Assembly (NCBI RefSeq): GCF_020982545.1
Contig: NZ_JAJKLK010000021.1
Location: 248,001 to 312,000 of the forward strand
Direction of reading: 5' to 3'
DNA length: 64,000 bases
From: Streptomyces sp. MNU76
Lineage (GTDB): Bacteria; Actinomycetota; Actinomycetes; Streptomycetales; Streptomycetaceae
A program made the translations under genes and the position numbers. Under the pieces are notes generated by a model. The model worked only from the letters and a program-made list of their open reading frames with translations, was not told the DNA's origin and did no database searches. This document shows positions 1-64,000 of this stretch, piece by piece. Position 1 is the first letter of the stretch. Each line of letters opens with the position of its first letter.

Positions 1-122
1 ATCCCAACACCCGCCCCCCGTACGGGTGAACGCGTGGTGACGTGTGGGCAGCGTCACCCGATCGTTCGTCCGTATCGCGGACGCCTCGTGTCATTCCATG
101 GGACAAGGAGTACGGTGCCGTC

Positions 123-1166
123 ATGTCTCGCAGCCTCAATCTCGCAGTGATCCCCGGTGACGGCATCGGTCAGGAAGTCGTGGCCCAGGGGCTCAAGGTC
201 CTCTCCGCCGTCCTTCCGCAGGATGTGAAGCTGGAGACCAAGGAGTACGACTTCGGCGCCAAGCGTTACCACGCCACCGGGGAGACCCTCACCGACGCCG
301 ACCTCGACGCGCTGAAGCAGCACGACGCGATCCTCCTCGGCGCGATCGGCGACCCGAGCGTCCCCTCCGGGGTCCTGGAGCGCGGCTTCCTGCTCAAGCT
401 CCGCTTCGCCTTCGACCACCACGTGAACCTGCGTCCCTCGAAGCTGCTCCCCGGTGTCGCCACCCCGCTCGCCGGCCAGCCCGAGATCGACTTCGTCGTG
501 GTCCGCGAGGGCACCGAGGGCCCCTACACCGGCAACGGCGGCACCATCCGCAAGGGCACCGAGCACGAGGTCGCCACCGAGGTCTCCGTCAACACGGCCT
601 TCGGCGTCGAGCGGGTCGTGCGTGACGCGTTCGCCCGCGCCCAGGCCCGCCCGCGCAAGAAGCTCACCCTCGTCCACAAGAACAACGTGCTGACCTTCGC
701 CGGTCACCTGTGGACGAACATCTTCAACAAGGTGGCCGAGGAGTTCCCCGAGGTCACCACCGACTACATCCACGTCGACGCGGCCACGATCTACCTGGTC
801 ACCGACCCGGCCCGGTTCGACGTGATCGTCACCGACAACCTCTTCGGCGACATCATCACCGACCTCGCCGCGGCTGTCTCAGGCGGCATCGGCGTCGCGG
901 CCTCCGGCAACATCAACCCCTCCGGCGCGTTCCCGTCCATGTTCGAGCCGGTGCACGGCTCGGCCCCGGACATCGCCGGCCAGGGCAAGGCCGACCCGTC
1001 CGCCACGGTCCTCTCCGTCGCCCTCCTCCTGCGCCACCTCGGCCACGAGTCCGAGGCCGCTCGTATCGAGGAGGCCGTCTCCGCCGACCTCGCGGAGCGC
1101 GTCGGGAAGCCCGCCCGTTCGACGGCCGAGATCGGCGACGCGCTCGCCGTACGAGTAGCCGGCTGA
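123..1166 (+). CDS. leuB: 3-isopropylmalate dehydrogenase
   Basis: Cytosolic enzyme of leucine synthesis: NAD-dependent oxidation and decarboxylation of 3-isopropylmalate to 2-oxoisocaproate. The 347-residue product fits the short actinobacterial LeuB form. Visible family features are the N-terminal [11 protein letters not shown], the substrate-site segment [12 protein letters not shown], and the Mg/NAD region [20 protein letters not shown]. The ATG at 123 was chosen over an in-frame GTG at 42 because homology begins at [16 protein letters not shown] and AAGGAG lies about 10 nt upstream. It is followed by a strong hairpin and then ilvE on the same strand. leuCD and ndgR lie about 29 kb away. 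Bases 1-122 carry only the upstream region, including an imperfectly spaced GGTGAC/GTCACC inverted repeat at 36-58. Confidence 0.95.
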
Positions 1167-1195
1167 CCCGCCGCGCCCACTCGAAATCTTTCGAA

Positions 1196-1224
1196 GCCGC
1201 CGGGTCGCTACCGCACCCGGCGGC
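1196..1224 (+). terminator. Rho-independent-type hairpin after leuB
   Basis: A perfect 10-bp GC stem (1196-1205 with 1215-1224, GCCGCCGGGT/ACCCGGCGGC) with a 9-nt loop lies 30 nt after the leuB stop. There is no long T-run, as is common for Streptomyces terminators. Confidence 0.7.
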
Positions 1225-1417
1225 TTCCGCATGTTCCCGCCGGGTGCCACCATCATCCCCTGGGTCGCATTCACGCCGTTTTCTTCCGCCGACTCCGCTT
1301 GCGATAATCGAACGCGGGGCCGCCGAATGAGGGAATGCTCGGACGTCCTAGCACTCGCCACTGGCAGTACGGATGTGAGCGCGGCCCGTCACAACAACCG
1401 GTGAAGGACACCCACTC

Positions 1418-2503
1418 ATGACGCCCACGATCGAGCTCAAGCCCTCCGCCAGTCCGCTCTCCGACGCCGAGCGCGACGCGGTCCTGGCCAACCCCGGTTT
1501 CGGCCGCCACTTCACCGACCACATGGTCGTCATCAAGTGGACCGAGGGTCGTGGCTGGCACGACGGCCAGCTCGTTCCGTACGCGCCGCTCTCCCTGGAC
1601 CCGGCCACCATGGTCCTGCACTACGCGCAGGAGATCTTCGAGGGCCTGAAGGCCTACCGGCAGCCGGACGGCTCCGTCGCCACCTTCCGCCCGGAGAAGA
1701 ACGCCCGCCGCTTCCAGGCCTCCGCCCGCCGGCTCGGCATGCCCGAACTGCCGGTCGAGACGTTCATCGAGGCGTGTGACGTGCTGGTGCGGCAGGACCA
1801 GGCCTGGGTCCCGGCCCACGGCGGCGAGGAGTCCCTCTACCTCCGCCCCTTCATGATCGCCACCGAGGTCGGCCTGGGCGTCAAGCCGGCGGGCGAGTAT
1901 CTCTTCCTCGTGATCGCCTCCCCGGCCGGCGCCTACTTCCCCGGCGGGGTGCAGCCCGTCTCCATCTGGGTCTCCGAGGACCATGTCCGCGCGGTGCCCG
2001 GCGGCATGGGCGACGCCAAGACCGGCGGCAACTACGCGGCCTCCCTCCTCGCCCAGGCCGAGGCGGCGGCCGAGGGCTGCGCCCAGGTCTGCTACCTCGA
2101 CGCGGTCGAGCGCAAGTGGGTCGAGGAACTCGGCGGCATGAACCTGTACTTCGTGTACGGCGACCGCATCGTCACCCCTTCGCTCACCGGCTCCATCCTG
2201 GAGGGCGTCACCCGTGACTCCCTGCTGACGGTCGCCGCGGACCTCGGCTACGCCGCCGAGGAGGGCCGCATCTCCATCGACCAGTGGCAGGCCGACTCCG
2301 AGAGCGGCGCCCTCACCGAGGTCTTCGCCTGCGGTACGGCCGCCGTCATCACGCCCGTGGGCACGGTCAAGCGCACCGGCGCCGCCTGGCAGCAGTCCGG
2401 CGGCGAGCCCGGCCCCGTCACCCTCAAGCTCCGCGAGGCGCTGCTGAACATCCAGCGCGGCACGGTCGAGGACAAGCACGGCTGGATGCACGAGCTGGGC
2501 TGA
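1418..2503 (+). CDS. ilvE: branched-chain amino acid aminotransferase
   Basis: PLP-dependent class IV aminotransferase catalysing the last step of Leu, Ile and Val synthesis and the first step of their catabolism. It is 361 residues, normal for the long actinobacterial IlvE. The PLP lysine is probably K201 in [10 protein letters not shown]. Other landmarks are the early FEGLKAY segment and the C-terminal [12 protein letters not shown]. The ATG at 1418 fits the family N-terminus ([10 protein letters not shown]) and has GAAGGA about 10 nt upstream. The 251-bp gap before it holds the leuB terminator, a possible -10 (GATAAT, 1303-1308) and a TGTGA-N10-TCACA inverted repeat (1374-1393) close to the start, which could be an operator. 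Other class IV enzymes such as D-amino acid aminotransferase are less likely given the length and motifs. Confidence 0.94.
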
Positions 2504-2524
2504 CGCCGAACGGAGAACTCCCTC

Positions 2525-2559
2525 AGGGCCGCCGCGGACACCTCGTCCGCGGCGGCCCT
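2525..2559 (+). terminator. strong terminator hairpin after ilvE
   Basis: A perfect 15-bp stem (2525-2539 with 2545-2559) with a 5-nt loop starts 22 nt after the ilvE stop. It separates ilvE transcription from the cimA leader region. Confidence 0.85.
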
Positions 2560-2695
2560 GCCGTGTTCCGGTCCACTCCGGTGACAGCGGTGATTGCGGT
2601 ATGCGGTGAGGGCGGTGACCGTGAGGTGATCAGCACGCTGTTCGCATCCTGAGACGGACGGTGAGGGCGGGGGCGGTCTGTGCCAGACTGCCCCC

Positions 2696-2746
2696 GTGCT
2701 CTCGTTCGCCATGATTATTGGCAGCAGGCGCGCCGGTCCGCAGTGA
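2696..2746 (+). CDS. putative cimA leader peptide with tandem Ile codons
   Basis: A 16-codon ORF reads MLSFAMIIGSRRAGPQ from GTG 2696, or 11 codons from the internal ATG 2711. It contains two consecutive ATT isoleucine codons (2714-2719). ATT is very rare in this genome, where Ile is almost always ATC. No Shine-Dalgarno is visible, but a -10-like CAGACT (2684-2689) sits 6 nt before the GTG, compatible with a leaderless transcript. A hairpin followed by a T-run begins 55 nt after the stop and cimA starts 200 nt downstream. CimA makes a precursor of isoleucine, so ribosome stalling at Ile codons would be a sensible signal. This is an inference from arrangement; no known homolog was recognised. 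Confidence 0.5.
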   Translation: MLSFAMIIGSRRAGPQ

Positions 2747-2801
2747 CCGCCACGTACGACCAGGTACGGGTGGACACCGTCGTCCTCGACCCGCGCGCAG
2801 A

Positions 2802-2826
2802 CCTCTCGCACCCGCGAGGGGTTTTT
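2802..2826 (+). terminator. attenuator-type terminator upstream of cimA
   Basis: An 8-bp stem (CCTCTCGC 2802-2809 with GCGAGGGG 2814-2821, one G-T pair) with loop ACCC is followed directly by five T residues (2822-2826). It is one of the few terminators in this window with a real T-run on its own strand, and it lies inside the cimA leader rather than after a gene. A possible competing pairing is CGGGTG 2767-2772 with CACCCG 2809-2814. Confidence 0.6.
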
Positions 2827-2946
2827 CGCTTTTCTGGCCCACCTTCAGCCGGGAGCGCAGCGCGAGGGACCATTGGGGACGGTGGAGCCGGTCATTCCGG
2901 TACAGACCGAGATCCAGCGGGATCCAACAGCAGGAGCCTTGACACC

Positions 2947-4551
2947 ATGACGGAAACCAGCGAACTCGACGACTCCTTCCACGTCTTCGACACCACCCTG
3001 CGCGACGGCGCCCAGCGCGAGGGCATCAACCTCACCGTCGCGGACAAGCTGGCCATCGCACGGCACCTGGACGATTTCGGCGTGGGCTTCATCGAGGGCG
3101 GCTGGCCCGGCGCCAACCCGCGCGACACCGAGTTCTTCGCCCGCGCGCAGAAGGAGATCGACTTCAAGCACGCCCAGCTGGTCGCGTTCGGCGCCACCCG
3201 CCGCGCGGGCGGCAAGGCGAGCGAGGACCCCCAGGTCAAGGCCCTGCTCGACTCCGGCGCTCCGGTGATCACCCTGGTCGCGAAGTCCCATGACCGTCAT
3301 GTGGAACTGGCCCTGCGCACCACCCTCGACGAGAACCTGGAGATGGTCCGCGACACCGTCGCCCACCTCCGTGCCCAGGGCCGCCGGGTCTTCGTCGACT
3401 GCGAGCACTTCTTCGACGGCTACCGGGCCAACCCCGAGTACGCCAAGGCCGTCGTCCGTACCGCCTCCGAGGCCGGCGCCGACGTGGTGATCCTCTGCGA
3501 CACCAACGGTGGCATGCTCCCCGCCCAGGTCCAGGCCGTCGTCGCCACCGTCCTCGCCGACACCGGCGCCCGCCTCGGCATCCACGCCCAGGACGACACC
3601 GGCTGCGCGGTCGCCAACACCCTGGCCGCCGTCGACGCGGGCGCCACCCACGTCCAGTGCACCGCCAACGGCTACGGCGAGCGCGTCGGCAACTCCAACC
3701 TCTTCCCGGTCGTCGCCGCGCTGGAGCTGAAGTACGGCAAGAAGGTCCTCCCCGAGGGCGCTCTGCGCGAGATGACGCGGATCTCGCACGCGATCGCCGA
3801 GGTCGTCAACCTCACTCCCTCCACCCACCAGCCGTACGTCGGTGTATCGGCCTTCGCGCACAAGGCCGGCCTGCACGCCTCCGCGATCAAGGTCGACCCG
3901 GACCTGTACCAGCACATCGACCCCGAGCAGGTCGGCAACACCATGCGGATGCTGGTCTCCGACATGGCGGGCCGCGCCTCCATCGAGCTGAAGGGCAAGG
4001 AACTGGGCGTCGACCTCGGCGACGACCGCGAGATGGTCGGCCGGGTCGTCGAGCGGGTCAAGGAGCGCGAGCTGCGCGGTTACACCTACGAGGCCGCCGA
4101 CGCCAGCTTCGAGATCCTGCTGCGCGACGAGGTCGCGGGCAAGCCGCAGCGGTACTTCCGTACGGAGTCCTGGCGGGCCATCGTCGAGGACCGCCCCGAC
4201 GGCAGCCACGCCAACGAGGCCACGGTCAAGCTGTGGTCCAAGAGCGAGCGCATCGTCGCCACGGCGGAGGGCAACGGCCCCGTCAACGCGCTCGACCGCG
4301 CCCTGCGCGTCGCCCTGGAGAAGATCTACCCCCAGCTCGCCAAGCTGGAGCTGGTGGACTACAAGGTCCGCATCCTGGAGGGCAAGCACGGCACCAACTC
4401 CACGACACGGGTGCTGATCTCCACGACGGACGGCACGGGTGAGTGGTCCACGGTGGGCGTCGCCGACAACGTGATCGCCGCGTCGTGGCAGGCGCTGGAG
4501 GATGCGTACACCTACGGGTTGCTGCGCGCGGGCGTGGAGCCGGCGGAGTAG
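2947..4551 (+). CDS. cimA: citramalate synthase (HMGL/LeuA family)
   Basis: Condenses pyruvate with acetyl-CoA to (R)-citramalate, the entry to threonine-independent isoleucine synthesis; the later steps use LeuCD and LeuB. The protein is 534 residues. The HMGL-like barrel occupies about residues 10-290, with FDTTLRDGAQREGINLT at the active-site start and the metal-binding HAQDD(T)G and CTANGYGERVGN segments. The C-terminal LeuA-type regulatory domain follows (about 390-530). The ATG at 2947 matches the family N-terminus and has AGGAG 8-9 nt upstream; an upstream in-frame extension to 2680 is not supported. The citramalate rather than 2-isopropylmalate call rests on overall resemblance to CimA, the Ile-codon leader and pathway context. 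Some databases label this family 2-isopropylmalate synthase. Confidence 0.88.
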   Translation: MTETSELDDSFHVFDTTLRDGAQREGINLTVADKLAIARHLDDFGVGFIEGGWPGANPRDTEFFARAQKEIDFKHAQLVAFGATRRAGGKASEDPQVKALLDSGAPVITLVAKSHDRHVELALRTTLDENLEMVRDTVAHLRAQGRRVFVDCEHFFDGYRANPEYAKAVVRTASEAGADVVILCDTNGGMLPAQVQAVVATVLADTGARLGIHAQDDTGCAVANTLAAVDAGATHVQCTANGYGERVGNSNLFPVVAALELKYGKKVLPEGALREMTRISHAIAEVVNLTPSTHQPYVGVSAFAHKAGLHASAIKVDPDLYQHIDPEQVGNTMRMLVSDMAGRASIELKGKELGVDLGDDREMVGRVVERVKERELRGYTYEAADASFEILLRDEVAGKPQRYFRTESWRAIVEDRPDGSHANEATVKLWSKSERIVATAEGNGPVNALDRALRVALEKIYPQLAKLELVDYKVRILEGKHGTNSTTRVLISTTDGTGEWSTVGVADNVIAASWQALEDAYTYGLLRAGVEPAE

Positions 4552-4570
4552 GTCCGGGTGGGTGGGGGTG

Positions 4571-4692
4571 GTTGTCGGGTGTGGGTCTGAAAGAGGCCGG
4601 GCTGCGGGGATGAAAAGCATGGGGCGCAGCCCCTGCTTTTCAGGGGCGCGGGGAACTGCGCGAGAAGCCCCACCGGGCCGGCACCCGACAAC
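4571..4692 (+). repeat. GC-rich intergenic repeat, copy A (full length)
   Basis: Terminal inverted repeats GTTGTCGGGTG (4571-4581) and CACCCGACAAC (4682-4692) bound the element. An internal hairpin TGAAAAGCA...TGCTTTTCA encloses GGGG/CCCC (4611-4642). The family core GGGGCGCGGGGAACTGCGCG begins at 4643 and is followed by AGAAGCCCCACC. It starts 20 nt after the cimA stop, on the sense strand of cimA. It is the only content seen in the 233-bp gap 4552-4784 apart from the promoter of the next gene. Confidence 0.85.
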
Positions 4693-4784
4693 GCACCCCA
4701 GCGCCGCCCCCGACAGCCGCAGAGCTCACGATCCCCGTTGATCGAATCGTCCGTTTTCCTGACGATCGAGGTAGCTTCGAAGAT

Positions 4785-6164
4785 ATGAAAGGCGTACCGA
4801 GTCGACGTCGTCTCCTCCTCCGCCTAGTGATCGCGCCGCTCGCCGCGGCGACCCTGGCGGTGCTGTCGGTCGGTGCGCCCGGCGCACACGCGGCCACCGA
4901 CCTGTCCACGGTGGCCGCGGCCCTGCGCGAGGGCCCCGTCTACGTCGACCCGGCCGCCACCGACCTGCTCTCCTCGACGGACGCCGAGGCCCTCGCGGAC
5001 AAGATCGAGGACGCGGACGAGCCGATCTTCGTGGCGGTCCTCCCGGCCGGACACCCCACCGAGAACCTCTTCCAGAACCTCCGCACCGAGACGGGCATCA
5101 CCGGTCTCTACGCCGTCCGCCTCGGCGACCGCTTCGACGCCCGCGCCGACAGCAGCGTCCTGAGCCAGGACGCCGTCGCCAACCTGGTCACCGCGGTCCA
5201 GGGCGCCGGCGACCCGAAGGCCCAGCTCAACGACTTCGTGGACGACGCCCTGCGCAGCAACCCCGGCGGCACCGCCCCGTCGAGCTGGAGCGACGGTGCC
5301 GACGCGGGCGTGGACGCCGGCGCCCTGGCGGCGGCGGGCGCGGTCGTGGTCGCGGGCGGCGTCGGCGCGTACGCGCTGGTCCGCCGAGGCCGCCGCCGCA
5401 AGGAGGAGGAACGCCGCGAGGCGCTGGCCAAGCTCGCCGTGGTGGTCGACGAGGACATCACGGCCTTCGGCGAGGAACTGGAACGCCTGGACTTCCACCC
5501 CGCCGAGGCCGGCGCCGACGACGCGATGCGCGCCGACTACGAACGGGCCCTGGACGCCTACGAGAAGGCCAAGTCCCTCATGGCGGCCGCCACCCGCCCC
5601 GAGGAGGTCCGCGCGGTGACCCAGACCCTGGAGGACGGCCGCTTCTCCCTGGCCCAGCTCGCCGCCCGCAGAGCGGGCCGCCCCCTGCCGGAGCGCCGCG
5701 CCCCCTGCTTCTTCGACCCCCGCCACGGTCCGTCGGTCGCGGACGTCCTGTGGGACCCGGGCGTCGGCACCGCACGCGAGGTGCCGGTCTGCGCCGCCGA
5801 CCGAGCCCGCCTCGCCGACGGCCAGGACCCCGTGATCCGCGAGGTGGAGACGGTCTCCGGCGCCCGCCGCCCGTACTGGGACGCCGGCCCGGCCTACGGC
5901 CCCTGGGCGGGCGGCTACTTCGGCGGCGGCATCCTCCCCGGCCTGCTCGTCGGCACCATGCTCGGCAGCATGATGGCCACCCCCTCGTACGCCGCCATGT
6001 ACGGCTCCGGTTACGGCGACTTCGGCGCGGGCTCCGGCTACGGCGGCGGCGACGTCTCGGGCGGCGACTTCGACACGGGCGACTTCACCGGCGGCTTCGG
6101 CGGTGGTGACTTCGGCGGAGGGGGCGACTTCGGAGGCGGCGGCGACTTCGGCGGAGGCTTCTGA
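4785..6164 (+). CDS. secreted/membrane protein with TPM-like domain and Gly-rich tail
   Basis: 459 residues. Residues 1-36 form a signal peptide (twin basic start, hydrophobic core, AHA-A cleavage site). Residues about 38-160 resemble the TPM/YgcG-like extracytoplasmic fold (VYVDPAATDLLSSTDAEALADKI). A transmembrane segment follows at about 175-198 with a basic stop-transfer RRGRRRKEEERR, then a charged helical cytoplasmic region. Two cysteines (C308 in PCFFDPRHGP, C336 in VPVCAADR) could form a metal or disulfide pair. A short hydrophobic stretch (GILPGLLVGTMLGSMMA) and a run of GGGDFGGG-type repeats end the protein. Exact function is unknown; a role in envelope assembly is only a guess. The ATG was chosen because the signal peptide begins there. 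Confidence 0.75.
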   Translation: MKGVPSRRRLLLRLVIAPLAAATLAVLSVGAPGAHAATDLSTVAAALREGPVYVDPAATDLLSSTDAEALADKIEDADEPIFVAVLPAGHPTENLFQNLRTETGITGLYAVRLGDRFDARADSSVLSQDAVANLVTAVQGAGDPKAQLNDFVDDALRSNPGGTAPSSWSDGADAGVDAGALAAAGAVVVAGGVGAYALVRRGRRRKEEERREALAKLAVVVDEDITAFGEELERLDFHPAEAGADDAMRADYERALDAYEKAKSLMAAATRPEEVRAVTQTLEDGRFSLAQLAARRAGRPLPERRAPCFFDPRHGPSVADVLWDPGVGTAREVPVCAADRARLADGQDPVIREVETVSGARRPYWDAGPAYGPWAGGYFGGGILPGLLVGTMLGSMMATPSYAAMYGSGYGDFGAGSGYGGGDVSGGDFDTGDFTGGFGGGDFGGGGDFGGGGDFGGGF

Positions 6165-6230
6165 GAACCGCCCCGGGCCGGGCCGCCACGAACGCCGGAC
6201 CGGCCCGGCCCCGGACACACAGACACGAAC

Positions 6231-6262
6231 ACGGGCCCGGCGCTGGGAGCCGCCGGGCCCGT
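6231..6262. terminator. bidirectional terminator between convergent genes
   Basis: A perfect 12-bp stem ACGGGCCCGGCG/CGCCGGGCCCGT (6231-6242 with 6251-6262) with an 8-nt loop lies between the convergent membrane protein gene and the trypsin gene. Confidence 0.75.
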
Positions 6263-6334
6263 GGACGTCGTACGAGGTCATGCGAGGTGGTGCGGGGTCG
6301 TGCGAGAGACGACGGGCGCTGTCGCGGAGCCTCG

Positions 6335-8057
<1,723 letters not shown>

Positions 8058-8110
8058 CCGAGCCCTCGCCCTCCGACTGCCCCGTGGGCAGTCGGAGGGC
8101 GAGGGCTCGG
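8058..8110. terminator. very long perfect hairpin, bidirectional terminator
   Basis: A perfect 23-bp stem (8058-8080 with 8088-8110), extendable to 25 bp with a 3-nt loop, lies between the APH remnant and the convergent YceI gene. Its left arm overlaps where the APH gene should end, so its spread or insertion may have removed the stop codon. Confidence 0.8.
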
Positions 8111-8171
8111 TGGGGCGTCGCAGCCGCGTGTCAGAGCGTGTCGGAACCGCGCGGCGGGACCGCCGAAGAGG

Positions 8172-8789
8172 TCACGCGTTCCGGATCGCCGAGATGTCGA
8201 AGGTGAGCTTGATCTTGTCCGACACCAGGACGCCGCCCGTCTCCAGCGCCGCGTTCCAGGTCAGACCCCACTCGGAGCGCAGGATCTCCGCCTTGCCCTC
8301 GAAGCCGACGCGCTCGTTGCCGAAGGGGTCCTTGGCGGCGCCGTTGAACTCCAGGTCGATGGTGAGCGGCTTGGTCGTGCCCAGGATGGAGAGATCGCCG
8401 GTGATGCGGTAGTCGTCGCCGCCGAGGGCCTCCGCCTTGGTGGAGCGGAAGGTCATGGTCGGGAACTCCTCCGTCCGGAAGAAGTCCGCGCTCTTCAGGT
8501 GACCGTCCCGGTCGGCGTTGCCGGTGTCGATGCTCTCCATCTTGACGTCGATGGAGGCGGTGGACTGGGACGGGTCCGTACCGTCCAGGTGCAGGCTGCC
8601 GGAGAAGTCCAGGAAGGCGCCCTTGACGTTGGTGACCATGGCGTGGCGGGCCGTGAAACCGATCGTGGTGTGGGACGCGTCGATCGAGTAGTCGCCGGTC
8701 AGCGCGGCGAGGTCGGGGTTCACCGCGGAGACGGTCGCCGAGGTGGTGTCGGTGTCGGTGGTCGAGTTGCTGCGGCCGAAGATACCCAT
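8172..8789 (-). CDS. YceI family protein
   Basis: 205 residues with a single YceI-like domain (about residues 30-205), a lipocalin-like barrel that binds isoprenoid or other lipids. Visible motifs: GDYSIDASHTTIGFTARHAMV at the domain start, SIDTGNADRDGHLKSADFF in the centre and the final SDKIKLTFDISAIRNA. No signal peptide, so likely cytoplasmic, as for many actinobacterial members. The ATG at 8789 is preceded by AAGGAG 8 nt upstream, and the longer ORF to 8864 has no such site. Upstream lies a cluster of TTGAAC-type repeats that probably holds its promoter and an operator. The physiological ligand is unknown. Confidence 0.85.
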   Translation of the reverse strand: MGIFGRSNSTTDTDTTSATVSAVNPDLAALTGDYSIDASHTTIGFTARHAMVTNVKGAFLDFSGSLHLDGTDPSQSTASIDVKMESIDTGNADRDGHLKSADFFRTEEFPTMTFRSTKAEALGGDDYRITGDLSILGTTKPLTIDLEFNGAAKDPFGNERVGFEGKAEILRSEWGLTWNAALETGGVLVSDKIKLTFDISAIRNA

Positions 8790-8812
8790 GACGTGACTCC
8801 TTGAGTGATGTC

Positions 8813-8873
8813 GTTCAATGTTCAACGAACTGAACACGGCCCACCGTAGACCTATTCCGTTCAATTTTCAACT
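8813..8873 (-). promoter_or_regulatory. TTGAAC repeat cluster upstream of the YceI gene
   Basis: Within 61 bp there are GTTCAATG (8813-8820), the inverted repeat GTTCA-N6-TGAAC (8820-8835) and GTTCAATTTTCAAC (8859-8872). They span the expected promoter of the YceI gene, and the cluster lies 24-84 bp upstream of its start. The repetition suggests binding by a dimeric repressor of the MarR or TetR type; the regulator is not in this window. Confidence 0.45.
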
Positions 8874-8937
8874 GTATCGATTCGGTGATCGGTGTGTCAC
8901 GCGTTGTTGATCCGATGGCTCCCGAGTGGTACACGGC

Positions 8938-11283
8938 ATGGCCATGACCCCCACACGCCGGACCGTCCTGCTCCTCGCCGCGACCCTGGCGGCCACGACC
9001 GCTCCCGGCCCCGCCCACGCGGCCGACGAGTACGACACCCTCCGCCGCCGCTGGCTCGCCATCGCGCTCGGCGAGGGCTACGACCCCATCGCCGAGCCCT
9101 ACGCCACCCGCCTGCGCGAGACCGGCGACCTCGCCCACGCCTTCCGCGCGGCCATGGCGCCCACCGCGAACTCCCTCTGGCCGGGCCACCCCTTCGACCC
9201 GCCCGCGGGAATCACCCAGAGCTACAGCCGCCTGTGGACGATGACCCAGGCCTACCTCCAGCCCGGCACCGGCCGTACCGGCGACACCGCCCTCCTCGCG
9301 GACGTCCTGCGCGGTCTCGACCACCTCACCGCGACCGTCTACCACCCCGGCACCACCCACTACGGCAACTGGTGGGAGTGGCAGATCGGCAGCCCGCGCC
9401 TCCTGCTGGACATCGTCGCCGCCCTGTACGACGAACTGACCCCCGCCCGCATCGCCGACGCCTGCGCGGCGATCGACCACTTCATCCCCGACGCGATGCT
9501 CCGCGACTACAGCGGCACCTCCACCGGCGCCAACCGCGTCGACCTCTGCCGCTCCGTGGCCCTGCGCGGCATCCTCGGCCGCGCCCCCGAGAAGATCGCC
9601 CTCGCCCGCGACGCCCTCTCACCCGTCTTCCCGTACGTCACCCGGGGGGACGGCCTCTACGCCGACGGCTCGTTCGTGCAGCACACCTGGGTCGCCTACT
9701 CGGGCACGTACGGGCAGGTCATGCTCGACGGACTCGGCCGGCTCCTCGCGCTGCTGGCCGGGTCGAGCTGGGCGGTCACGGATCCGAACCGGCAGGCCGT
9801 GCTCGACGGCGTGGAGCGGGCCTTCGCCCCGCTCGTCCTCGACGGACTGGTGATGGACAGCGTCAACGGCCGTGCCATCAGCCGGGGTTACCTCAAGGGC
9901 GACGACCGGCACATCATGCGCAGCGACCACTTCCATGGTCAGGGGATCATCGCGGCGATCGCGCTGCTCGCGCTCGGCGCCGGCCCCGCCGAGCGCGAGC
10001 GGTGGCACGGGCGGATCAAGGGGTGGATCGAACGCGACACGGTGACACCGATCCTCACGGCGCGACAGTTCGGTGTCGCGGACCTGGCCCGGCTGCACGC
10101 CGTCGCCGCCTCCCCGGTCGCCGCCGCGCCCGAACCCGTCGACCACCGCCTCTTTCCGGCCATGGACAGAGCCGTCCACCGCCGCCCCGTCTTCACCGTG
10201 AACATCGCCATGGCCTCCGACCGCATCGCCCACTACGAGTGCGGCAACGGCGAGAACCCGCGCGGCTGGCACACGGGTTCGGGGACCACCCTGTGGTGGG
10301 CCGAGGGGCACGGCGACCAGTACACGAACTGGTTCTGGCCCACCGTCGACTGGTACCGCCTCCCCGGCACCACCGTCTCCACCAAACGGCTCGCCGACCG
10401 CGAGGGCGGTGAATGGGGCGCGCCGAAGCCCGCCGTCCGCTGGGTCGGCGGTACGACCGACGGCGAGTACGCGGCCATCGGCCAGCACCTCGCCGGCCTC
10501 GGCTCCACGCTCCGGGCCCACAAGTCGTGGTTCTGCGTCGCGGACGCCGTCATCTGCCTCGGGGCGGGGATCACGTGCGCGGACGGGGCGCCGGTGGAGA
10601 CGGTGGTCGACAACCGGAACCTGGGGGAGCCGGGGGAGAACGGCGCCACGGCGGCTCCCCAGCCGCTGGTCCGAGGCCGCCGCTGGGCACATCTGGACGG
10701 CCACGGCGGCTGGGTCCTCCCCGACGCGCGGTCGGACGGCGCCCTGCGCACCCTCCGCGAGGACCGCACCGGAGCCTGGTCCGACATCAACACCGGCGGT
10801 ACGACCGAGCGCCGCACCCGGCGCTGGCAGACCCTCTGGCTGGACCACGGCACCGATCCGGTGAACGCCGACTACGCCTATCTGCTCATGCCCGGAGCGT
10901 CCCGCCACGCCGTCGAGGCCCGTGCCGCCGACCGGCGCTGGTTGTCGATCTTCACCAACGACAGCACGAGCCAGGCCGTCCACGTCCCCTCGCTCGGGCT
11001 GATCGCCGCCAACTTCTGGGGGTCCGGTGCGGCGGGCCCGCTCACGGCGTCCGCCGGGGCGAGCGTGCTGGTCCGCCACCGGGGGAGGGGCGCTACCCTC
11101 TGCGTGAGCGAACCGGCGCGCACCGGCGAGCCGGTGGAGATCATCTGGAGTGGCCCGTTCCGTACGGTGACCCGGGCGGACGGCCCGGTCGAGGTGCTGG
11201 AGTCGGCCCCCGGCCGGCTACGGCTCCGCATCACCCCCGGCACGGCCTGCGCCACTCACACCTGTGACCTGATTCTCCCCTGA
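8938..11283 (+). CDS. secreted polysaccharide lyase family 8 (hyaluronate/chondroitin lyase-like)
   Basis: 781 residues. The N-terminus TPTRRTVLLLAATLAATTA...AHA-A is a probable Tat signal peptide. The alpha/alpha toroid domain covers about residues 30-370 and carries PL8 catalytic landmarks: Asn in HYGNWWEWQIGSPR, His and Tyr in GSFVQHTWVAYSGTYGQV and Arg in VNGRAISRG. The beta-sandwich lyase domains follow (about 380-780), including the ECGNGENPRGWHTGSG segment. Members cleave uronic-acid polysaccharides (hyaluronan, chondroitin, or xanthan) by beta-elimination; the substrate cannot be assigned here. The start is ambiguous among GTG 8926, ATG 8938 and ATG 8944; none has a clear Shine-Dalgarno. 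The gene is monocistronic and its neighbours are unrelated. Confidence 0.88.
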   Translation: MAMTPTRRTVLLLAATLAATTAPGPAHAADEYDTLRRRWLAIALGEGYDPIAEPYATRLRETGDLAHAFRAAMAPTANSLWPGHPFDPPAGITQSYSRLWTMTQAYLQPGTGRTGDTALLADVLRGLDHLTATVYHPGTTHYGNWWEWQIGSPRLLLDIVAALYDELTPARIADACAAIDHFIPDAMLRDYSGTSTGANRVDLCRSVALRGILGRAPEKIALARDALSPVFPYVTRGDGLYADGSFVQHTWVAYSGTYGQVMLDGLGRLLALLAGSSWAVTDPNRQAVLDGVERAFAPLVLDGLVMDSVNGRAISRGYLKGDDRHIMRSDHFHGQGIIAAIALLALGAGPAERERWHGRIKGWIERDTVTPILTARQFGVADLARLHAVAASPVAAAPEPVDHRLFPAMDRAVHRRPVFTVNIAMASDRIAHYECGNGENPRGWHTGSGTTLWWAEGHGDQYTNWFWPTVDWYRLPGTTVSTKRLADREGGEWGAPKPAVRWVGGTTDGEYAAIGQHLAGLGSTLRAHKSWFCVADAVICLGAGITCADGAPVETVVDNRNLGEPGENGATAAPQPLVRGRRWAHLDGHGGWVLPDARSDGALRTLREDRTGAWSDINTGGTTERRTRRWQTLWLDHGTDPVNADYAYLLMPGASRHAVEARAADRRWLSIFTNDSTSQAVHVPSLGLIAANFWGSGAAGPLTASAGASVLVRHRGRGATLCVSEPARTGEPVEIIWSGPFRTVTRADGPVEVLESAPGRLRLRITPGTACATHTCDLILP

Positions 11284-11333
11284 CAGGTCCGAGCCGCCTT
11301 TGTGTGACTCCTACAAGCCCCACACCCCCTGAG

Positions 11334-11348
11334 CAGTCGGTTCGACTG
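11334..11348. promoter_or_regulatory. short inverted repeat between the lyase gene and accB
   Basis: CAGTCG/CGACTG (11334-11339 with 11343-11348) with a 3-nt loop. It could be a weak terminator for the lyase gene or an operator for accB, which starts 100 bp downstream. Confidence 0.25.
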
Positions 11349-11448
11349 CATGGGGACGAGGTTCTGTTCAGGGGTACCAGGAAAACACGCCGGAGACTGT
11401 ACGGAGTCGACGGACCGCTTTCCTCGCTCGGCTTCGTAAGGTCACTAC

Positions 11449-13032
11449 ATGACCGTTTTGGATGAGGCACCGGGTGAGCCGACGGACGCGCGCGGGCGAG
11501 TGGCCGAACTGCACGAGATCCGTGCCCAGGCGTTGGCCGGCCCCAGCGAGAAGGCGACCGAGGCGCAGCACGCCAAGGGCAAGCTGACCTCCCGGGAGCG
11601 CATCGAACTGCTGCTGGATGCGGGCTCGTTCAACGAGGTCGAGCAGTTGCGCCGGCACCGGGCCACCGGGTTCGGTCTGGAGGCCAAGAAGCCGTACACC
11701 GACGGTGTGATCACCGGTTGGGGCACGGTGGAGGGCCGTACGGTCTTCGTCTACGCCCATGACTTCCGGATCTTCGGCGGGGCGCTGGGCGAGGCCCACG
11801 CCACGAAGATCCACAAGATCATGGACATGGCCATCGCGGCCGGTGCCCCGCTGGTCTCGCTCAACGACGGCGCGGGCGCCCGGATCCAGGAGGGCGTCTC
11901 GGCGCTGGCCGGCTACGGCGGCATCTTCCAGCGCAACACCCGGGCCTCGGGCGTCATCCCGCAGATCAGTGTGATGCTCGGCCCGTGCGCGGGCGGCGCG
12001 GCCTACAGCCCCGCCCTGACGGACTTCGTCTTCATGGTCCGTGAGACCTCGCAGATGTTCATCACCGGTCCGGACGTGGTCAAGGCGGTCACCGGCGAGG
12101 AGATCACCCAGAACGGCCTGGGCGGCGCGGACGTGCACGCCGAGACCTCCGGCGTGGCGCACTTCGCCTACGACGACGAGGAGACCTGCATCGCCGAGGT
12201 GCGCTACCTCCTGTCGATGCTCCCGCAGAACAACCGCGAGAACCCGCCGCGTGTGGAGCCCTCCGACCCGGTGGACCGCCGCAGCGACGTCCTCCTCGAC
12301 CTGGTACCGGCCGACGGCAACCGGCCCTACGACATGACCAAGGTCATCGAGGAGATCGTCGACGACGGCGACTACCTGGAGATCCACGAGCGCTGGGCCC
12401 GCAACATCATCTGCGCCCTCGGCCGGCTCGACGGCCAGGTCGTCGGCATCGTCGCCAACCAGCCGCAGTCCCTCGCGGGCGTCCTCGACATCGAGGCCAG
12501 CGAGAAGGCCGCCCGGTTCGTGCAGATGTGCGACGCCTTCAACATCCCGATCATCACTCTTCTGGACGTGCCCGGCTTCCTGCCCGGCGTCGACCAGGAG
12601 CACGGTGGAATCATCCGTCACGGCGCGAAGCTGCTGTACGCCTACTGCAACGCGACCGTGCCCCGGATCTCGCTGATCCTGCGCAAGGCGTACGGAGGTG
12701 CCTACATCGTCATGGACAGCCAGTCCATCGGGGCCGACCTCACCTACGCGTGGCCCACCAACGAGATCGCCGTCATGGGTGCCGAAGGCGCCGCGAACGT
12801 CATCTTCCGGCGCCAGATCGCCGAGGCCGAGGACTCCGAGGCGATGCGGGTCCGGATGGTCAAGGAGTACAAGGCCGAGCTGATGCACCCGTACTACGCG
12901 GCCGAGCGCGGCCTCGTGGACGACGTGATCGACCCTGCGGACACCCGCGCGGTCCTCATCCGCTCCCTGGCGATGCTCCACACCAAGCACGCGGACCTGC
13001 CCTCCCGCAAGCACGGCAACCCGCCGCAGTAA
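11449..13032 (+). CDS. accB: acyl-CoA carboxylase carboxyltransferase (beta) subunit
   Basis: 527 residues with N- and C-terminal carboxyltransferase halves (crotonase-like). It transfers CO2 from biotin on the alpha subunit to acetyl-/propionyl-CoA, giving malonyl- and methylmalonyl-CoA for fatty acids and polyketides. Typical segments: GKLTSRERIELLLDAGSF, the acyl-CoA site GPCAGGAAYSPALTDF, and the second-half VPGFLPGVDQEHGGIIRHGAKLLYAY and KAYGGAYIVMDSQSIG. The following small epsilon-subunit gene marks this as the AccB rather than a stand-alone PccB. The biotin-bearing alpha subunit is not in the window. The ATG at 11449 has TAAGGT 8 nt upstream. Confidence 0.93.
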   Translation: MTVLDEAPGEPTDARGRVAELHEIRAQALAGPSEKATEAQHAKGKLTSRERIELLLDAGSFNEVEQLRRHRATGFGLEAKKPYTDGVITGWGTVEGRTVFVYAHDFRIFGGALGEAHATKIHKIMDMAIAAGAPLVSLNDGAGARIQEGVSALAGYGGIFQRNTRASGVIPQISVMLGPCAGGAAYSPALTDFVFMVRETSQMFITGPDVVKAVTGEEITQNGLGGADVHAETSGVAHFAYDDEETCIAEVRYLLSMLPQNNRENPPRVEPSDPVDRRSDVLLDLVPADGNRPYDMTKVIEEIVDDGDYLEIHERWARNIICALGRLDGQVVGIVANQPQSLAGVLDIEASEKAARFVQMCDAFNIPIITLLDVPGFLPGVDQEHGGIIRHGAKLLYAYCNATVPRISLILRKAYGGAYIVMDSQSIGADLTYAWPTNEIAVMGAEGAANVIFRRQIAEAEDSEAMRVRMVKEYKAELMHPYYAAERGLVDDVIDPADTRAVLIRSLAMLHTKHADLPSRKHGNPPQ

Positions 13033-13088
13033 CCCGCCGGTTCCTTCGCGGTACCCCTGCGGAAACCTCATCCACGGAGACTGATTCC

Positions 13089-13283
13089 ATGAAGCTGCCT
13101 GATATTCGCGTCGAGAAGGGCCACGCCGAGCCGGAGGAAGTGGCCGCGATCACCGCGCTGCTGCTGGCCCGAGCGGCCGCGCGGCCGACCGAGGCCACCC
13201 CGGTCCACCGCGGCCGCCTCCGCGCGGGCTGGCGGCGCCTGGAACGCGAGCCGGGTTTCAGGGCGCCGCACAGCTGGCGCTGA
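13089..13283 (+). CDS. accE: acyl-CoA carboxylase epsilon subunit
   Basis: 64 residues, 56 nt after accB. The first part (VEKGHAEPEEVAAITALLLARAAA) is an acidic helix typical of actinobacterial AccE/PccE, which binds the beta subunit and raises carboxylase activity. The C-terminus RAGWRRLEREPGFRAPHSWR ends in the conserved APHSWR signature. ATG with GGAG 9 nt upstream. Co-transcription with accB is expected, since no terminator lies between them and one follows directly. Confidence 0.92.
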   Translation: MKLPDIRVEKGHAEPEEVAAITALLLARAAARPTEATPVHRGRLRAGWRRLEREPGFRAPHSWR

Positions 13284-13296
13284 GCCCTGTTTGTCG

Positions 13297-13326
13297 AAGG
13301 GACCCTCTCCGAAAGGAGGGTCCCTT
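13297..13326 (+). terminator. terminator after accBE
   Basis: An 11-bp perfect stem AAGGGACCCTC/GAGGGTCCCTT (13297-13307 with 13316-13326) begins 14 nt after the accE stop. Confidence 0.85.
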
Positions 13327-13330
13327 GGCG

Positions 13331-13434
13331 TGTGGGTCGGGTGCGGGTGGGTGGGGGTTGCCCGCGCAGTTCCCCGCGCCCCTAAAGACACAGGCCCTGC
13401 GCGAGAAGCCCCACCCACCCGCACCCGACCCACA
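13331..13434 (-). repeat. GC-rich intergenic repeat, copy B (full length, minus orientation)
   Basis: 26-nt perfect terminal inverted repeats occupy 13331-13356 and 13409-13434. The family core lies inside at 13363-13383 on the minus strand (CGCGCAGTTCCCCGCGCCCCT on plus is its reverse complement, with one base beyond the 20-nt core). On the minus strand it is 120 nt downstream of the stop of cvnD1, which is transcribed toward it. Confidence 0.85.
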
Positions 13435-13438
13435 ACGA

Positions 13439-13476
13439 AGGGGACCCCTTCCCGCAACAACGGGAAGGGGTCCCCT
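13439..13476. terminator. terminator between accBE and conservon 1
   Basis: A perfect 16-bp stem AGGGGACCCCTTCCCG (13439-13454) with 13461-13476, loop CAACAA. It is 26 nt past the cvnD1 stop on the minus strand and probably ends the conservon transcript. Confidence 0.8.
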
Positions 13477-13502
13477 GTCATCGTCGGCTGAGCGCCGCAG
13501 GC

Positions 13503-14084
13503 CTACCGCAGGCGAGCCATCAGCGCATGCTCGACCAGCGTGATCAGCGCCGACTTCGCGTCGGCCCGATGCCGCGCGTCCGTCGTGATGATCGGGGTGT
13601 CCGGGCCGATCTGCAGCGCCTCCCGGACCTCGTCCGGGTTGTACGGCTGCTGCCCGTCGAAGCCGTTCAGGGCGATGACGAAGGGGAGCCCGCTGTTCTC
13701 GAAGTAGTCGACGGCCGGGAAGCAGTCGGCAAGACGACGCGTGTCCACCAGGACGATCGCACCGATCGCGCCCCGCACGAGGTCGTCCCACATGAACCAG
13801 AAGCGGTCCTGACCGGGGGTGCCGAACAGGTACAGGATCAGGTCCTGGTCGAGGGTGATACGGCCGAAGTCCATGGCGACCGTGGTGGTCGTCTTGTCCC
13901 CGGTGTGGGTGAGGTCGTCGATGCCCGCGGACGCGGACGTCATCACGGCCTCGGTACGCAGCGGGTTGATCTCCGAGACGGCCCCGACGAACGTGGTCTT
14001 GCCCACGCCGAAGCCACCCGCCACCACGATCTTCGCCGAGGTGGTGGAGCGGGAAGGACCGCCGCTAGAGCTTGCGAAGTCCAC
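13503..14084 (-). CDS. cvnD: conservon Ras/MglA-like GTPase CvnD (conservon 1)
   Basis: 193-residue small GTP-binding protein, last gene of a cvnABCD set. P-loop GGFGVGKTT, switch-II-like LFGTPGQDRFWFMWDDLVRGA and ALNGFDG in place of the NKxD motif. In conservons it is thought to work with CvnA (sensor), CvnB (roadblock) and CvnC as a membrane-associated complex resembling a eukaryotic G-protein system. The GTG at 14084 overlaps the cvnC 3' end by 20 nt, implying translational coupling; AAAGGG lies just upstream. A 185-bp tract (13828-14012) is identical to the second cvnD at 19099-19283. Confidence 0.92.
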   Translation of the reverse strand: MDFASSSGGPSRSTTSAKIVVAGGFGVGKTTFVGAVSEINPLRTEAVMTSASAGIDDLTHTGDKTTTTVAMDFGRITLDQDLILYLFGTPGQDRFWFMWDDLVRGAIGAIVLVDTRRLADCFPAVDYFENSGLPFVIALNGFDGQQPYNPDEVREALQIGPDTPIITTDARHRADAKSALITLVEHALMARLR

Positions 14085-14634
14085 TGAGCACCCTTTCGAG
14101 CAGTGTCACGTCTGGCTGGCCGCCGGCGTTCTCGTCGCCGCCGGGCTGATGGATGGCGACCAGGCCCGCCTCCGCCAAGTCGGCGACGAGGATCCTGGCC
14201 ACGCCGAGGGGGATGGTCAGCAGCGCCGAGATCTCGGCGACCGACTTGATCTCTCGGCAGAGGTTGCAGATCCGCTGATGCTCGGGCAACTGGCCCTGCA
14301 TCTGGTGCGGCTGCGCGGTGGTGTGCACCAGCGCCTCGATGGCGAGCTGGTAGCGCGGCCTGGTGCGGCCGCCCGTCATGGCGTACGGGCGCACCAGGGG
14401 GTTGTGCGCCGCCCCCGCGGGCGACGGCTCGGGGCTGCGGCGTTGCGGCTGCACGGGCTGGATGCGCGGCGCCGGCGGCTGGTCGTACGGCGAAGGACCG
14501 GGGCCCTGCGGTGCGTACGGCTGCTGACGGCTCGGTGCGGAGGGGAAGTTGTACCGGTTCTGGTCACCCTGGCCCGGCCCCTGACCAGGGTAGGACCAGT
14601 TGCCCGACGATGAACCGCCTGGGGGTGTTGCCAC
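14065..14634 (-). CDS. cvnC: conservon DUF742 protein CvnC (conservon 1)
   Basis: 189 residues. The first about 80 are disordered and rich in Pro, Gly and Gln (SYPGQGPGQGDQNRY). The DUF742 winged-helix-like domain follows from LVRPYAMTGGRTRPRYQLAIEALVHTT to VTLLERVLSGLRKL. GTG 14634 was chosen because GGAGG lies 7 nt upstream; an ATG at 14667 has no ribosome site. The disordered extension distinguishes it from the 132-residue paralog in conservon 2. It overlaps cvnD, and the gap to cvnB is about 100 nt. Confidence 0.9.
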   Translation of the reverse strand: MATPPGGSSSGNWSYPGQGPGQGDQNRYNFPSAPSRQQPYAPQGPGPSPYDQPPAPRIQPVQPQRRSPEPSPAGAAHNPLVRPYAMTGGRTRPRYQLAIEALVHTTAQPHQMQGQLPEHQRICNLCREIKSVAEISALLTIPLGVARILVADLAEAGLVAIHQPGGDENAGGQPDVTLLERVLSGLRKL

Positions 14635-14732
14635 GTTCTCTCCTCCTCCGACTGTGCTGGCATCCATGGCTCATTGGAAGCCGCGTCCCGAAACCTTACG
14701 GCCCCAGGACGCCAAAACGCACCGTCTGACTG

Positions 14733-15155
14733 TTAGTTGAGCAGGCTGCCCTGGAGCTCCGCACGAAGATCGGGCGTCAGGACCGTGCCGGCACGATCCA
14801 CCAGAAGGGCCATCTCGTACCCGATGAGACCGATGTCGGCTTCCGGATGTGCGAGTACGGCGAGCGAGGAACCGTCGGAAATGGACATGATGAACAGGAA
14901 TCCCCGCTCCATCTCCACAACCGTCTGATTGACGCTGCCACCTTCGAAAATGCGGGAGGCACCCGCGGTCAGAGAGGTCAGACCCGACGCGACGGCCGCC
15001 AGCTGGTCGGCACGGTCGCGGGGAAACCCTTCGGACATCGCCAGAAGGAGTCCGTCGGCGGAGACCACCACCGTGTGCGACACCCCGGGGGTGTTGTCCA
15101 CGAAATTGGTGATCAACCAGTTCAGGTTCTGTGCCGCCTGGCTCATCGGGCTCAC
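14733..15155 (-). CDS. cvnB: conservon roadblock/LC7 protein CvnB (conservon 1)
   Basis: 140-residue roadblock/LC7 domain protein (LNWLITNFVDNTPGVSHTVVVSADGLLLAMSEGFPRDRADQLAAVASGL), likely a GTPase-activating or scaffolding partner of CvnD. GTG 15155 was preferred over ATG 15146 (137 residues) because AGGAG is 7 nt upstream of the GTG and 16 nt from the ATG. The paralog in conservon 2 has a TTG at the same place with identical spacing. The start is one nucleotide past the cvnA stop, so the two are coupled. Confidence 0.9.
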   Translation of the reverse strand: MSPMSQAAQNLNWLITNFVDNTPGVSHTVVVSADGLLLAMSEGFPRDRADQLAAVASGLTSLTAGASRIFEGGSVNQTVVEMERGFLFIMSISDGSSLAVLAHPEADIGLIGYEMALLVDRAGTVLTPDLRAELQGSLLN

Positions 15156-15156
15156 A

Positions 15157-18100
15157 CTAACGCTCCTGGTTGTAGGTGCTGTCAGGACCGAAGCCCTGGC
15201 CGTTCGTTTCACTGCCTGCGTTGCGCCCACGCTGGACACCTCGGCGCAGGTTGCTCAGCCTGCCCCGGACGTCCTCGGGAGCGCGGGAGATCTGTGGACC
15301 TCCCTGCGGGGTCGTCTGGGCGGCTCCCTCGACCAGGTTGGCCTTGGGCACCCGCCGCGGCAGACCGGAGGAGGTGACCCCGCCTGCCTTGGGCTTCTTC
15401 AGCTGGGAGGCCTGCTGCCAGCGCTCGTCGTTGGCCGAGCGCCAGTCGCCGTTCGGTCCCCCGGCCGTCGGCTGGTCCTGGGCCACTTCCTGCCGTCCGG
15501 TCGCGGCGCCCGCGCTCGTGCCGCCCGCGCCCGCGGTGGAGCCGCGGCGGGGAAGGCCGGCGTCGGTCAGCGTGTGGCCGGCGGAAGGGGTGGATCCCGG
15601 ACGGTCGAAGCCTACGCGGTCCGGCTCCTTCACGTCAGCGGCCTGCGCAGATTCCGGTTCCGGAGCGTACTCGGAGCGGTACGAGCTCTGGTAGTCCTGC
15701 TGCTGCGGCCAGTCGTCCTGATAGGACTGCTCTTCGAAGCCCGCGTACGTCTCCGGGGCGTTCGCGGCGGTTGCCGCGTGCTCCTCCTGGACGGACTCCG
15801 CATAGGCGGGCTCGGGGTAACCGCCGGTAGCGGTGAACGTGTCGTTGCCGCCCGGCAGGTGGCCGTCGCCGTTCGCCACACCGTTGTTCTGGCCGAAGTA
15901 CGCCTCGTCGTACGACGGCTGCTGCGGCTCCTCGTACGCCGTCTGCTGGTCGTAGGACCGCTGCGGGTCCACGTACGCGCTCGCGCCGTTGTCGTAGGAC
16001 GGCTCGGGCGACTGGAAGTCGTCGCCGTAGCGCGGTGCCTCGGCCCCGGGCAGCTGCGGGTTCGGGTGCGCCTGGGACTCCAGGGCCGCCCGACGCTCCT
16101 CACGCATCAGGGAACGGCCCACGGGGTCCAGGTCGCGGATGTCGTCCGGAACCTCGTACCGGCTGTCGTCGAAGCCCAGCTCGGCGGCGGTCCGCATCGG
16201 GGCGATGCCCGGCTGCTGGAACGAGTGCTGCTCCGGGATGATCTGCGAGACCGTGAACTCGTCGCCCTGCGGCTGGTGCTGCTCGCCACCGCCACCGTGG
16301 GTGATGACGTCGGGCAGCATGACCAGCGAGGTCGTACCGGCCTGCTCGCCCGAGGGGCGGAGCTGGACCCGGATGCCGTGCCGGTCGGACAGACGGCCGA
16401 CCACGAACAGACCCATGCGCTGCGAGATCGCGGCGTCCACGGTCGGCGGGTTGGCCAGCTTGTGGTTGATGTCCGCGAAGTCCTCGGCGGTGAGGCCGAT
16501 GCCCTTGTCGTGGATCTCGATCATCACGCGGCCGTCGGGGAGACGGGTCGCGGTGACGCGGACCTTGGTCTGCGGGGAGGAGAACGTGGTGGCGTTCTCC
16601 AGGAGCTCGGCCAGCAGGTGCACGAGGTCGGTCACGGCGCGGCCGTGGATCTCGGCCTCCGGGACGCCGGAGAGCTCGATGCGCTCGTACTGCTCCACCT
16701 CGGAGGAGGCGGCGCGCAGCACGTCGATCAGCGGGACCGGCTGGTCCCAGCGACGGCCTGGCTCCTCGCCGGCGAGAACGAGGAGGTTCTCGCCGTTGCG
16801 GCGCATACGGGTCGCCAGGTGGTCCAGCTTGAAGAGGTTCTCCAGCTGGTCCGGGTCGGCCTCGTTGTTCTCCAGGTCGGTGATCAGGGTCAGCTGGCCC
16901 TCGATCAGCGACTGGTTGCGGCGCGAGAGGTTGGTGAAGATGGCGTTGATGTTGCCCCGCAGCAGGGCCTGCTCGGCGGCGAGCCGGACGGCCTCGCGGT
17001 GGACCTGGTCGAAGGCGCGGGCGACTTCGCCGATCTCGTCCGTGGTGTTGATGGGGATCGGCGCGACCCGGGTGTCGACGCGGCCGGGGTCGGTGCGCGA
17101 GAGCTGGTCGACCAGCATCGGCAGACGCTGCTCGGCGATGCCGAAGGCGGCGTTGCGCAGCTGGCGCATCGAGCGGCTCATCTGGCGGGCCATGATCCCG
17201 GCGATGATGAACGCGGCGAGCAGGGCGACGATGACGATGGCGCCGTTGATGTAGGCGTCGCGCTGGGCGTCGGAGGCGATCTGGCCGGCCTCGGACACCG
17301 CCCTGTTGATCAGCTCGGTCTCGACCTCGCTGTAGCCCTCGAACTTCAGCGTGGAGGCCGCCATCCAGTTCTGGTAGGTGACGCCCTGCTTGGCGAGGTC
17401 CGCGGGGGAGGCACCGCTGCCGATGGCCTGGACCATCTTCAGCATGGTGTCCGGCGGCGCGACGTAGTCCGGGTCCTTCGCGGCGGCCTCGGCCGCCTGC
17501 TTCTTGCCCTCTTCGGTCTTCTGCGCCATGACGGACTCGAGCCGCGCGGCGTCGGCCTCGGTGCCGCCGGAGATGTACTCCTGCACGGCGATGTTCTCCA
17601 GGTACGCGTACGAGGTGAACGCGGTGACCTGCTGACGGAAGACCCGCTCGTCCTCGCTGGGCCGGACCAGCAGGTGGGTGCCGATGGAGCGCTGCAGAGA
17701 GGCGGCGCCCTTGGCGAGCGTGACCGCGTAGACCGTACGACCGTACGCGGTGATGTTGCCGGTACCGAGGCCGAGCTCGTTGGAGAACTCCGCCAGGAGG
17801 TGCTCGACGGTGACGTAGCCCTCTTCGGTCTGTACCGGGTCGGCGGCCCGGGTGAAGGCCGTCTGCCGGAGTTTCTCCAGCGACGGCTCGGCCTCCTCGA
17901 CCAGGCGCAGACGGCGCTCCAGGCCCTGCCCGGCGGGCATCCCGACGACCTCGGCGTGGAAGGCATCCGCCTTCTCGTCGGTGAAGGCGCGGGCGTCCTT
18001 GACGACCTCGCTGTCCCGGTCGCCGTCCAGCAGTGGCTGGGCGGAGAGGTCACGCTCGTTGAGCAGCGCCTCGGCGTAGATGCCGGCGGCGGCCACGATC

Positions 18101-18375
18101 TTGGCGACCTTCTCGGCGTCCTTGGCCTCCTGCCAGGTGTCGATCGAGCCCTTCACCTGGAAGCCGCCCATGACCAGGCCGACCAGCACGGGTATGAGGA
18201 GGATCGCGTTCAGGCGAGTGGGTACACGCCAGTTGCGGGGGGAGAGACGACTGCCGCTGGGCGCGGGAGCTGCCGTCGGCTCCGGTCCGGTCACTTGTGC
18301 GGGTGCCGCTCCGCGCGGCGGCGGGGTGAAGTTGCCCCGCGCCGACGGCTCGGGACCTTTCTTGCTTCGCCTCAC
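15157..18375 (-). CDS. cvnA: conservon sensor histidine kinase-like CvnA (conservon 1)
   Basis: 1072 residues. A basic, Pro-rich N-terminus precedes TM1 (NAILLIPVLVGLVMGGF). A large extracytoplasmic nitrate/nitrite-sensor (NIT) type helical domain is followed by TM2 (IVIVALLAAFIIAGIMA), a HAMP linker, a helical dimerisation region without a clear phospho-His box, and a GHKL ATPase domain (LLAELLENATTFSSPQ, IHDKGIGL, GLFVVGRL). The last about 400 residues are disordered and rich in Gln, Tyr and Pro. GTG 18375 gives MRRSKKGPEPS and has AGAGG 11 nt upstream; the same layout is found in the second cvnA. It senses an unknown envelope signal. Confidence 0.9.
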   Translation of the reverse strand: MRRSKKGPEPSARGNFTPPPRGAAPAQVTGPEPTAAPAPSGSRLSPRNWRVPTRLNAILLIPVLVGLVMGGFQVKGSIDTWQEAKDAEKVAKIVAAAGIYAEALLNERDLSAQPLLDGDRDSEVVKDARAFTDEKADAFHAEVVGMPAGQGLERRLRLVEEAEPSLEKLRQTAFTRAADPVQTEEGYVTVEHLLAEFSNELGLGTGNITAYGRTVYAVTLAKGAASLQRSIGTHLLVRPSEDERVFRQQVTAFTSYAYLENIAVQEYISGGTEADAARLESVMAQKTEEGKKQAAEAAAKDPDYVAPPDTMLKMVQAIGSGASPADLAKQGVTYQNWMAASTLKFEGYSEVETELINRAVSEAGQIASDAQRDAYINGAIVIVALLAAFIIAGIMARQMSRSMRQLRNAAFGIAEQRLPMLVDQLSRTDPGRVDTRVAPIPINTTDEIGEVARAFDQVHREAVRLAAEQALLRGNINAIFTNLSRRNQSLIEGQLTLITDLENNEADPDQLENLFKLDHLATRMRRNGENLLVLAGEEPGRRWDQPVPLIDVLRAASSEVEQYERIELSGVPEAEIHGRAVTDLVHLLAELLENATTFSSPQTKVRVTATRLPDGRVMIEIHDKGIGLTAEDFADINHKLANPPTVDAAISQRMGLFVVGRLSDRHGIRVQLRPSGEQAGTTSLVMLPDVITHGGGGEQHQPQGDEFTVSQIIPEQHSFQQPGIAPMRTAAELGFDDSRYEVPDDIRDLDPVGRSLMREERRAALESQAHPNPQLPGAEAPRYGDDFQSPEPSYDNGASAYVDPQRSYDQQTAYEEPQQPSYDEAYFGQNNGVANGDGHLPGGNDTFTATGGYPEPAYAESVQEEHAATAANAPETYAGFEEQSYQDDWPQQQDYQSSYRSEYAPEPESAQAADVKEPDRVGFDRPGSTPSAGHTLTDAGLPRRGSTAGAGGTSAGAATGRQEVAQDQPTAGGPNGDWRSANDERWQQASQLKKPKAGGVTSSGLPRRVPKANLVEGAAQTTPQGGPQISRAPEDVRGRLSNLRRGVQRGRNAGSETNGQGFGPDSTYNQER

Positions 18376-18644
18376 TCGACCAACAACCTCTCGGCGCCGG
18401 CACCTACGTCGTGCCGCGGGTGACTCCACGCCCTAGTACGTCTTTGACTAATGGGCAGTTCAGGCATTCCAGCACGTCACGCTGAGGACTTCCAAACACT
18501 GGGAGGCAACGATTCCGCGTGATGTAAGTCCCAGATAAAACGGTCATAAAGAGCGAGCCCCGGCAAAAAGCGGGGGCATTGTGAGCGCAGCGGCACTGAT
18601 CGACCGCGACGCGTGGTCGTACCACCCTATTTCTCTGTCGAAAC

Positions 18645-18673
18645 GTTATGAACACCGGGGCCGACCGTGTCAA
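18645..18673 (-). promoter_or_regulatory. promoter of conservon 1
   Basis: On the minus strand, TTGACA (18668-18673) and CATAAC (18645-18650) are separated by 17 bp, a good match to a housekeeping (HrdB) promoter. It lies in the 398-bp gap 18376-18773, which otherwise holds a long untranslated leader of about 260 nt with one GC hairpin (about 18556-18576) and the conservon 2 terminator hairpins. No gene was found in the gap. Confidence 0.6.
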
Positions 18674-18726
18674 AGGACACAGCCGGCTCCGGTGTAACTA
18701 CGACAACTGCCGTATGACGTTGTGGA

Positions 18727-18767
18727 CTTGGGTCCTGTTTTGGGCCCAGTCGTGGCGCTTCGGCGCC
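18727..18767 (-). terminator. tandem hairpins after conservon 2
   Basis: Two hairpins lie directly past the cvnD2 stop on the minus strand: GGCGC/GCGCC with a 4-nt loop (18754-18767) and an imperfect 8-9-bp stem (18727-18749). They probably separate conservon 2 from the conservon 1 promoter. Confidence 0.5.
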
Positions 18768-18773
18768 TGTTTC

Positions 18774-19349
18774 CTAGCGCAGCCGCGCCATGAGCGCGTG
18801 CTCGACCAGGGTGATCAGGGCCGACTTGGCGTCCGAGCGGTGGCGGGCGTCCGTCGTGAGGATCGGGGTGTCGGGCCCGATCTGCAGAGCCTCACGCACC
18901 TCGTCGGGCGTGTACGGCTGGTGTCCGTCGAAGCCGTTGAGGGCGATGACGAAGGGCAGGCCGCTGTTCTCGAAGTAGTCGACGGCCGGGAAGCAGTCGG
19001 CGAGACGACGGGTGTCGACCAGCACCACGGCACCGATGGCGCCGCGGACCAGGTCGTCCCACATGAACCAGAAGCGGTCCTGCCCCGGCGTGCCGAAGAG
19101 GTACAGGATCAGGTCCTGGTCGAGGGTGATACGGCCGAAGTCCATGGCGACCGTGGTGGTCGTCTTGTCCCCGGTGTGGGTGAGGTCGTCGATGCCCGCG
19201 GACGCGGACGTCATCACGGCCTCGGTACGCAGCGGGTTGATCTCCGAGACGGCCCCGACGAACGTGGTCTTGCCCACGCCGAAACCGCCCGCCACCACGA
19301 TCTTCGCGGAGGTGGTGGCCCGTCCCGCTTCAGAGCTTCCGAAGTCCAC
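18774..19349 (-). CDS. cvnD: conservon Ras/MglA-like GTPase CvnD (conservon 2)
   Basis: 191-residue paralog of the cvnD at 13503-14084 with the same P-loop (GGFGVGKTT) and LFGTPGQDRF switch region; most differences are in the first 15 and scattered C-terminal residues. GTG start overlapping the cvnC 3' end by 20 nt. The 185-bp segment 19099-19283 has no difference from the other copy, while flanking sequence differs at many third positions. Same inferred role in a membrane-associated GTPase complex. Confidence 0.92.
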   Translation of the reverse strand: MDFGSSEAGRATTSAKIVVAGGFGVGKTTFVGAVSEINPLRTEAVMTSASAGIDDLTHTGDKTTTTVAMDFGRITLDQDLILYLFGTPGQDRFWFMWDDLVRGAIGAVVLVDTRRLADCFPAVDYFENSGLPFVIALNGFDGHQPYTPDEVREALQIGPDTPILTTDARHRSDAKSALITLVEHALMARLR

Positions 19350-19728
19350 TGAGCACCCTTTCCAGCAGAGTCACGTCCGGAGCGCCACCGGCGTTCTCGT
19401 CGCCACCGGGCTGATGGATCGCGACGAGTCCGGCCTCGGCGAGGTCCGCGACCAGGATCCGTGCCACACCGAGCGGCATGGACAGCAGGGCCGACACCTC
19501 GGCCACCGACTTCACCTCGTGGCAGAGGTGGCAGATCCGCTGGTGCTCGGGGAGCAGCCCCATCAGGTGCGCGGGGTCTGCCGTCGTGCTGATCAGCGCC
19601 TCGAGGGCGAGCTGGTAACGCGGCCGCGTCCGGCCACCGGTCATGGCGTACGGCCGTACCAGCGGCTGGTCGCCCTCGTCTCCGTACGGCTCTGCGTACG
19701 GATCGTGAGGAGCGGTGGGCGGGGTCAT
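19330..19728 (-). CDS. cvnC: conservon DUF742 protein CvnC (conservon 2)
   Basis: 132 residues: a short N-terminus (MTPPTAPHDPYAEPYGDEGD) followed by the DUF742 domain LVRPYAMTGGRTRPRYQLALEALISTT...VTLLERVLSGLRKL. GGAGG is 5 nt before the ATG. It lacks the roughly 60-residue extra Pro/Gly-rich extension of the conservon 1 copy. It contains two Cys in ICHLCHEVKSV, matching ICNLCREIKSV in the paralog; a CxxC pair is thus conserved. Confidence 0.92.
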   Translation of the reverse strand: MTPPTAPHDPYAEPYGDEGDQPLVRPYAMTGGRTRPRYQLALEALISTTADPAHLMGLLPEHQRICHLCHEVKSVAEVSALLSMPLGVARILVADLAEAGLVAIHQPGGDENAGGAPDVTLLERVLSGLRKL

Positions 19729-19839
19729 TGATCCTCCGAGCGGGACAGCAAGTCGGTCAGTCGTGCCGTCTGACGGGGGCCGGTGGGGGGACTGTGTCGG
19801 CCGGACGGTGATGTGGTGAGTTCTGTGGATCCGCAGGCG

Positions 19840-20262
19840 TCAGTGGAGCAGACTGCCTTGGAGTTCGGCGCGCAGGTCGGGCGTGAGCACGGCGCCCGCG
19901 CGGTCGACGAGCAGCGCCATCTCGTAACCGACCAGGCCGATGTCGCACTCGGGGTGCGCGAGGACGGCCAGGGACGATCCGTCGGAGACGGACATGAGGA
20001 AGAGGAATCCGCGCTCCATCTCGACCACCGTCTGGGCCACGTCCCCGCCCTCGAAGATCCGGGAGGCCCCGGCCGTGAGCGAGGTGAGTCCGGAGGCGAC
20101 GGCCGCGAGCTGATCGGCACGGTCGCGCGGAAAACCTTCCGACATCGCCAGAAGAAGACCGTCGGCGGATACGACGACGGTGTGGGACACCCCGGGGGTG
20201 TTGTCCACGAAGTTGGTGATCAACCAGTTGAGGTTCTGTGCCGCCTGGCTCATCTGGCTCAA
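19840..20262 (-). CDS. cvnB: conservon roadblock/LC7 protein CvnB (conservon 2)
   Basis: 140-residue roadblock/LC7 protein almost identical to its paralog in the N-terminal two thirds. The rare TTG start at 20262 immediately follows the cvnA stop (TAG-TTG) and has AGGAG 7 nt upstream, the same geometry as the GTG start of the first cvnB. The alternative ATG (20253) would have the ribosome site too far away. The gap of 111 nt to cvnC matches conservon 1. Confidence 0.9.
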   Translation of the reverse strand: MSQMSQAAQNLNWLITNFVDNTPGVSHTVVVSADGLLLAMSEGFPRDRADQLAAVASGLTSLTAGASRIFEGGDVAQTVVEMERGFLFLMSVSDGSSLAVLAHPECDIGLVGYEMALLVDRAGAVLTPDLRAELQGSLLH

Positions 20263-23200
20263 CTAACGCTCCTGCTGGTGAGTGGGGCTCGGGAAGCTGC
20301 CGGTCTGGCCGTTGCCGGCCTGTCGACCCTGCGCGATGCCCCGACGGAGATTGGTCAGCCGGCCGCGAACGTCGTCAGGCGAACGCGAGACCTGCGGACC
20401 GGTTTGGTGCTGTTGCTGCTGAGCCGTGCCCGGCACGAGGTTGGCGCGCGGGACCCGGCGCGGCAGGCCGGAGGTGGTGACCCCGCCCGCCGAGGGTTGA
20501 CGGGCTCGTTCGGCCTGGCGGACCAGGTCGTCGTTGGGAGTGCTGCGCCAGTTGGAGGAGGCCGACGCGGCGGGAGCGGCAGGACGCTGGGGAGCGGCCG
20601 CCGGACGCTGGGGCGCCGGAGCGGTGTGCTGCTGAGGCGCGGAACCGTTGCCCTGCTGCTGATGACCGCCCTCGCTGTTCTGACCGTTCTGGCCGTTCTG
20701 GCCGTTCTGGCCGCCCTGACCGTGGAACCAGTTGGTCTCCAGCGTGTCGTACAGCGGTGTACGGCCGTCCATCGGGCCCGTCGCCGGGGGCAGTGCCTCC
20801 GGCTCCTGCGGACGCGCGGGACGCTGCGGGGGCACCGGGGGACGCTGCGGCGGAACCGGCGGTCGGGGCGCGCCGTAGTTCTCGCCGTTGACCTGCGGCC
20901 GCTCGAACTGGCCGGTGTCCTGCGGGTTCTGCCGCCCCGGCGCACCGAACTGCCCGCTGCCCTGCGGGTTCTGCCGACCCGGAGCCGGGAACTGGCCCGT
21001 GCCGGAGCCGTCGTAGCCCGGCGTGGCGAACTGGCCGGTGGAGGACGGGTCCTGCGGGGCGCCGCGGGACGGACCGGTGGGCGCCGGCGGAGCACCGGCC
21101 CCGCCGAACACGTCGGAGCGGACGTAGGAGCCGGTGCCGTTCTGCGGGGTGCCCGCACCGGGGCGTCGGCTGTCGAAGTCGCCCTGCGGCGTATGCGGGA
21201 AGTCGTTGGACGGGCCAGGACCCTGGTGGGGGTCGACGCGCGGCATCGGCGCGGTGACGTCCGGCTGCTCCTCGTGGCCGCGCGGGGCGTCCAGCGAGGC
21301 GCGCGGCACCGGCGGCTGCGCGTTCTCGTCGCTCCAGCTCGGCCGCGCCGGGGAGTTGCCACCGGGCAACTCGGCGCGTGCGCCACCGCGGCCGGGCAGC
21401 TGCGGGCGACGCCTGCCGGAACGTTCCTTGCCCTGCTTGGGCGGCACGGCGCCGGGGCCGTTGTCGGCCCCGGCCGGCCGTCCCGCACCGGTGTCACCGG
21501 GCCCGGCCGGGCGCAGGCCCGCGCCGGTCGGGAAGCCGCTCTGGCGTCCGGAGTCGTCGAAGCTCTCGAAGCCGCCCGGACCACCGGTCCCGGCAGCCTG
21601 CAGTCCCTGCGGGGCACCCGGAGCCTGACCGCCGCCGAACCCACCGCCGCCGAACCCACCAGCACCGGCTCCGGCACCCGCCGGAGCCGGCCGGCCGCCC
21701 TGCGGGGGCGCCGGCGGACCACCCTGCGGCCCACGCGGGGCGCCGGGGTTGCCGAAGCCGCCAGGGCCACCGGGGTTGCCGGGCAGCGCGGCCCGCGGAC
21801 CCTGGCCCGCGCCGACCTGCCCACGCTGCGGCGCTCCGCCCAGGAGGCCACCACCGGCGGAGGGGCCGCCGAGCGGCGGACCCGACTGGTTGCCCGCCTG
21901 GCGACGCGCGGCGGCGGCACCGGCCGCGGCCTGCGCGGCGGCGGGGCCACCGGTGGAGGGGGCACCCTGACCGGGCTTGCCCGGGGTGGGCTTCTTGTTG
22001 CCCTGGGCCACGTCGACGGGAAGCATGACGAGCGCGGTCGTACCGCCCGAGTCGGACGGACGCAGCTGGATGCGGATGCCGTGGCGCTGCGACAGACGAC
22101 CGACCACGAACAGACCCATGCGGCGGGAGACCGAGACGTCCACGGTGGGCGGCGAGGCGAGCCGCTCGTTGATGGCCGCGAGGTCCTCGGGGGAGAGGCC
22201 GATGCCGGTGTCGTGGATCTCGATCAGCACACGGCCGTCGGGCAGCGCGTGACCGGTGACCTTGACCTTGGTCTGCGGCGAGGAGAAGGAGGTCGCGTTC
22301 TCGAGCAGCTCGGCGAGCAGGTGCACGAGGTCGTTGACCACACGGCCGGCGACCTCGGTCGTCGGCACGGAGGCCAGTTCGATGCGCTCGTACTGCTCCA
22401 CCTCGGACGCGGCGGCGCGGAGCACGTCGACCAGCGGGACCGGACGGGTCCAGCGGCGGCCGGGCTCCTCACCGGCGAGGACGAGGAGGTTCTCACCGTT
22501 ACGGCGCATGCGGGTGGCGAGGTGGTCGAGCTTGAACAGGGAGGACAGCTGGTCCGGGTCGGCCTCGCGCGACTCCAGTTCGGAGATGAGCGACAGCTGA
22601 CGCTGGATGAGGCCCTGGGAGCGGCGCGAGAGGTTGGTGAACATCGCGTTGACGTTGCCCCGCAGGAGGGCCTGCTCGGCGGCGAGGCGGACGGCCTCGC
22701 GGTGCACGTCGTCGAAGGCCGCGGCCACCTGGCCGATCTCGTCCCGGGAGTGCACACCGACCGACTCGACGGAGGTGTCGACGTCCTGCGGGTCCGACTC
22801 CGAGAGCTGCTTGACCAGCTCGGGCAGCCGGTCCTGGGCGACCTTGGTCGCGGTGTCCTGCAGCCGCCGCAGCGAGCGGATCATGGACCGGGCCACGACG
22901 AAGGCGCCGACCAGGGAGACACCGAGGACGAGCAGGATGAGCGCACCGGAGATGATCGCCTCTTGCTCGGCGTCGGCGCGCAGGTTGCGAGCGGTCTGCT
23001 CCATCTGCTCGAGGAGCGAGCCCTCGATCTTCTTCATCTGCTCGATCTTGGCCGACGAGTCGTCGGTCCAGTCCCGGTACGAGCGGTTGTCCTGGCCGCC
23101 CAGACCGCCGGCGCTGGCGAGCACCCGGTCCGCGTAGAGGTCGGCGGCCTCGATGGTGGGGCTCGCGTCGTCGATCGGCCTGGTCAGCTCCTCGGCACCG

Positions 23201-24138
23201 GATCCGTAGATGTCGGAGAAGGTGCTGCGGTCCGACTCCTCGTTCGACAGCGCCGAGTTCGCGTAGAGCCGGTCGTTCTCGGAGAGCTTGCCGGCCTTGT
23301 CGTTGGTGGCGGGGAGCGCCGCCGCGATGACCGCGCGCTGGATGGAGGCGTACTCCTTCGCGGAGGAGAAGGCCGCCAGGGCACGGGTCCGCTTGATCAT
23401 GTTCGGGTTGCTGGTGGCCTCGGCCATGTCCGTGGACAGGTCCAGCAGCTGGGAGATCAGTCGGTGGTAGGCCTCGACCGTCTGCGTGGAGTTCTTGGGG
23501 TCCACGTAGGCGTTCTTGCGGATGGTGCTGAGGTTGTAGAGCTCGCGCACCACCCGGACGAGGCTGTCGCGGACGCCGGGCATCTTCGCGGTGGTGCTCG
23601 CGGCGTCGGCGGCCTGGGTCGCGTCAGTGAACTGGACGCGGGCCTGGTCCGTCTTCTCGCGGGTGCCCTTGACGGTGAAGTCGGTGGCGTCCAGACCGTG
23701 CGCGAGCGGACCGGCCGACAGGTCGCGCTCCTGCTGGAGCGCGGCGGCGAGTTCGGTCGCCTGCTTGGTCATGTCGGTCAGCAGCCGCATGTTGTCGAGC
23801 TGCTGGATGTCGTCCACGTTGTCGCCGATGCGCAGGGCACCGAGCGAGGTCGCCGCCACCACGGGGAGCGCGAGCAGCGACACGAGACGGGTCGAGATGC
23901 GCCAGTTGCGCAGGGCTATTCGGGAGCCGTTGCCGACTCCGGTCTTGGTGCCGCCCTTGGGCTTCCCGGGCGGCACGGGAGCAACTGACGAGCCGGGGCG
24001 CCCGGAGCGCTCCCCGCCGTCGCCGATCTCCGCCGGACCCGGGTTCTGGGCGTGCTGGGGGGAGGAACCGTTACCGGTTCCGTTGTGTGGCTCCGGCTCC
24101 GCCGAAGCGCTGCCATCCCTCTTGAAACGTCCCTGCAC
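20263..24138 (-). CDS. cvnA: conservon sensor histidine kinase-like CvnA (conservon 2)
   Basis: 1291 residues. Disordered N-terminus, TM1 (LVSLLALPVVAATSLGAL), extracytoplasmic helical NIT-like domain, TM2 (IISGALILLVLGVSLVGAFV), HAMP linker, then a GHKL ATPase domain (LLAELLENATSFSSPQ, IHDTGIGL, GLFVVGRL). After about residue 780 comes an unusually long (about 500 residues) low-complexity tail rich in Gly, Pro and Gln, including NGQNGQNGQNGQN, ending in a basic segment and FPSPTHQQER; the paralog also ends in QER. GTG 24138 was chosen because GAGG lies 11 nt upstream, as for the other cvnA, and the homologous MQGRFKRDG start fits. A longer ORF to 24384 is not supported. Confidence 0.88.
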   Translation of the reverse strand: MQGRFKRDGSASAEPEPHNGTGNGSSPQHAQNPGPAEIGDGGERSGRPGSSVAPVPPGKPKGGTKTGVGNGSRIALRNWRISTRLVSLLALPVVAATSLGALRIGDNVDDIQQLDNMRLLTDMTKQATELAAALQQERDLSAGPLAHGLDATDFTVKGTREKTDQARVQFTDATQAADAASTTAKMPGVRDSLVRVVRELYNLSTIRKNAYVDPKNSTQTVEAYHRLISQLLDLSTDMAEATSNPNMIKRTRALAAFSSAKEYASIQRAVIAAALPATNDKAGKLSENDRLYANSALSNEESDRSTFSDIYGSGAEELTRPIDDASPTIEAADLYADRVLASAGGLGGQDNRSYRDWTDDSSAKIEQMKKIEGSLLEQMEQTARNLRADAEQEAIISGALILLVLGVSLVGAFVVARSMIRSLRRLQDTATKVAQDRLPELVKQLSESDPQDVDTSVESVGVHSRDEIGQVAAAFDDVHREAVRLAAEQALLRGNVNAMFTNLSRRSQGLIQRQLSLISELESREADPDQLSSLFKLDHLATRMRRNGENLLVLAGEEPGRRWTRPVPLVDVLRAAASEVEQYERIELASVPTTEVAGRVVNDLVHLLAELLENATSFSSPQTKVKVTGHALPDGRVLIEIHDTGIGLSPEDLAAINERLASPPTVDVSVSRRMGLFVVGRLSQRHGIRIQLRPSDSGGTTALVMLPVDVAQGNKKPTPGKPGQGAPSTGGPAAAQAAAGAAAARRQAGNQSGPPLGGPSAGGGLLGGAPQRGQVGAGQGPRAALPGNPGGPGGFGNPGAPRGPQGGPPAPPQGGRPAPAGAGAGAGGFGGGGFGGGQAPGAPQGLQAAGTGGPGGFESFDDSGRQSGFPTGAGLRPAGPGDTGAGRPAGADNGPGAVPPKQGKERSGRRRPQLPGRGGARAELPGGNSPARPSWSDENAQPPVPRASLDAPRGHEEQPDVTAPMPRVDPHQGPGPSNDFPHTPQGDFDSRRPGAGTPQNGTGSYVRSDVFGGAGAPPAPTGPSRGAPQDPSSTGQFATPGYDGSGTGQFPAPGRQNPQGSGQFGAPGRQNPQDTGQFERPQVNGENYGAPRPPVPPQRPPVPPQRPARPQEPEALPPATGPMDGRTPLYDTLETNWFHGQGGQNGQNGQNGQNSEGGHQQQGNGSAPQQHTAPAPQRPAAAPQRPAAPAASASSNWRSTPNDDLVRQAERARQPSAGGVTTSGLPRRVPRANLVPGTAQQQQHQTGPQVSRSPDDVRGRLTNLRRGIAQGRQAGNGQTGSFPSPTHQQER

Positions 24139-24743
24139 TAGCGTCGCAACCTCTGGACCAGGCGCCCCACCGCGTGAACGGCGGGACGGTGTCGGCGTCT
24201 TCGGGGGCGCCCTGAATACGTCCCCAATTGGTGGTCGTGAGTGACCGGCGCTGGCTCCCCCTCTTCCACCGCCACCAGGCGCTGTTCTTGCGCCTCTGCG
24301 CGCCGGCACGATCCGGCGGCGGTCCGTGGAATTCCAGCACAGTGCCGGATCTCCAACAAGGCCAATGGGTAACGGTCTGTTCACTGTGACAGCATGTGAG
24401 GGCTACGTCACCAGGCGTGGAAGGTGTTTCCGTTCATTACCGACATATCCGTGCGATCCAGGGGTGTGAGTGGGGTGTCCCAGTCGCCATGATCAGGAGC
24501 GGAATGCGTGCTTCAGGTCGCTTATGTCCATTTTGAGGGGGCGAGTTGATGGCCGGGATTGCCCGTTTTACCCATGGCTGAGTGAGCAAACTCACATGCC
24601 GATCATGCCTTCTTCACGACTTGACCTGGGAATCGGATGTTTAGCCTGACGCTTTACAGGGATGGCGAATCCGACAACCCGCGCTTGTGGGACGGCCCTT
24701 CCGGCCCGCCCGGCGCCCGTACACGACGAGGTCCAGGACAACA
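24139..24743. other. 605-bp divergent intergenic region with probable promoters
   Basis: No gene is seen here. It separates conservon 2 (minus) from a small gene (plus). It holds a perfect GTGAG-CAAA-CTCAC inverted repeat (24582-24595). A plus-strand TTGACC (24621-24626) is followed after 15 bp by TAGCCT (24642-24647), a possible promoter for the small gene. The stretch 24400-24600 is less GC-rich than its surroundings, as expected of regulatory DNA. Confidence 0.4.
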
Positions 24744-24923
24744 GTGAAGACGACGACGATGTTCCGCACGATAGCCAACCCCCGGCGCACGACCCTGGCC
24801 CACCTCGAAGACGCCGAGGACCTGCGTGCGCTGGAGCAGGAGCACTCCGTCGACCTCCCCTCCGTGACCGCCAACCCCCGCCGGACGGTCCTGATGACGA
24901 TCCCGGTCCAGGCGGCGGAGTAG
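24744..24923 (+). CDS. 59-residue peptide with repeated ANPRRT motif
   Basis: GTG 24744 with AGGA 6 nt upstream gives MKTTTMFRTIANPRRTTL...; an internal ATG at 24759 would give 54 residues. The motif ANPRRT(T/V)L occurs twice (residues about 11-18 and 43-50) around an acidic helix LEDAEDLRALEQEHS. No membrane segment, signal peptide or known domain. I recognise the type only as a small conserved Streptomyces protein of unknown function. It is followed by two hairpins, so it has its own transcription unit. The repeat suggests a symmetric binding peptide or tandem duplication. Confidence 0.65.
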   Translation: MKTTTMFRTIANPRRTTLAHLEDAEDLRALEQEHSVDLPSVTANPRRTVLMTIPVQAAE

Positions 24924-24943
24924 TTGCAGGCTCAAGTACGCGC

Positions 24944-24993
24944 GGAATCCGCCGATCACTCAAGTCGGTTCCGGTGAAGAATCGGCGGATTCC
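24944..24993 (+). terminator. hairpin after the ANPRRT peptide gene
   Basis: A perfect 13-bp stem GGAATCCGCCGAT (24944-24956) with 24981-24993 and a 24-nt loop, 20 nt after the stop codon. Confidence 0.55.
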
Positions 24994-25007
24994 TGTGAGG
25001 GCTCCGC

Positions 25008-25041
25008 GGAAGGGCGCCCGGCACGTGCCGGGCGCCCTTCC
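25008..25041 (+). terminator. strong terminator hairpin
   Basis: A perfect palindrome with 17-nt arms (25008-25024 and 25025-25041); a real loop of 4 nt leaves a 15-bp stem. It insulates the next gene cluster. Confidence 0.8.
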
Positions 25042-25139
25042 GCGCGTGCACCGGGTTAATACGCGAGGCGGCCACCTCGCCCCGCGTTAGCCTGGACCGT
25101 CAGACTCCAGCCAGCTCAGTTAAGGGGCGCAAGCATCCC

Positions 25140-25916
25140 GTGCGCATCGCCAGGTTCTCCATCGACGGGAACGTAGCCTTCGGCGCGGTCGAGGGCGACA
25201 AGCCGGACGAGCTCGTCCTCGACATCATCAAGGGCATCCCGTTCGCGGACTACGAGCTCTCCGGGACGAAGGTCCCGGTCAACAAGGTCAGGCTGCTGCC
25301 GCCGGTGCTCCCCAACAAGGTCGTGGCCTTCGGCCGCAACTACGCCGAACACGCCCGCGAGCTGGGCAACGAGGTCCCCGACGCCCCGTTCGCCTTCTTC
25401 AAGCCCGCCACCTCGGTGATCGGCCCCGGTGACGAGATCCAGTACCCCTCCTTCTCCGAGGATCTCCACCACGAGGCCGAGCTCGCCGTGGTCATCGGCC
25501 GGATGTGCCGCGAGGTCCCGCACGAACGCGTCAAGGACGTGATCTTCGGCTACACCTGCGCCAACGACATCACCGCCCGTGACGTCCAGAAGCGCGAGAG
25601 GCAGTGGGCCCGGGCCAAGGGCTTCGACACCTCCTGCCCGCTGGGCCCCTGGGTGGAGACCGACCTCGACCCGAGCGACCTGACCATCCAGCTCACCGTC
25701 AACGGCGGGCAGCGCCAGCTCGGCCGGACGAGCGAGATGATCAACTCCATCGAGGACCTGATCGTCAACATCACCGAGGCCATGACGCTGCTCCCCGGCG
25801 ACGTGATCCTCACGGGCACCCCGGCAGGGGTCGGCCCCCTCAACGTCGGCGACGAGGTCGCCGTCACCATCGAAGGCATCGGCACTCTCACCAACAAGGT
25901 GATCAAGCGTGGCTAA
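25140..25916 (+). CDS. fumarylacetoacetate hydrolase family protein
   Basis: 258 residues of the FAH/HpcE fold, which hydrolyses or isomerises 2-oxo acids such as acylpyruvates or 5-carboxymethyl-2-oxo-hex-3-ene-dioate. Metal-binding residues are recognisable: E in [11 protein letters not shown] in CANDITARD and the GTPAGVGP loop. Small size and the [18 protein letters not shown] start suit the YcgM/FAHD1-like group (acylpyruvase or oxaloacetate decarboxylase activity). GTG at 25140 with AAGGGG about 12 nt upstream. The 3' end overlaps gltX by 8 nt, so the two are coupled even though no pathway link is obvious. Confidence 0.88.
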
Positions 25917-27384
25917 CGGCTCCGTCCGCGTACGTTTCTGTCCGTCCCCGACCGGCAACCCCCATGTGGGCCTGGTCCGCACGGCCCTGTTCAACTGGGC
26001 GTTCGCCCGCCACACCGGCGGCACGTTCGTCTTCCGCATCGAGGACACCGACGCGGCCCGCGACTCCGAGGAGTCCTACGAGCAGCTCCTGGACTCCCTG
26101 CGCTGGCTGGGCTTCACCTGGGACGAGGGGCCCGAGGTCGGCGGCCCGCACGCGCCGTACCGCCAGTCGCAGCGCATGGAGACGTACCGGGAGGTGGCCG
26201 AGAAGCTCAAGGACGCCGGCCACGCCTACTACTGCTACTGCACCGCCTCCGAGCTGGAGGAGCGCCGCGACGCCGCACGCGCCGCCGGGAAGCCCTCCGG
26301 CTACGACGGCAAGTGCCGCGAGGTCACCCCGGAGCAGAAGGCCCAGTACGAGGCCGAGGGCCGTGAGCCGATCGTCCGCTTCCGGATGCCCGACGAGACG
26401 ATCACCTTCACCGACCTGGTCCGCGGCGAGCTGACCTTCACCCCGGAGAACGTGCCGGACTACGGCATCGTCCGCGCCAACGGGGCCCCGCTCTACACGC
26501 TGGTCAACCCGGTCGACGACGCCCTGATGGAGATCACCCACGTCCTGCGCGGCGAGGACCTGCTCTCCTCCACCCCCCGCCAGATCGCCCTCTACAAGGC
26601 GCTGATCGAGCTGGGCATCGCCAAGGAGGTCCCCTCCTTCGGCCACCTGCCGTACGTGATGGGTGAGGGCAACAAGAAGCTGTCGAAGCGCGACCCGCAG
26701 TCCTCGCTCAACCTCTACCGCGAGCGCGGCTTCCTCCCCGAGGGCCTGCTCAACTACCTCTCCCTGCTCGGCTGGTCGCTCTCCGCCGACCAGGACATCT
26801 TCACGATCGAGGAGATGGTCGCCGCCTTCGACATCGCCGACGTGAACCCCAACCCGGCCCGCTTCGACCTGAAGAAGGCCGAGGCGATCAACGCCGACCA
26901 CATCCGTCTGCTGGATGTGAAGGAGTTCACCGAGCGCTGCGCCCCCTGGCTGAAGGCCCCCTTCGCCCCCTGGGCGCCGGAGGACTTCGACGAGGCCAAG
27001 TGGGAGGCGATCGCCCCGCACGCGCAGACCCGCCTCAAGGTCCTCTCGGAGATCACGGAGAACGTGGATTTCCTGTTCCTGCCGGAGCCGGCCGAGGACG
27101 AGGCCAGCTGGACCAAGGCCATGAAGGAGGGCTCCGACGCCCTGCTCCGCACGGCCCGCGAGAAGCTGGAGTCGGCCGACTGGACCTCGGCCGAGTCACT
27201 GAAGGAGGCCGTCCTGGCCGCCGGCGAGGCGCACGGCCTCAAGCTCGGCAAGGCCCAGGCCCCCGTCCGCGTCGCCGTCACCGGCCGCACGGTCGGCCTC
27301 CCCCTCTTCGAGTCCCTGGAGATCCTGGGCAAGGAGAAGACCCTGGCGAGGATCGACGCGGCGCTGGCCAGGCTGGCCGCGTGA
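25909..27384 (+). CDS. gltX: glutamyl-tRNA synthetase
   Basis: 491 residues, class I synthetase. N-terminal [25 protein letters not shown] contains the HIGH-equivalent (HVGL), and KLSKRD is the KMSKS-equivalent loop. The C-terminal alpha-helical anticodon-binding domain is complete. GTG start inside the FAH gene end. In bacteria without glutaminyl-tRNA synthetase, which includes the actinobacteria as far as I know, this enzyme is non-discriminating: it also charges tRNA-Gln with Glu, and GatCAB corrects it. Five Gln/Glu tRNA genes lie about 1 kb downstream, on the same strand. A Cys cluster [12 protein letters not shown] is present in the catalytic-domain insertion. Confidence 0.96.
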
Positions 27385-27427
27385 CGCGCGCCCGCGGCGC
27401 TCTTGTGTGACGAACGGCGCAGGTGAG

Positions 27428-27457
27428 GGGCGGCACCCGGAGGACCGGGTGCCGCCC
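27428..27457 (+). terminator. terminator after gltX
   Basis: A perfect 13-bp stem GGGCGGCACCCGG (27428-27440) with 27445-27457 and an AGGA loop, 43 nt after the gltX stop. Confidence 0.85.
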
Positions 27458-27517
27458 TTCGTCGTCCCGTCTCCCGTCCTCCGGACAGGACGGCCGCCCT
27501 GCGGCTACCGTCGGATC

Positions 27518-28249
27518 ATGGACATCAAGGCGGTGCTCTGGGACGTCGACGACACCCTCTTCGACTACACGGCGGCCGACCAGGCCGGAATGCGGGACCA
27601 TCTCACCGCCGAGGGCCTGCTGCCCGAGCACGAGTCGGTCGAGGAGGCCCTGACCCGCTGGCGCGACCTCACCAGCCTGCACTGGCGGCGGTACGCGGCG
27701 GGCGACGGCGACTGGGAGTCCACCCGCCGCGACCGGGTGCGCGATTTCCAGGGCCGGCCCCTGACCGACGCGGAGGCCGACGCCTGGTTCGAGCGCTACG
27801 TCGCGCACTACGAGCGGGCCTGGTCGCTCTTCCCGGACGTCCTGCCCGTGCTCGACGCCCTCGCCGCCAGCCACCGGCACGCGGTGCTCTCCAACTCCAG
27901 CCTCCCCGTCCAGGAACGCAAGCTGCGCACCCTCGGGGTGTGGGACCGCTTCGAGACGGTGCTGTGCGCCGAACAACTGGGTGTCCACAAGCCGGCCGCC
28001 GAGGCCTTCCACGTCGCCTGCGAGGCCCTGGAACTGCCTCCGCACGAGGTCGTGTACGTCGGCGACCACCCGGAGATCGACGGCCGGGGCGCCGCCGACG
28101 CCGGTCTGCTGTCCATCTGGATCGACCGCGGCGGTCTCTACGCGACCGTCGACCCGCCCGTCGGGCCGCACCGGATCGCCACCCTCACCGAACTCCCCGC
28201 GATCCTCGGCTCGGATACCCGTTTTGGAGCGCCGTCCACCTTCGGGTAA
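27518..28249 (+). CDS. HAD-superfamily hydrolase
   Basis: 243-residue haloacid dehalogenase-like phosphatase. Motif I LWDVDDTLFDYT (nucleophile Asp), motif II VLSNSS, motif III Lys in LGVHKPAAEAF and motif IV VGDHPEIDGRGAADAG. The helical cap between motifs I and II is type C1, as in pyrimidine 5'-nucleotidases (YjjG) and phosphoglycolate phosphatases. The substrate is not deducible. The ATG at 27518 begins at the conserved MDIKAVLWDVDDTL. It follows the gltX terminator, and its stop overlaps the probable tRNA operon promoter. Confidence 0.85.
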   Translation: MDIKAVLWDVDDTLFDYTAADQAGMRDHLTAEGLLPEHESVEEALTRWRDLTSLHWRRYAAGDGDWESTRRDRVRDFQGRPLTDAEADAWFERYVAHYERAWSLFPDVLPVLDALAASHRHAVLSNSSLPVQERKLRTLGVWDRFETVLCAEQLGVHKPAAEAFHVACEALELPPHEVVYVGDHPEIDGRGAADAGLLSIWIDRGGLYATVDPPVGPHRIATLTELPAILGSDTRFGAPSTFG

Positions 28250-28252
28250 TGT
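28224..28252 (+). promoter_or_regulatory. probable promoter of the tRNA cluster
   Basis: TTGGAG (28224-28229) and TAATGT (28247-28252) with exactly 17 bp between them. It overlaps the last codons of the HAD gene and lies about 90 nt before the first tRNA. No other promoter-like pair is evident between the tRNAs. Confidence 0.55.
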
Positions 28253-28339
28253 TCTTTCTGCGCCGCCGGAGAGCGGGCCGAAAGGCCGGAACCGACGGAG
28301 CGAACTAGAACAAGATCCCCTCAGGGGCTTGCGTTCCAG

Positions 28340-28411
28340 TGGCCTATGGTGTAATTGGCAGCACGACTGATTCTGGTTCAGTTAGTCTTGGTTCGAGTCC
28401 AGGTAGGCCAG
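28340..28411 (+). tRNA. tRNA-Gln (anticodon CTG), copy 1
   Basis: 72 nt. Acceptor arms TGGCCTA (28340-28346) and TAGGCCA (28404-28410) with discriminator G. Anticodon stem ACTGA/TCAGT around loop TTCTGGT gives anticodon CTG. T-arm GGTTCGAGTCC is normal. CCA is not encoded. The weak U1-A72 pair is typical of tRNA-Gln. Confidence 0.96.
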
Positions 28412-28451
28412 CTCGCAGAGCTCATCTGCAGGCGGAGATCAACTCCGCGAA

Positions 28452-28524
28452 GCCCCCGTTGTGTAGCGGCCTAGCACGCTGCCCTCTCAAGGCAGTAGCG
28501 CCGGTTCGAATCCGGTCGGGGGTA
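28452..28524 (+). tRNA. tRNA-Glu (anticodon CTC), copy 1
   Basis: 73 nt. Acceptor GCCCCCG with CGGGGGT and discriminator A. Anticodon stem CTGCC/GGCAG encloses CTCTCAA, giving CTC. T-arm GGTTCGAATCC. CCA is not encoded. Its anticodon stem differs from the other two copies by a compensated T-A for C-G pair. Confidence 0.96.
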
Positions 28525-28586
28525 CAGATCCTTCCCGCGGGGAGAGTTCGGGTCGCACCCGCTCACCTCGATGCAGGATCGCTAGG

Positions 28587-28659
28587 GCCCCCGTTGTGTA
28601 GCGGCCTAGCACGCCGCCCTCTCAAGGCGGTAGCGCCGGTTCGAATCCGGTCGGGGGTA
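28587..28659 (+). tRNA. tRNA-Glu (anticodon CTC), copy 2
   Basis: 73 nt, same fold as copy 1 but with anticodon stem CCGCC/GGCGG. CCA is not encoded. Confidence 0.96.
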
Positions 28660-28679
28660 CTGACTGGTCTAAACCATAT

Positions 28680-28751
28680 TGGTCTATGGTGTAATTGGCA
28701 GCACGACTGATTCTGGTTCAGTTAGTCTTGGTTCGAGTCCAGGTAGACCAG
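28680..28751 (+). tRNA. tRNA-Gln (anticodon CTG), copy 2
   Basis: 72 nt, identical to Gln copy 1 except acceptor TGGTCTA/TAGACCA, where a C-G pair is replaced by T-A on both arms. Anticodon CTG. CCA is not encoded. Confidence 0.96.
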
Positions 28752-28795
28752 CTCGGACCTGCGGCGGTCCAGTACTCAACGCTTGCAGGATCCAC

Positions 28796-28868
28796 GCCCC
28801 CGTTGTGTAGCGGCCTAGCACGCCGCCCTCTCAAGGCGGTAGCGCCGGTTCGAATCCGGTCGGGGGTA
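28796..28868 (+). tRNA. tRNA-Glu (anticodon CTC), copy 3
   Basis: 73 nt, identical in sequence to Glu copy 2. Last tRNA of the cluster; a terminator hairpin starts 9 nt later. Confidence 0.96.
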
Positions 28869-28876
28869 CGTTTCAG

Positions 28877-28906
28877 GAAGGCCCTCCACTTCGGTGGGGG
28901 GCCTTC
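28877..28906 (+). terminator. terminator of the tRNA cluster
   Basis: A 13-bp stem GAAGGCCCTCCAC (28877-28889) with 28894-28906, one T-G pair, TTCG tetraloop, followed by TTCG. It ends the five-tRNA transcript. Confidence 0.85.
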
Positions 28907-28976
28907 TTCGTGCGTCAACTCGCCGTACGGGGCCAGGAGTTCGGCGTCGACGGCCCAGAGGTCGAGCGTACGAGAA

Positions 28977-29006
28977 AAGGCCTGCCGCGGCGTTGAGGCA
29001 GGCCTT
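28977..29006 (-). terminator. terminator of ndgR
   Basis: A 10-bp stem AAGGCCTGCC/GGCAGGCCTT (28977-28986 with 28997-29006), 30 nt past the ndgR stop. On the minus strand it is followed by TTCTC, and its arm ends in TT, giving TTTTC. Confidence 0.75.
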
Positions 29007-29035
29007 CTTCGTGGTCGGACGGGAGCTTCGAGGGA

Positions 29036-29752
29036 TCAGCCTGTGCGGCGCAGGGCCTCCGAGAGGCGACCTGCGGCGTCGATCACCGCCTGGGCGTGCA
29101 TACGGCCGGGATGGCGGGTGAGGCGCTCGATGGGACCGGAGACGGAGACCGCGGCGACCACACGGTTCGACGGCCCGCGTACGGGGGCGGAGACCGAGGC
29201 CACGCCCGGCTCGCGCTCGCCGATGGACTGGGCCCAGCCCCGGCGCCGTACGCCCGAGAGGGCGGTGGCGGTGAAGCGGGCGCCCTGGAGGCCGCGGTGC
29301 AGGCGCTCGGGCTCCTCCCAGGCCATCAGGATCTGCGCCGAGGAGCCGGCCTTCATCGTCAGGGTCGAACCGACCGGGACCGTGTCCCGCAGGCCGGACA
29401 GGCGCTCCGCCGCGGCGACGCAGATGCGCATGTCGCCCTGGCGGCGGTAGAGCTGCGCGCTCTCGCCCGTCACGTCCCGTAGATGGGTGAGCACCGGGCC
29501 CGCCGTCGCGAGGAGGCGGTCCTCGCCGGCGGCCGCGGCCAGCTCGGCCAGCCTGGGGCCGAGGATGAAACGGCCCTGCATGTCGCGTGCCACCATGCGG
29601 TGGTGTTCCAGAGCCACGGCCAGGCGGTGGGCCGTGGGTCGTGCGAGTCCGGTGGCGCCGACCAGACCCGCGAGGGTGGCCGGACCGGACTCCAGAGCGC
29701 TCAGGACCAGGGCCGCCTTGTCCAGAACGCCGACGCCGCTACTGTTGTCCAT
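29036..29752 (-). CDS. ndgR: IclR-family regulator NdgR
   Basis: 238 residues. N-terminal winged helix (LVLSALESGPATLAGLVGATGLARPTAHRLAVALEHHRMV) and C-terminal IclR effector domain (LLATAGPVLTHLRDVTGESAQLYRRQGD...). It matches NdgR/AreB, the regulator of leuCD and other amino acid genes described in Streptomyces; the divergent neighbour leuC fits. ATG 29752 (MDNSSGVGVLDKAALVL) is the conserved family start. Much longer read-through in this frame to 32236 is antisense to leuCD and not a gene. Autoregulation and leuC control through the shared 198-bp region are expected from the literature on this family. Confidence 0.94.
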   Translation of the reverse strand: MDNSSGVGVLDKAALVLSALESGPATLAGLVGATGLARPTAHRLAVALEHHRMVARDMQGRFILGPRLAELAAAAGEDRLLATAGPVLTHLRDVTGESAQLYRRQGDMRICVAAAERLSGLRDTVPVGSTLTMKAGSSAQILMAWEEPERLHRGLQGARFTATALSGVRRRGWAQSIGEREPGVASVSAPVRGPSNRVVAAVSVSGPIERLTRHPGRMHAQAVIDAAGRLSEALRRTG

Positions 29753-29766
29753 GCAACGATACTCGC

Positions 29767-29783
29767 GTCTCACTCTGTGAAAC
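29767..29783. promoter_or_regulatory. candidate NdgR operator between ndgR and leuC
   Basis: A near-perfect inverted repeat GTCTCAC-TCT-GTGAAAC (29767-29783) lies 14 bp upstream of the ndgR start and 168 bp upstream of leuC. The size and symmetry suit an IclR-type dimer. A second GC-flanked segment CGCAAGTTCAATTTCGCG follows directly. Assignment to NdgR rests on position only. Confidence 0.45.
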
Positions 29784-29950
29784 GCAAGTTCAATTTCGCG
29801 TGGACCTTGCCACTCTGGAAGCAGAACAACAACGGCTCGCGGACCGACGAGCCCGGCGGCCGGCGCGCGCCACGAGGGGATACGCGCGCTCGCCACCTCC
29901 GATATCTCTAGTTGGGCCGACGCGCAGGCGCGTCGGCCGGAGGGAAAGCG

Positions 29951-31375
29951 ATGGGTAGGACACTCGCGGAGAAGGTCTGGGACGACCATGTCGTCCGGCG
30001 CGCCGAGGGCGAGCCCGACCTCCTCTTCATCGACTTGCACCTGCTGCACGAGGTGACCAGCCCCCAGGCCTTCGACGGTCTCCGCAAGAGCGGGCGGAAG
30101 GTTCGCCGGCTCGACCTGACCATCGCGACCGAGGACCACAACACTCCCACCCTCGACATCGACAAGCCCATCGCGGACCCGGTCTCCCGTGTCCAGCTGG
30201 AGACGCTGCGCGCGAACGCCGCCGAGTTCGGTGTGCGTCTGCACCCGCTGGGCGACGTCGAGCAGGGCGTCGTGCACGTCGTCGGCCCGCAGCTGGGTCT
30301 GACCCAGCCCGGTATGACGGTCGTCTGCGGCGACTCCCACACCTCGACGCACGGCGCCTTCGGCGGTCTGGCGTTCGGTATCGGCACCTCCCAGGTGGAG
30401 CATGTGCTGGCCACGCAGACGCTGCCGCTGGTCCGTCCCAAGACCATGGCGATCACGGTCGAGGGCGAGCTGGCCGAGGGCGTCACCGCCAAGGACCTGA
30501 TCCTGGCGATCATCGCCAAGATCGGTACGGGCGGCGGCCAGGGCTATGTCCTGGAGTACCGGGGCCCCGCCATCGAGAAACTCTCGATGGAGGCCCGCAT
30601 GACCATCTGCAACATGTCGATCGAGGCCGGTGCCCGTGCGGGCATGATCGCCCCCGACCAGACGACCTTCGACTACCTCAAGGGCCGTCCGCACGCCCCC
30701 GAGGGCGAGGACTGGGACGCGGCCGTCGCGTACTGGAAGACGCTGAAGACGGACGAGGACGCCGAGTTCGACGCCGAGGTGATCATCGACGGCGCCTCTC
30801 TGTCGCCGTTTGTCACCTGGGGCACCAACCCCGGCCAGGGCGCGCCGCTTTCGGCGTCCGTCCCCGACCCGGCTTCGTACGAGGACGCTTCGGAGCGCCT
30901 CGCCGCCGAAAAGGCCCTGGAGTACATGGGGTTGGAGGCCGGCCAGCCGCTGCGCTCGATCAAGGTGGACACCGTCTTCGTAGGTTCGTGCACCAACGGC
31001 CGCATCGAGGACCTGCGTGCCGCTGCCGAGCTGGTCAAGGGCCGCAAAGTCGCCGACGGCGTACGGATGCTGGTCGTCCCCGGCTCCGCACGGGTCGGTC
31101 TGCAGGCCGTCTCCGAGGGCCTGGACGTGGTCTTCAAGGAGGCCGGCGCCGAGTGGCGGCACGCGGGCTGCTCGATGTGTCTGGGCATGAACCCCGACCA
31201 GCTGGCCCCCGGTGAGCGCTCCGCGTCCACCTCCAACCGCAACTTCGAGGGCAGGCAGGGCAAGGGCGGCCGTACGCACCTGGTGTCGCCGCAGGTCGCG
31301 GCCGCCACCGCCGTACTGGGCCACCTGGCCTCGCCCGCCGACCTGACCGACGCCCCCGCGCCCGCTGGAGTCTGA
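29951..31375 (+). CDS. leuC: 3-isopropylmalate dehydratase large subunit
   Basis: 474-residue aconitase-family subunit that, with LeuD, isomerises 2- to 3-isopropylmalate and citramalate to methylmalate. Three [4Fe-4S] cysteines are visible: one in FVGSCTNGR and two in GCSMCLGMN. Substrate-site [13 protein letters not shown] is intact. ATG 29951 has GGAGGGAAAGCG upstream; the in-frame extension to 29912 lacks support. It is the first gene of a two-gene operon divergent from ndgR. Confidence 0.96.
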
Positions 31376-31381
31376 ACAGCC

Positions 31382-31975
31382 ATGGAAGCATTCACCACGC
31401 ACACCGGCCGGGCCGTCCCGCTGCGCCGCAGCAACGTCGACACCGACCAGATCATCCCCGCCCACTGGCTCAAGAAGGTGACCAGGGACGGCTTCGAGGA
31501 CGGGCTGTTCGAGGCCTGGCGCAAGGACGAGACGTTCATCCTCAACCAGCCCGAGCGACGCGGCGCCACCGTCCTGGTCGCCGGCCCCGACTTCGGCACC
31601 GGCTCCTCCCGTGAGCACGCGGTGTGGGCGCTGCAGAACTACGGCTTCAAGGCCGTCATCTCCTCCCGCTTCGCCGACATCTTCCGCGGCAACTCGCTCA
31701 AGAACGGCCTGCTCACGGTCGTCCTGGAGCAGAAGATCGTGGACGCGCTGCAGCAGCTCACGGAGAACGATCCCGAGGTCGAGATCACCGTCGATCTCGA
31801 GGCCCGCGAGGTGCGCGCCGAGGGCATCACCGCCTCCTTCGAGCTGGACGAGAACTCCCGCTGGCGGCTGCTGAACGGGCTCGACGACATCTCCATCACC
31901 CTCCAGAACGAGGCCGACATCGCCGCGTACGAGGCCAAGCGCCCCTCCTACAAGCCGAGGACGCTGAAGGTCTGA
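31382..31975 (+). CDS. leuD: 3-isopropylmalate dehydratase small subunit
   Basis: 197-residue swivelling subunit. The N-terminal [21 protein letters not shown] and the phosphate-like site [13 protein letters not shown] are diagnostic. It starts 6 nt after leuC, so the subunits are co-translated. The strong palindromic terminator at 32042-32075 follows. Confidence 0.96.
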
Positions 31976-32041
31976 TCCACCGCGCGGACCCACCCCTCGG
32001 GCGGGCCGCGCAAGGCGGATTCCAGCCACCGCGACACCCCC

Positions 32042-32075
32042 AGGTACCCCCAATCGGGCACGGTTGGGGGTACCT
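32042..32075 (+). terminator. terminator after leuCD
   Basis: A perfect 12-bp stem AGGTACCCCCAA/TTGGGGGTACCT (32042-32053 with 32064-32075) with a 10-nt loop. Confidence 0.8.
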
Positions 32076-32262
32076 CCATGTCCGGGTCCGGGCACCTTCG
32101 AAGTCATGTGCAGAAAGGTTTCAACTCCCCTAGTTACAAAGGTGATTGCCGGGGTACGCGCATCATGGTGTGGCATCTGCCCGGGGTGCTCCAGGGGCCC
32201 CGGAGAGACGGCAGTTGCCCCCTGCGCAGGCGACAACTCGCCCCAGATGGCACAATCTGTGC

Positions 32263-32493
32263 ATGGAACACGACGGCCAACTCGAGCTCTATGCGGCGGT
32301 CGCGAGCCAACTCAAGGAAGCGCACGCAAGAGTGCGCGCACTGCAAGTCCCGGAGGGCGTACGCATGGCGCTGACCCGGAAGCTGCTGGTCATTACGGCC
32401 GTGGCCAAGCACGATCTCGCCGACGCGGCAAGGCGTCTGGAGAGCTTCACGACGGACCTCGACGCGGGGCGAATGCCCGCGGAGGAACGCTGA
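32263..32493 (+). CDS. small conserved protein upstream of hupS
   Basis: 76 residues starting MEHDGQLELYAAVASQLKEAH and ending DLDAGRMPAEER; predicted all-helical, soluble, no Cys, no known domain. The ATG at 32263 begins the obvious coding segment. No Shine-Dalgarno precedes it, but CACAAT (32251-32256) sits 6 nt before the ATG, compatible with a leaderless mRNA. It lies between leuCD and hupS on the same strand. Function unknown. Confidence 0.7.
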   Translation: MEHDGQLELYAAVASQLKEAHARVRALQVPEGVRMALTRKLLVITAVAKHDLADAARRLESFTTDLDAGRMPAEER

Positions 32494-32552
32494 AGGAACT
32501 CCATGACCGTCCGAGTTCGTTGCGGCACAAGGGTGATAAGCCCGTTTCGTGT

Positions 32553-32581
32553 TTGATTTGCGGTATATATCTGCCTAACGT
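32553..32581 (+). promoter_or_regulatory. probable hupS promoter
   Basis: TTGATT (32553-32558) and TAACGT (32576-32581) separated by 17 bp containing the AT-rich TATATAT. It is 52 nt upstream of the hupS start, in the most AT-rich stretch nearby. Confidence 0.5.
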
Positions 32582-32632
32582 GCGAAAAAGCTTGAACACT
32601 ATCGTTCGGGCGATGTCTCCGAAGGGGAAGAC

Positions 32633-33283
32633 GTGAACAAGGCGCAGCTCGTAGAAGCGATTGCGGACAAGGTCGGCGGGCGTCAGCAGGCCGCCGACGC
32701 GGTCGACGCCGTTCTGGACGCCATCGTCCGCGCGGTCGTCGGCGGGGACCGGGTGTCGGTCACCGGCTTCGGTTCGTTCGAGAAGGTCGACCGGCCTGCC
32801 CGTTACGCCCGCAACCCGCAGACGGGTGAGCGGGTTCGGGTCAAGAAGACCTCCGTGCCGCGTTTCCGCGCGGGTCAGGGCTTCAAGGACCTGGTGAGCG
32901 GGTCGAAGAAGCTTCCCCGTGGTGGCGAGGTCGCGGTCAAGAAGGCGCCCAAGGGCAGCCTGAGCGGTGGGGCTTCGGCGACGGTCAAGAAGGCGGCGGC
33001 GAAGAAGACCACCGCGAAGAAGACCACCGCCCGCAAGACCACTGCCGCCGCCAAGAAGACGACGGCCGCCGCGAAGAAGACCACGGCGAAGAAGACGACC
33101 GCCAAGAAGGCCACCACGAAGACGGCGGCGGCGAAGAAGACGACCGCCAAGACGACGGCGGCGGCGAAGAAGACCGCGGCGAAGAAGGCCCCGGCCAAGA
33201 AGGCCACCGCGAAGAAGGCGCCGGCCAAGAAGTCGACGGCTCGCAAGACGACCGCGAAGAAGACGGCCGCGCGTCAGGCCTAG
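32633..33283 (+). CDS. hupS: nucleoid HU protein with lysine-rich tail
   Basis: 216 residues. Residues 1-95 are a standard HU fold (NKAQLVEAIADKVGG..., GFGSFEKVDRPARYARNPQTGERV, arm KTSVPRFRAGQGFKDLV). Residues about 105-216 are a histone H1-like tail built of AKKTTAKK/KKAPAKK units. This two-part architecture is the HupS type of Streptomyces, associated with nucleoid compaction in spores. GTG 32633 with GGGGAAG 5-8 nt upstream. The tail DNA is itself a degenerate repeat of AAGAAG/ACCGCC triplets, so its length is likely to vary between strains. Confidence 0.94.
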   Translation: MNKAQLVEAIADKVGGRQQAADAVDAVLDAIVRAVVGGDRVSVTGFGSFEKVDRPARYARNPQTGERVRVKKTSVPRFRAGQGFKDLVSGSKKLPRGGEVAVKKAPKGSLSGGASATVKKAAAKKTTAKKTTARKTTAAAKKTTAAAKKTTAKKTTAKKATTKTAAAKKTTAKTTAAAKKTAAKKAPAKKATAKKAPAKKSTARKTTAKKTAARQA

Positions 33284-33301
33284 GGCGCCGGGTACTCACA
33301 C

Positions 33302-33350
33302 ACACGCGCCGGGCCGGGTTCCTGAATGGGGAGCCCGGCCCGCGGCGTGT
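33302..33350 (+). terminator. imperfect terminator hairpin after hupS
   Basis: ACACGC...CCGGGCCGGG pairs with CCCGGCCCG...GCGTGT (33302-33319 with 33333-33350, two to three mismatches), starting 18 nt after the stop. Confidence 0.6.
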
Positions 33351-33436
33351 TCTGGGGCAGGGCAGGGAGGCAGGGCAGAGGCGCCTGTTCGCCGTGGGGG
33401 ACTTGTTCGCGGGCGGGTGCGGCTTGTGTGTGGTTG

Positions 33437-33458
33437 CTCGCGCAGTTCCCCGCGCCGC
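33437..33458 (-). repeat. GC-rich intergenic repeat, copy C (core only, minus)
   Basis: The plus strand carries CGCGCAGTTCCCCGCGCCGC, the reverse complement of the family core with a diverged end. On the minus strand it lies about 31 nt downstream of the stop of the small gene at 33489-33692. Confidence 0.75.
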
Positions 33459-33488
33459 TTTGGGGGCGCGGCCTTGGTGCGAGTCCGT

Positions 33489-33692
33489 TCAGAAGGTCTG
33501 CAAGGTGATCAAGGTGATGCGCAGGCTCTCCGCCTCGCCCTCCGTCTCGATCCTGACGCGTTGGCCCGGGCGCAGCAGGCGCAGGGCGCCCGCGTCGAAG
33601 GCCGGGGTGTCGAAGGGGAGCGGGGTGCCGTCGTCGAGAAGGACCTGGCCGCTGCGAGTGGCGGGGTCGTAGGTGTACGCGGTGGCCTGCAT
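33489..33692 (-). CDS. small conserved protein next to cofC
   Basis: 67 residues, MQATAYTYDPATRSGQVLLDDGTPLPFDTPAFDAGALRLL...; predicted all-beta. The pattern of short strands with GxVLLDDGTPLPF and RLLRPGQRVRIE recalls an OB/cold-shock-like fold, but RNP motifs are absent. It starts 9 nt after the cofC stop, so it is probably co-transcribed with it. Function unknown. Confidence 0.75.
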   Translation of the reverse strand: MQATAYTYDPATRSGQVLLDDGTPLPFDTPAFDAGALRLLRPGQRVRIETEGEAESLRITLITLQTF

Positions 33693-33701
33693 GGCCGCAG
33701 C

Positions 33702-34352
33702 CTACTGGCCGGGGATCAGCAGGCGCGCGGCCGCCGCGGCCGTACGGGGGCCCACACCGAGGCCGAGGGCGGCGCGCAGGTCGTCCCCGGTGTCGACGTC
33801 CTGGCGTACGGAGTCGACGTCGTCGAGAGCGAGTTCCACGGCACCGGAGCGGCGGTGGCGTCGACGGGAGTCGGGGCCGAAGGCGGGGGAGAGGTCATGG
33901 CCGGGGGTCGCGGCGAGCAGGGTCGTACCGGTGCCGGCGGCATCGGGGAGAAAAGCGCGGGGGAATTCGGCGGCCGCGTTCAGTACGCGGGTCAATTCCC
34001 CGGGGTGCAGAGCGGGCAGATCCGCGTTCAGCGCCGCCACGGGGCTTTGCGGGCGTACACCGCGCACGACGGCCGCCGCGTGCCGCAGAGCGGCGTTCAG
34101 GCCGTCCCCGGAGCTCTCGTGCGGATCCTCGGGGACGGTGCGGGCGCCCAGGGCCGCCAGCTCGCGTGCGGCCAGCGGGTCCTCCGTGACCACCACCACA
34201 CTCCGGACCGCCGCGGCGGCCAGGGCCGCGGCCACCGTGTCCTGCGCGAAGGCGAGGGCCAGACCGGGGCGCACCCCGTCGTCGGCGGTGTCCGAGAGCC
34301 TGCTCTTGGCCCGCGCCAGGGGCTTCAGGGGTACGACCAGGGTCCACTGCAC
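33702..34352 (-). CDS. cofC: 2-phospho-L-lactate (phosphoenolpyruvate) guanylyltransferase
   Basis: 216 residues, MobA-like nucleotidyltransferase fold of the CofC/FbiD family. It activates 2-phospholactate or PEP with GTP to start the side chain of coenzyme F420. N-terminal WTLVVPLKPLARAKSRLS is the signature; the metal-binding ALNADLPALHPGEL and DPHESSGDGLNAALRHAA are also recognisable. GTG start with GGGACGGAA upstream. It is divergent from the plsC-like gene. An F420-type LLM oxidoreductase at the right window edge shows the organism uses this cofactor class. Confidence 0.88.
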   Translation of the reverse strand: MQWTLVVPLKPLARAKSRLSDTADDGVRPGLALAFAQDTVAAALAAAAVRSVVVVTEDPLAARELAALGARTVPEDPHESSGDGLNAALRHAAAVVRGVRPQSPVAALNADLPALHPGELTRVLNAAAEFPRAFLPDAAGTGTTLLAATPGHDLSPAFGPDSRRRHRRSGAVELALDDVDSVRQDVDTGDDLRAALGLGVGPRTAAAAARLLIPGQ

Positions 34353-34517
34353 GGGCGTTCCGTCCCTCTCTTGTCGCGGCCATTGTCACCTGGGCGCAAG
34401 GGACGGCCGCAGGGCGGGGCGTACGGTGTTCTCGACAGACCGGCAGCCCGGGGCGAGACTTGTGCGGCTCCGGGCCCCCGGAGCAGGCCCTGGGAAGTCC
34501 TAGAGGAAGGTGTCCGC

Positions 34518-35333
34518 GTGCCCCGCCGGAGAATCGGCTTCTGGTACCGCCTCGCCGCGGTGATCGCCAAACCACCCCTGGTGGTGCTGATCAAGCGGGA
34601 CTGGCGTGGAATGGAGAACATTCCGGCCGAGGGTGGATTTATCACTGCCGTGAACCACAATTCGCATGTCGATCCCTTTGCGTACGCCCATTATCAGTAC
34701 AACAGCGGCCGGGTTCCGCGATTTCTCGCGAAGAGCGGTCTCTTCGGCAAGGGATTCATCGGCGCCGTCATGCGCGGCACCGGTCAGATCCCCGTCTATC
34801 GCGAGAGCACCGACGCGCTGAGCGCGTTCCGGGCCGCGATCGACGCCGTGGAGCGCGGCGAGTGCGTCGCCTTCTACCCCGAGGGCACCCTCACCCGCGA
34901 CCCGGACGGCTGGCCGATGACCGGCAAGACCGGTGCGGCGCGGGTCGCCCTGCAGACCAGGTGCCCGGTGATCCCCGTCGCCCAGTGGGGTGCCAACGAA
35001 CTGCTGCCGCCGTACGCGAAGAAGCCGAACCTCCTGCCGCGCAAGACCCACCACGTCCTCGCGGGCCCGCCCGTCGACCTCTCGCGCTTCTACGGCCGGG
35101 AGATGAGCCCCGACCTGCTGAGGGACGCGACGGAGGTCATCATGGCCGCCATCACCCACCAGCTGGAGGAGATCCGCGGCGAGAAGGCCCCCGCGACGCC
35201 GTACGACCCCAAGCGGGAGCGGATCGAGCAGCGGCGCAGGAGCGCCCGGGCGGTGCTCGACAATGGGAAGCGGCAACAGCACAGCCCGGTCCAGCGGGCC
35301 CAGGAACATCAGGAAGAGGGGCAGGGCAAGTGA
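34518..35333 (+). CDS. 1-acylglycerol-3-phosphate O-acyltransferase family protein
   Basis: 271 residues of the PlsC family, membrane-associated lysophosphatidate acyltransferase making phosphatidate. Motif I NHNSHVD (NHX4D), motif II around GQIPVYRES, motif III FYPEGTLTRD, motif IV PVIPVAQWG. GTG 34518 has GAGGAAGG 7-8 nt upstream; the ORF extending back to 32967 is out of context. The last about 50 residues are basic and Gln-rich. Its stop overlaps the gpsA start (GTGA), so acyl transfer and glycerol-3-phosphate synthesis are translationally coupled. Confidence 0.9.
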   Translation: MPRRRIGFWYRLAAVIAKPPLVVLIKRDWRGMENIPAEGGFITAVNHNSHVDPFAYAHYQYNSGRVPRFLAKSGLFGKGFIGAVMRGTGQIPVYRESTDALSAFRAAIDAVERGECVAFYPEGTLTRDPDGWPMTGKTGAARVALQTRCPVIPVAQWGANELLPPYAKKPNLLPRKTHHVLAGPPVDLSRFYGREMSPDLLRDATEVIMAAITHQLEEIRGEKAPATPYDPKRERIEQRRRSARAVLDNGKRQQHSPVQRAQEHQEEGQGK

Positions 35334-36340
35334 GCAAGCCGGTCAAGGCGGCCGTGTTCAGCGCCGGTTCATGGGGTACGGCCTTCGGTACGGTGCTCGC
35401 CGACGCCGGGTGCGAGGTCACCCTGTGGGCGCGCCGTCCGGAGGTCGCGGACGCGATCAACTCCACTCGGACCAACACCGACTACCTGCCGGGCCTGGAA
35501 CTCCCGCAGAACGTGCGGGCCACCACGGACCCGGCCGAGGCCGCCGCCGACGCCGATTTCACGATCCTGTCCATCCCCTCCCAGACCCTGCGCGCCAACC
35601 TCGCCGAATGGGTGCCCCTGCTGGCCCCCGGCACGGTCCTCGTCTCGCTGATGAAAGGCGTCGAACTCGGTTCCGCCATGCGGATGAGCGAGGTGATCGA
35701 GGATGTCGCCAAGGTGGGTCAGGACCGCGTCGCCGTCGTCTCCGGGCCCAACCTGGCACGGGAGATCGCCTCCCGCATGCCGGCCGCCTCCGTGGTCGCC
35801 TGCACCGACGAGGCGGTCGCCCAGAGGCTCCAGACCGCCTGCCACACGCCGTACTTCCGCCCGTACACCAACACCGACGTCGTCGGCTGCGAGCTGGGCG
35901 GCGCGGTGAAGAACGTCATCGGTCTCGCCGTCGGCATCGCGGACGGCATGGGCCTCGGCGACAACGCCAAGGGATCGCTCATCACCCGCGGTCTCGCGGA
36001 GACGACCCGGCTCGGTCTCGCGATGGGCGCCGACCCGCTCACCTTCTCCGGACTCGCGGGCCTCGGCGATCTGGTGGCGACCTGTTCCTCGCCGCTCTCC
36101 CGCAACCACACCTTCGGCACCAACCTCGGCAAGGGCATGACCCTCCAGGAGACCATCGCGGTCACCAAGCAGACCGCCGAGGGCGTCAAGTCCTGTGAGT
36201 CCGTGCTGGACTTGGCCCGTCGGCACGGCGTCGACATGCCCATCACCGAGACGGTTGTCGACATCGTCCACGACGGCAAGCCGCCGGTCGTCGCCCTCAA
36301 GGAGATGATGTCGCGCAGCGCCAAGCCGGAGCGACGCTGA
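35330..36340 (+). CDS. gpsA: NAD(P)-dependent glycerol-3-phosphate dehydrogenase
   Basis: 336 residues. Reduces dihydroxyacetone phosphate to sn-glycerol-3-phosphate for phospholipid synthesis. Rossmann motif VFSAGSWGTAFG, NAD-site SLMKGVEL, catalytic Lys in GCELGGAVKNVIGLAVGIADG and substrate loop TFSGLAGLGDLVATC. GTG 35330 overlaps the upstream acyltransferase stop by 4 nt. ddl follows after 59 nt. Confidence 0.95.
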   Translation: MSKPVKAAVFSAGSWGTAFGTVLADAGCEVTLWARRPEVADAINSTRTNTDYLPGLELPQNVRATTDPAEAAADADFTILSIPSQTLRANLAEWVPLLAPGTVLVSLMKGVELGSAMRMSEVIEDVAKVGQDRVAVVSGPNLAREIASRMPAASVVACTDEAVAQRLQTACHTPYFRPYTNTDVVGCELGGAVKNVIGLAVGIADGMGLGDNAKGSLITRGLAETTRLGLAMGADPLTFSGLAGLGDLVATCSSPLSRNHTFGTNLGKGMTLQETIAVTKQTAEGVKSCESVLDLARRHGVDMPITETVVDIVHDGKPPVVALKEMMSRSAKPERR

Positions 36341-36399
36341 GCGAAAGCGACCGTTCGGGCACTGACTCGCGCCGTACCACCGGGTACTCTCGTCGCGAT

Positions 36400-37557
36400 A
36401 TGAGCAGCGAGAACCTCCCCCAGAGCCCTGAGCAGCCGTCCCGCAAGCCGCGCGTGGCCGTCGTCTTCGGCGGCCGCAGCTCGGAACACGGGATCTCCGT
36501 GGTCACGGCCGGCGCCGTACTGCGAGCCATCGACCGGACGAAGTACGACGTCCTGCCGATCGGTATCACGCGGGACGGCCGTTGGGCGCTCACCGCCGAC
36601 GAACCGGAGCGGATGGCGATCACCGACCGCCGTACGCCGAGCGTCGAGGAGCTCGCCGAGTCCCGGGAGGGCGGCGTGATCCTGCCCGTCGACCCCGCCA
36701 ACCGCGAAGTCGTCTACAGCGAGCCCGGTTCGGTACCCAAGGCCCTCGGCGAGGTCGACGTCGTCTTCCCCGTCCTGCACGGCCCGTACGGCGAGGACGG
36801 CACCCTCCAGGGCCTTTTGGAACTCTCCGGCGTCCCGTACGTCGGCTCGGGCGTCCTCGCCTCGGCCGTCGGCCAGGACAAGGAGTACATGAAGAGGGTG
36901 TTCACCTCCTTCGGGCTCAAGGTCGGCCCGTACGTGGTGATCAGGCCGCGCGAGTGGCAGCTCGACGAGTCGGCCGCCCGCAAGAAGATCATCGATCTCG
37001 CCGGTGAGCACGGCTGGCCCCTCTTCGTGAAGCCCGCCCGCGCGGGCTCCTCCATCGGCATCACCAAGGTCGACGACATCGTCGGCCTCGACGAGGCCAT
37101 CGCCGAGGCCCAGCGTCACGACCCGAAGATCCTGGTCGAGGCGGCCCTGCGCGGCCGGGAGATCGAGTGCGGCGTCCTGGAGTTCGAGGACGGCCCGCGC
37201 GCCTCCGTCCCCGCCGAGATCCCGCCGCCCGAGGCCCACGCGTACTACGACTTCGAGGCGAAGTACATCGACTCGACCCCCGGCATCGTCCCGGCCCCGC
37301 TGACCCCGGAGGAGACCGCCGAGGTCCAGCGGCTCGCGGTCGACGCCTTCGAGGCCGCCTCCTGCGAGGGTCTGGTGCGCGCCGACTTCTTCCTCACGGA
37401 GGAGGGCGACTTCGTCATCAACGAGATCAACACGCTCCCCGGCTTCACACCGATCTCGATGTACCCGGCGATGTGGAAGGCGAGCGGGGTGGAGTACGGC
37501 GAACTGGTGGACCGCCTGATCCAGGCGGCGCTGCACAGGTCGACGGGCTTGCGCTGA
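36400..37557 (+). CDS. ddl: D-alanine--D-alanine ligase
   Basis: 385 residues, ATP-grasp enzyme joining two D-Ala for peptidoglycan. N-terminal VAVVFGGRSSEHGISVVTAGAV, central HGPYGEDGTLQGLLELSGVPYVGSG, ATP-grasp PLFVKPARAGSSIGITKV and metal-binding FVINEINTLPGFTPISMYP. Tyr in GPYGEDG marks the D-Ala-D-Ala rather than D-Ala-D-Lac type as I know the family (Y/F discriminates), though this is not absolute. ATG 36400; TACTCT lies 10 nt upstream and may be a -10 for a very short leader. Repeat copy D follows its stop. Confidence 0.95.
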   Translation: MSSENLPQSPEQPSRKPRVAVVFGGRSSEHGISVVTAGAVLRAIDRTKYDVLPIGITRDGRWALTADEPERMAITDRRTPSVEELAESREGGVILPVDPANREVVYSEPGSVPKALGEVDVVFPVLHGPYGEDGTLQGLLELSGVPYVGSGVLASAVGQDKEYMKRVFTSFGLKVGPYVVIRPREWQLDESAARKKIIDLAGEHGWPLFVKPARAGSSIGITKVDDIVGLDEAIAEAQRHDPKILVEAALRGREIECGVLEFEDGPRASVPAEIPPPEAHAYYDFEAKYIDSTPGIVPAPLTPEETAEVQRLAVDAFEAASCEGLVRADFFLTEEGDFVINEINTLPGFTPISMYPAMWKASGVEYGELVDRLIQAALHRSTGLR

Positions 37558-37570
37558 CACGAGCCCCGTA

Positions 37571-37600
37571 AGGGGCGCGGGGAACTGCGCGACCAGCCAC
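37571..37600 (+). repeat. GC-rich intergenic repeat, copy D
   Basis: The core and its 3' extension (GACCAGCCAC) begin 14 nt after the ddl stop, on the ddl strand. Over 30 nt it differs at one base from the copy inside smc (60031-60060). Confidence 0.85.
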
Positions 37601-37641
37601 GATTCGACGCGCAGCCTCCAGAGGCCTCCTGAGGCACCCCC

Positions 37642-38163
37642 TTAGGAGGCAACCCCCTCAGGAACCGCCTTCTTGATGGCAGGCGCCAGCCCCACCAGGA
37701 TCGGCGAGGTGTCCTCCCTGGCCCGATCCGCGGTCACCGACACCTCCACATACACGGAGCGATTGGCCGTGGTGAAGCGGTAAGCGCCTCCGTCCCGCTT
37801 CTCCATCAGCCAGTCCACCCCGTCGACGGCCCCGGCCACCGCGTCGGCGTCCCGTCCCTCCGCCACCCCGGGGTCGACCATCTTGGGCGGCTGGGGCACC
37901 CCGCAGCGCAGTATGATCACCGCGTCGCCCCAGCCCGCCGTCAGCGAGGAGGCGGGCTGAGGATCCCGGCGGCCGAGACCGTCCACCGTCCGCGGCAACA
38001 CCTCGTCCAGGTTCCGGCACAGTTTCGTGGCGGCGGCCCCCGGGCTGGGAACCGCCGCCGAGCCGCTGTCGTCTGCTGAGGAGCAGCCCGCGACGGCGAT
38101 CAACGAAACAGCCAGGACGGGCAGCCCGCGACGAGCGGGGCCCCGGTGACGCAACGAGTTCAC
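37642..38163 (-). CDS. DUF3515 lipoprotein
   Basis: 173 residues. A lipobox (LIAVAGC, Cys27) follows a hydrophobic signal segment, so it is likely a membrane-anchored lipoprotein. The rest matches DUF3515 (CRNLDEVLPRTVDGL, WGDAVIILRCGVPQPP), conserved in actinobacteria near ddl and thiL. GTG 38163. The preceding Lrp-like gene ends 20 nt upstream and is probably co-transcribed. Function unknown. Confidence 0.85.
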   Translation of the reverse strand: MNSLRHRGPARRGLPVLAVSLIAVAGCSSADDSGSAAVPSPGAAATKLCRNLDEVLPRTVDGLGRRDPQPASSLTAGWGDAVIILRCGVPQPPKMVDPGVAEGRDADAVAGAVDGVDWLMEKRDGGAYRFTTANRSVYVEVSVTADRAREDTSPILVGLAPAIKKAVPEGVAS

Positions 38164-38183
38164 CGGGCAAGGGTAGACGGGGG

Positions 38184-38417
38184 CTACAGGTGAACGACCG
38201 GGCAGGTCAGGGTACGGGTGATCCCGTCCACTTGCTGGACCTTCGCGACCACCAGCCGGCCGAGGTCGTCGACGGTATCGGCCTGGGCGCGCACGATGAC
38301 GTCGTACGGGCCCGTCACGTCCTCGGCCTGGATGACCCCAGGGAGCTTGCTGATCGTGTCGGCGACGGTCGACGCTTTGCCGACCTCCGTCTGGATCAGG
38401 ATGTACGCCTGTACCAC
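38184..38417 (-). CDS. single-domain Lrp/AsnC (RAM) ligand-binding protein
   Basis: 77 residues consisting only of the Lrp/AsnC C-terminal effector domain (VQAYILIQTEVGKASTVADTISKLPGVIQAEDVTGPYDVIVRAQ...VDGITRTLTCPVVHL), with no helix-turn-helix. Such stand-alone RAM proteins form amino acid-binding oligomers. GTG 38417 with GGAGG 4-5 nt upstream. Divergent from thiL, with the DUF3515 gene directly downstream. Confidence 0.9.
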   Translation of the reverse strand: MVQAYILIQTEVGKASTVADTISKLPGVIQAEDVTGPYDVIVRAQADTVDDLGRLVVAKVQQVDGITRTLTCPVVHL

Positions 38418-38644
38418 GGAACCTCCAGGGCGGCCACGAGGATCATGTGGATCATGTCGGGAAAAGGAACGCCACGGTATCGCGTCGCCGAGCGCCAGGG
38501 GGAGACCCCGGGGGGCCGCGCCGCACGCACCGGGGTGCGGGGGCGACGGAAGTTGACGGTCCACTCGACCGTACCGAGGACGACAACGGCCCGCGACCGG
38601 GCGCGAGTGACACTGGAAGCGGCACGAGAAGGGGCGATACGACG

Positions 38645-39606
38645 ATGAAGGGCACCGTGGGAGAGCTGGGGGAGTTCGGGCTCATCAGGGAGCTCACCTC
38701 CCGGCTCACCACCACCCCGGCGGTCCGGGTCGGCCCCGGCGACGACGCCGCCGTGGTGGCGGCGCCGGACCGCAGGGTCGTGGCGAGCACCGACATCCTC
38801 CTGGAGGGGCGGCACTTCCGGCGCGACTGGTCCACGGCCTACGACGTGGGGCGCAAGGCCGCCGCGCAGAACCTCGCGGACATCGCCGCCATGGGTGCCG
38901 TGCCCACCGCGCTGCTGCTCGGCCTGGTCGCGCCCGCCGACCTGCCGGTGACCTGGGCCACCGAGCTGATGGACGGCCTGCGTGACGAGTGCCAGGTGGC
39001 CGGCGCCGCCGTGGTCGGCGGTGACGTCGTCCGCGGCGACACCATCATGATCTCGATCACCGCGCTCGGTGATCTGCGCAACCACGAGCCGGTGACCAGG
39101 GCGGGAGCCCAGCCCGGCGACGTCGTGGCCGTCACCGGGTGGCTCGGCTGGTCCGCCGCCGGGCACGCGGTGCTCTCCCGGGGCTTCCGCTCGCCGCGCG
39201 CCTTCGTGGAGGCCCACCGGCGCCCCGAGCCGCCGTACCACGCGGGCCCCGCGGCGGCCTCCCTCGGCGCGACCGCGATGTGCGATGTCAGCGACGGGCT
39301 GATCGCGGACCTGGGACACATCGCCGAGGCGAGCAAGTGCCGGATCGACATCCACTCCGGCGCGATCGACATCCCCACCCAGATGCACGACATCGGTCAG
39401 GCCGTCGGCGTCGACCCCCTCCAGTGGGTGCTCAGCGGCGGCGAGGACCACGCGATCGTGGCCACCTTCCCGCAGGACGTGAAGCTGCCCGCGCGGTGGA
39501 AGGTGATCGGCGAGGTGCTCAACCCCTCCGCGTTGCCGCAGGTCACCGTGGACGGGGCGCCCTGGACCAGCAAGGGCGGCTGGGACCACTTCGGGGACAT
39601 CGAGTC

Positions 39607-39610
<4 letters not shown>
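38645..39610 (+). CDS. thiL: thiamine-monophosphate kinase
   Basis: 321 residues. Phosphorylates thiamine monophosphate to thiamine diphosphate. ATP/Mg motifs: [48 protein letters not shown] and [21 protein letters not shown] 38645 with AAGGGG 10 nt upstream fits the conserved [14 protein letters not shown] start; the longer ORF to 38447 is not supported. Coupled to thiD by an ATGA overlap. Confidence 0.94.
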
Positions 39611-40416
<806 letters not shown>

Positions 40417-40443
40417 TCCGCGGTGCGTCGGAGACAGCAAAAA

Positions 40444-40470
40444 GCCGGTCCACTCCAGGTGGACCGGCTC
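40444..40470 (-). terminator. terminator of rpmB
   Basis: An 11-bp stem AGCCGGTCCAC (40444-40454) with 40460-40470; on the minus strand it ends in a T-run (CTTTTTG). It also lies 28 nt after thiD and may act in both directions. Confidence 0.85.
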
Positions 40471-40510
40471 GATGCAGCGAACCAGCAGTGGCCGCGCGCT
40501 TAGCTGTGCG

Positions 40511-40696
40511 TCAGCGCGAGACCTTGCCGGCCTTGATGCACGAGGTGCAGGCGTTCACGCGCTTCGGCGTCCCGCCGACCACGGTACGGACGCGCTGGAT
40601 GTTCGGGTTCCAGCGACGGGACGTACGGCGGTGCGAGTGCGAGATGTTGTTGCCGAAGCCCGGCCCCTTGCCGCAGACGTCGCAGTTGGCAGCCAC
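40511..40696 (-). CDS. rpmB: 50S ribosomal protein L28
   Basis: 61 residues, [25 protein letters not shown]... It carries two CxxC pairs (CDVC near the start and CTSC near the end), so this is the zinc-binding C+ form. Streptomyces also keep zinc-free copies controlled by Zur elsewhere. GTG 40696 with GGAG 6 nt upstream. It is transcribed alone, and a hairpin occupies its 5' leader. Confidence 0.95.
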
Positions 40697-40731
40697 GGGT
40701 CACTCCAAAGACTTCAGATGCACTTACGGAT

Positions 40732-40751
40732 GATCCCGGCAGGCCGGGATC
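40732..40751 (-). promoter_or_regulatory. perfect hairpin in the rpmB 5' leader
   Basis: GATCCCGGC/GCCGGGATC (40732-40740 with 40743-40751), a 9-bp perfect palindrome 36 nt upstream of the rpmB start. Possible leader structure for translational feedback or an operator. Confidence 0.4.
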
Positions 40752-40814
40752 GAGATCAGAGATCTGAGTGGCGTTGCCAGGGGAATGGCCCGATGTGGAT
40801 CGGGCAACCGGAGC

Positions 40815-40844
40815 AGCATACAACGACCGCGCCAGTACAACGAA
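40815..40844 (-). promoter_or_regulatory. probable rpmB promoter
   Basis: On the minus strand TTCGTT (40839-40844), an 18-bp spacer and TATGCT (40815-40820), about 120 nt upstream of the start codon. Confidence 0.4.
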
Positions 40845-40943
40845 ACTACCATGGCTGCTCAGGAGCCCTGCCCCGCCCCCTTCCGGTGGACACCCCTCCA
40901 AGGTCTACTCTGCGTCCAGTCCCAGCAGCTCAAGGAGGCGCAG

Positions 40944-42671
40944 GTGCCGCAGGTGCCGCAGACATTCTTCGATGCTCTCGCGGTGCGCACCTGGTGCGGA
41001 CTCGCGCTGGCGGCGCTGGGACGCGCGCGCGAGGAGATCGACGCGATCAACGTGTACCCGGTGGCCGACGGCGACACCGGCACCAACCTGTACCTGACGA
41101 TGGAGTCGGCCGCCGGGGCCGTCGAGGCGGTGTTCGCGGGCCACGAGACGGCGGGTCCGCCCGTCGGGGAAGGGCGCTACGCCGGAGGGGGCCCGTCCGC
41201 CGGAGCGGGGCAGCCCACGCTCGCCGAGGCCGCGCGGGCCATGGCGCACGGCGCGCTGATCGGCGCCCGGGGGAACTCCGGGACGATCCTCGCCCAGCTC
41301 CTGCGGGGTATGGCCCAGGTCCTCGCCGACGACGGCGAGGCGCCCCGCACCGACGGCCGGGGGCTGCGGCTCGCCCTGCGGCACGCCGCCGACTCCGCCC
41401 GGGACGCCGTCGCGCACCCCGTCGAGGGCACCGTCCTCACGGTCGCCTCCGCCGCCGCCGACGCGGCCGGCGACGCCGAGGACGACTGCGGGACCGTCGC
41501 CCGTGCCGCCTACGAGGGCGCCGGCCGGGCCCTGGCGGCGACCCCCGCCCAGCTGGCCGCCCTGGCCCGCGCCGGCGTCGTGGACGCGGGCGGACGGGGC
41601 CTGGTGGCGGTACTGGCGGCGCTGGTGGAGACGTTCACGGGGGAGGCGCCGAGGGCGGTGGCCGTGCCCGCCGTGCACGCGCGGGTGGCCGTCGCCGAAG
41701 CCGTGGCGGAGGTCTGCGACGGGGACGACCGGCCCGAGTCGGGCGGCCCGGCCTTCGAGGTGATCTACCTCCTGGAGGCGGAGGACGCGGCGGTGGCACG
41801 ACTGCGGCGGTGCCTGGACGAGCTCGGGGACTCCCTCGTCGTGGTCGGCGGCGACGGGCTGTGGAACGTCCATGTGCACGTCGACGACGCGGGGGCGGCC
41901 GTGGAGGCCGGGGTCGAGGCCGGGCGGCCGTACCGGATCCGGATCACCCACTTCGGGGCCGAGGACGCCCACATGACCGGCGAGGCCGGGCGGCAGCCGC
42001 GCGAGCGCGCCCAGCGGGCCGTGGTGGCCGTCGTGCCGGGGGAGGGGCTGGCCGGGCTCTACGCCGAGGCCGGCGCGACCACGGTGCTGGCCCGGCCCGG
42101 GGAGCCGCCCGCCAGCGGCGAGTTGGTGGAGGCCGTACGACGTGCCCACGCGCGTGAGGTGGTGCTGCTGCCCAACGACGCGGATCTGCGGCACACGGCG
42201 GCGGCCGCCGCCGAGCAGGCCCGCGCCGAGGGTGTCCGGGTCGCCCTCATCCCCACCCGCTCGGCCGTCCAGGGCATCGCCGCCCTCGCCGTCCACGAGC
42301 CCGACCGGCGCTTCGACGAGGACGTCGTCTCCATGACCTCCGCCGCCGGTGCCACCCGGTACGCCGAGGTCGTCATCGCCGAGCGTGAGTCCTGGACCAT
42401 GGCGGGCATCTGTCAGGCCGGTGATGTCCTCGGTCTCGTCGACGGGGATGTCGCCGTCATCGGCTCCGACGTGACGGTGACCGCGGCGGCGGTGGTCGAC
42501 CGGATGCTGGCGGCGGGTGGTGAGATGGTCACGCTGGTCCTGGGGGACGAGGCGCCCGCGGAGGTCGTGGAGCACGTGGAGGCCAGGGTGCGTGAGGGGT
42601 ATCTGGCGGTGGACACGGTGGTGTACCGGGGTGGGCGGCAGGGGGCGTTGCTGCTGATCGGAGTGGAGTAG
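40944..42671 (+). CDS. DAK/FakA (YloV)-type protein
   Basis: 575 residues. The N-terminal DhaL-like ATP-binding domain has the Mg motif NVYPVADGDTGTNLYLTM and GARGNSGTILAQLLRGM. A middle domain and a DegV-like C-terminal part (WTMAGICQAGDVLGLVDGDVAVIG...VTLVLGDEAP) follow. This layout is that of fatty-acid kinase FakA, which phosphorylates DegV/FakB-bound fatty acids, although actinobacterial members are not well characterised. GTG 40944 has AAGGAGG 5 nt upstream; a second GTG at 40953 is too far from it. It is usually next to recG in Streptomyces; here an Hsp90/TPR pair lies between them. Its last 143 bp overlap the 3' end of that convergent TPR gene. Confidence 0.88.
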   Translation: MPQVPQTFFDALAVRTWCGLALAALGRAREEIDAINVYPVADGDTGTNLYLTMESAAGAVEAVFAGHETAGPPVGEGRYAGGGPSAGAGQPTLAEAARAMAHGALIGARGNSGTILAQLLRGMAQVLADDGEAPRTDGRGLRLALRHAADSARDAVAHPVEGTVLTVASAAADAAGDAEDDCGTVARAAYEGAGRALAATPAQLAALARAGVVDAGGRGLVAVLAALVETFTGEAPRAVAVPAVHARVAVAEAVAEVCDGDDRPESGGPAFEVIYLLEAEDAAVARLRRCLDELGDSLVVVGGDGLWNVHVHVDDAGAAVEAGVEAGRPYRIRITHFGAEDAHMTGEAGRQPRERAQRAVVAVVPGEGLAGLYAEAGATTVLARPGEPPASGELVEAVRRAHAREVVLLPNDADLRHTAAAAAEQARAEGVRVALIPTRSAVQGIAALAVHEPDRRFDEDVVSMTSAAGATRYAEVVIAERESWTMAGICQAGDVLGLVDGDVAVIGSDVTVTAAAVVDRMLAAGGEMVTLVLGDEAPAEVVEHVEARVREGYLAVDTVVYRGGRQGALLLIGVE

Positions 42672-45600
42672 CGCTTCCCTCGCCCCCGCCGCCCCCAATA
42701 GGGGCGCGGGGAACTGCGCGAGAAGCCCCACCGGGCCCGCAGACGACCGACAAGCGCGCCCCCGGCCGCTCAGCCCCGCCCGTCGCCTCCAGCAGCCGCC
42801 CCGCCTCCTCCCGCCGAGCCACCACCGTCTCCTCGCCGTCGCTCCCGTCCGCGAACACGGACAACACCCCCCGGGCCCGCTCGGCCGCGGCAGCGCCTCG
42901 CCGAAGGTCCACCTCCAACCACCCCGCCGCCAGCTCCGCGGCGGTACGCGCGTCGACGAAGTCCGGCCCCAACGACCCGTACACCGACACCGCCCGCTCG
43001 ACGAACCCCAACGCCTCCTCGAAGACCGGCCCGAACGAGGCGAGTTCCGCGTCCTCGGCCACGGACCGGGCGAGCAGGTCGCCGAACTGCCGGTAGGTCT
43101 CGCCGAGCTCCGCGAAGATCCGCCGCCGGTTCTCCTCCCCGGTCACGTCGGACAGGGCCGCCTCGCAGCCCGCCACCGCGTCCCCCATCAGCTCCCGGGC
43201 CTCGTCCAGGCCCGCGGGCCCGGGAGCTTCACGGCTCTCCCGCGCCGCGTACCACGCCCGCGCCCGCAGCGCCCGCACATACCCGTGGACGTTGCCCAGC
43301 TCGCCCCAGAGGTCGACCGCGCGCGCGTACGCCCGGTCGGCGTCGGCGGGCAGCCCCGCGCGCGCCAGCGCCTCGGCGGCGAGATGGGCGAGCATGGCGT
43401 GGTCGCGCTGCTCGGGCCAGTGCCGGGCGATGTCGGCGGCCCGCAGCCAGCGTTCCGCCGCCTCGCGGTGCTCGCCCAGCTCGGTGTGGCAGTCCCCGAG
43501 CCACCACAAGGTCTGCGCGACCGCCCCGTCCCCGTGGGTCTCGGCCGTGAGGTCGGGGAGCGCCGACTCCAGTACCTCGGCCGCCTCCGCCCACCGCCCG
43601 AGCCGCAGCAGGAACCCGCCGAGCAGATGCCGGGCCCAGGAGCCGAGCGTCGGACCCTCGCCCGCCTCGTCGGCCCAGTGCGCCGCCTCCAGGGCCTGCT
43701 CGGCGGCCTCCTCGATCCGTTCACCGGCGCCCAGCAACTCGGCCAGCTGGAGGCGCAGCTGGGCGTGGCCCACCGGCTCCAGCTCGGACCCGCCGTGCTC
43801 CAACGCCGCCCGGGCCGCCCGCTCCGCGGTCGCCAGGTTCCCCAGGTGCTGCGCCACCCCGGCGAGCCGCGCCTCGTACTGCACCGCGAACCACGGCAGC
43901 CCCGCCGCCACGTACCGTTCCGCGGCCTCCGCGAACAGTTCGGCGGCCGCCTCGGCGGCACCGCCGCGCGCGGCCAGTTCCCCGAGCATGCCCCGCGCCT
44001 CCGCGGCCCGCGAGGCCAGCCGTACGTCCTCCGCGCGGCGCGGCTCGACGAAGTCCGCCAGCTCCCGCACGGCCTCCTCGGCCAGGGCCACCGCGTCGGC
44101 CTCCTCGGACTCGTGCGTCCGCTGCACGAGTATCCGTGCCCGCCCGACCAGCACGGAGGCCGTCTGCCGCGCGCCCGTCCCGCCGGCCGACCAGAGGGCG
44201 AGGATCCGCTCGTACGGCTCGGATATCAGCTCCACGGCGGCGTCCACCTGGCCCGTGAGGGCGTGGACGTTCGCGGCACGCGCGCGTGCCGCCAGTGCCT
44301 CGCCGGGGTCGCCCGCCGCCTCGTACATGTCGGCCGCGCGTTCGAAGAGCGGGCGGCCCTCCGGCCCGAGGCCGATCGCCTCGTGGTCCACGATCTCCGC
44401 GCGGTCCCAGGCGTCCAGCTCCGCGCCCTCGGTGTCGGCGGCCCGCGCCACGGCGGCCCAGGCCTCGACGGAACCGGGGTGCAGGGACGCCGAGAGCCGC
44501 CGCGCCTCGGCGAGGAGCGCGGGCAGGCCCTGGGGCGCGGCGGCGGTCCCCGCGTTCTCCCCCGAGGCGGGCTGCCGGGGCGCGGGCACGGTCACGGCGG
44601 CCCGCTTCGCGCGCACGCCCAGCGGCAGCCGGTCCAGCAGGGGGCGCCGGTCCATCCTCTCCCGAACGTGCGTGCTGACGTACGCCGTGCCGTTGCGCGC
44701 GTCGAAGAGCGCGGCCAGCGCGTGGGCCTCCTCGCGCGCGTGGGAGGCCAGTTCGCCGGCGGTCCACTCCCGGCCGGGGGGACCGGGGACGGTCTGCTCG
44801 CCCAGCCCACGCGCGGTGAGGCGGTCCATCAGCAGGGCCACCACGCTCAGGTAGTCCAGCTTGCTGCGCGGGTCGCCGGAATCGGTGAAGTACGCCGGAC
44901 GCTCGGCCAGCAGCTCCAGGCCGCGCGCCTCGTTGCCGGTCAGGGCGCAGAACTCCACATGGTCCGCGTACGCGCCCCGCATGCTCTCCATGGCCCGCAC
45001 CATCCGGAAACCCCGCAGATGGTGGGCCCGCGCCTCGTCCGGGCGCCCCAGGCGCAGCAGCGGCACCAGCGAGGACGCGAGGACGGTGTGCGGCTCGTGG
45101 GCGCAGGTGTACTCGCCCTCCAGGACCGGCGCCCACAGCTCCAGCGCCTCGGCGTCCTCCCGGCGCCGCGCCCGCCACCAGCCCTGCCCGTGCAGCTCGC
45201 ACGCGTGGCAGTCGGCCATCGTGTCCCGGTCGGCGGCCAGCCACGCCCCGTACGCCCGCTCGGCCCGCTCCAGGTCACCGATGTGCGCGGCCACACTGAA
45301 CTCGGCGCTGCGCACGGCCCGTTCCGAGTGCCCGGCGAGCCGGTAGCGGTGCTCCATCTCGCCGAGCCACTTCTCGATGGAGGCCAGCGGAATGTGCGGC
45401 TGGTTCAGCATGCCGGCCGACATCCACTTGAACACCCAGTGCAGGGAGTGGATCTCGTACTCGTCGAAGTCCTCCGGCCGTTCGTCCCACATGCGCAGCA
45501 GGCGCGCGAAGGGGACGAACATCTTGGCTTTCTCGGAGCTGTAGTTGTAGACCTTCAGCTGGTGCCCGAGCGCCTCGATCACGGCGAGCGGCTCGTTCAG

Positions 45601-45726
45601 CTTCTCGGCCTCGGCGAGCAGCCGCTCCGCGCGCGCGTTGCGCGCCGGCCCCTCCGGCTGCTCGCAGTTCTCCGCCATGGCCCGGCGCAGTTCGTCGAAG
45701 TCCATGGCATCCACGAGGTCGGTCAC
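42529..45726 (-). CDS. large TPR-repeat protein coupled to the Hsp90-like gene
   Basis: 1065 residues of tandem helical pairs of TPR type (for example AERAYGAWLAADRDTMADCHACELHGQGWW and repeated AxxxEAA blocks), probably a superhelical partner-binding scaffold. No catalytic domain or signal peptide. GTG 45726 overlaps the upstream stop (GTGA), so it is translated with the Hsp90-like protein and may be its co-chaperone or client adaptor. Coding quality ends near LLEATGGAERP (about 42775). Beyond that the frame reads antisense through repeat copy E (GPGGASRAVPRAPIGGGGG) and 143 bp into the fakA-like gene, giving a Pro-rich tail PPDTPHAPWPPRAPRPP. The native stop was probably lost: one base away in register, TGA occurs at the expected place. 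Confidence 0.8.
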   Translation of the reverse strand: MTDLVDAMDFDELRRAMAENCEQPEGPARNARAERLLAEAEKLNEPLAVIEALGHQLKVYNYSSEKAKMFVPFARLLRMWDERPEDFDEYEIHSLHWVFKWMSAGMLNQPHIPLASIEKWLGEMEHRYRLAGHSERAVRSAEFSVAAHIGDLERAERAYGAWLAADRDTMADCHACELHGQGWWRARRREDAEALELWAPVLEGEYTCAHEPHTVLASSLVPLLRLGRPDEARAHHLRGFRMVRAMESMRGAYADHVEFCALTGNEARGLELLAERPAYFTDSGDPRSKLDYLSVVALLMDRLTARGLGEQTVPGPPGREWTAGELASHAREEAHALAALFDARNGTAYVSTHVRERMDRRPLLDRLPLGVRAKRAAVTVPAPRQPASGENAGTAAAPQGLPALLAEARRLSASLHPGSVEAWAAVARAADTEGAELDAWDRAEIVDHEAIGLGPEGRPLFERAADMYEAAGDPGEALAARARAANVHALTGQVDAAVELISEPYERILALWSAGGTGARQTASVLVGRARILVQRTHESEEADAVALAEEAVRELADFVEPRRAEDVRLASRAAEARGMLGELAARGGAAEAAAELFAEAAERYVAAGLPWFAVQYEARLAGVAQHLGNLATAERAARAALEHGGSELEPVGHAQLRLQLAELLGAGERIEEAAEQALEAAHWADEAGEGPTLGSWARHLLGGFLLRLGRWAEAAEVLESALPDLTAETHGDGAVAQTLWWLGDCHTELGEHREAAERWLRAADIARHWPEQRDHAMLAHLAAEALARAGLPADADRAYARAVDLWGELGNVHGYVRALRARAWYAARESREAPGPAGLDEARELMGDAVAGCEAALSDVTGEENRRRIFAELGETYRQFGDLLARSVAEDAELASFGPVFEEALGFVERAVSVYGSLGPDFVDARTAAELAAGWLEVDLRRGAAAAERARGVLSVFADGSDGEETVVARREEAGRLLEATGGAERPGARLSVVCGPGGASRAVPRAPIGGGGGEGSATPLRSAATPPAAHPGTPPCPPPDTPHAPWPPRAPRPPRAPRPPGPA
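42700..42740 (+). repeat. GC-rich intergenic repeat, copy E
   Basis: The exact 20-nt core GGGGCGCGGGGAACTGCGCG (42701-42720) followed by AGAAGCCCCACCGGGCCCGC, very like copy A. It begins 28 nt after the fakA-like stop, on that gene's strand, and lies inside the antisense tail of the TPR gene. Confidence 0.85.
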
Positions 45727-47618
45727 CGGCGACCACCCTCCCCGAAGCCCGGACCGGACCCGTTGCCCGGACCGGCCCCCGGATCGGTGTGCGTGGCCCA
45801 CTCCAGGAGGCCGATGAAGGCGCGGTTCAGGAGCGCCGAGTCGGCGGGCCTGAGCGGCCGCTGGGCCATCAGCAGGGCCTGCCCGTACAGGGACTCCGTG
45901 GCCGTACCGATCAGCTCCCGGTCGGTCAGCGAACTGATCCGCCGGACCAGCGGGTTGAGATGGTTGAGCACCAGCCGCGCACGCGGCGCGCTGCCCCGCA
46001 GCGAACCCAGGATGCCCGCCCACAGATCGTCGGCCTGCTCCTCCGCCTCCGCCCGGGCCTGCTCGTGCCGGGAGGACCGGTCGTCCAGGTGCAGCGCGGG
46101 CACCGACAGCGGATGGAAGGCCCGCAGCACCACGTCGCAGCCCAGGGGGTCGAGCTTCGCCCGCGCGGCCGACAGGAAGCCCGCCAGCGCCAGCTCCTCG
46201 TCCGGGTCCGGCACGTCCAGGTGCGCCGTGACCGTGTCGGCGTCCAGTTCGGCGACCACCGTCCCCGGGCGCACCGACGGAAGCGCCTCGACCAGCTCGC
46301 TGTCGTACGTGTAGCCGCCGTTGACGACGCCGACGCCCTGGGCGGACGCGATCGGCGCGACCTGCCGGTACTCCTCGACCGTCCGCGTGAAGTGCACCAC
46401 GGGGTGCCGCTGCGCGAACTCCTCCAGCGACAGCCGCCCGTCGGTGGTCTCGAAGGGCAGCCACGGCAGCATCGTGCGCAGCATCTCCCTGTCGTGCCGC
46501 GCCAGCGACTTCACGCCCAGGTAGTGCACCGACAGGAAGGCCGCCAGCCGCTCCGGATCGCCCGCGGCGAGCCCCGTGAGCCAGCCTCGGATCCGCTCGC
46601 CGAGCGCCTCCCGCACGGCGGCCAGCGTCTCGTCCTCGTACAGCGACTCCCGCGACGCCGTGGGCCGCAGGCTGTCCGTGTCGAGGACGCAGCGCACGAA
46701 GAACGCCCAGTCCGGCAGCAGCTGTTCGGCCCGCTCGGTGAGCAGCATGCCCTTGAGATGCACCCGATGGCTCGCCCGCTGGGCCGGGCTGACGGCGGTC
46801 GGCAGGACGTACGCGACGCCCCGGATCCCGGCCAGCGGCACGTCCAGCTCGATCGAGTCCAGCGGCGTGAACCCGAACAGGTCGTGACAGTGCCTGGCCA
46901 GGGCCACCCGCCGGCCGGCCGGGGAGGCGTACGCCCGGTCCCAGGGAGCCGGCAGATCGGTGACCGCCTCCTCGCCCACCCGTACGTCGTACGGCAGCAG
47001 CGACCCGAAGTCCCGCGCCAGTGTCAGCACGCGCGCGGGGGAGAGCCATTCGGCGGCCCCGGGCCGCGCGACCAGATGCACGGTCGTACCCGGTTCGGGG
47101 CGCGCCTCGTCGGGCAGTGTCCGCACGGTGTACGAGCCGTCGTCGGCGGCCGTCCACTCGACGGGTGGCGCGTCCGGCGTACGGGCGCTGCGGCTGACCA
47201 CCCGGATGCGCTCGGCTACCACGAAGCAGGCGAGCAGTCCGATGCCGAACTGTCCCAGGAAGTCCGAGCGGACCTCCTGGATGCCTCCGTCGTCCCGCTT
47301 GGAGCTGCGGCCGATCGTGGCGAGCAGGTTGTGCACATCGGTCTCGGTGAGCCCGATGCCCGAGTCCTCCACCCGCAGCGTGTCGGCCTCGGCGAACAGC
47401 CGTACCCGGGCGGGCGCGTCGGGCTGCTCGGCGCGGCGCGCGGTGATCGCGTCCACCGCGTTCTGCAGCAGTTCGCGCAGATAGACCTTCGGACTGGAGT
47501 ACAGGTGGTGCGAGAGCAGATCCACCAGGCCACGCAGATCGACCTGGAACGTGTGAGGCGACTGGGGTGCCTGAGGAGTCTGGGGTGCCTGGGATGACTG
47601 TGAGGTCATTGAATCCAT
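45723..47618 (-). CDS. Hsp90-family ATPase (HtpG-like)
   Basis: 631 residues. GHKL ATP site: LRELLQNAVDAI (catalytic Glu, Mg Asn), DSGIGL, GQFGIGLLACFVV and TTVHLVA. The middle domain has the catalytic Arg loop LRPTASRESLYED; the C-terminal dimerisation part is divergent. After MTSQSSQAPQTPQAPQSPHTFQVDLRGLVDLLSHHLYSS the N-terminus lacks the usual strand-exchange sequence of HtpG. It resembles the actinobacterial HSP90 family protein group more than canonical HtpG. Two ATGs are possible (47618, 47609), neither with a clear Shine-Dalgarno. Coupled to the TPR gene by a 4-nt overlap; eukaryotic Hsp90 also works with TPR partners, so a chaperone pair is inferred. Confidence 0.87.
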   Translation of the reverse strand: MDSMTSQSSQAPQTPQAPQSPHTFQVDLRGLVDLLSHHLYSSPKVYLRELLQNAVDAITARRAEQPDAPARVRLFAEADTLRVEDSGIGLTETDVHNLLATIGRSSKRDDGGIQEVRSDFLGQFGIGLLACFVVAERIRVVSRSARTPDAPPVEWTAADDGSYTVRTLPDEARPEPGTTVHLVARPGAAEWLSPARVLTLARDFGSLLPYDVRVGEEAVTDLPAPWDRAYASPAGRRVALARHCHDLFGFTPLDSIELDVPLAGIRGVAYVLPTAVSPAQRASHRVHLKGMLLTERAEQLLPDWAFFVRCVLDTDSLRPTASRESLYEDETLAAVREALGERIRGWLTGLAAGDPERLAAFLSVHYLGVKSLARHDREMLRTMLPWLPFETTDGRLSLEEFAQRHPVVHFTRTVEEYRQVAPIASAQGVGVVNGGYTYDSELVEALPSVRPGTVVAELDADTVTAHLDVPDPDEELALAGFLSAARAKLDPLGCDVVLRAFHPLSVPALHLDDRSSRHEQARAEAEEQADDLWAGILGSLRGSAPRARLVLNHLNPLVRRISSLTDRELIGTATESLYGQALLMAQRPLRPADSALLNRAFIGLLEWATHTDPGAGPGNGSGPGFGEGGRR

Positions 47619-47810
47619 CGTCGCAGCGCCGGTGGGAAGGGATTCTGGCGACGGCGGCGGGGTCGGGCGGTCCCGTCGGACGGTGACCGCGGACGGCGGC
47701 GGCAGGGCCCGACTGCTGGGCCCCGGGAGTGCGTCATCCTAGGCGCGAACGACCCGCCTGACCAGCGGATTTCAAGGACGTATACGGGATTGTCAGTGGC
47801 GTGGTGTGCA

Positions 47811-50024
47811 ATGGATCTCGTGCCCGCGCTCGAAGAACCGCTCAAGAACACGCTCGGCGCCGCCACCGCGAAGGTGATGGCCGAGCACCTCGGCCTGCAC
47901 ACCGTCGGCGATCTGCTGCACCACTATCCCCGCAGATACGAGGAGCGCGGCCAGCTCACCCACCTCGCCGACCTGCCGATGGACGAGCACGTCACGGTGG
48001 TCGCCCAGGTCGCCGACGCCCGCCTGCACAGCTTCGCCTCCGCCAAGGCCCCCCGGGGCAAGGGCCAGCGCCTCGAGGTCACCATCACCGACGGCAGCGG
48101 CCGCCTCCAGCTCGTCTTCTTCGGCAACGGCGTGCACAAACCCCACAAGGACCTCCTCCCCGGCACCCGCGCCCTCTTCGCCGGCAAGGTCTCCGTCTTC
48201 AACCGCCGCCTCCAACTGGCCCACCCGGCCTACGAACTGCTGCGCGGCGACGACGTCACGGAGACCGTCGACACCTGGGCCGGCGCCCTCATCCCGATCT
48301 ACCCGGCCACCGCCAAGCTGGAGTCCTGGAAGATCGCCAAGGCCGTCCAGACCGTGCTGCCGAGCGCCCAGGAGGCCGTGGATCCCCTCCCCGACTCCCT
48401 GCGCGAGGGCCGGGGCCTGGCCACCCTCCCCGAAGCGCTCCTGAAGATCCACCGCCCGCACACCAAGGCCGACATCGAGTCCGCCCGGGACCGCCTCAAA
48501 TGGGACGAGGCCTTCGTCCTCCAGGTCGCCCTGGCCCGCCGCCGCCACACCGACGCCCAGCTGCCCGCCGTCGCCCGCCGCCCCGCCCCCGAAGGGCTGC
48601 TCACCGCGTTCGACGCCCGCCTCCCCTTCACCCTCACCGAGGGCCAGCAGAAGGTCTCCAGGGAGATCTTCGACGACCTGGCCACCGAACACCCGATGCA
48701 CCGGCTGCTCCAGGGCGAGGTGGGCAGCGGAAAGACCATGGTGGCCCTCCGCGCCATGCTCGCCGTCGTCGACGCGGGCGGGCAGGCGGCCATGCTCGCG
48801 CCCACCGAGGTGCTCGCCCAGCAGCACCACCGGTCGGTGACCGAGATGATGGGGGAGTTGGCCGAGGGCGGGATGCTGGGCGGCGCCGAGCACGCCACCA
48901 AGGTGGTCCTGCTCACCGGCTCGATGGGGGCCGCCGGTCGTCGGCAGGCGCTGCTGGACCTGGTCACCGGCGAGGCCGGGATCGTCATCGGCACGCACGC
49001 GCTGATCGAGGACAAGGTCCAGTTCCACGACCTGGGCCTGGTCGTGGTGGACGAGCAGCACCGCTTCGGCGTCGAACAGCGCGACGCCCTGCGCGGCAAG
49101 GGCAAACAGCCGCCCCACCTCCTCGTCATGACGGCCACCCCCATCCCGCGCACGGTCGCCATGACCGTCTTCGGCGACCTGGAGACCTCGGTCCTGGACC
49201 AGCTGCCCGCCGGCCGCTCACCCATCGCCAGCCATGTCGTCCCGGCCGCCGACAAGCCCCACTTCCTCGCCCGCGCCTGGGAACGCGTCCGCGAGGAGGT
49301 GGCGAACGGCCACCAGGCGTACGTCGTCTGCCCGCGCATCGGCGACGACGTCGACGAACCCGGCGACCCGAAGAAGGCCGGGAAGTCCCCGGAGGACGAG
49401 GCCGAGAAACGCCCGCCCCTCGCCGTCCTCGACGTGGTCGACCAACTCGCCAAGGGCCCCCTCCAGGGCCTGAAGGTCGAGGTGCTGCACGGCCGGATGC
49501 ACCCCGACGACAAGGACGCGGTCATGCGCCGCTTCGCCGCCGGCGAGACCCAGGTCCTGGTCGCCACCACGGTCATCGAGGTCGGTGTGAACGTCCCGAA
49601 CGCCACCGCCATGGTGATCATGGACGCCGACCGCTTCGGCGTCTCCCAGCTCCACCAGCTGCGCGGCCGGGTGGGCCGGGGCTCCGCCGCCGGCCTCTGC
49701 CTCCTGGTCACCGAGATGCCCGAGGCCAGCGCCGCCCGCCAGCGCCTGGGCGCCGTCGCCTCCACCCTCGACGGCTTCGAACTCTCCCGCATCGACCTCG
49801 AACAACGCCGCGAGGGCGATGTCCTCGGCCAGGCCCAGTCCGGCGCCCGCACCAGCCTCCGCATGCTGACCGTCATCGACGACGAGGAGATCATCGCGGA
49901 GGCGAGGGAGGAAGCGGCAGCGGTGGTCGCGGCCGACCCGGACCTGGAGCACCTCCCGGCGCTGCGCACAGCCCTGGACGCCCTCCTGGACGAGGAGCGG
50001 GAGCAGTACTTGGACAAGGGCTGA
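47811..50024 (+). CDS. recG: ATP-dependent DNA helicase RecG
   Basis: 737 residues. Wedge/OB domain at the N-terminus (VGDLLHHYPRRYEER, LVFFGNG). SF2 helicase motifs: I GEVGSGKTMVAL, Ia APTEVLA, II VVDEQHRFG, III MTATPIPRT, V VATTVIEVGVNVPNA and VI QLRGRVGRG. It remodels stalled forks and Holliday junctions. The ATG at 47811 gives MDLVPALEEPLK; a short extension to 47790 is also open. A Pro/Lys-rich insertion (DDVDEPGDPKKAGKSPEDEAEKRPP) separates helicase motifs III and IV, as is common in Streptomyces RecG. Confidence 0.95.
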   Translation: MDLVPALEEPLKNTLGAATAKVMAEHLGLHTVGDLLHHYPRRYEERGQLTHLADLPMDEHVTVVAQVADARLHSFASAKAPRGKGQRLEVTITDGSGRLQLVFFGNGVHKPHKDLLPGTRALFAGKVSVFNRRLQLAHPAYELLRGDDVTETVDTWAGALIPIYPATAKLESWKIAKAVQTVLPSAQEAVDPLPDSLREGRGLATLPEALLKIHRPHTKADIESARDRLKWDEAFVLQVALARRRHTDAQLPAVARRPAPEGLLTAFDARLPFTLTEGQQKVSREIFDDLATEHPMHRLLQGEVGSGKTMVALRAMLAVVDAGGQAAMLAPTEVLAQQHHRSVTEMMGELAEGGMLGGAEHATKVVLLTGSMGAAGRRQALLDLVTGEAGIVIGTHALIEDKVQFHDLGLVVVDEQHRFGVEQRDALRGKGKQPPHLLVMTATPIPRTVAMTVFGDLETSVLDQLPAGRSPIASHVVPAADKPHFLARAWERVREEVANGHQAYVVCPRIGDDVDEPGDPKKAGKSPEDEAEKRPPLAVLDVVDQLAKGPLQGLKVEVLHGRMHPDDKDAVMRRFAAGETQVLVATTVIEVGVNVPNATAMVIMDADRFGVSQLHQLRGRVGRGSAAGLCLLVTEMPEASAARQRLGAVASTLDGFELSRIDLEQRREGDVLGQAQSGARTSLRMLTVIDDEEIIAEAREEAAAVVAADPDLEHLPALRTALDALLDEEREQYLDKG

Positions 50025-50040
50025 GCTTCAGCGCTCCCGA

Positions 50041-50070
50041 AGGGGCGCGGGAACTGCGCGAGCAACCACG
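50041..50070 (+). repeat. GC-rich intergenic repeat, copy F
   Basis: The core with one G deleted (AGGGGCGCGGGAACTGCGCG, 50041-50060) plus AGCAACCACG, 17 nt after the recG stop and on the recG strand. Confidence 0.8.
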
Positions 50071-50217
50071 AGGGACCCGCGGTCGCTTACGTCGATCGCC
50101 AGGCACCCCGCCAGGCGAACCCGCAGCCGTCCCGCAGCCGCCCACGGCAGAACGCGCCCCTCCCCTCCGACTGCCAGACTGGACCCACAGTCGCCTCCTC
50201 CTCACCAAGGACCCAAG

Positions 50218-50805
50218 ATGACCCGCGTGATCGCCGGCGCCGCCGGCGGACGCCGCCTCGCCGTCCCGCCGGGCAACGGCACCCGCCCCACCTCCGACCG
50301 CGCCCGCGAGGGCCTCTTCTCCACCTGGCAGTCCCTCCTCGGCGGCCCCCTGGACGGCGAACGGGTCCTGGACCTGTACGCCGGCTCCGGTGCCGTGGGC
50401 CTGGAGGCACTCTCCAGAGGCGCGGCCCACACCCTGCTCGTGGAGGCCGACGCCCGCGCCGCGAAAACCGTCCGCGACAACGTCAGATCGCTCGGCCTCC
50501 CCGGCGCCGAGGTGAGATCGGGCAAAGCCGAGCAGATCATCCAGGGCCCGGCGCCGGACGAGCCGTACGACCTCGTCTTCCTGGACCCTCCGTACGCCGT
50601 CTCGGACGACGATCTTCGGGAGATCCTGCTCACACTCCGTACCGGGGGCTGGCTCGGCGACGAAGCCCTCGTCACCGTGGAGCGCAGCACCAGAGGCGGT
50701 GAATTCGCCTGGCCGACCGGCTTCGAAGCCATCAGGGCCCGTCGCTACGGCGAGGGAACGTTTTGGTACGGTCGCGCCGCCTCTACGTGCGAAGACGCAC
50801 GATGA
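50218..50805 (+). CDS. rsmD: 16S rRNA (guanine966-N2)-methyltransferase RsmD
   Basis: 195 residues, class I SAM methyltransferase. N-terminal [37 protein letters not shown] motif [20 protein letters not shown] and catalytic VFLDPPY are typical. ATG 50218 with AAGGACCCAAG upstream. It overlaps or abuts the coaD start region, the usual rsmD-coaD pairing. Confidence 0.93.
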
Positions 50806-50831
50806 CCGGACCGGAGAGCGAGGGACCTCAA

Positions 50832-51311
50832 GTGCGCCGTGCCGTCTGTCCCGGGTCGTTCGACCCCATCACCAACGGACACCTCGACATCATTGGCCGC
50901 GCCTCCAAGCTGTACGACGAGATCTACGTCGCGGTGATGATCAACAAGTCCAAGAAGGGCCTCTTCGAGGTCGAGGAGCGGATCGAGCTGATCCGCCAGG
51001 TCACCGCCGAGTACGCGAACGTACGGGTGGAGGCCTTCCACGGACTGCTCGTCGACTTCTGCAAGCAGCGCGACATCCCGGCCATCGTCAAGGGGCTGCG
51101 CGCGGTCAGCGACTTCGACTACGAGCTGCAGATGGCCCAGATGAACATCGGCCTGTCGGGCGTGGAGACCCTCTTCGTCCCCACCAACCCCACCTACAGC
51201 TTCCTGTCGTCCTCCCTGGTCAAGGAGGTCGCGACCTGGGGTGGCGACGTCTCCCACCTGGTGCCCCCGCTGGTCCTCGAAGCACTGGCCGAGCGACTGA
51301 AGCGGGACTGA
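50832..51311 (+). CDS. coaD: phosphopantetheine adenylyltransferase
   Basis: 159 residues, the family's usual length. Fourth step of CoA synthesis: 4'-phosphopantetheine plus ATP to dephospho-CoA. Nucleotidyltransferase signature [35 protein letters not shown] and [19 protein letters not shown] 50832 ([12 protein letters not shown]) has GAGG 8 nt upstream and matches homologs; an upstream ATG at 50802 overlapping the rsmD stop would add ten residues. Confidence 0.93.
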
Positions 51312-51388
51312 GCGGACGAACGTCCCCCGCTGGCCGTACAGTCGACCCGACCGTCTCCAACACAGCTGTAGAGAGTGGCGAGCACACG

Positions 51389-52492
51389 GTGGACCACACG
51401 GTGGACGTGCAGAAGAAGCTCGACGAGATCGTCTCGGTGGTCTCCGGCGCCCGGGCCATGCCCATGTCGGCCTCGTGCGTGGTCAACCGTGCCGAACTGC
51501 TCTCCCTGCTCGACGAACTGCGCGCGGCCCTGCCCGACTCCCTCGCCCAGGCACAGGAGCTGATCGGCGACCGCGAGCACATGGTCGAGCGGGCCCGGCT
51601 GGAGGCCGAGCGGATCATCGAGAACGCGCACGCCGAGCGCGGCTCCCTGATCTCCGACACCGAGGTCGCCCGCCGCTCCCAGAACGAGGCCGACCGCATC
51701 CTCGGCGAGGCCCGCCGGGAGGCCGAGGAGGTCCGCGCCGAGGCCGACGACTACGTCGACTCCAAGCTCGCCAACTTCGAGGTCGTCCTCACCAAGACCC
51801 TCGGCTCCGTCGGCCGGGGCCGCGAAAAGCTCCTCGGTACCGGCCCGGGCGTCGACGAGCGGGGATACGAGAACCCCGAGGACGACGACGCCCCCGAGCG
51901 CAGCCACGACCCCGAGACCCTGCGCCGCGACGCGGACGCCTATGTGGACGCCAAGCTCGGCGCCTTCGAGGCCGTCCTCGCCAAGACCCTGGAGGCCGTC
52001 GGCCGCGGCCGGCAGAAGCTGCACGGCCGGATCGCCACCGACGACCTCGGCGCCCTCGCCCTGAACGACGACGGCACATCCCCCCGCCCCACCAGCGACG
52101 CCGACTACCTGGCCGAGCTCGCCGCCTTCTCGGACACCCCCGCCCAGCAGTCCCCGTCCGTGCCGGAGCAGCCGTCGTACGGGCAGCAGCAGGACTCCTA
52201 CGCGGCGACGGCGTACCAGCAGGACCCGTACGGCTACCAGCAGCAGTACGCGCAGCCCCAGCAGTCCGTCGACCCCTACGGCTACCAGCAGGCCGACCCG
52301 TACGCGGCCGGGTACCCGCAGCAGCCCGCGTACGACCCGAACCAGGGGCACATGGACCAGCACGGGCACCAGGACCCGCAGGGGCACCAGGGGTACGCGC
52401 AGCCGCAGGGGAACCAGCTCGACGAGACCAGCCTCTTCGACACCACCATGATCACGGCGGAGCAGTTGCGCCGCTACGAGCAGGGCCGCTGA
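51389..52492 (+). CDS. DivIVA-like coiled-coil protein
   Basis: About 367 residues. An N-terminal helical region (VDVQKKLDEIVSVVSGARAMPMSASCVVNRAELLSLLDELRAALP) precedes a long coiled coil (ERARLEAERIIENAHAERGSLISDTEVARRSQNEADRILGEARREAEEVRAEADDYVDSKLANFE). A duplicated module DADAYVD(A/S)KLxxFExVLxKTLxxVGRGR(E/Q)KL appears twice. The C-terminal third is Gln/Tyr/Pro-rich (YQQDPYGYQQQYAQPQQ). The final SLFDTTMITAEQLRRYEQGR looks conserved. Start uncertain among GTGs 51389, 51401 and 51407. Likely a cytoskeletal or polar-growth protein of the DivIVA/ATP synthase B-like type; exact role unknown. Confidence 0.8.
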   Translation: MDHTVDVQKKLDEIVSVVSGARAMPMSASCVVNRAELLSLLDELRAALPDSLAQAQELIGDREHMVERARLEAERIIENAHAERGSLISDTEVARRSQNEADRILGEARREAEEVRAEADDYVDSKLANFEVVLTKTLGSVGRGREKLLGTGPGVDERGYENPEDDDAPERSHDPETLRRDADAYVDAKLGAFEAVLAKTLEAVGRGRQKLHGRIATDDLGALALNDDGTSPRPTSDADYLAELAAFSDTPAQQSPSVPEQPSYGQQQDSYAATAYQQDPYGYQQQYAQPQQSVDPYGYQQADPYAAGYPQQPAYDPNQGHMDQHGHQDPQGHQGYAQPQGNQLDETSLFDTTMITAEQLRRYEQGR

Positions 52493-52643
52493 CAGCGGAT
52501 TGGGCCGATGGCGAAAGGTCCAGTATCCTGGCTCTTCGGTCGCGCGTGCGTTGATGCTGTCCGCAGCAGACGCCCGCGATCGAGCGCTGCCCGGAACACC
52601 AGGGGTGGCGCCCTCCTCCGAGTTCCGAAGACCGAAAGCAGAA

Positions 52644-53288
52644 ATGGCTCTGAACGCCCGCCTCGACCACCGCAACCCCCTCGTGTTCGACACGCACGAG
52701 CTGGGGCGGCGGCCCGGTGCGCAGCAGCGCCTGACGCGTTCGGTCGACGCTCCCAAGGACCTCGGGATCAAGGGGGTCGTCGGAGTGCCGGAAGGCGCCC
52801 CGGTGGAGCTCGAACTCCGTCTGGAGTCGGTCATGGAAGGGGTGCTCGTCACAGGCACCGCCCGTGCCGACGCCAAGGGGGAGTGCGTAAGGTGTCTGGA
52901 GCCGCTCGAGCTGGAGCTCGAAGCGGATTTCCAGGAGATGTTCTCGTACCCCGACGCCGATGAGCGGGGCCGCGTGATCGCGGAACCCGACAGCGACGCC
53001 GAGGACGACGAGGACAGGCTCTTCCTCGAGGACGGCCTGTTCGACCTCGAACCCGTGCTGCGCGATGCGGTGGTGCTCGCACTGCCGATGCAGCCGGTGT
53101 GCCAGGACGACTGCCCCGGCCTGTGCTCCGAATGCGGAGCCCGGCTCGCGGACGACCCGGACCACCACCACGACGCCGTCGACATCCGTTGGGCGGCACT
53201 GCAGGGACTCGCCGGTTCACTCGAAGACGGCGAGAAGGACGAGATGAGCGGCGCCGAATCCGGTGTCGACGAGAAGCAGGAGAAGTAG
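52644..53288 (+). CDS. DUF177 (YceD) family protein
   Basis: 214 residues. DUF177 landmarks: [41 protein letters not shown] and the Cys motif [16 protein letters not shown], which could bind zinc. The family is almost always upstream of rpmF and is linked to 23S rRNA or ribosome assembly. ATG 52644 gives [23 protein letters not shown]; the ORF extension to 52500 lacks support. rpmF starts 2 nt after its stop. The acidic C-terminal tail is unremarkable. Confidence 0.92.
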
Positions 53289-53290
53289 CC

Positions 53291-53464
53291 GTGGCTGTTC
53301 CGAAGCGGAAGATGTCGCGCAGCAACACGCGCCACCGCCGGTCGCAGTGGAAGGCTGCGGTCCCCACCCTGGTTGCGTGCGAGCGCTGCCACGAGCCCAA
53401 GCTGCAGCACATCGCGTGCCCGTCTTGCGGCACCTACAACAAGCGCCAGGTCCTCGAGGTCTGA
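53291..53464 (+). CDS. rpmF: 50S ribosomal protein L32
   Basis: 57 residues, [22 protein letters not shown]... with CxxC pairs [16 protein letters not shown], the zinc-binding form. GTG start 2 nt after the DUF177 gene, so coupled. Confidence 0.96.
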
Positions 53465-53483
53465 GCGGCTGGTGAGAGGCACT

Positions 53484-54317
53484 GTGTCCAGCCCCAAGAA
53501 GGCGGATGACGCCAAGGCGGAGACCAACGCCAAGAAAAAGGCGGAGAACACAGCCTCGTCCCACACGCTTCTGGAAGGGCGGCTCGGCTATCAGCTCGAG
53601 TCCGCCCTTCTGGTGCGTGCGCTGACACACCGTTCGTACGCGTACGAGAACGGCGGTCTGCCCACCAACGAGCGCCTGGAGTTCCTCGGGGACTCCGTAC
53701 TCGGCCTCGTGGTGACGGACACGCTGTACCGCACCCACCCCGACCTGCCCGAAGGCCAACTGGCCAAGCTGCGGGCCGCGGTGGTCAACTCTCGTGCGCT
53801 GGCGGAGGTGGGCCGCGGGCTCGACCTCGGCTCCTTCATCCGGCTCGGCCGCGGTGAAGAGGGCACGGGCGGCCGGGACAAGGCGTCCATCCTCGCCGAC
53901 ACCCTCGAAGCGGTGATCGGCGCGGTCTATCTCGACCAGGGGCTGGACTCGGCGGCGGAGCTGGTGCACCGCCTGTTCGACCCGCTGATCGAGAAGTCCT
54001 CGAACCTCGGAGCCGGCCTGGACTGGAAGACCAGTCTCCAGGAGCTCACCGCGACCGAGGGGCTCGGCGTGCCCGAGTACCTGGTCACGGAGACCGGCCC
54101 CGACCACGAGAAGACCTTCACCGCTGCCGCCCGCGTCGGAGGCGTCTCGTACGGCACCGGCACCGGCCGCAGCAAGAAGGAAGCGGAGCAGCAGGCGGCC
54201 GAGTCCGCCTGGCGTGCGATCCGCGCCGCGGCGGACGAGCGGGCGAAGGCGGCGGCCGAGGCCGTGGCTCTGCCCGACGAGCCCGCGGAAAGTCCTTCGG
54301 ACACGGCCCCGGCGTAA
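53484..54317 (+). CDS. rnc: ribonuclease III
   Basis: 277 residues. Endonuclease domain with the signature [21 protein letters not shown] and metal-binding [16 protein letters not shown]-terminal dsRNA-binding domain [20 protein letters not shown]...[16 protein letters not shown]. In Streptomyces this gene is absB, needed for normal antibiotic production. GTG 53484 has GAGAGG about 5 nt upstream; GTG 53472 is an alternative. Short Lys-rich N-terminal and Ala-rich C-terminal extensions. Confidence 0.95.
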
Positions 54318-54361
54318 CGGCTCCGCCGGGTGCGGTGGGGTGCCGTGTGGTGTGGTGTGTT

Positions 54362-54483
54362 GTCGGGTGCGGGTGGGTGGGGCTAGAAAGCCCAGGCCCT
54401 GTGGCCCTGGGAAGGCACGGGGCGCAGCCTGCTTTTCAGGGGCGCGGGGAACTGCGCGACCAGCCCACCCACCCGCACCCGAC
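54362..54483 (+). repeat. GC-rich intergenic repeat, copy G (full length)
   Basis: Terminal inverted repeats GTCGGGTGCGGGTGGGTGG... (54362-54384) and its complement (54462-54483, one G shorter) flank a GCAGCCTGCTTTTCAGGGG segment and the core at 54438-54466. It lies 45 nt after rnc on the rnc strand and fills most of the 209-bp gap to mutM. Confidence 0.85.
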
Positions 54484-54526
54484 CCACGACCTCATGCACC
54501 CCCACCCCCGCTCTCCGGAGGACCCC

Positions 54527-55387
54527 GTGCCAGAACTCCCCGAGGTCGAGGTCGTGCGGCGCGGTCTGGAGCGATGGGTGGCCCATCGGACCGTCGCCGA
54601 CGTCGAGGTCCTCCACCCCCGGGCGATCCGTCGGCACCTGGCCGGCCCGGAGGACTTCGCGCACCGGCTCAAAGGCCATCGCATCGGCGAGCCCAGCCGC
54701 CGCGGGAAGTACCTGTGGCTGCCCGTGGAGGACACCGGTATCGCCGTCCTGGCCCACCTCGGCATGAGCGGCCAACTGCTCGTGCAGCCGCACGACGCGG
54801 CCGACGAGAAGCACCTCAGGATCCGCGTCCGCTTCGCGGACGACCTCGCCACCGAACTGCGCTTCGTCGATCAACGCACCTTCGGCGGACTGTCGTTGCA
54901 CGACACCACCCCGGACGGTCTGCCGGACGTCATCGCGCACATCGCCCGCGACCCCCTCGACCCGCGGTTCGACGCGGAGGCCTTCCACCAGGCGCTGCGG
55001 CGGAAGCGTACGACGATCAAACGGGCCCTGCTCGACCAGTCGTTGATCAGCGGGGTCGGCAACATCTACGCGGACGAGGCGCTCTGGCGCGCGCGGATCC
55101 ACTACGAGCGCCCCACGGCCGGTTTCACCCGCCCCCGCACCACCGAACTCCTCGGCCATGTACGGGACGTGATGAACGCCGCCCTCGCGGTGGGCGGCAC
55201 CAGCTTCGACAGCCTCTACGTCAACGTCAACGGTGAGTCGGGGTACTTCGACCGCTCGCTGGACGCGTACGGCCGTGAGGGACTGCCCTGCCGCCGCTGT
55301 GCCACGCCGATGCGGCGGCGGCCGTGGATGAACCGGTCCAGCTACTTCTGCCCGACGTGTCAGCGGGCGCCACGCGTCGCGTCGTAG
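54527..55387 (+). CDS. mutM: formamidopyrimidine-DNA glycosylase
   Basis: 286 residues. Bifunctional glycosylase/AP lyase removing 8-oxoguanine. The GTG at 54527 is fixed by the catalytic N-terminus [14 protein letters not shown] (Pro2 nucleophile, Glu3), with GGAGG 5 nt upstream. Lys of SRRGKYLWL, helix-two-turn-helix [18 protein letters not shown] and a zinc finger [20 protein letters not shown] followed by CPTC are all present. Its 3' end overlaps the convergent HxlR gene by 28 bp. Confidence 0.95.
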
Positions 55388-55800
55388 CGCTCGCGGGACC
55401 GGAGCACCTCCTCCATGCGGCCCTCCACGAAGGTGATGAGGGACAGCAGGCGCTCGGAGATCTCGCGGCCGAGCGGTGTGAGGGTGTAGTCGACGCGTGG
55501 CGGGTTGGTGGGCTGCGCGTCGCGGTGGACGAGGCCGTCGCGCTCCAGGGCGTGCAGGGTCTGGGAGAGCATCTTCTCGCTGACGCCGTCGACGCGGCGG
55601 CGCAGCTCGTTGAAGCGGAGTGAACTCTCGTGCAGCGCGCCCATCGTGAGCGCGCCCCAGCGGCCCGTCACGTGCTCCAGGGTGCCCCGCGAGGGACAGT
55701 TCCTGGCGAACACGTCGAAGGCGAGGTCGTCGAAATCCACAGCGCCCGTACCCACGGCGGCCCGCGTGGACGTCACGCCGGTCTGCGCGGCTGATTCCAT
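55360..55800 (-). CDS. HxlR-family transcriptional regulator
   Basis: 146 residues, winged helix of the HxlR type: [74 protein letters not shown] Cys near the start of the domain (Cys35 in RNCPSR) matches the redox- or aldehyde-sensing position used by YodB/HypR-type members. ATG 55800. A perfect inverted repeat lies 42-60 bp upstream. No divergent target gene is adjacent, so autoregulation is the only visible target. Confidence 0.88.
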
Positions 55801-55841
55801 ACCACCGAGGATACTCCGGCACAGCGCTGGCCAGAAGACCG

Positions 55842-55860
55842 CACTAACTGGTGGTTAGTG
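55842..55860 (-). promoter_or_regulatory. candidate HxlR operator
   Basis: Perfect inverted repeat CACTAAC-TGGTG-GTTAGTG (55842-55860) upstream of the HxlR gene, which has TATCCT nearer to its start as a possible -10. Symmetry and spacing suit a winged-helix dimer. Confidence 0.55.
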
Positions 55861-55953
55861 GCCAGTAGGGGGAGGGGGCGGCGGACCGGCCCAGGGAAGG
55901 CGGGCCTACCGGACAGGGCGGGTGGGTGCTGTGCGGGACTTTCGAAACACCCC

Positions 55954-56940
55954 CTAGTAGCCGAAGTCCTGCGTCCACCACGGTCCGCCGTCGCCCAGGT
56001 GGACGCCGACCCCGAGGGTCTTGAAGTCGCAGTTCAGGATGTTCGCCCGGTGGCCGGGGCTGTTCATCCAGGCCTCCATGACCGCTTCGGCGGTGGCCTG
56101 GCCGCGGGCGATGTTCTCGCCGCCGAGGCCGGTGATCCCGAGGGTGGCCGCGCGGTCCCACGGGTCGGAACCGTCGGGGTCGGTGTGGTCGAAGAACCCG
56201 CGCAGGGCCATGTCCTCGCTGAACGCCTCGGCCAGTTTCGCCAGGTCGCTGTTGGCCGCCACCGGCTGGCAGCCGGCCTTGGCCCGCTCCTCGTTGACCA
56301 GCAGAAGGACCGCGGCCTCGGCCTGGGTCTCGGAGGAGAGCTCCGCCGGAGAAGTGGTGTCCTTCTCCTTGCCCTTCTCCTTCTCCTTGATGGGCTTGTC
56401 GGAGGGCTTCTTGGTCTTCTGGGAGCCGGAGCCCTTGTCCGCATCCTCGGCGGGCTTCTTGTCGGACGGGGGCGTCGAGGGGGCCGGGGTGTTCGACGGA
56501 GAGGCCGCGCGCTCGGCGTCCCGGCTGGTGGACTCGTCCTCGCGCTGTTGCTGCGCGGCGCCGTCCGTACCGCCCTGCTGAGTGGCCGCACCCGTCGGCG
56601 AGCCGGCGGGCACCACCGTCTCGTTGGCGTTGCCACCGCTGATCGTGTACTGGTCGCCGCCCGGCAGCACCCCGGTGGCCACCGCGACGGTGCCGAGGGC
56701 GACGGCGGCGGAGACACCGAGGAGACCGGTCTTCACAGGCGTCACGGTCTTCTTCTTGCGGCGGCGCGAGCCACCGTTCCGCGAAGCCGCCTGGGCGTCG
56801 GCCTCCAGGAACGCGGCGAACCCGTACAGGTTCTCCGGACCGTAGTGCGGCTCCTCGGGAACGAAGCCCCTGTCAGTGACCCCGGCGGCGCGGCCCCCCC
56901 TGGCGGCGCGGCCGGCGGCGGAGCGTCGGTGGCGTCCCAT
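55954..56940 (-). CDS. membrane-anchored CAP/SCP-domain protein
   Basis: 328 residues. Short basic cytoplasmic N-terminus (GRHRRSAAGRAARGG...SRRRKKK), one transmembrane segment (about 67-90, GLLGVSAAVALGTVAVATGVL), a disordered Ser/Pro/Lys linker (about 90-205) and a C-terminal CAP domain (EAAVLLLVNEERAKAGCQPVAANSDLAKLAEAFSEDMALRGFFDHTDPDGSDPWDRA...GENIARGQ...SPGHRANILNCDFKTLGVGV). The metal-site His of FFDHTDP and the GENIA and HRANIL motifs are intact. ATG 56940 with GGAAGG 7 nt upstream. Function of bacterial CAP proteins is largely unknown. Confidence 0.87.
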   Translation of the reverse strand: MGRHRRSAAGRAARGGRAAGVTDRGFVPEEPHYGPENLYGFAAFLEADAQAASRNGGSRRRKKKTVTPVKTGLLGVSAAVALGTVAVATGVLPGGDQYTISGGNANETVVPAGSPTGAATQQGGTDGAAQQQREDESTSRDAERAASPSNTPAPSTPPSDKKPAEDADKGSGSQKTKKPSDKPIKEKEKGKEKDTTSPAELSSETQAEAAVLLLVNEERAKAGCQPVAANSDLAKLAEAFSEDMALRGFFDHTDPDGSDPWDRAATLGITGLGGENIARGQATAEAVMEAWMNSPGHRANILNCDFKTLGVGVHLGDGGPWWTQDFGY

Positions 56941-56974
56941 GTCTTGGCCTTCCTCGTCCTTGCGGTGTCCTGCG

Positions 56975-57055
56975 GTCAACGTTGGGGAGTTCGTCAACGT
57001 TGTGATCGTCGTCTTCACGAATCTCACACGAAGGAGTGAGTTTCATATGAGATTC
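56975..57055 (-). promoter_or_regulatory. tandem CAACGTTGAC repeats and inverted repeat upstream of the CAP gene
   Basis: GTCAACGTTG occurs at 56975-56984 and 56993-57002, 18 bp apart; each contains the palindrome CAACGTTG. Beyond lie GAATCTCA/TGAGATTC (57019-57026 with 57048-57055). All precede the CAP gene on the minus strand by 35-115 bp. A promoter and operator cluster is likely; the regulator is unknown. Confidence 0.4.
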
Positions 57056-57130
57056 ATTGGGTGGGGACGGTACAGCATGGCGCCTGGGGAGGGAGAGGCC
57101 CGGGAGACATTGGCCCGTTAGCGTGCAGTC

Positions 57131-57412
57131 ATGAGCGAGGATGTACGACTGGTCGCCTGGGTGCGTGGACGGGTGCAAGGTGTGGGTTTCCGCTGGTTCA
57201 CCCGGGCCAGGGCGCTGGAGATCGGGGGCCTGAGTGGTTTTGCTCTCAATTTGGCCGACGGGCGGGTCCAGGTGGTCGCCGAGGGGCCGCGCGAGGCGTG
57301 CGAGGGACTCCTGGAGTGGCTCCAGGGTGACGACACGCCCGGGCGCGTGGTGGGTGTGACCGAGATCTGGGACACACCGCGCGGGGGGTACGAGGGCTTC
57401 GCCATCCGCTGA
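57131..57412 (+). CDS. acyP: acylphosphatase
   Basis: 93 residues, the usual size. Catalytic Arg and Asn are in [16 protein letters not shown] and [18 protein letters not shown]. Hydrolyses acyl phosphates. ATG 57131 (the conserved [16 protein letters not shown] start). Located between the CAP gene (divergent) and smc, its usual place in Streptomyces. Confidence 0.94.
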
Positions 57413-57813
57413 TCCCCCCGAGGGGGCGAGTCGTGCGAGAGCGGAGGGGGGCGCCACCGGCATATGCCAGGAGCATGCACAAACCAGAAATGTGCAGGTG
57501 ATTGCCAAGGCGGGTTTGTCGTGGCAGGCTCCGAAGAGAGGATGATCCCCTCGCTCCGTCGGCCAGGAGAGGTCCCGGAATCGCCGCAGCGTCGCCCGTT
57601 CGGGGCCGCGCGGCAGAGGGATGCCCGCCATTGCGGGGCGTGATCGTGTTGACCGTCAAACTTTTTGGTGAGACGCTAAAAGCAACCCCGCGCACCTTAG
57701 CTGTTTGGCATGAAGACGGCAGCAAAAACTCAACAGTGCCAAGCAATGCGGGTGCGATTCCCTCACGACCCACACCGCTTCGGTCGGTCACTCAGTGTGG
57801 AGGACCATCCATC
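57413..57813 (+). other. 401-bp intergenic region with probable promoter for the smc-proximal genes
   Basis: No gene found. A TTGACC hexamer (57649-57654) forms the start of the palindrome TTGACCGTCAA (57649-57659), followed by an AT-rich stretch to about 57685 that could include a -10 (ACGCTA/CTAAAA). A tRNA T-loop-like GGTGCGATTCCC lies at about 57752-57763 but no cloverleaf can be built. Confidence 0.35.
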
Positions 57814-58014
57814 ATGGCAAAGGCGCTTCTCGGTTACGTCGGCGGCTCCGACCCGCGACTCCTCGCCGAGATGCGACGGCTCCAGCAGCGTGTCCAGGAC
57901 CTGGAATCCGAGCTCGGACGTATCCAGGCGGAGAACGACGCGCTGACGGCTGCCGCTTCTCACGACTCGCTCATGGAGCTCGACGCACGCCAGGCGGAGC
58001 CTGCGCTCACCTGA
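57814..58014 (+). CDS. small coiled-coil protein upstream of smc
   Basis: 66 residues, MAKALLGYVGGSDPRLLAEMRRLQQRVQDLESELGRIQAENDALTAA...; the middle forms a leucine-zipper-like coiled coil with heptads at L, V, L, L, I, N/L. ATG 57814 with GGAGGACC about 10 nt upstream. A strong terminator follows. I recognise it as a small protein conserved in Streptomyces at this locus; function unknown. Confidence 0.8.
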   Translation: MAKALLGYVGGSDPRLLAEMRRLQQRVQDLESELGRIQAENDALTAAASHDSLMELDARQAEPALT

Positions 58015-58090
58015 TCACTGCATCGCACCACGACACGACAGACAGCAGTGGTTGGGCTGCCCGTATCAACCGCTAAGTTGTCAGATCTGC

Positions 58091-58119
58091 AAGGGACGCC
58101 TTCTCTCGAGGCGTCCCTT
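58091..58119 (+). terminator. terminator before smc
   Basis: An 11-bp perfect stem AAGGGACGCCT/AGGCGTCCCTT (58091-58101 with 58109-58119), 7-nt loop, followed by CTTTCT. Confidence 0.88.
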
Positions 58120-58272
58120 CTTTCTGTCCCCGAGCCCCGGCTCGGCTCCTGACTCCCCGCCTCGGACCCCGCCCCACCTCACCCTCATTAACGTCTGATG
58201 TGCCCTGCACGTTCATGGGCGAAACCGCGCGTTCATGGAGTGAGACAAGGCCGGAAGGTAGAGTCCAGCGCC

Positions 58273-61200
58273 GTGCACCTCAAGGCCCTGACCCTCCGTG
58301 GGTTCAAATCGTTCGCCTCGGCGACCACGCTCCGGTTCGAACCGGGCATCACGTGCGTCGTCGGGCCCAACGGTTCGGGCAAGTCCAACGTCGTGGACGC
58401 GCTCAGCTGGGTCATGGGCGAACAGGGCGCCAAGTCGCTGCGCGGCGGCAAGATGGAGGACGTCATCTTCGCCGGCACCACCGGGCGCCCCCCGCTCGGC
58501 CGCGCCGAGGTGTCGCTGACCATCGACAACTCCGACGGGGCCCTCCCCATCGAGTACTCCGAGGTCACGATCACGCGGATCATGTTCCGCAACGGCGGCA
58601 GCGAGTACCAGATCAACGGCGACACCTGCCGGCTCCTCGACATCCAGGACCTGCTCTCCGACTCCGGCATCGGCCGTGAGATGCACGTCATCGTCGGCCA
58701 GGGACAGCTGGACTCCGTCCTGCACGCCGACCCCATGGGCCGCCGCGCCTTCATCGAGGAGGCCGCCGGCGTCCTCAAGCACCGCAAGCGCAAGGAGAAG
58801 GCGCTCCGGAAACTGGACGCCATGCAGGCCAACCTGGCGCGCGTCCAGGACCTCACCGACGAACTCCGCCGTCAGCTCAAGCCGCTCGGCCGCCAGGCCG
58901 CCGTCGCACGCCGGGCCGCCGTCATCCAGGCCGACCTGCGCGACGCCCGCCTGCGCCTGCTCGCCGACGATCTCGTACGCCTCCACGCCGCGCTCCGTAC
59001 GGAGGTCGCCGACGAGGCCGCGCTGAAGCAGCGCAAGGAGGCCGCCGAGACCGAGCTGAAGAAGGCGCTCCAGCGGGAGGCCCATCTGGAGGGCGAGGTG
59101 CGCCGGCTGGCCCCCCGCCTCCAGCGCGCCCAGGAGACCTGGTACGAGCTGTCGCAGCTCGCCGAGCGGGTGCGCGGCACGATCTCCCTGGCCGACGCCC
59201 GGGTCAAGAGCGCCACCTCCGCGCCCGCCGAGGAGCGGCGCGGCCGCGACCCGGAGGACATGGAGCGCGAGGCCGCCCGCATCCGTGAACAGGAGGCCGA
59301 ACTCGAGGCGGCCCTGGGGGCCGCCGAGCGCGCCCTGGAGGACACCGTCGAGCACCGCGCCGACCTGGAGCGGCAACTCGTGGTCGAGGAACGCCGGCTG
59401 AAGGACGTCGCCCGCACCATCGCCGACCGCCGCGAGAGCCTCGCCCGGCTGAACGGCCAGGTCAACGCCGCCCGCTCCCGCGCGGCCTCCGCACAGTCCG
59501 AGATCGACCGCCTCGCCGCCGCCCGCGACGAGGCGCGCGAACGCGCCGCCGCCGCCCAGGAGGAGTACGAGGCGCTCAAGGCCGAGGTCGACACCCTCGA
59601 CGCCGGCGACTCCGACCTGGCCGAACAGCACGACGCCGCGAAGCGCGCCCTGGCCGAGGCCGAGACCGCTCTCGCCGCCGCCCGCGAGGCCACGACCACG
59701 GCCGAACGCCGCCGGGCCGCCACCCAGGCCCGCCAAGAGGCCCTCGCTCTCGGCCTGCGCCGCAAGGACGGCACGGGCGCGCTGCTCGCCGCGAAGGACC
59801 GGCTGGGCGGAGTACTGGGCCCGGCCGCCGAGCTGCTGACGGTCACCCCGGGCTACGAGATCGCCCTCGCGGCGGCCTTCGGCGCGGCGGCCGACGCGAT
59901 CGCGGTGACCTCACCCTCCGCGGCGGCGGAGGCGATCCGCCTGCTGCGCAAGCAGGACGCGGGCCGCGCGGCCCTGCTGCTGGCAGGAGCACCGGACGAC
60001 GTGGCGCCGTCCTCGGGGACAGCGCCTCACAGGGCCGCGGGGAACTGCGCGACCAGCCACGACGGGCCCGCGGACGAAAGAGGACCTCTCCCGGCATCCC
60101 CTCCCGCGCGCTTCGCCGCAGACCTGACCCGGACCCCCTCCGACCTCACACCCGCCGTACGCCGCCTCCTGCACCGCATCGTCGTCGTGGACACCCTCGA
60201 GGACGCCGAGGCCCTGGTCTACGCCCGCCCCGACCTCACCGCCGTGACCGCCGAAGGCGACCTGCTCGGGGCCCACTTCGCGCACGGCGGCTCGGCCGGG
60301 GCACCGAGCCTGCTGGAGGTGCAGGCCGCCGTCGACGAGGCGGCGGCCGAGCTGGAGGAGCTCGCCGTACGGTGCGAGGAGCTGGCCGAGGCACAGCGGC
60401 ACGCGGTCGAGCTGCGCCGGGAGCGGGCCGGGATCGTGGAGGAACTGGGGGAGCGGCGCCGGGCGGGCGAGCGGGAGAGGTCGGGCGTGGCGCAGCAGCT
60501 CGGGCGGCTGGCCGGCCAGGCGCGGGGCGCCGCCGGGGAGGCGGAGCGGTCCACGGCCGCCGCCGCACGCGCCCAGGAGTCGCTCGACAAGGCCGTGGAG
60601 GACGCCGAGGAGCTGGCCGAACGGCTCGCGGTGGCCGAGGAGATGCCCGTGGAGGAGGAGCCGGACACCTTCGTACGGGACCGGCTCGCGGCGGACGGGG
60701 CCAACGCGCGGCAGACCGAGATGGAGGCACGGCTCCAGGTGCGGACGCACGAGGAGCGGGTCAAGGGGCTCGCGGGGCGTGCGGACTCCCTCGACCGGGC
60801 CGCGCGCGCCGAGCGCGAGGCGCAGGCGCGCGCCGAACAGCGCACAGCGCGGCTGCGGCACGAGGCGGCCGTGGCCGAGGCCGTCGCCTCCGGCGCCCGG
60901 CAGCTGCTCCGCCACGTCGAGGTCTCCCTCACCCGCGCGGAGCGGGAACGCACCGCCGCCGACGCGGCCAAGGCACGCCGTGAGCAGGAGCTGGCGCAGG
61001 CCCGCAACGAGGGGAGGGACCTCAAGGCGGAGCTGGACAAGCTGACCGACTCCGTCCACCGGGGCGAGGTGCTCGGCGCCGAGAAGCGGATGCGGATCGA
61101 GCAGCTGGAGACCAAGGCGCTGGAGGAGCTGGGCGTCGAACCGGAGGGGCTGATCGCGGAGTACGGGCCCGACCAGCTCGTACCGCCGTCGCCGCCTGCG

Positions 61201-61905
61201 GAGGGGGAGGAGCTGCCGGAGGACCCGGAGCACCCCCGCAACCAGCCGAAGACGTTCCACCGCGCCGAGCAGGAGAAGCGGCTGAAGGCGGCCGAGCGGG
61301 CGTACCAGCAGCTCGGCAAGGTCAATCCGCTGGCGCTGGAGGAGTTCGCGGCGCTGGAGGAACGACATAAGTTCCTCAGCGAGCAGTTGGAGGACCTGAA
61401 GAAGACCCGTGCCGATCTGCTGCAGGTGGTGAAGGAGGTCGACGAGCGGGTCGAGCAGGTCTTCACCGAGGCCTACTGGGACACCGCGCGGGAGTTCGAG
61501 GGCGTGTTCGGCCGGCTCTTCCCCGGCGGCGAGGGACGGCTGATCCTCACCGACCCGGACAACATGCTCACCACCGGTGTCGACGTGGAGGCCCGGCCGC
61601 CGGGCAAGAAGGTGAAGCGGCTGTCGCTGCTCTCGGGCGGGGAGCGGTCGCTGACCGCCGTCGCCATGCTGGTGTCGATCTTCAAGGCGCGGCCCAGCCC
61701 GTTCTATGTGATGGACGAGGTCGAGGCGGCGCTCGACGACACCAACCTCCAGCGGCTGATCCGGATCATGCAGGAGCTGCAGGAGGCCTCGCAGCTGATC
61801 GTGATCACCCACCAGAAGCGGACCATGGAGGTCGCCGACGCGCTGTACGGCGTGTCCATGCAAGGCGACGGTGTCTCGAAGGTGATCAGCCAGCGGCTGC
61901 GTTAG
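58273..61905 (+). CDS. smc: chromosome segregation ATPase SMC
   Basis: 1210 residues. N-terminal head with Walker A GPNGSGKSN (about 31-39), two long coiled-coil arms, a hinge at about 505-680, and C-terminal head with signature LSGGERSLTA and Walker B FYVMDEVEAALDD. With ScpAB it organises and segregates the chromosome. The GTG at 58273 gives MHLKALTLRGFKSFAS, the universal SMC start; a reading frame back to 58198 is not supported. Within the hinge region, residues about 584-600 (RAAGNCATSHDGPADER and flanks) are encoded by a copy of the GC-rich intergenic repeat on the smc sense strand. They add a short Gly/Ala/Pro-rich segment with a Cys. The frame stays open, so the protein is probably functional. 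Confidence 0.95.
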   Translation: MHLKALTLRGFKSFASATTLRFEPGITCVVGPNGSGKSNVVDALSWVMGEQGAKSLRGGKMEDVIFAGTTGRPPLGRAEVSLTIDNSDGALPIEYSEVTITRIMFRNGGSEYQINGDTCRLLDIQDLLSDSGIGREMHVIVGQGQLDSVLHADPMGRRAFIEEAAGVLKHRKRKEKALRKLDAMQANLARVQDLTDELRRQLKPLGRQAAVARRAAVIQADLRDARLRLLADDLVRLHAALRTEVADEAALKQRKEAAETELKKALQREAHLEGEVRRLAPRLQRAQETWYELSQLAERVRGTISLADARVKSATSAPAEERRGRDPEDMEREAARIREQEAELEAALGAAERALEDTVEHRADLERQLVVEERRLKDVARTIADRRESLARLNGQVNAARSRAASAQSEIDRLAAARDEARERAAAAQEEYEALKAEVDTLDAGDSDLAEQHDAAKRALAEAETALAAAREATTTAERRRAATQARQEALALGLRRKDGTGALLAAKDRLGGVLGPAAELLTVTPGYEIALAAAFGAAADAIAVTSPSAAAEAIRLLRKQDAGRAALLLAGAPDDVAPSSGTAPHRAAGNCATSHDGPADERGPLPASPPARFAADLTRTPSDLTPAVRRLLHRIVVVDTLEDAEALVYARPDLTAVTAEGDLLGAHFAHGGSAGAPSLLEVQAAVDEAAAELEELAVRCEELAEAQRHAVELRRERAGIVEELGERRRAGERERSGVAQQLGRLAGQARGAAGEAERSTAAAARAQESLDKAVEDAEELAERLAVAEEMPVEEEPDTFVRDRLAADGANARQTEMEARLQVRTHEERVKGLAGRADSLDRAARAEREAQARAEQRTARLRHEAAVAEAVASGARQLLRHVEVSLTRAERERTAADAAKARREQELAQARNEGRDLKAELDKLTDSVHRGEVLGAEKRMRIEQLETKALEELGVEPEGLIAEYGPDQLVPPSPPAEGEELPEDPEHPRNQPKTFHRAEQEKRLKAAERAYQQLGKVNPLALEEFAALEERHKFLSEQLEDLKKTRADLLQVVKEVDERVEQVFTEAYWDTAREFEGVFGRLFPGGEGRLILTDPDNMLTTGVDVEARPPGKKVKRLSLLSGGERSLTAVAMLVSIFKARPSPFYVMDEVEAALDDTNLQRLIRIMQELQEASQLIVITHQKRTMEVADALYGVSMQGDGVSKVISQRLR
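60031..60080 (+). repeat. GC-rich repeat copy H, in frame inside smc
   Basis: AGGGCCGCGGGGAACTGCGC (60031-60050) then GACCAGCCACGACGGGCCCG: over the first 30 nt one mismatch from copy D after ddl, and similar to copies E and G. It lies between hinge segments ALLLAGAPDD and ADLTRTPSDLTPAVRRLL. Confidence 0.85.
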
Positions 61906-61997
61906 GCGGGTCCGAGCGGGGGTAGGCGCGGCTGGTCCAGCAGATCATCAGGCCCGTTCCCCCGACATCGGCGACGTGCCCGCCGAGGAGTACCGAC

Positions 61998-63413
61998 GTG
62001 ACCAGCACAGCGCAGGCCAAGGCAGGAGCTCGCGGCGCTCAGCCCGACCATCTCTCGCACGTGATCTTCATCGCGGCGGCGGCCGCGATGGGCGGCTTCC
62101 TCTTCGGCTACGACAGTGCCGTGATCAACGGCGCCGTCGAAGCCATCCGCCACCGCTACGACATCGGCTCCACGGCCCTGGCGCAGGTCATCGCCGTCGC
62201 CCTGATCGGCTGTGCCGTAGGCGCGGCCACGGCGGGCCGGATAGCCGACCGCATCGGCCGTATCCGGTGCATGCAGATCGCGGCCGCCCTGTTCACGGTC
62301 AGCGCCGTCGGCTCCGCGCTCCCCTTCGCCCTGTACGACCTCGCCTTCTGGCGGACCGTCGGCGGCTTCGCCATCGGCATGGCGTCCGTCATCGGCCCCG
62401 CCTACATCGCCGAGGTCGCCCCGCCCGCCTACCGGGGCCGGCTCGGCTCGTTCCAGCAGGCCGCGATCGTCGTCGGCATCGCCGTCTCCCAGCTGGTCAA
62501 CTGGGGCATCCTGAACGCCGCCGACGGCGACCAGCGCGGTGAACTGCTCGGCCTGGAGGCCTGGCAGATCATGCTCGGCGTCATGGTCGTCCCGGCCGTG
62601 CTCTACGGCCTGCTCTCCTTCGCGATCCCCGAGTCGCCGCGCTTCCTGATCTCCGTCGGCAGGCACCAGCGCGCCCGTGAGGTGCTCGCCGAGGTCGAGG
62701 GCAAGGACGCCGACCTGGACGCCCGGGTCGCCGAGATCGAGTCGGCCATGAACAGCGAGCACAGGTCGACCTTCAAGGACCTGCTCGGCGGCAGCTTCCT
62801 CTTCAAGCCCATCGTCTGGATCGGCATCGGCCTGTCGGTCTTCCAGCAGTTCGTCGGCATCAACGTCGCCTTCTACTACTCCGCGACGCTGTGGCAGTCC
62901 GTGGGCGTCGACCCCAGCGAGTCGTTCTTCTACTCCTTCACGACCTCGATCATCAACATCGTCGGCACCGTCATCGCGATGATCTTCGTCGACCGGATCG
63001 GCCGCAAGCCCCTCGCCCTCATCGGCTCAGTCGGCATGGTCCTCGGCCTCGCCCTGGAGGCATGGGCCTTCTCCTACGACCTCGTCGACGGCAAGCTCCC
63101 CGCCACCCAGGGCTGGGTCGCCCTGATCGCCGCCCACGTCTTCGTCCTCTTCTTCGCCCTCTCCTGGGGGGTCGTCGTCTGGGTCATGCTCGGCGAGATG
63201 TTCCCGAACAGGATCCGCGCCGCCGCCCTGGGTGTGGCCGCGTCCGCCCAGTGGATCGCCAACTGGGCCATCACCGCGAGCTTCCCGTCCCTGGCCGACT
63301 GGAACCTCTCCGTGACGTACGTGATCTACACGGTCTTCGCCGCGCTCTCCATCCCCTTCGTCCTGAAGTTCGTCAAGGAGACCAAGGGCAAGGCGCTGGA
63401 GGAGATGGGCTAG
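61998..63413 (+). CDS. MFS sugar/H+ symporter (glucose permease GlcP-like)
   Basis: 471 residues with 12 predicted transmembrane helices. Sugar porter signatures: GFLFGYDSAVINGAV in TM1, RIADRIGRIRCM after TM2, PAYIAEVAPPAYRGRL after TM4, PESPRFL before the central loop, QQFVGINVAFYYS in TM7 and DRIGRKPLALIG after TM8. It resembles the GlcP glucose permease of Streptomyces, which lies beside smc in S. coelicolor as I recall. GTG 61998 with GAGGAG 9 nt upstream. Substrate inferred, not proven. Confidence 0.9.
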   Translation: MTSTAQAKAGARGAQPDHLSHVIFIAAAAAMGGFLFGYDSAVINGAVEAIRHRYDIGSTALAQVIAVALIGCAVGAATAGRIADRIGRIRCMQIAAALFTVSAVGSALPFALYDLAFWRTVGGFAIGMASVIGPAYIAEVAPPAYRGRLGSFQQAAIVVGIAVSQLVNWGILNAADGDQRGELLGLEAWQIMLGVMVVPAVLYGLLSFAIPESPRFLISVGRHQRAREVLAEVEGKDADLDARVAEIESAMNSEHRSTFKDLLGGSFLFKPIVWIGIGLSVFQQFVGINVAFYYSATLWQSVGVDPSESFFYSFTTSIINIVGTVIAMIFVDRIGRKPLALIGSVGMVLGLALEAWAFSYDLVDGKLPATQGWVALIAAHVFVLFFALSWGVVVWVMLGEMFPNRIRAAALGVAASAQWIANWAITASFPSLADWNLSVTYVIYTVFAALSIPFVLKFVKETKGKALEEMG

Positions 63414-63432
63414 CCCCACCTCCCGTACCCCT

Positions 63433-63473
63433 CCGCCGTCCCGGCCCGACCACCGAGCGGGCCGGGACGGCGG
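63433..63473. terminator. bidirectional terminator
   Basis: A perfect 16-bp stem CCGCCGTCCCGGCCCG (63433-63448) with 63458-63473, 9-nt loop, between the convergent permease and LLM oxidoreductase genes. Confidence 0.85.
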
Positions 63474-63494
63474 CTCTCCGGGGCCGGGCGACGG

Positions 63495-64000
63495 TCAGCC
63501 GGCGAGACGCGGCAGCACCCGCTCGGCGAACAGGCGCAGTCCCCGCCACCCCTCCTCGACCGGCATCCCGCCGACCAGCGGATGCAGGACGTAGTTGTCC
63601 AGGCCCAGCGCCACGCACTCGTCCGGCGTGACGATCCGGTACACGCCCTCGGCGCGCAGCTCCGCCACCGTCGCCGCGCCCGACCGCACGGCGGACCGGA
63701 TGCCGACCGACTGCCAGGAGGCGTACGTCCGCGCCTCGTGCAGGAAGTGCCGGCCGTACTCGGCCCACGCCCGGTCCGGGTCCTCCGCCACGTGCAGCAG
63801 GGGTGTCTCGGCGGCCGGCATCATCGTCCAGCCCTCGGTGCCGTACTCGACGAGCCGCTCCTTGTAGTACGCCTCCAGCTCCGGCAGGTGCGCGCTCGGG
63901 AAGAAGGGGAGCCCCAGGCGTGCCGCCCGGCGGGCCGCCGCCTTCGAGGAACCGCCGACCAGCAGCAGCGGATGCGGCTCGGTACCCGGGCGCGGGGTGA
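63495..64000 (-). CDS. LLM-class (probably F420-dependent) oxidoreductase, C-terminal part
   Basis: The frame is open to the window edge, giving about 168 C-terminal residues; the N-terminal part lies beyond 64000. Visible segments: PHPLLLVGGSSKAAARRAARLGLPFFPS (the LLM-type GGSS phosphate loop), LEAYYKERLVEYG, and the C-terminal PDECVALGLDNYVLHPLVGGMPVEEGWRGLRLFAERVLPRLAG. A barrel of the luciferase-like monooxygenase family, using F420 or FMN. It converges with the sugar permease gene. The substrate is unknown. Incomplete because of the window edge, not truncated. Confidence 0.85.
   Translation of the reverse strand, partial: TPRPGTEPHPLLLVGGSSKAAARRAARLGLPFFPSAHLPELEAYYKERLVEYGTEGWTMMPAAETPLLHVAEDPDRAWAEYGRHFLHEARTYASWQSVGIRSAVRSGAATVAELRAEGVYRIVTPDECVALGLDNYVLHPLVGGMPVEEGWRGLRLFAERVLPRLAG

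Follow-up and report, generated by a model that had tools for sequence, protein, structure and literature searches.

The smc locus and its repeat family

The window analysed here, a stretch of 64,000 nucleotides from Streptomyces sp. MNU76, carries a full-length smc gene that contains a member of a dispersed repeat family in frame (Table 1). The gene product matches the full-length equivalog model NCBIfam TIGR02168 over residues 3–1209 (E 8.5e-277, 921 bits), and its SMC_N head (PF02463), SMC_hinge domain (PF06470) and TIGR02168 match together place it among the bacterial SMC proteins. Hinge homologues in the PDB are 5h69 and 1gxl. The core of the repeat corresponds to about residues 587–596 and lies within the Pfam SMC_hinge match (residues 513–648), not in a linker next to the hinge as the preliminary description had supposed. 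The designation of smc as an essential gene does not hold either, since smc deletion strains of S. venezuelae have been grown, analysed and used in spore-germination studies, as passages of PMC13121528 report. When the hinge structure was predicted from a 21-row alignment, the mean pLDDT was 55 and the pTM 0.35, and no conclusion is drawn from the model.

Table 1. Features of the smc locus and copies of the repeat family in the window
Feature	Position	Strand	Remarks
smc, chromosome partition protein SMC	58273..61905	+	GTG start, 1210 aa; translation, NCBIfam and Pfam matches
SMC_hinge domain	59809..60216	+	residues 513–648; Pfam PF06470, E 1.9e-21
captured element	60021..60112	+	about 92 nt; consensus termini AGCGC...GCGCT; right border 60108–60112
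core of captured element	60031..60060	+	AGGGCCGCGGGGAACTGCGCGACCAGCCAC; 29/30 identities with the copy at 37571–37600; reads RAAGNCATSH
ddl-like ORF	36400..37557	+	precedes the copy at 37571–37600
intergenic family copy	37571..37600	+	begins 14 nt past the stop of the ddl-like ORF
copy of smc-core repeat family	4642..4670	+
copy of smc-core repeat family	13355..13386	-
copy of smc-core repeat family	33430..33465	-
copy of smc-core repeat family	42700..42728	+
less similar copy of smc-core repeat family	50049..50085	+
copy of smc-core repeat family	54438..54467	+	3 mismatches to the smc core

The ORF that precedes the nearly identical intergenic copy presumably encodes a D-Ala-D-Ala ligase. The single mismatch in 30 nucleotides that had been noted between this copy (37571–37600) and 60031–60060 was reproduced. 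At a threshold of at most three mismatches, the core was found three times in the window, smc itself included, and never in 100 dinucleotide shuffles. In the 10.5-Mb genome the core GCGCGGGGAACTGCGCGA (at most one mismatch) occurs at 452 places as against 0 for a reversed control, and inverted pairs about 30–125 bp apart, judged by eye, are common among the places listed. Of 36 genomes tested, 33 have dispersed copies of the captured subtype, its right half included, and genome G000 has it at 22 places.

The family is largely intergenic. In two contiguous G000 stretches (712 kb, short and long forms together, crude gene calls), convergent gaps hold 22 of 55 intergenic copies while making up 65 of 419 gaps (p=5e-5), divergent gaps hold 3 of 55 while making up 90 of 419, and tandem gaps hold 30 of 55. 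For the 52 copies having a nearest stop codon, it lies a median of 66 nt away. By the crude gene calls, 3 of 58 copies lie within genes; a codon-flank test supports no intragenic copy other than the one in smc and a chance match. This test was applied to 77 core copies from about 852 kb, of which 140 kb had been picked for holding copies; it found coding sequence on both sides of two, in smc and at C1:974094. The latter, in an ORF that we take to encode an HpcH/citrate-lyase-type enzyme, shares little beyond the core, looks like chance and was rejected as a second intragenic copy. Thus, smc holds the sole convincing intragenic copy among these 77.

Rfam families above the gathering score in the whole window are limited to five tRNAs, which stand in a row of two alternating kinds at 28340–28868. 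A 42-nt inverted repeat (86%; 13318–13359 and 13406–13447) encloses a minus-strand family copy, and its arm recurs at 54464–54507. Lysine/alanine-rich repeats with a 15-nt spacing occupy 32939–33286 (coding reading by eye).

Extent and reading frame of the captured element

The smc reading frame passes through the core as ...APHRAAGNCATSHDGPADE..., and the homology extends along the whole element. An ungapped alignment to a hand-trimmed 92-nt consensus covers 60021–60112 with 72/92 identities and a score of 52, the best of 209 other smc windows reaching 14. An alignment to a recomputed consensus covers 60021–60108 with one 3-nt gap, 71/85 identities and again a score of 52, other smc windows scoring 15 or less. 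Since the two equally scoring alignments share position 60021 and end at 60108 or 60112, the left border is well fixed, whereas the right one can be placed only to within about 4 nt. The extent first proposed, 60013–60110, was therefore nearly right, the computed borders being 60021 and 60108–60112.

The recomputed consensus was built from 51 non-smc copies, one from the genome of Streptomyces sp. MNU76 and 50 from other genomes, the latter taken from loci fetched for their resemblance to the translated smc segment. The hand-trimmed consensus may include smc copies from loci L289–L316, which the recomputed one excludes. The consensus is 92 nt long and open in all six frames, and 15 of the 22 copies with locatable ends measure exactly 92 nt. 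The terminal inverted repeats characteristic of MITEs are present in the consensus of the 51 non-smc copies as AGCGC...GCGCT (5 bp). With homology along the whole element and 452 core copies in the genome, the observation of an intergenic repeat lying in frame within smc is confirmed and extended. The earlier emphasis on the added cysteine is not supported: among SMC proteins fitting the short-form peptide pattern, Cys is found in 18 of 23 and is replaced by Gly, Arg or Trp in the other five. A composite repeat peptide gave no match in a tblastn search of a plasmid collection.

Distribution in Streptomyces and related genera

An even draw of 150 Streptomyces genomes provided 144 with an smc match, of which 138 were fetched and 133 parsed. 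Six (G114, G112, G119, G008, G139 and G145) were left out before the loops were seen, as truncated, chimeric or partial, and five loci (L205, L230, L234, L236 and L243) failed anchor parsing. The core was matched at least once in 117 of the 150 genomes drawn, with counts ranging from 0 to 852. The element occupies smc in 25 of the 133 genomes when short forms, long forms and one core-deleted form are counted and a decayed remnant (L115) is taken as lacking it; the similarity of smc loops to the element is close to bimodal. A single recent event does not agree with an element common to so many genomes. Carriers with species names include S. curacoi, S. pseudovenezuelae, S. lanatus, S. muensis and S. 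indiaensis. Every detected smc copy lies on the plus strand and in one frame, with a GAGN/GAGL-like reading.

The hinge loop that holds the element ranges from 21 to 355 aa in the 133 genomes, with a median of 46. It measures 21–28 aa in many repeat-less Streptomyces as against 30–102 aa in the 25 carriers, and unrelated inserts reach 355 aa in repeat-less lineages. In view of this hypervariability, the prediction that strains without the repeat should lack about 20–30 residues exactly there is borne out only roughly.

At least 19 genomic core matches are present in each of the 25 carriers, compared with 30 of 108 non-carriers (Fisher p=4e-12, phylogeny uncorrected), an association that is confounded with phylogeny. 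High copy number is not sufficient for capture, since G059 has 852 core matches and a repeat-less loop of 23 aa. On an SMC tree of 162 tips (29 from named genomes), presence and absence of the element require 14 changes, whereas shuffles require 32 on average and at least 25. Carriers thus cluster, though repeat-less loops lie among them, and gains, losses or recombination must be added to the explanation favoured below, against which this counts. L146 and L126 are close relatives without the repeat; in distal smc, L146 and the carrier L141 share about 95% identity.

Outside the genus, the core was matched 0–2 times each in 15 genomes belonging to four further genera of the order. One of them lacks an SMC match, and the SMC alignments of the other 14 break or shorten at the element site. 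Conservation of the same residues in genera without the repeat, which would have spoken against capture, was thus not found.

Conservation of the element as DNA

The captured segment is conserved more faithfully as DNA than as protein. Codons were compared in 23 sequences fitting one short-form peptide pattern, with long and degenerate forms left out; this set includes loci ranked by similarity to the window, beyond the even draw. Over the 15 element codons, amino acids differ in a fraction of 0.218 of the comparisons, compared with 0.127 and 0.114 in the flanking hinge, while the synonymous difference at fourfold codons is 0.138 in the element as against 0.475 and 0.341 in the flanks, where the lowest single window gives 0.22. 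Codon retention is 0.915 where the same codons in the flanking hinge predict 0.671. With a longer stretch of smc as the reference, it is 0.901 against an expected 0.653, an excess of +0.247 that none of 752 other 15-codon smc windows attains (window maximum +0.168). Only 6% of smc windows exceed the element in amino-acid variation, the window mean being 0.095. The retention excess is due to rare codons: AGG is retained at 1.00 in the element as against 0.10 elsewhere, GGG at 0.95 as against 0.21 and GCA at 0.59 as against 0.12. The loop codons just beyond the element (AADL) are not frozen, with a retention of 0.39–0.50. The last three loop codons beyond it (VRG) show 0.80–0.83, a spill-over that counts against conversion.

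Synonymous divergence climbs within about 400 nt of the loop in pairs with at least one carrier and more weakly in other pairs. In 25 carrier–carrier pairs the fourfold differences rise to 0.58 beside the loop as against 0.13–0.32 upstream, and in 45 repeat-less pairs they are flat at 0.17–0.30. In disjoint pairs the near/far ratio is 1.86 with a carrier (20 pairs) and 1.46 without one (47 pairs; p=0.004). The pairs were picked for low distal divergence, and the same synonymous halo is seen in repeat-less pairs of the same clade. Hence, the rise is only suggestive of the loop as a recombination or mutation hot spot.

Two hairpin forms at the smc site

The family exists in a short hairpin form, GGGGAACTGCGCG, and a long hairpin form, GGGGCTGTATCAATATGCGGCTCCGCCGCG..., and both occur at the smc site. 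Dispersed copies of the long form were found in 30 of the 30 genomes examined, with 0 for the control. This form occupies smc in 5 of 35 carrier tips (L119, L120, L141, L039 and L147) and also in the similarity-ranked loci L016, L025, L028 and L029. On the SMC tree it requires five parsimony changes, each tip being separate, which does not differ from random placement among carriers (shuffled mean 4.8) and counts against conversion. L031 and L120 are sister tips, as are L034 and L141; each pair has the left flank and the beginning of the right one in common and differs in the hairpin. Among cases caught by pattern, the spacer length preserves the frame in 8 of 8 long forms in smc as against 2 of 9 elsewhere (p=0.002). 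By eye, L127, L170, L177, L186 and L153 hold two or three recognisable copies per loop. The core is deleted at the smc site in L118 and L115.

Origin and maintenance of the captured element

Capture followed by concerted evolution with the intergenic copies is the favoured explanation, to which we give about an even chance of being right. A REP- or MITE-like dispersed hairpin repeat would have entered smc in frame, once or a few times, in the ancestor of a large Streptomyces group, with the length-tolerant hinge loop as the point of entry. As the consensus is open in all six frames, the element could enter without truncating SMC. The embedded copy would then have ceased to evolve as a protein segment and exchanged sequence with tens to hundreds of intergenic copies, by gene conversion or template switching via the shared arms. 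Such exchange would bring the element's codons in smc back to those of the family; in several lineages it would also have swapped the short hairpin for the long one, and only frame-preserving versions would survive. Form switching and codon freeze are what concerted evolution with intergenic copies predicts. We infer conversion from other copies as the mechanism, and the effect of the element on SMC function would probably be close to neutral.

Some observations fit this explanation poorly. The similarity of smc copies to the family is not correlated with genomic copy number (Spearman 0.09, p=0.72; 20 short forms), which is counted against it, and a conversion tract was not observed directly. 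Some smc copies drift unconverted, because the Cys-to-Gly variant AACTGC>AACGGC, common in smc, has only 0–8 exact copies per genome (30 genomes, the smc copy sometimes included). More tentative still, with a chance somewhat short of even, is a wider proposal: conversion may keep rewriting the SMC hinge, swapping hairpins and raising codon divergence around it, so that a selfish family would edit a protein domain genus-wide in a loop that would serve as a general landing site, also for an unrelated second repeat family in another lineage.

The element could instead have been inserted afresh, again and again, into the same permissive hinge loop in many lineages, so that it would look young and conversion would be unneeded. 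The spacer between hinge strand and element, which varies from about 4 to 18 aa by eye, argues for this, as do the 14 changes on the SMC tree, the repeat-less L146 so close to L141 in distal smc, and an unrelated second repeat family in the same loop of another lineage. Near-consensus in-frame copies in two further genes point the same way. One is an MMPL transporter gene of S. aureoverticillatus (L062:1948–4248), where the repeat peptide lies in frame between the two MMPL halves; the other, in Streptomyces sp. GESEQ-4 (L065:2101–3558), encodes a membrane protein that matched no family. Each represents one genome, and as both were found using the translated repeat, their common frame is a matter of how they were selected. 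However, fresh insertions would hardly all share one orientation and frame when the consensus is open in six, nor would sister tips with short and long hairpins be expected to agree in the left flank and in part of the right one. Recurrent insertion is judged unlikely.

A functional smc hairpin, for instance a site for a nucleoid or repair protein or a signal for mRNA processing or pausing, would freeze codons through selection on DNA or RNA while amino acids vary, as is seen. Of four strings folded as single-stranded DNA, only a composite element, left arm included, comes out clearly below its shuffles (z -2.3), which speaks for this reading; the window copy gives z -0.44, and the intergenic and long-form strings give -0.97 and -0.52. 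Such selection is quite unlikely, considering these folds, the tolerance of core deletions (L118, L115) and of a swap to another hairpin, and the absence of the element in the close relatives L146 and L126.

Exaptation at the protein level, with a peptide useful to the hinge and kept by amino-acid selection, would account for a recognisable peptide in 25 of 133 genomes. It is very improbable and was rejected as the main cause, since codons are better conserved than amino acids: the element combines an amino-acid difference of more than twice the window mean with the most conserved codons of all windows. Moreover, Cys is lost in 5 of 23 sequences and in further loops, and the loop consists of unrelated sequence elsewhere in the genus. 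Chance resemblance between a GC-rich linker and the repeat, for which base composition and the chance-like core match in coding sequence at C1:974094 might speak, has a negligible probability and is refuted by the absence of matches in 100 shuffles, the element-long homology (52 as against at most 15 in 209 other smc windows) and the absence from other genera. The earlier interpretation as a whole is partly supported.

Relation to known repeat systems

The REP/BIME sequences of gammaproteobacteria occur in hundreds of intergenic copies near gene 3' ends, in convergent gaps and often in inverted pairs. The Streptomyces family resembles them in copy number, intergenic placement, nearness to gene 3' ends, convergent gaps and frequent inverted pairs. 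However, REP sequences have a RAYT partner, whereas a search of the genome of Streptomyces sp. MNU76 for the Y1 transposase (PF01797) gave 0 matches, with a control search positive in 5 of 14 known genomes. A RAYT for REP-style mobilisation was thus not found.

In its behaviour, the captured smc element appears to work like the Rickettsia palindromic elements (RPE). These are short palindromic repeats, intergenic as well as fused in frame to conserved protein genes, and are also known from Wolbachia; an RPE-bearing guanylate kinase keeps its activity, though its affinity is changed (PMC2229807 and PMC10969869, as far as passages of the two articles report). The smc family is likewise short, palindromic, intergenic and open, and stands in frame within a conserved protein gene; in-frame insertions in several unrelated protein genes, as in RPE, were found in smc, the MMPL gene and the membrane-protein gene. 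RPE measure 105–146 nt as against about 92 nt for the Streptomyces element, and intragenic copies are frequent among RPE as against about 1 in 77 in the Streptomyces family. The Streptomyces capture spans many species, is frozen as DNA and switches form, features that those passages do not describe for RPE. ERIC, RU, NEMIS and other MITE-like repeats show occasional in-frame gene fusions, according to a passage of PMC2229807. By description, they resemble the present case as intergenic repeats fused in frame to a gene, and differ in that the Streptomyces target is the SMC hinge and the terminal repeats have only 5 bp (AGCGC/GCGCT). Among the titles and abstract openings listed in literature searches, none described the repeat or its smc copy, and it is quite likely that the family itself has been described elsewhere.

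According to passages of PMC2229807 and PMC10969869, palindromic repeats have been captured in frame in Rickettsia, Wolbachia and enteric bacteria. Here the capture is in the SMC of Streptomyces and is old enough to be traced through a genus. The surprise is not the capture itself; it lies in the preservation of the captured segment as DNA and in the presence of both family forms within a reading frame. As the reading frame filters each change, the smc element can serve as a natural experiment on how coding and non-coding repeats exchange sequence, and also on the length tolerance of the SMC hinge, with 21–355 aa in one loop. It likewise calls for caution, as a conserved peptide may be conserved DNA and not conserved protein.

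The hinge loops hold further repetitive sequence. Loops of 200–355 aa occur in some Streptomyces (L187, L189, L134, L181 and others), and VPGQ/LPGQ motifs are repeated in many. The hinge loops L238, L246 and L241 (G074, G083 and G054), from a different Streptomyces lineage, contain in frame a dispersed repeat unrelated to the first, CCTTCCCGAAACTGGGGCTCCGCCCC, which reads FPHPAPSRNWG. With at most two mismatches this repeat has 8, 7 and 3 places in G074, G083 and G054 and 0 in G000, and its smc copy is among the places listed in G074 and G083.
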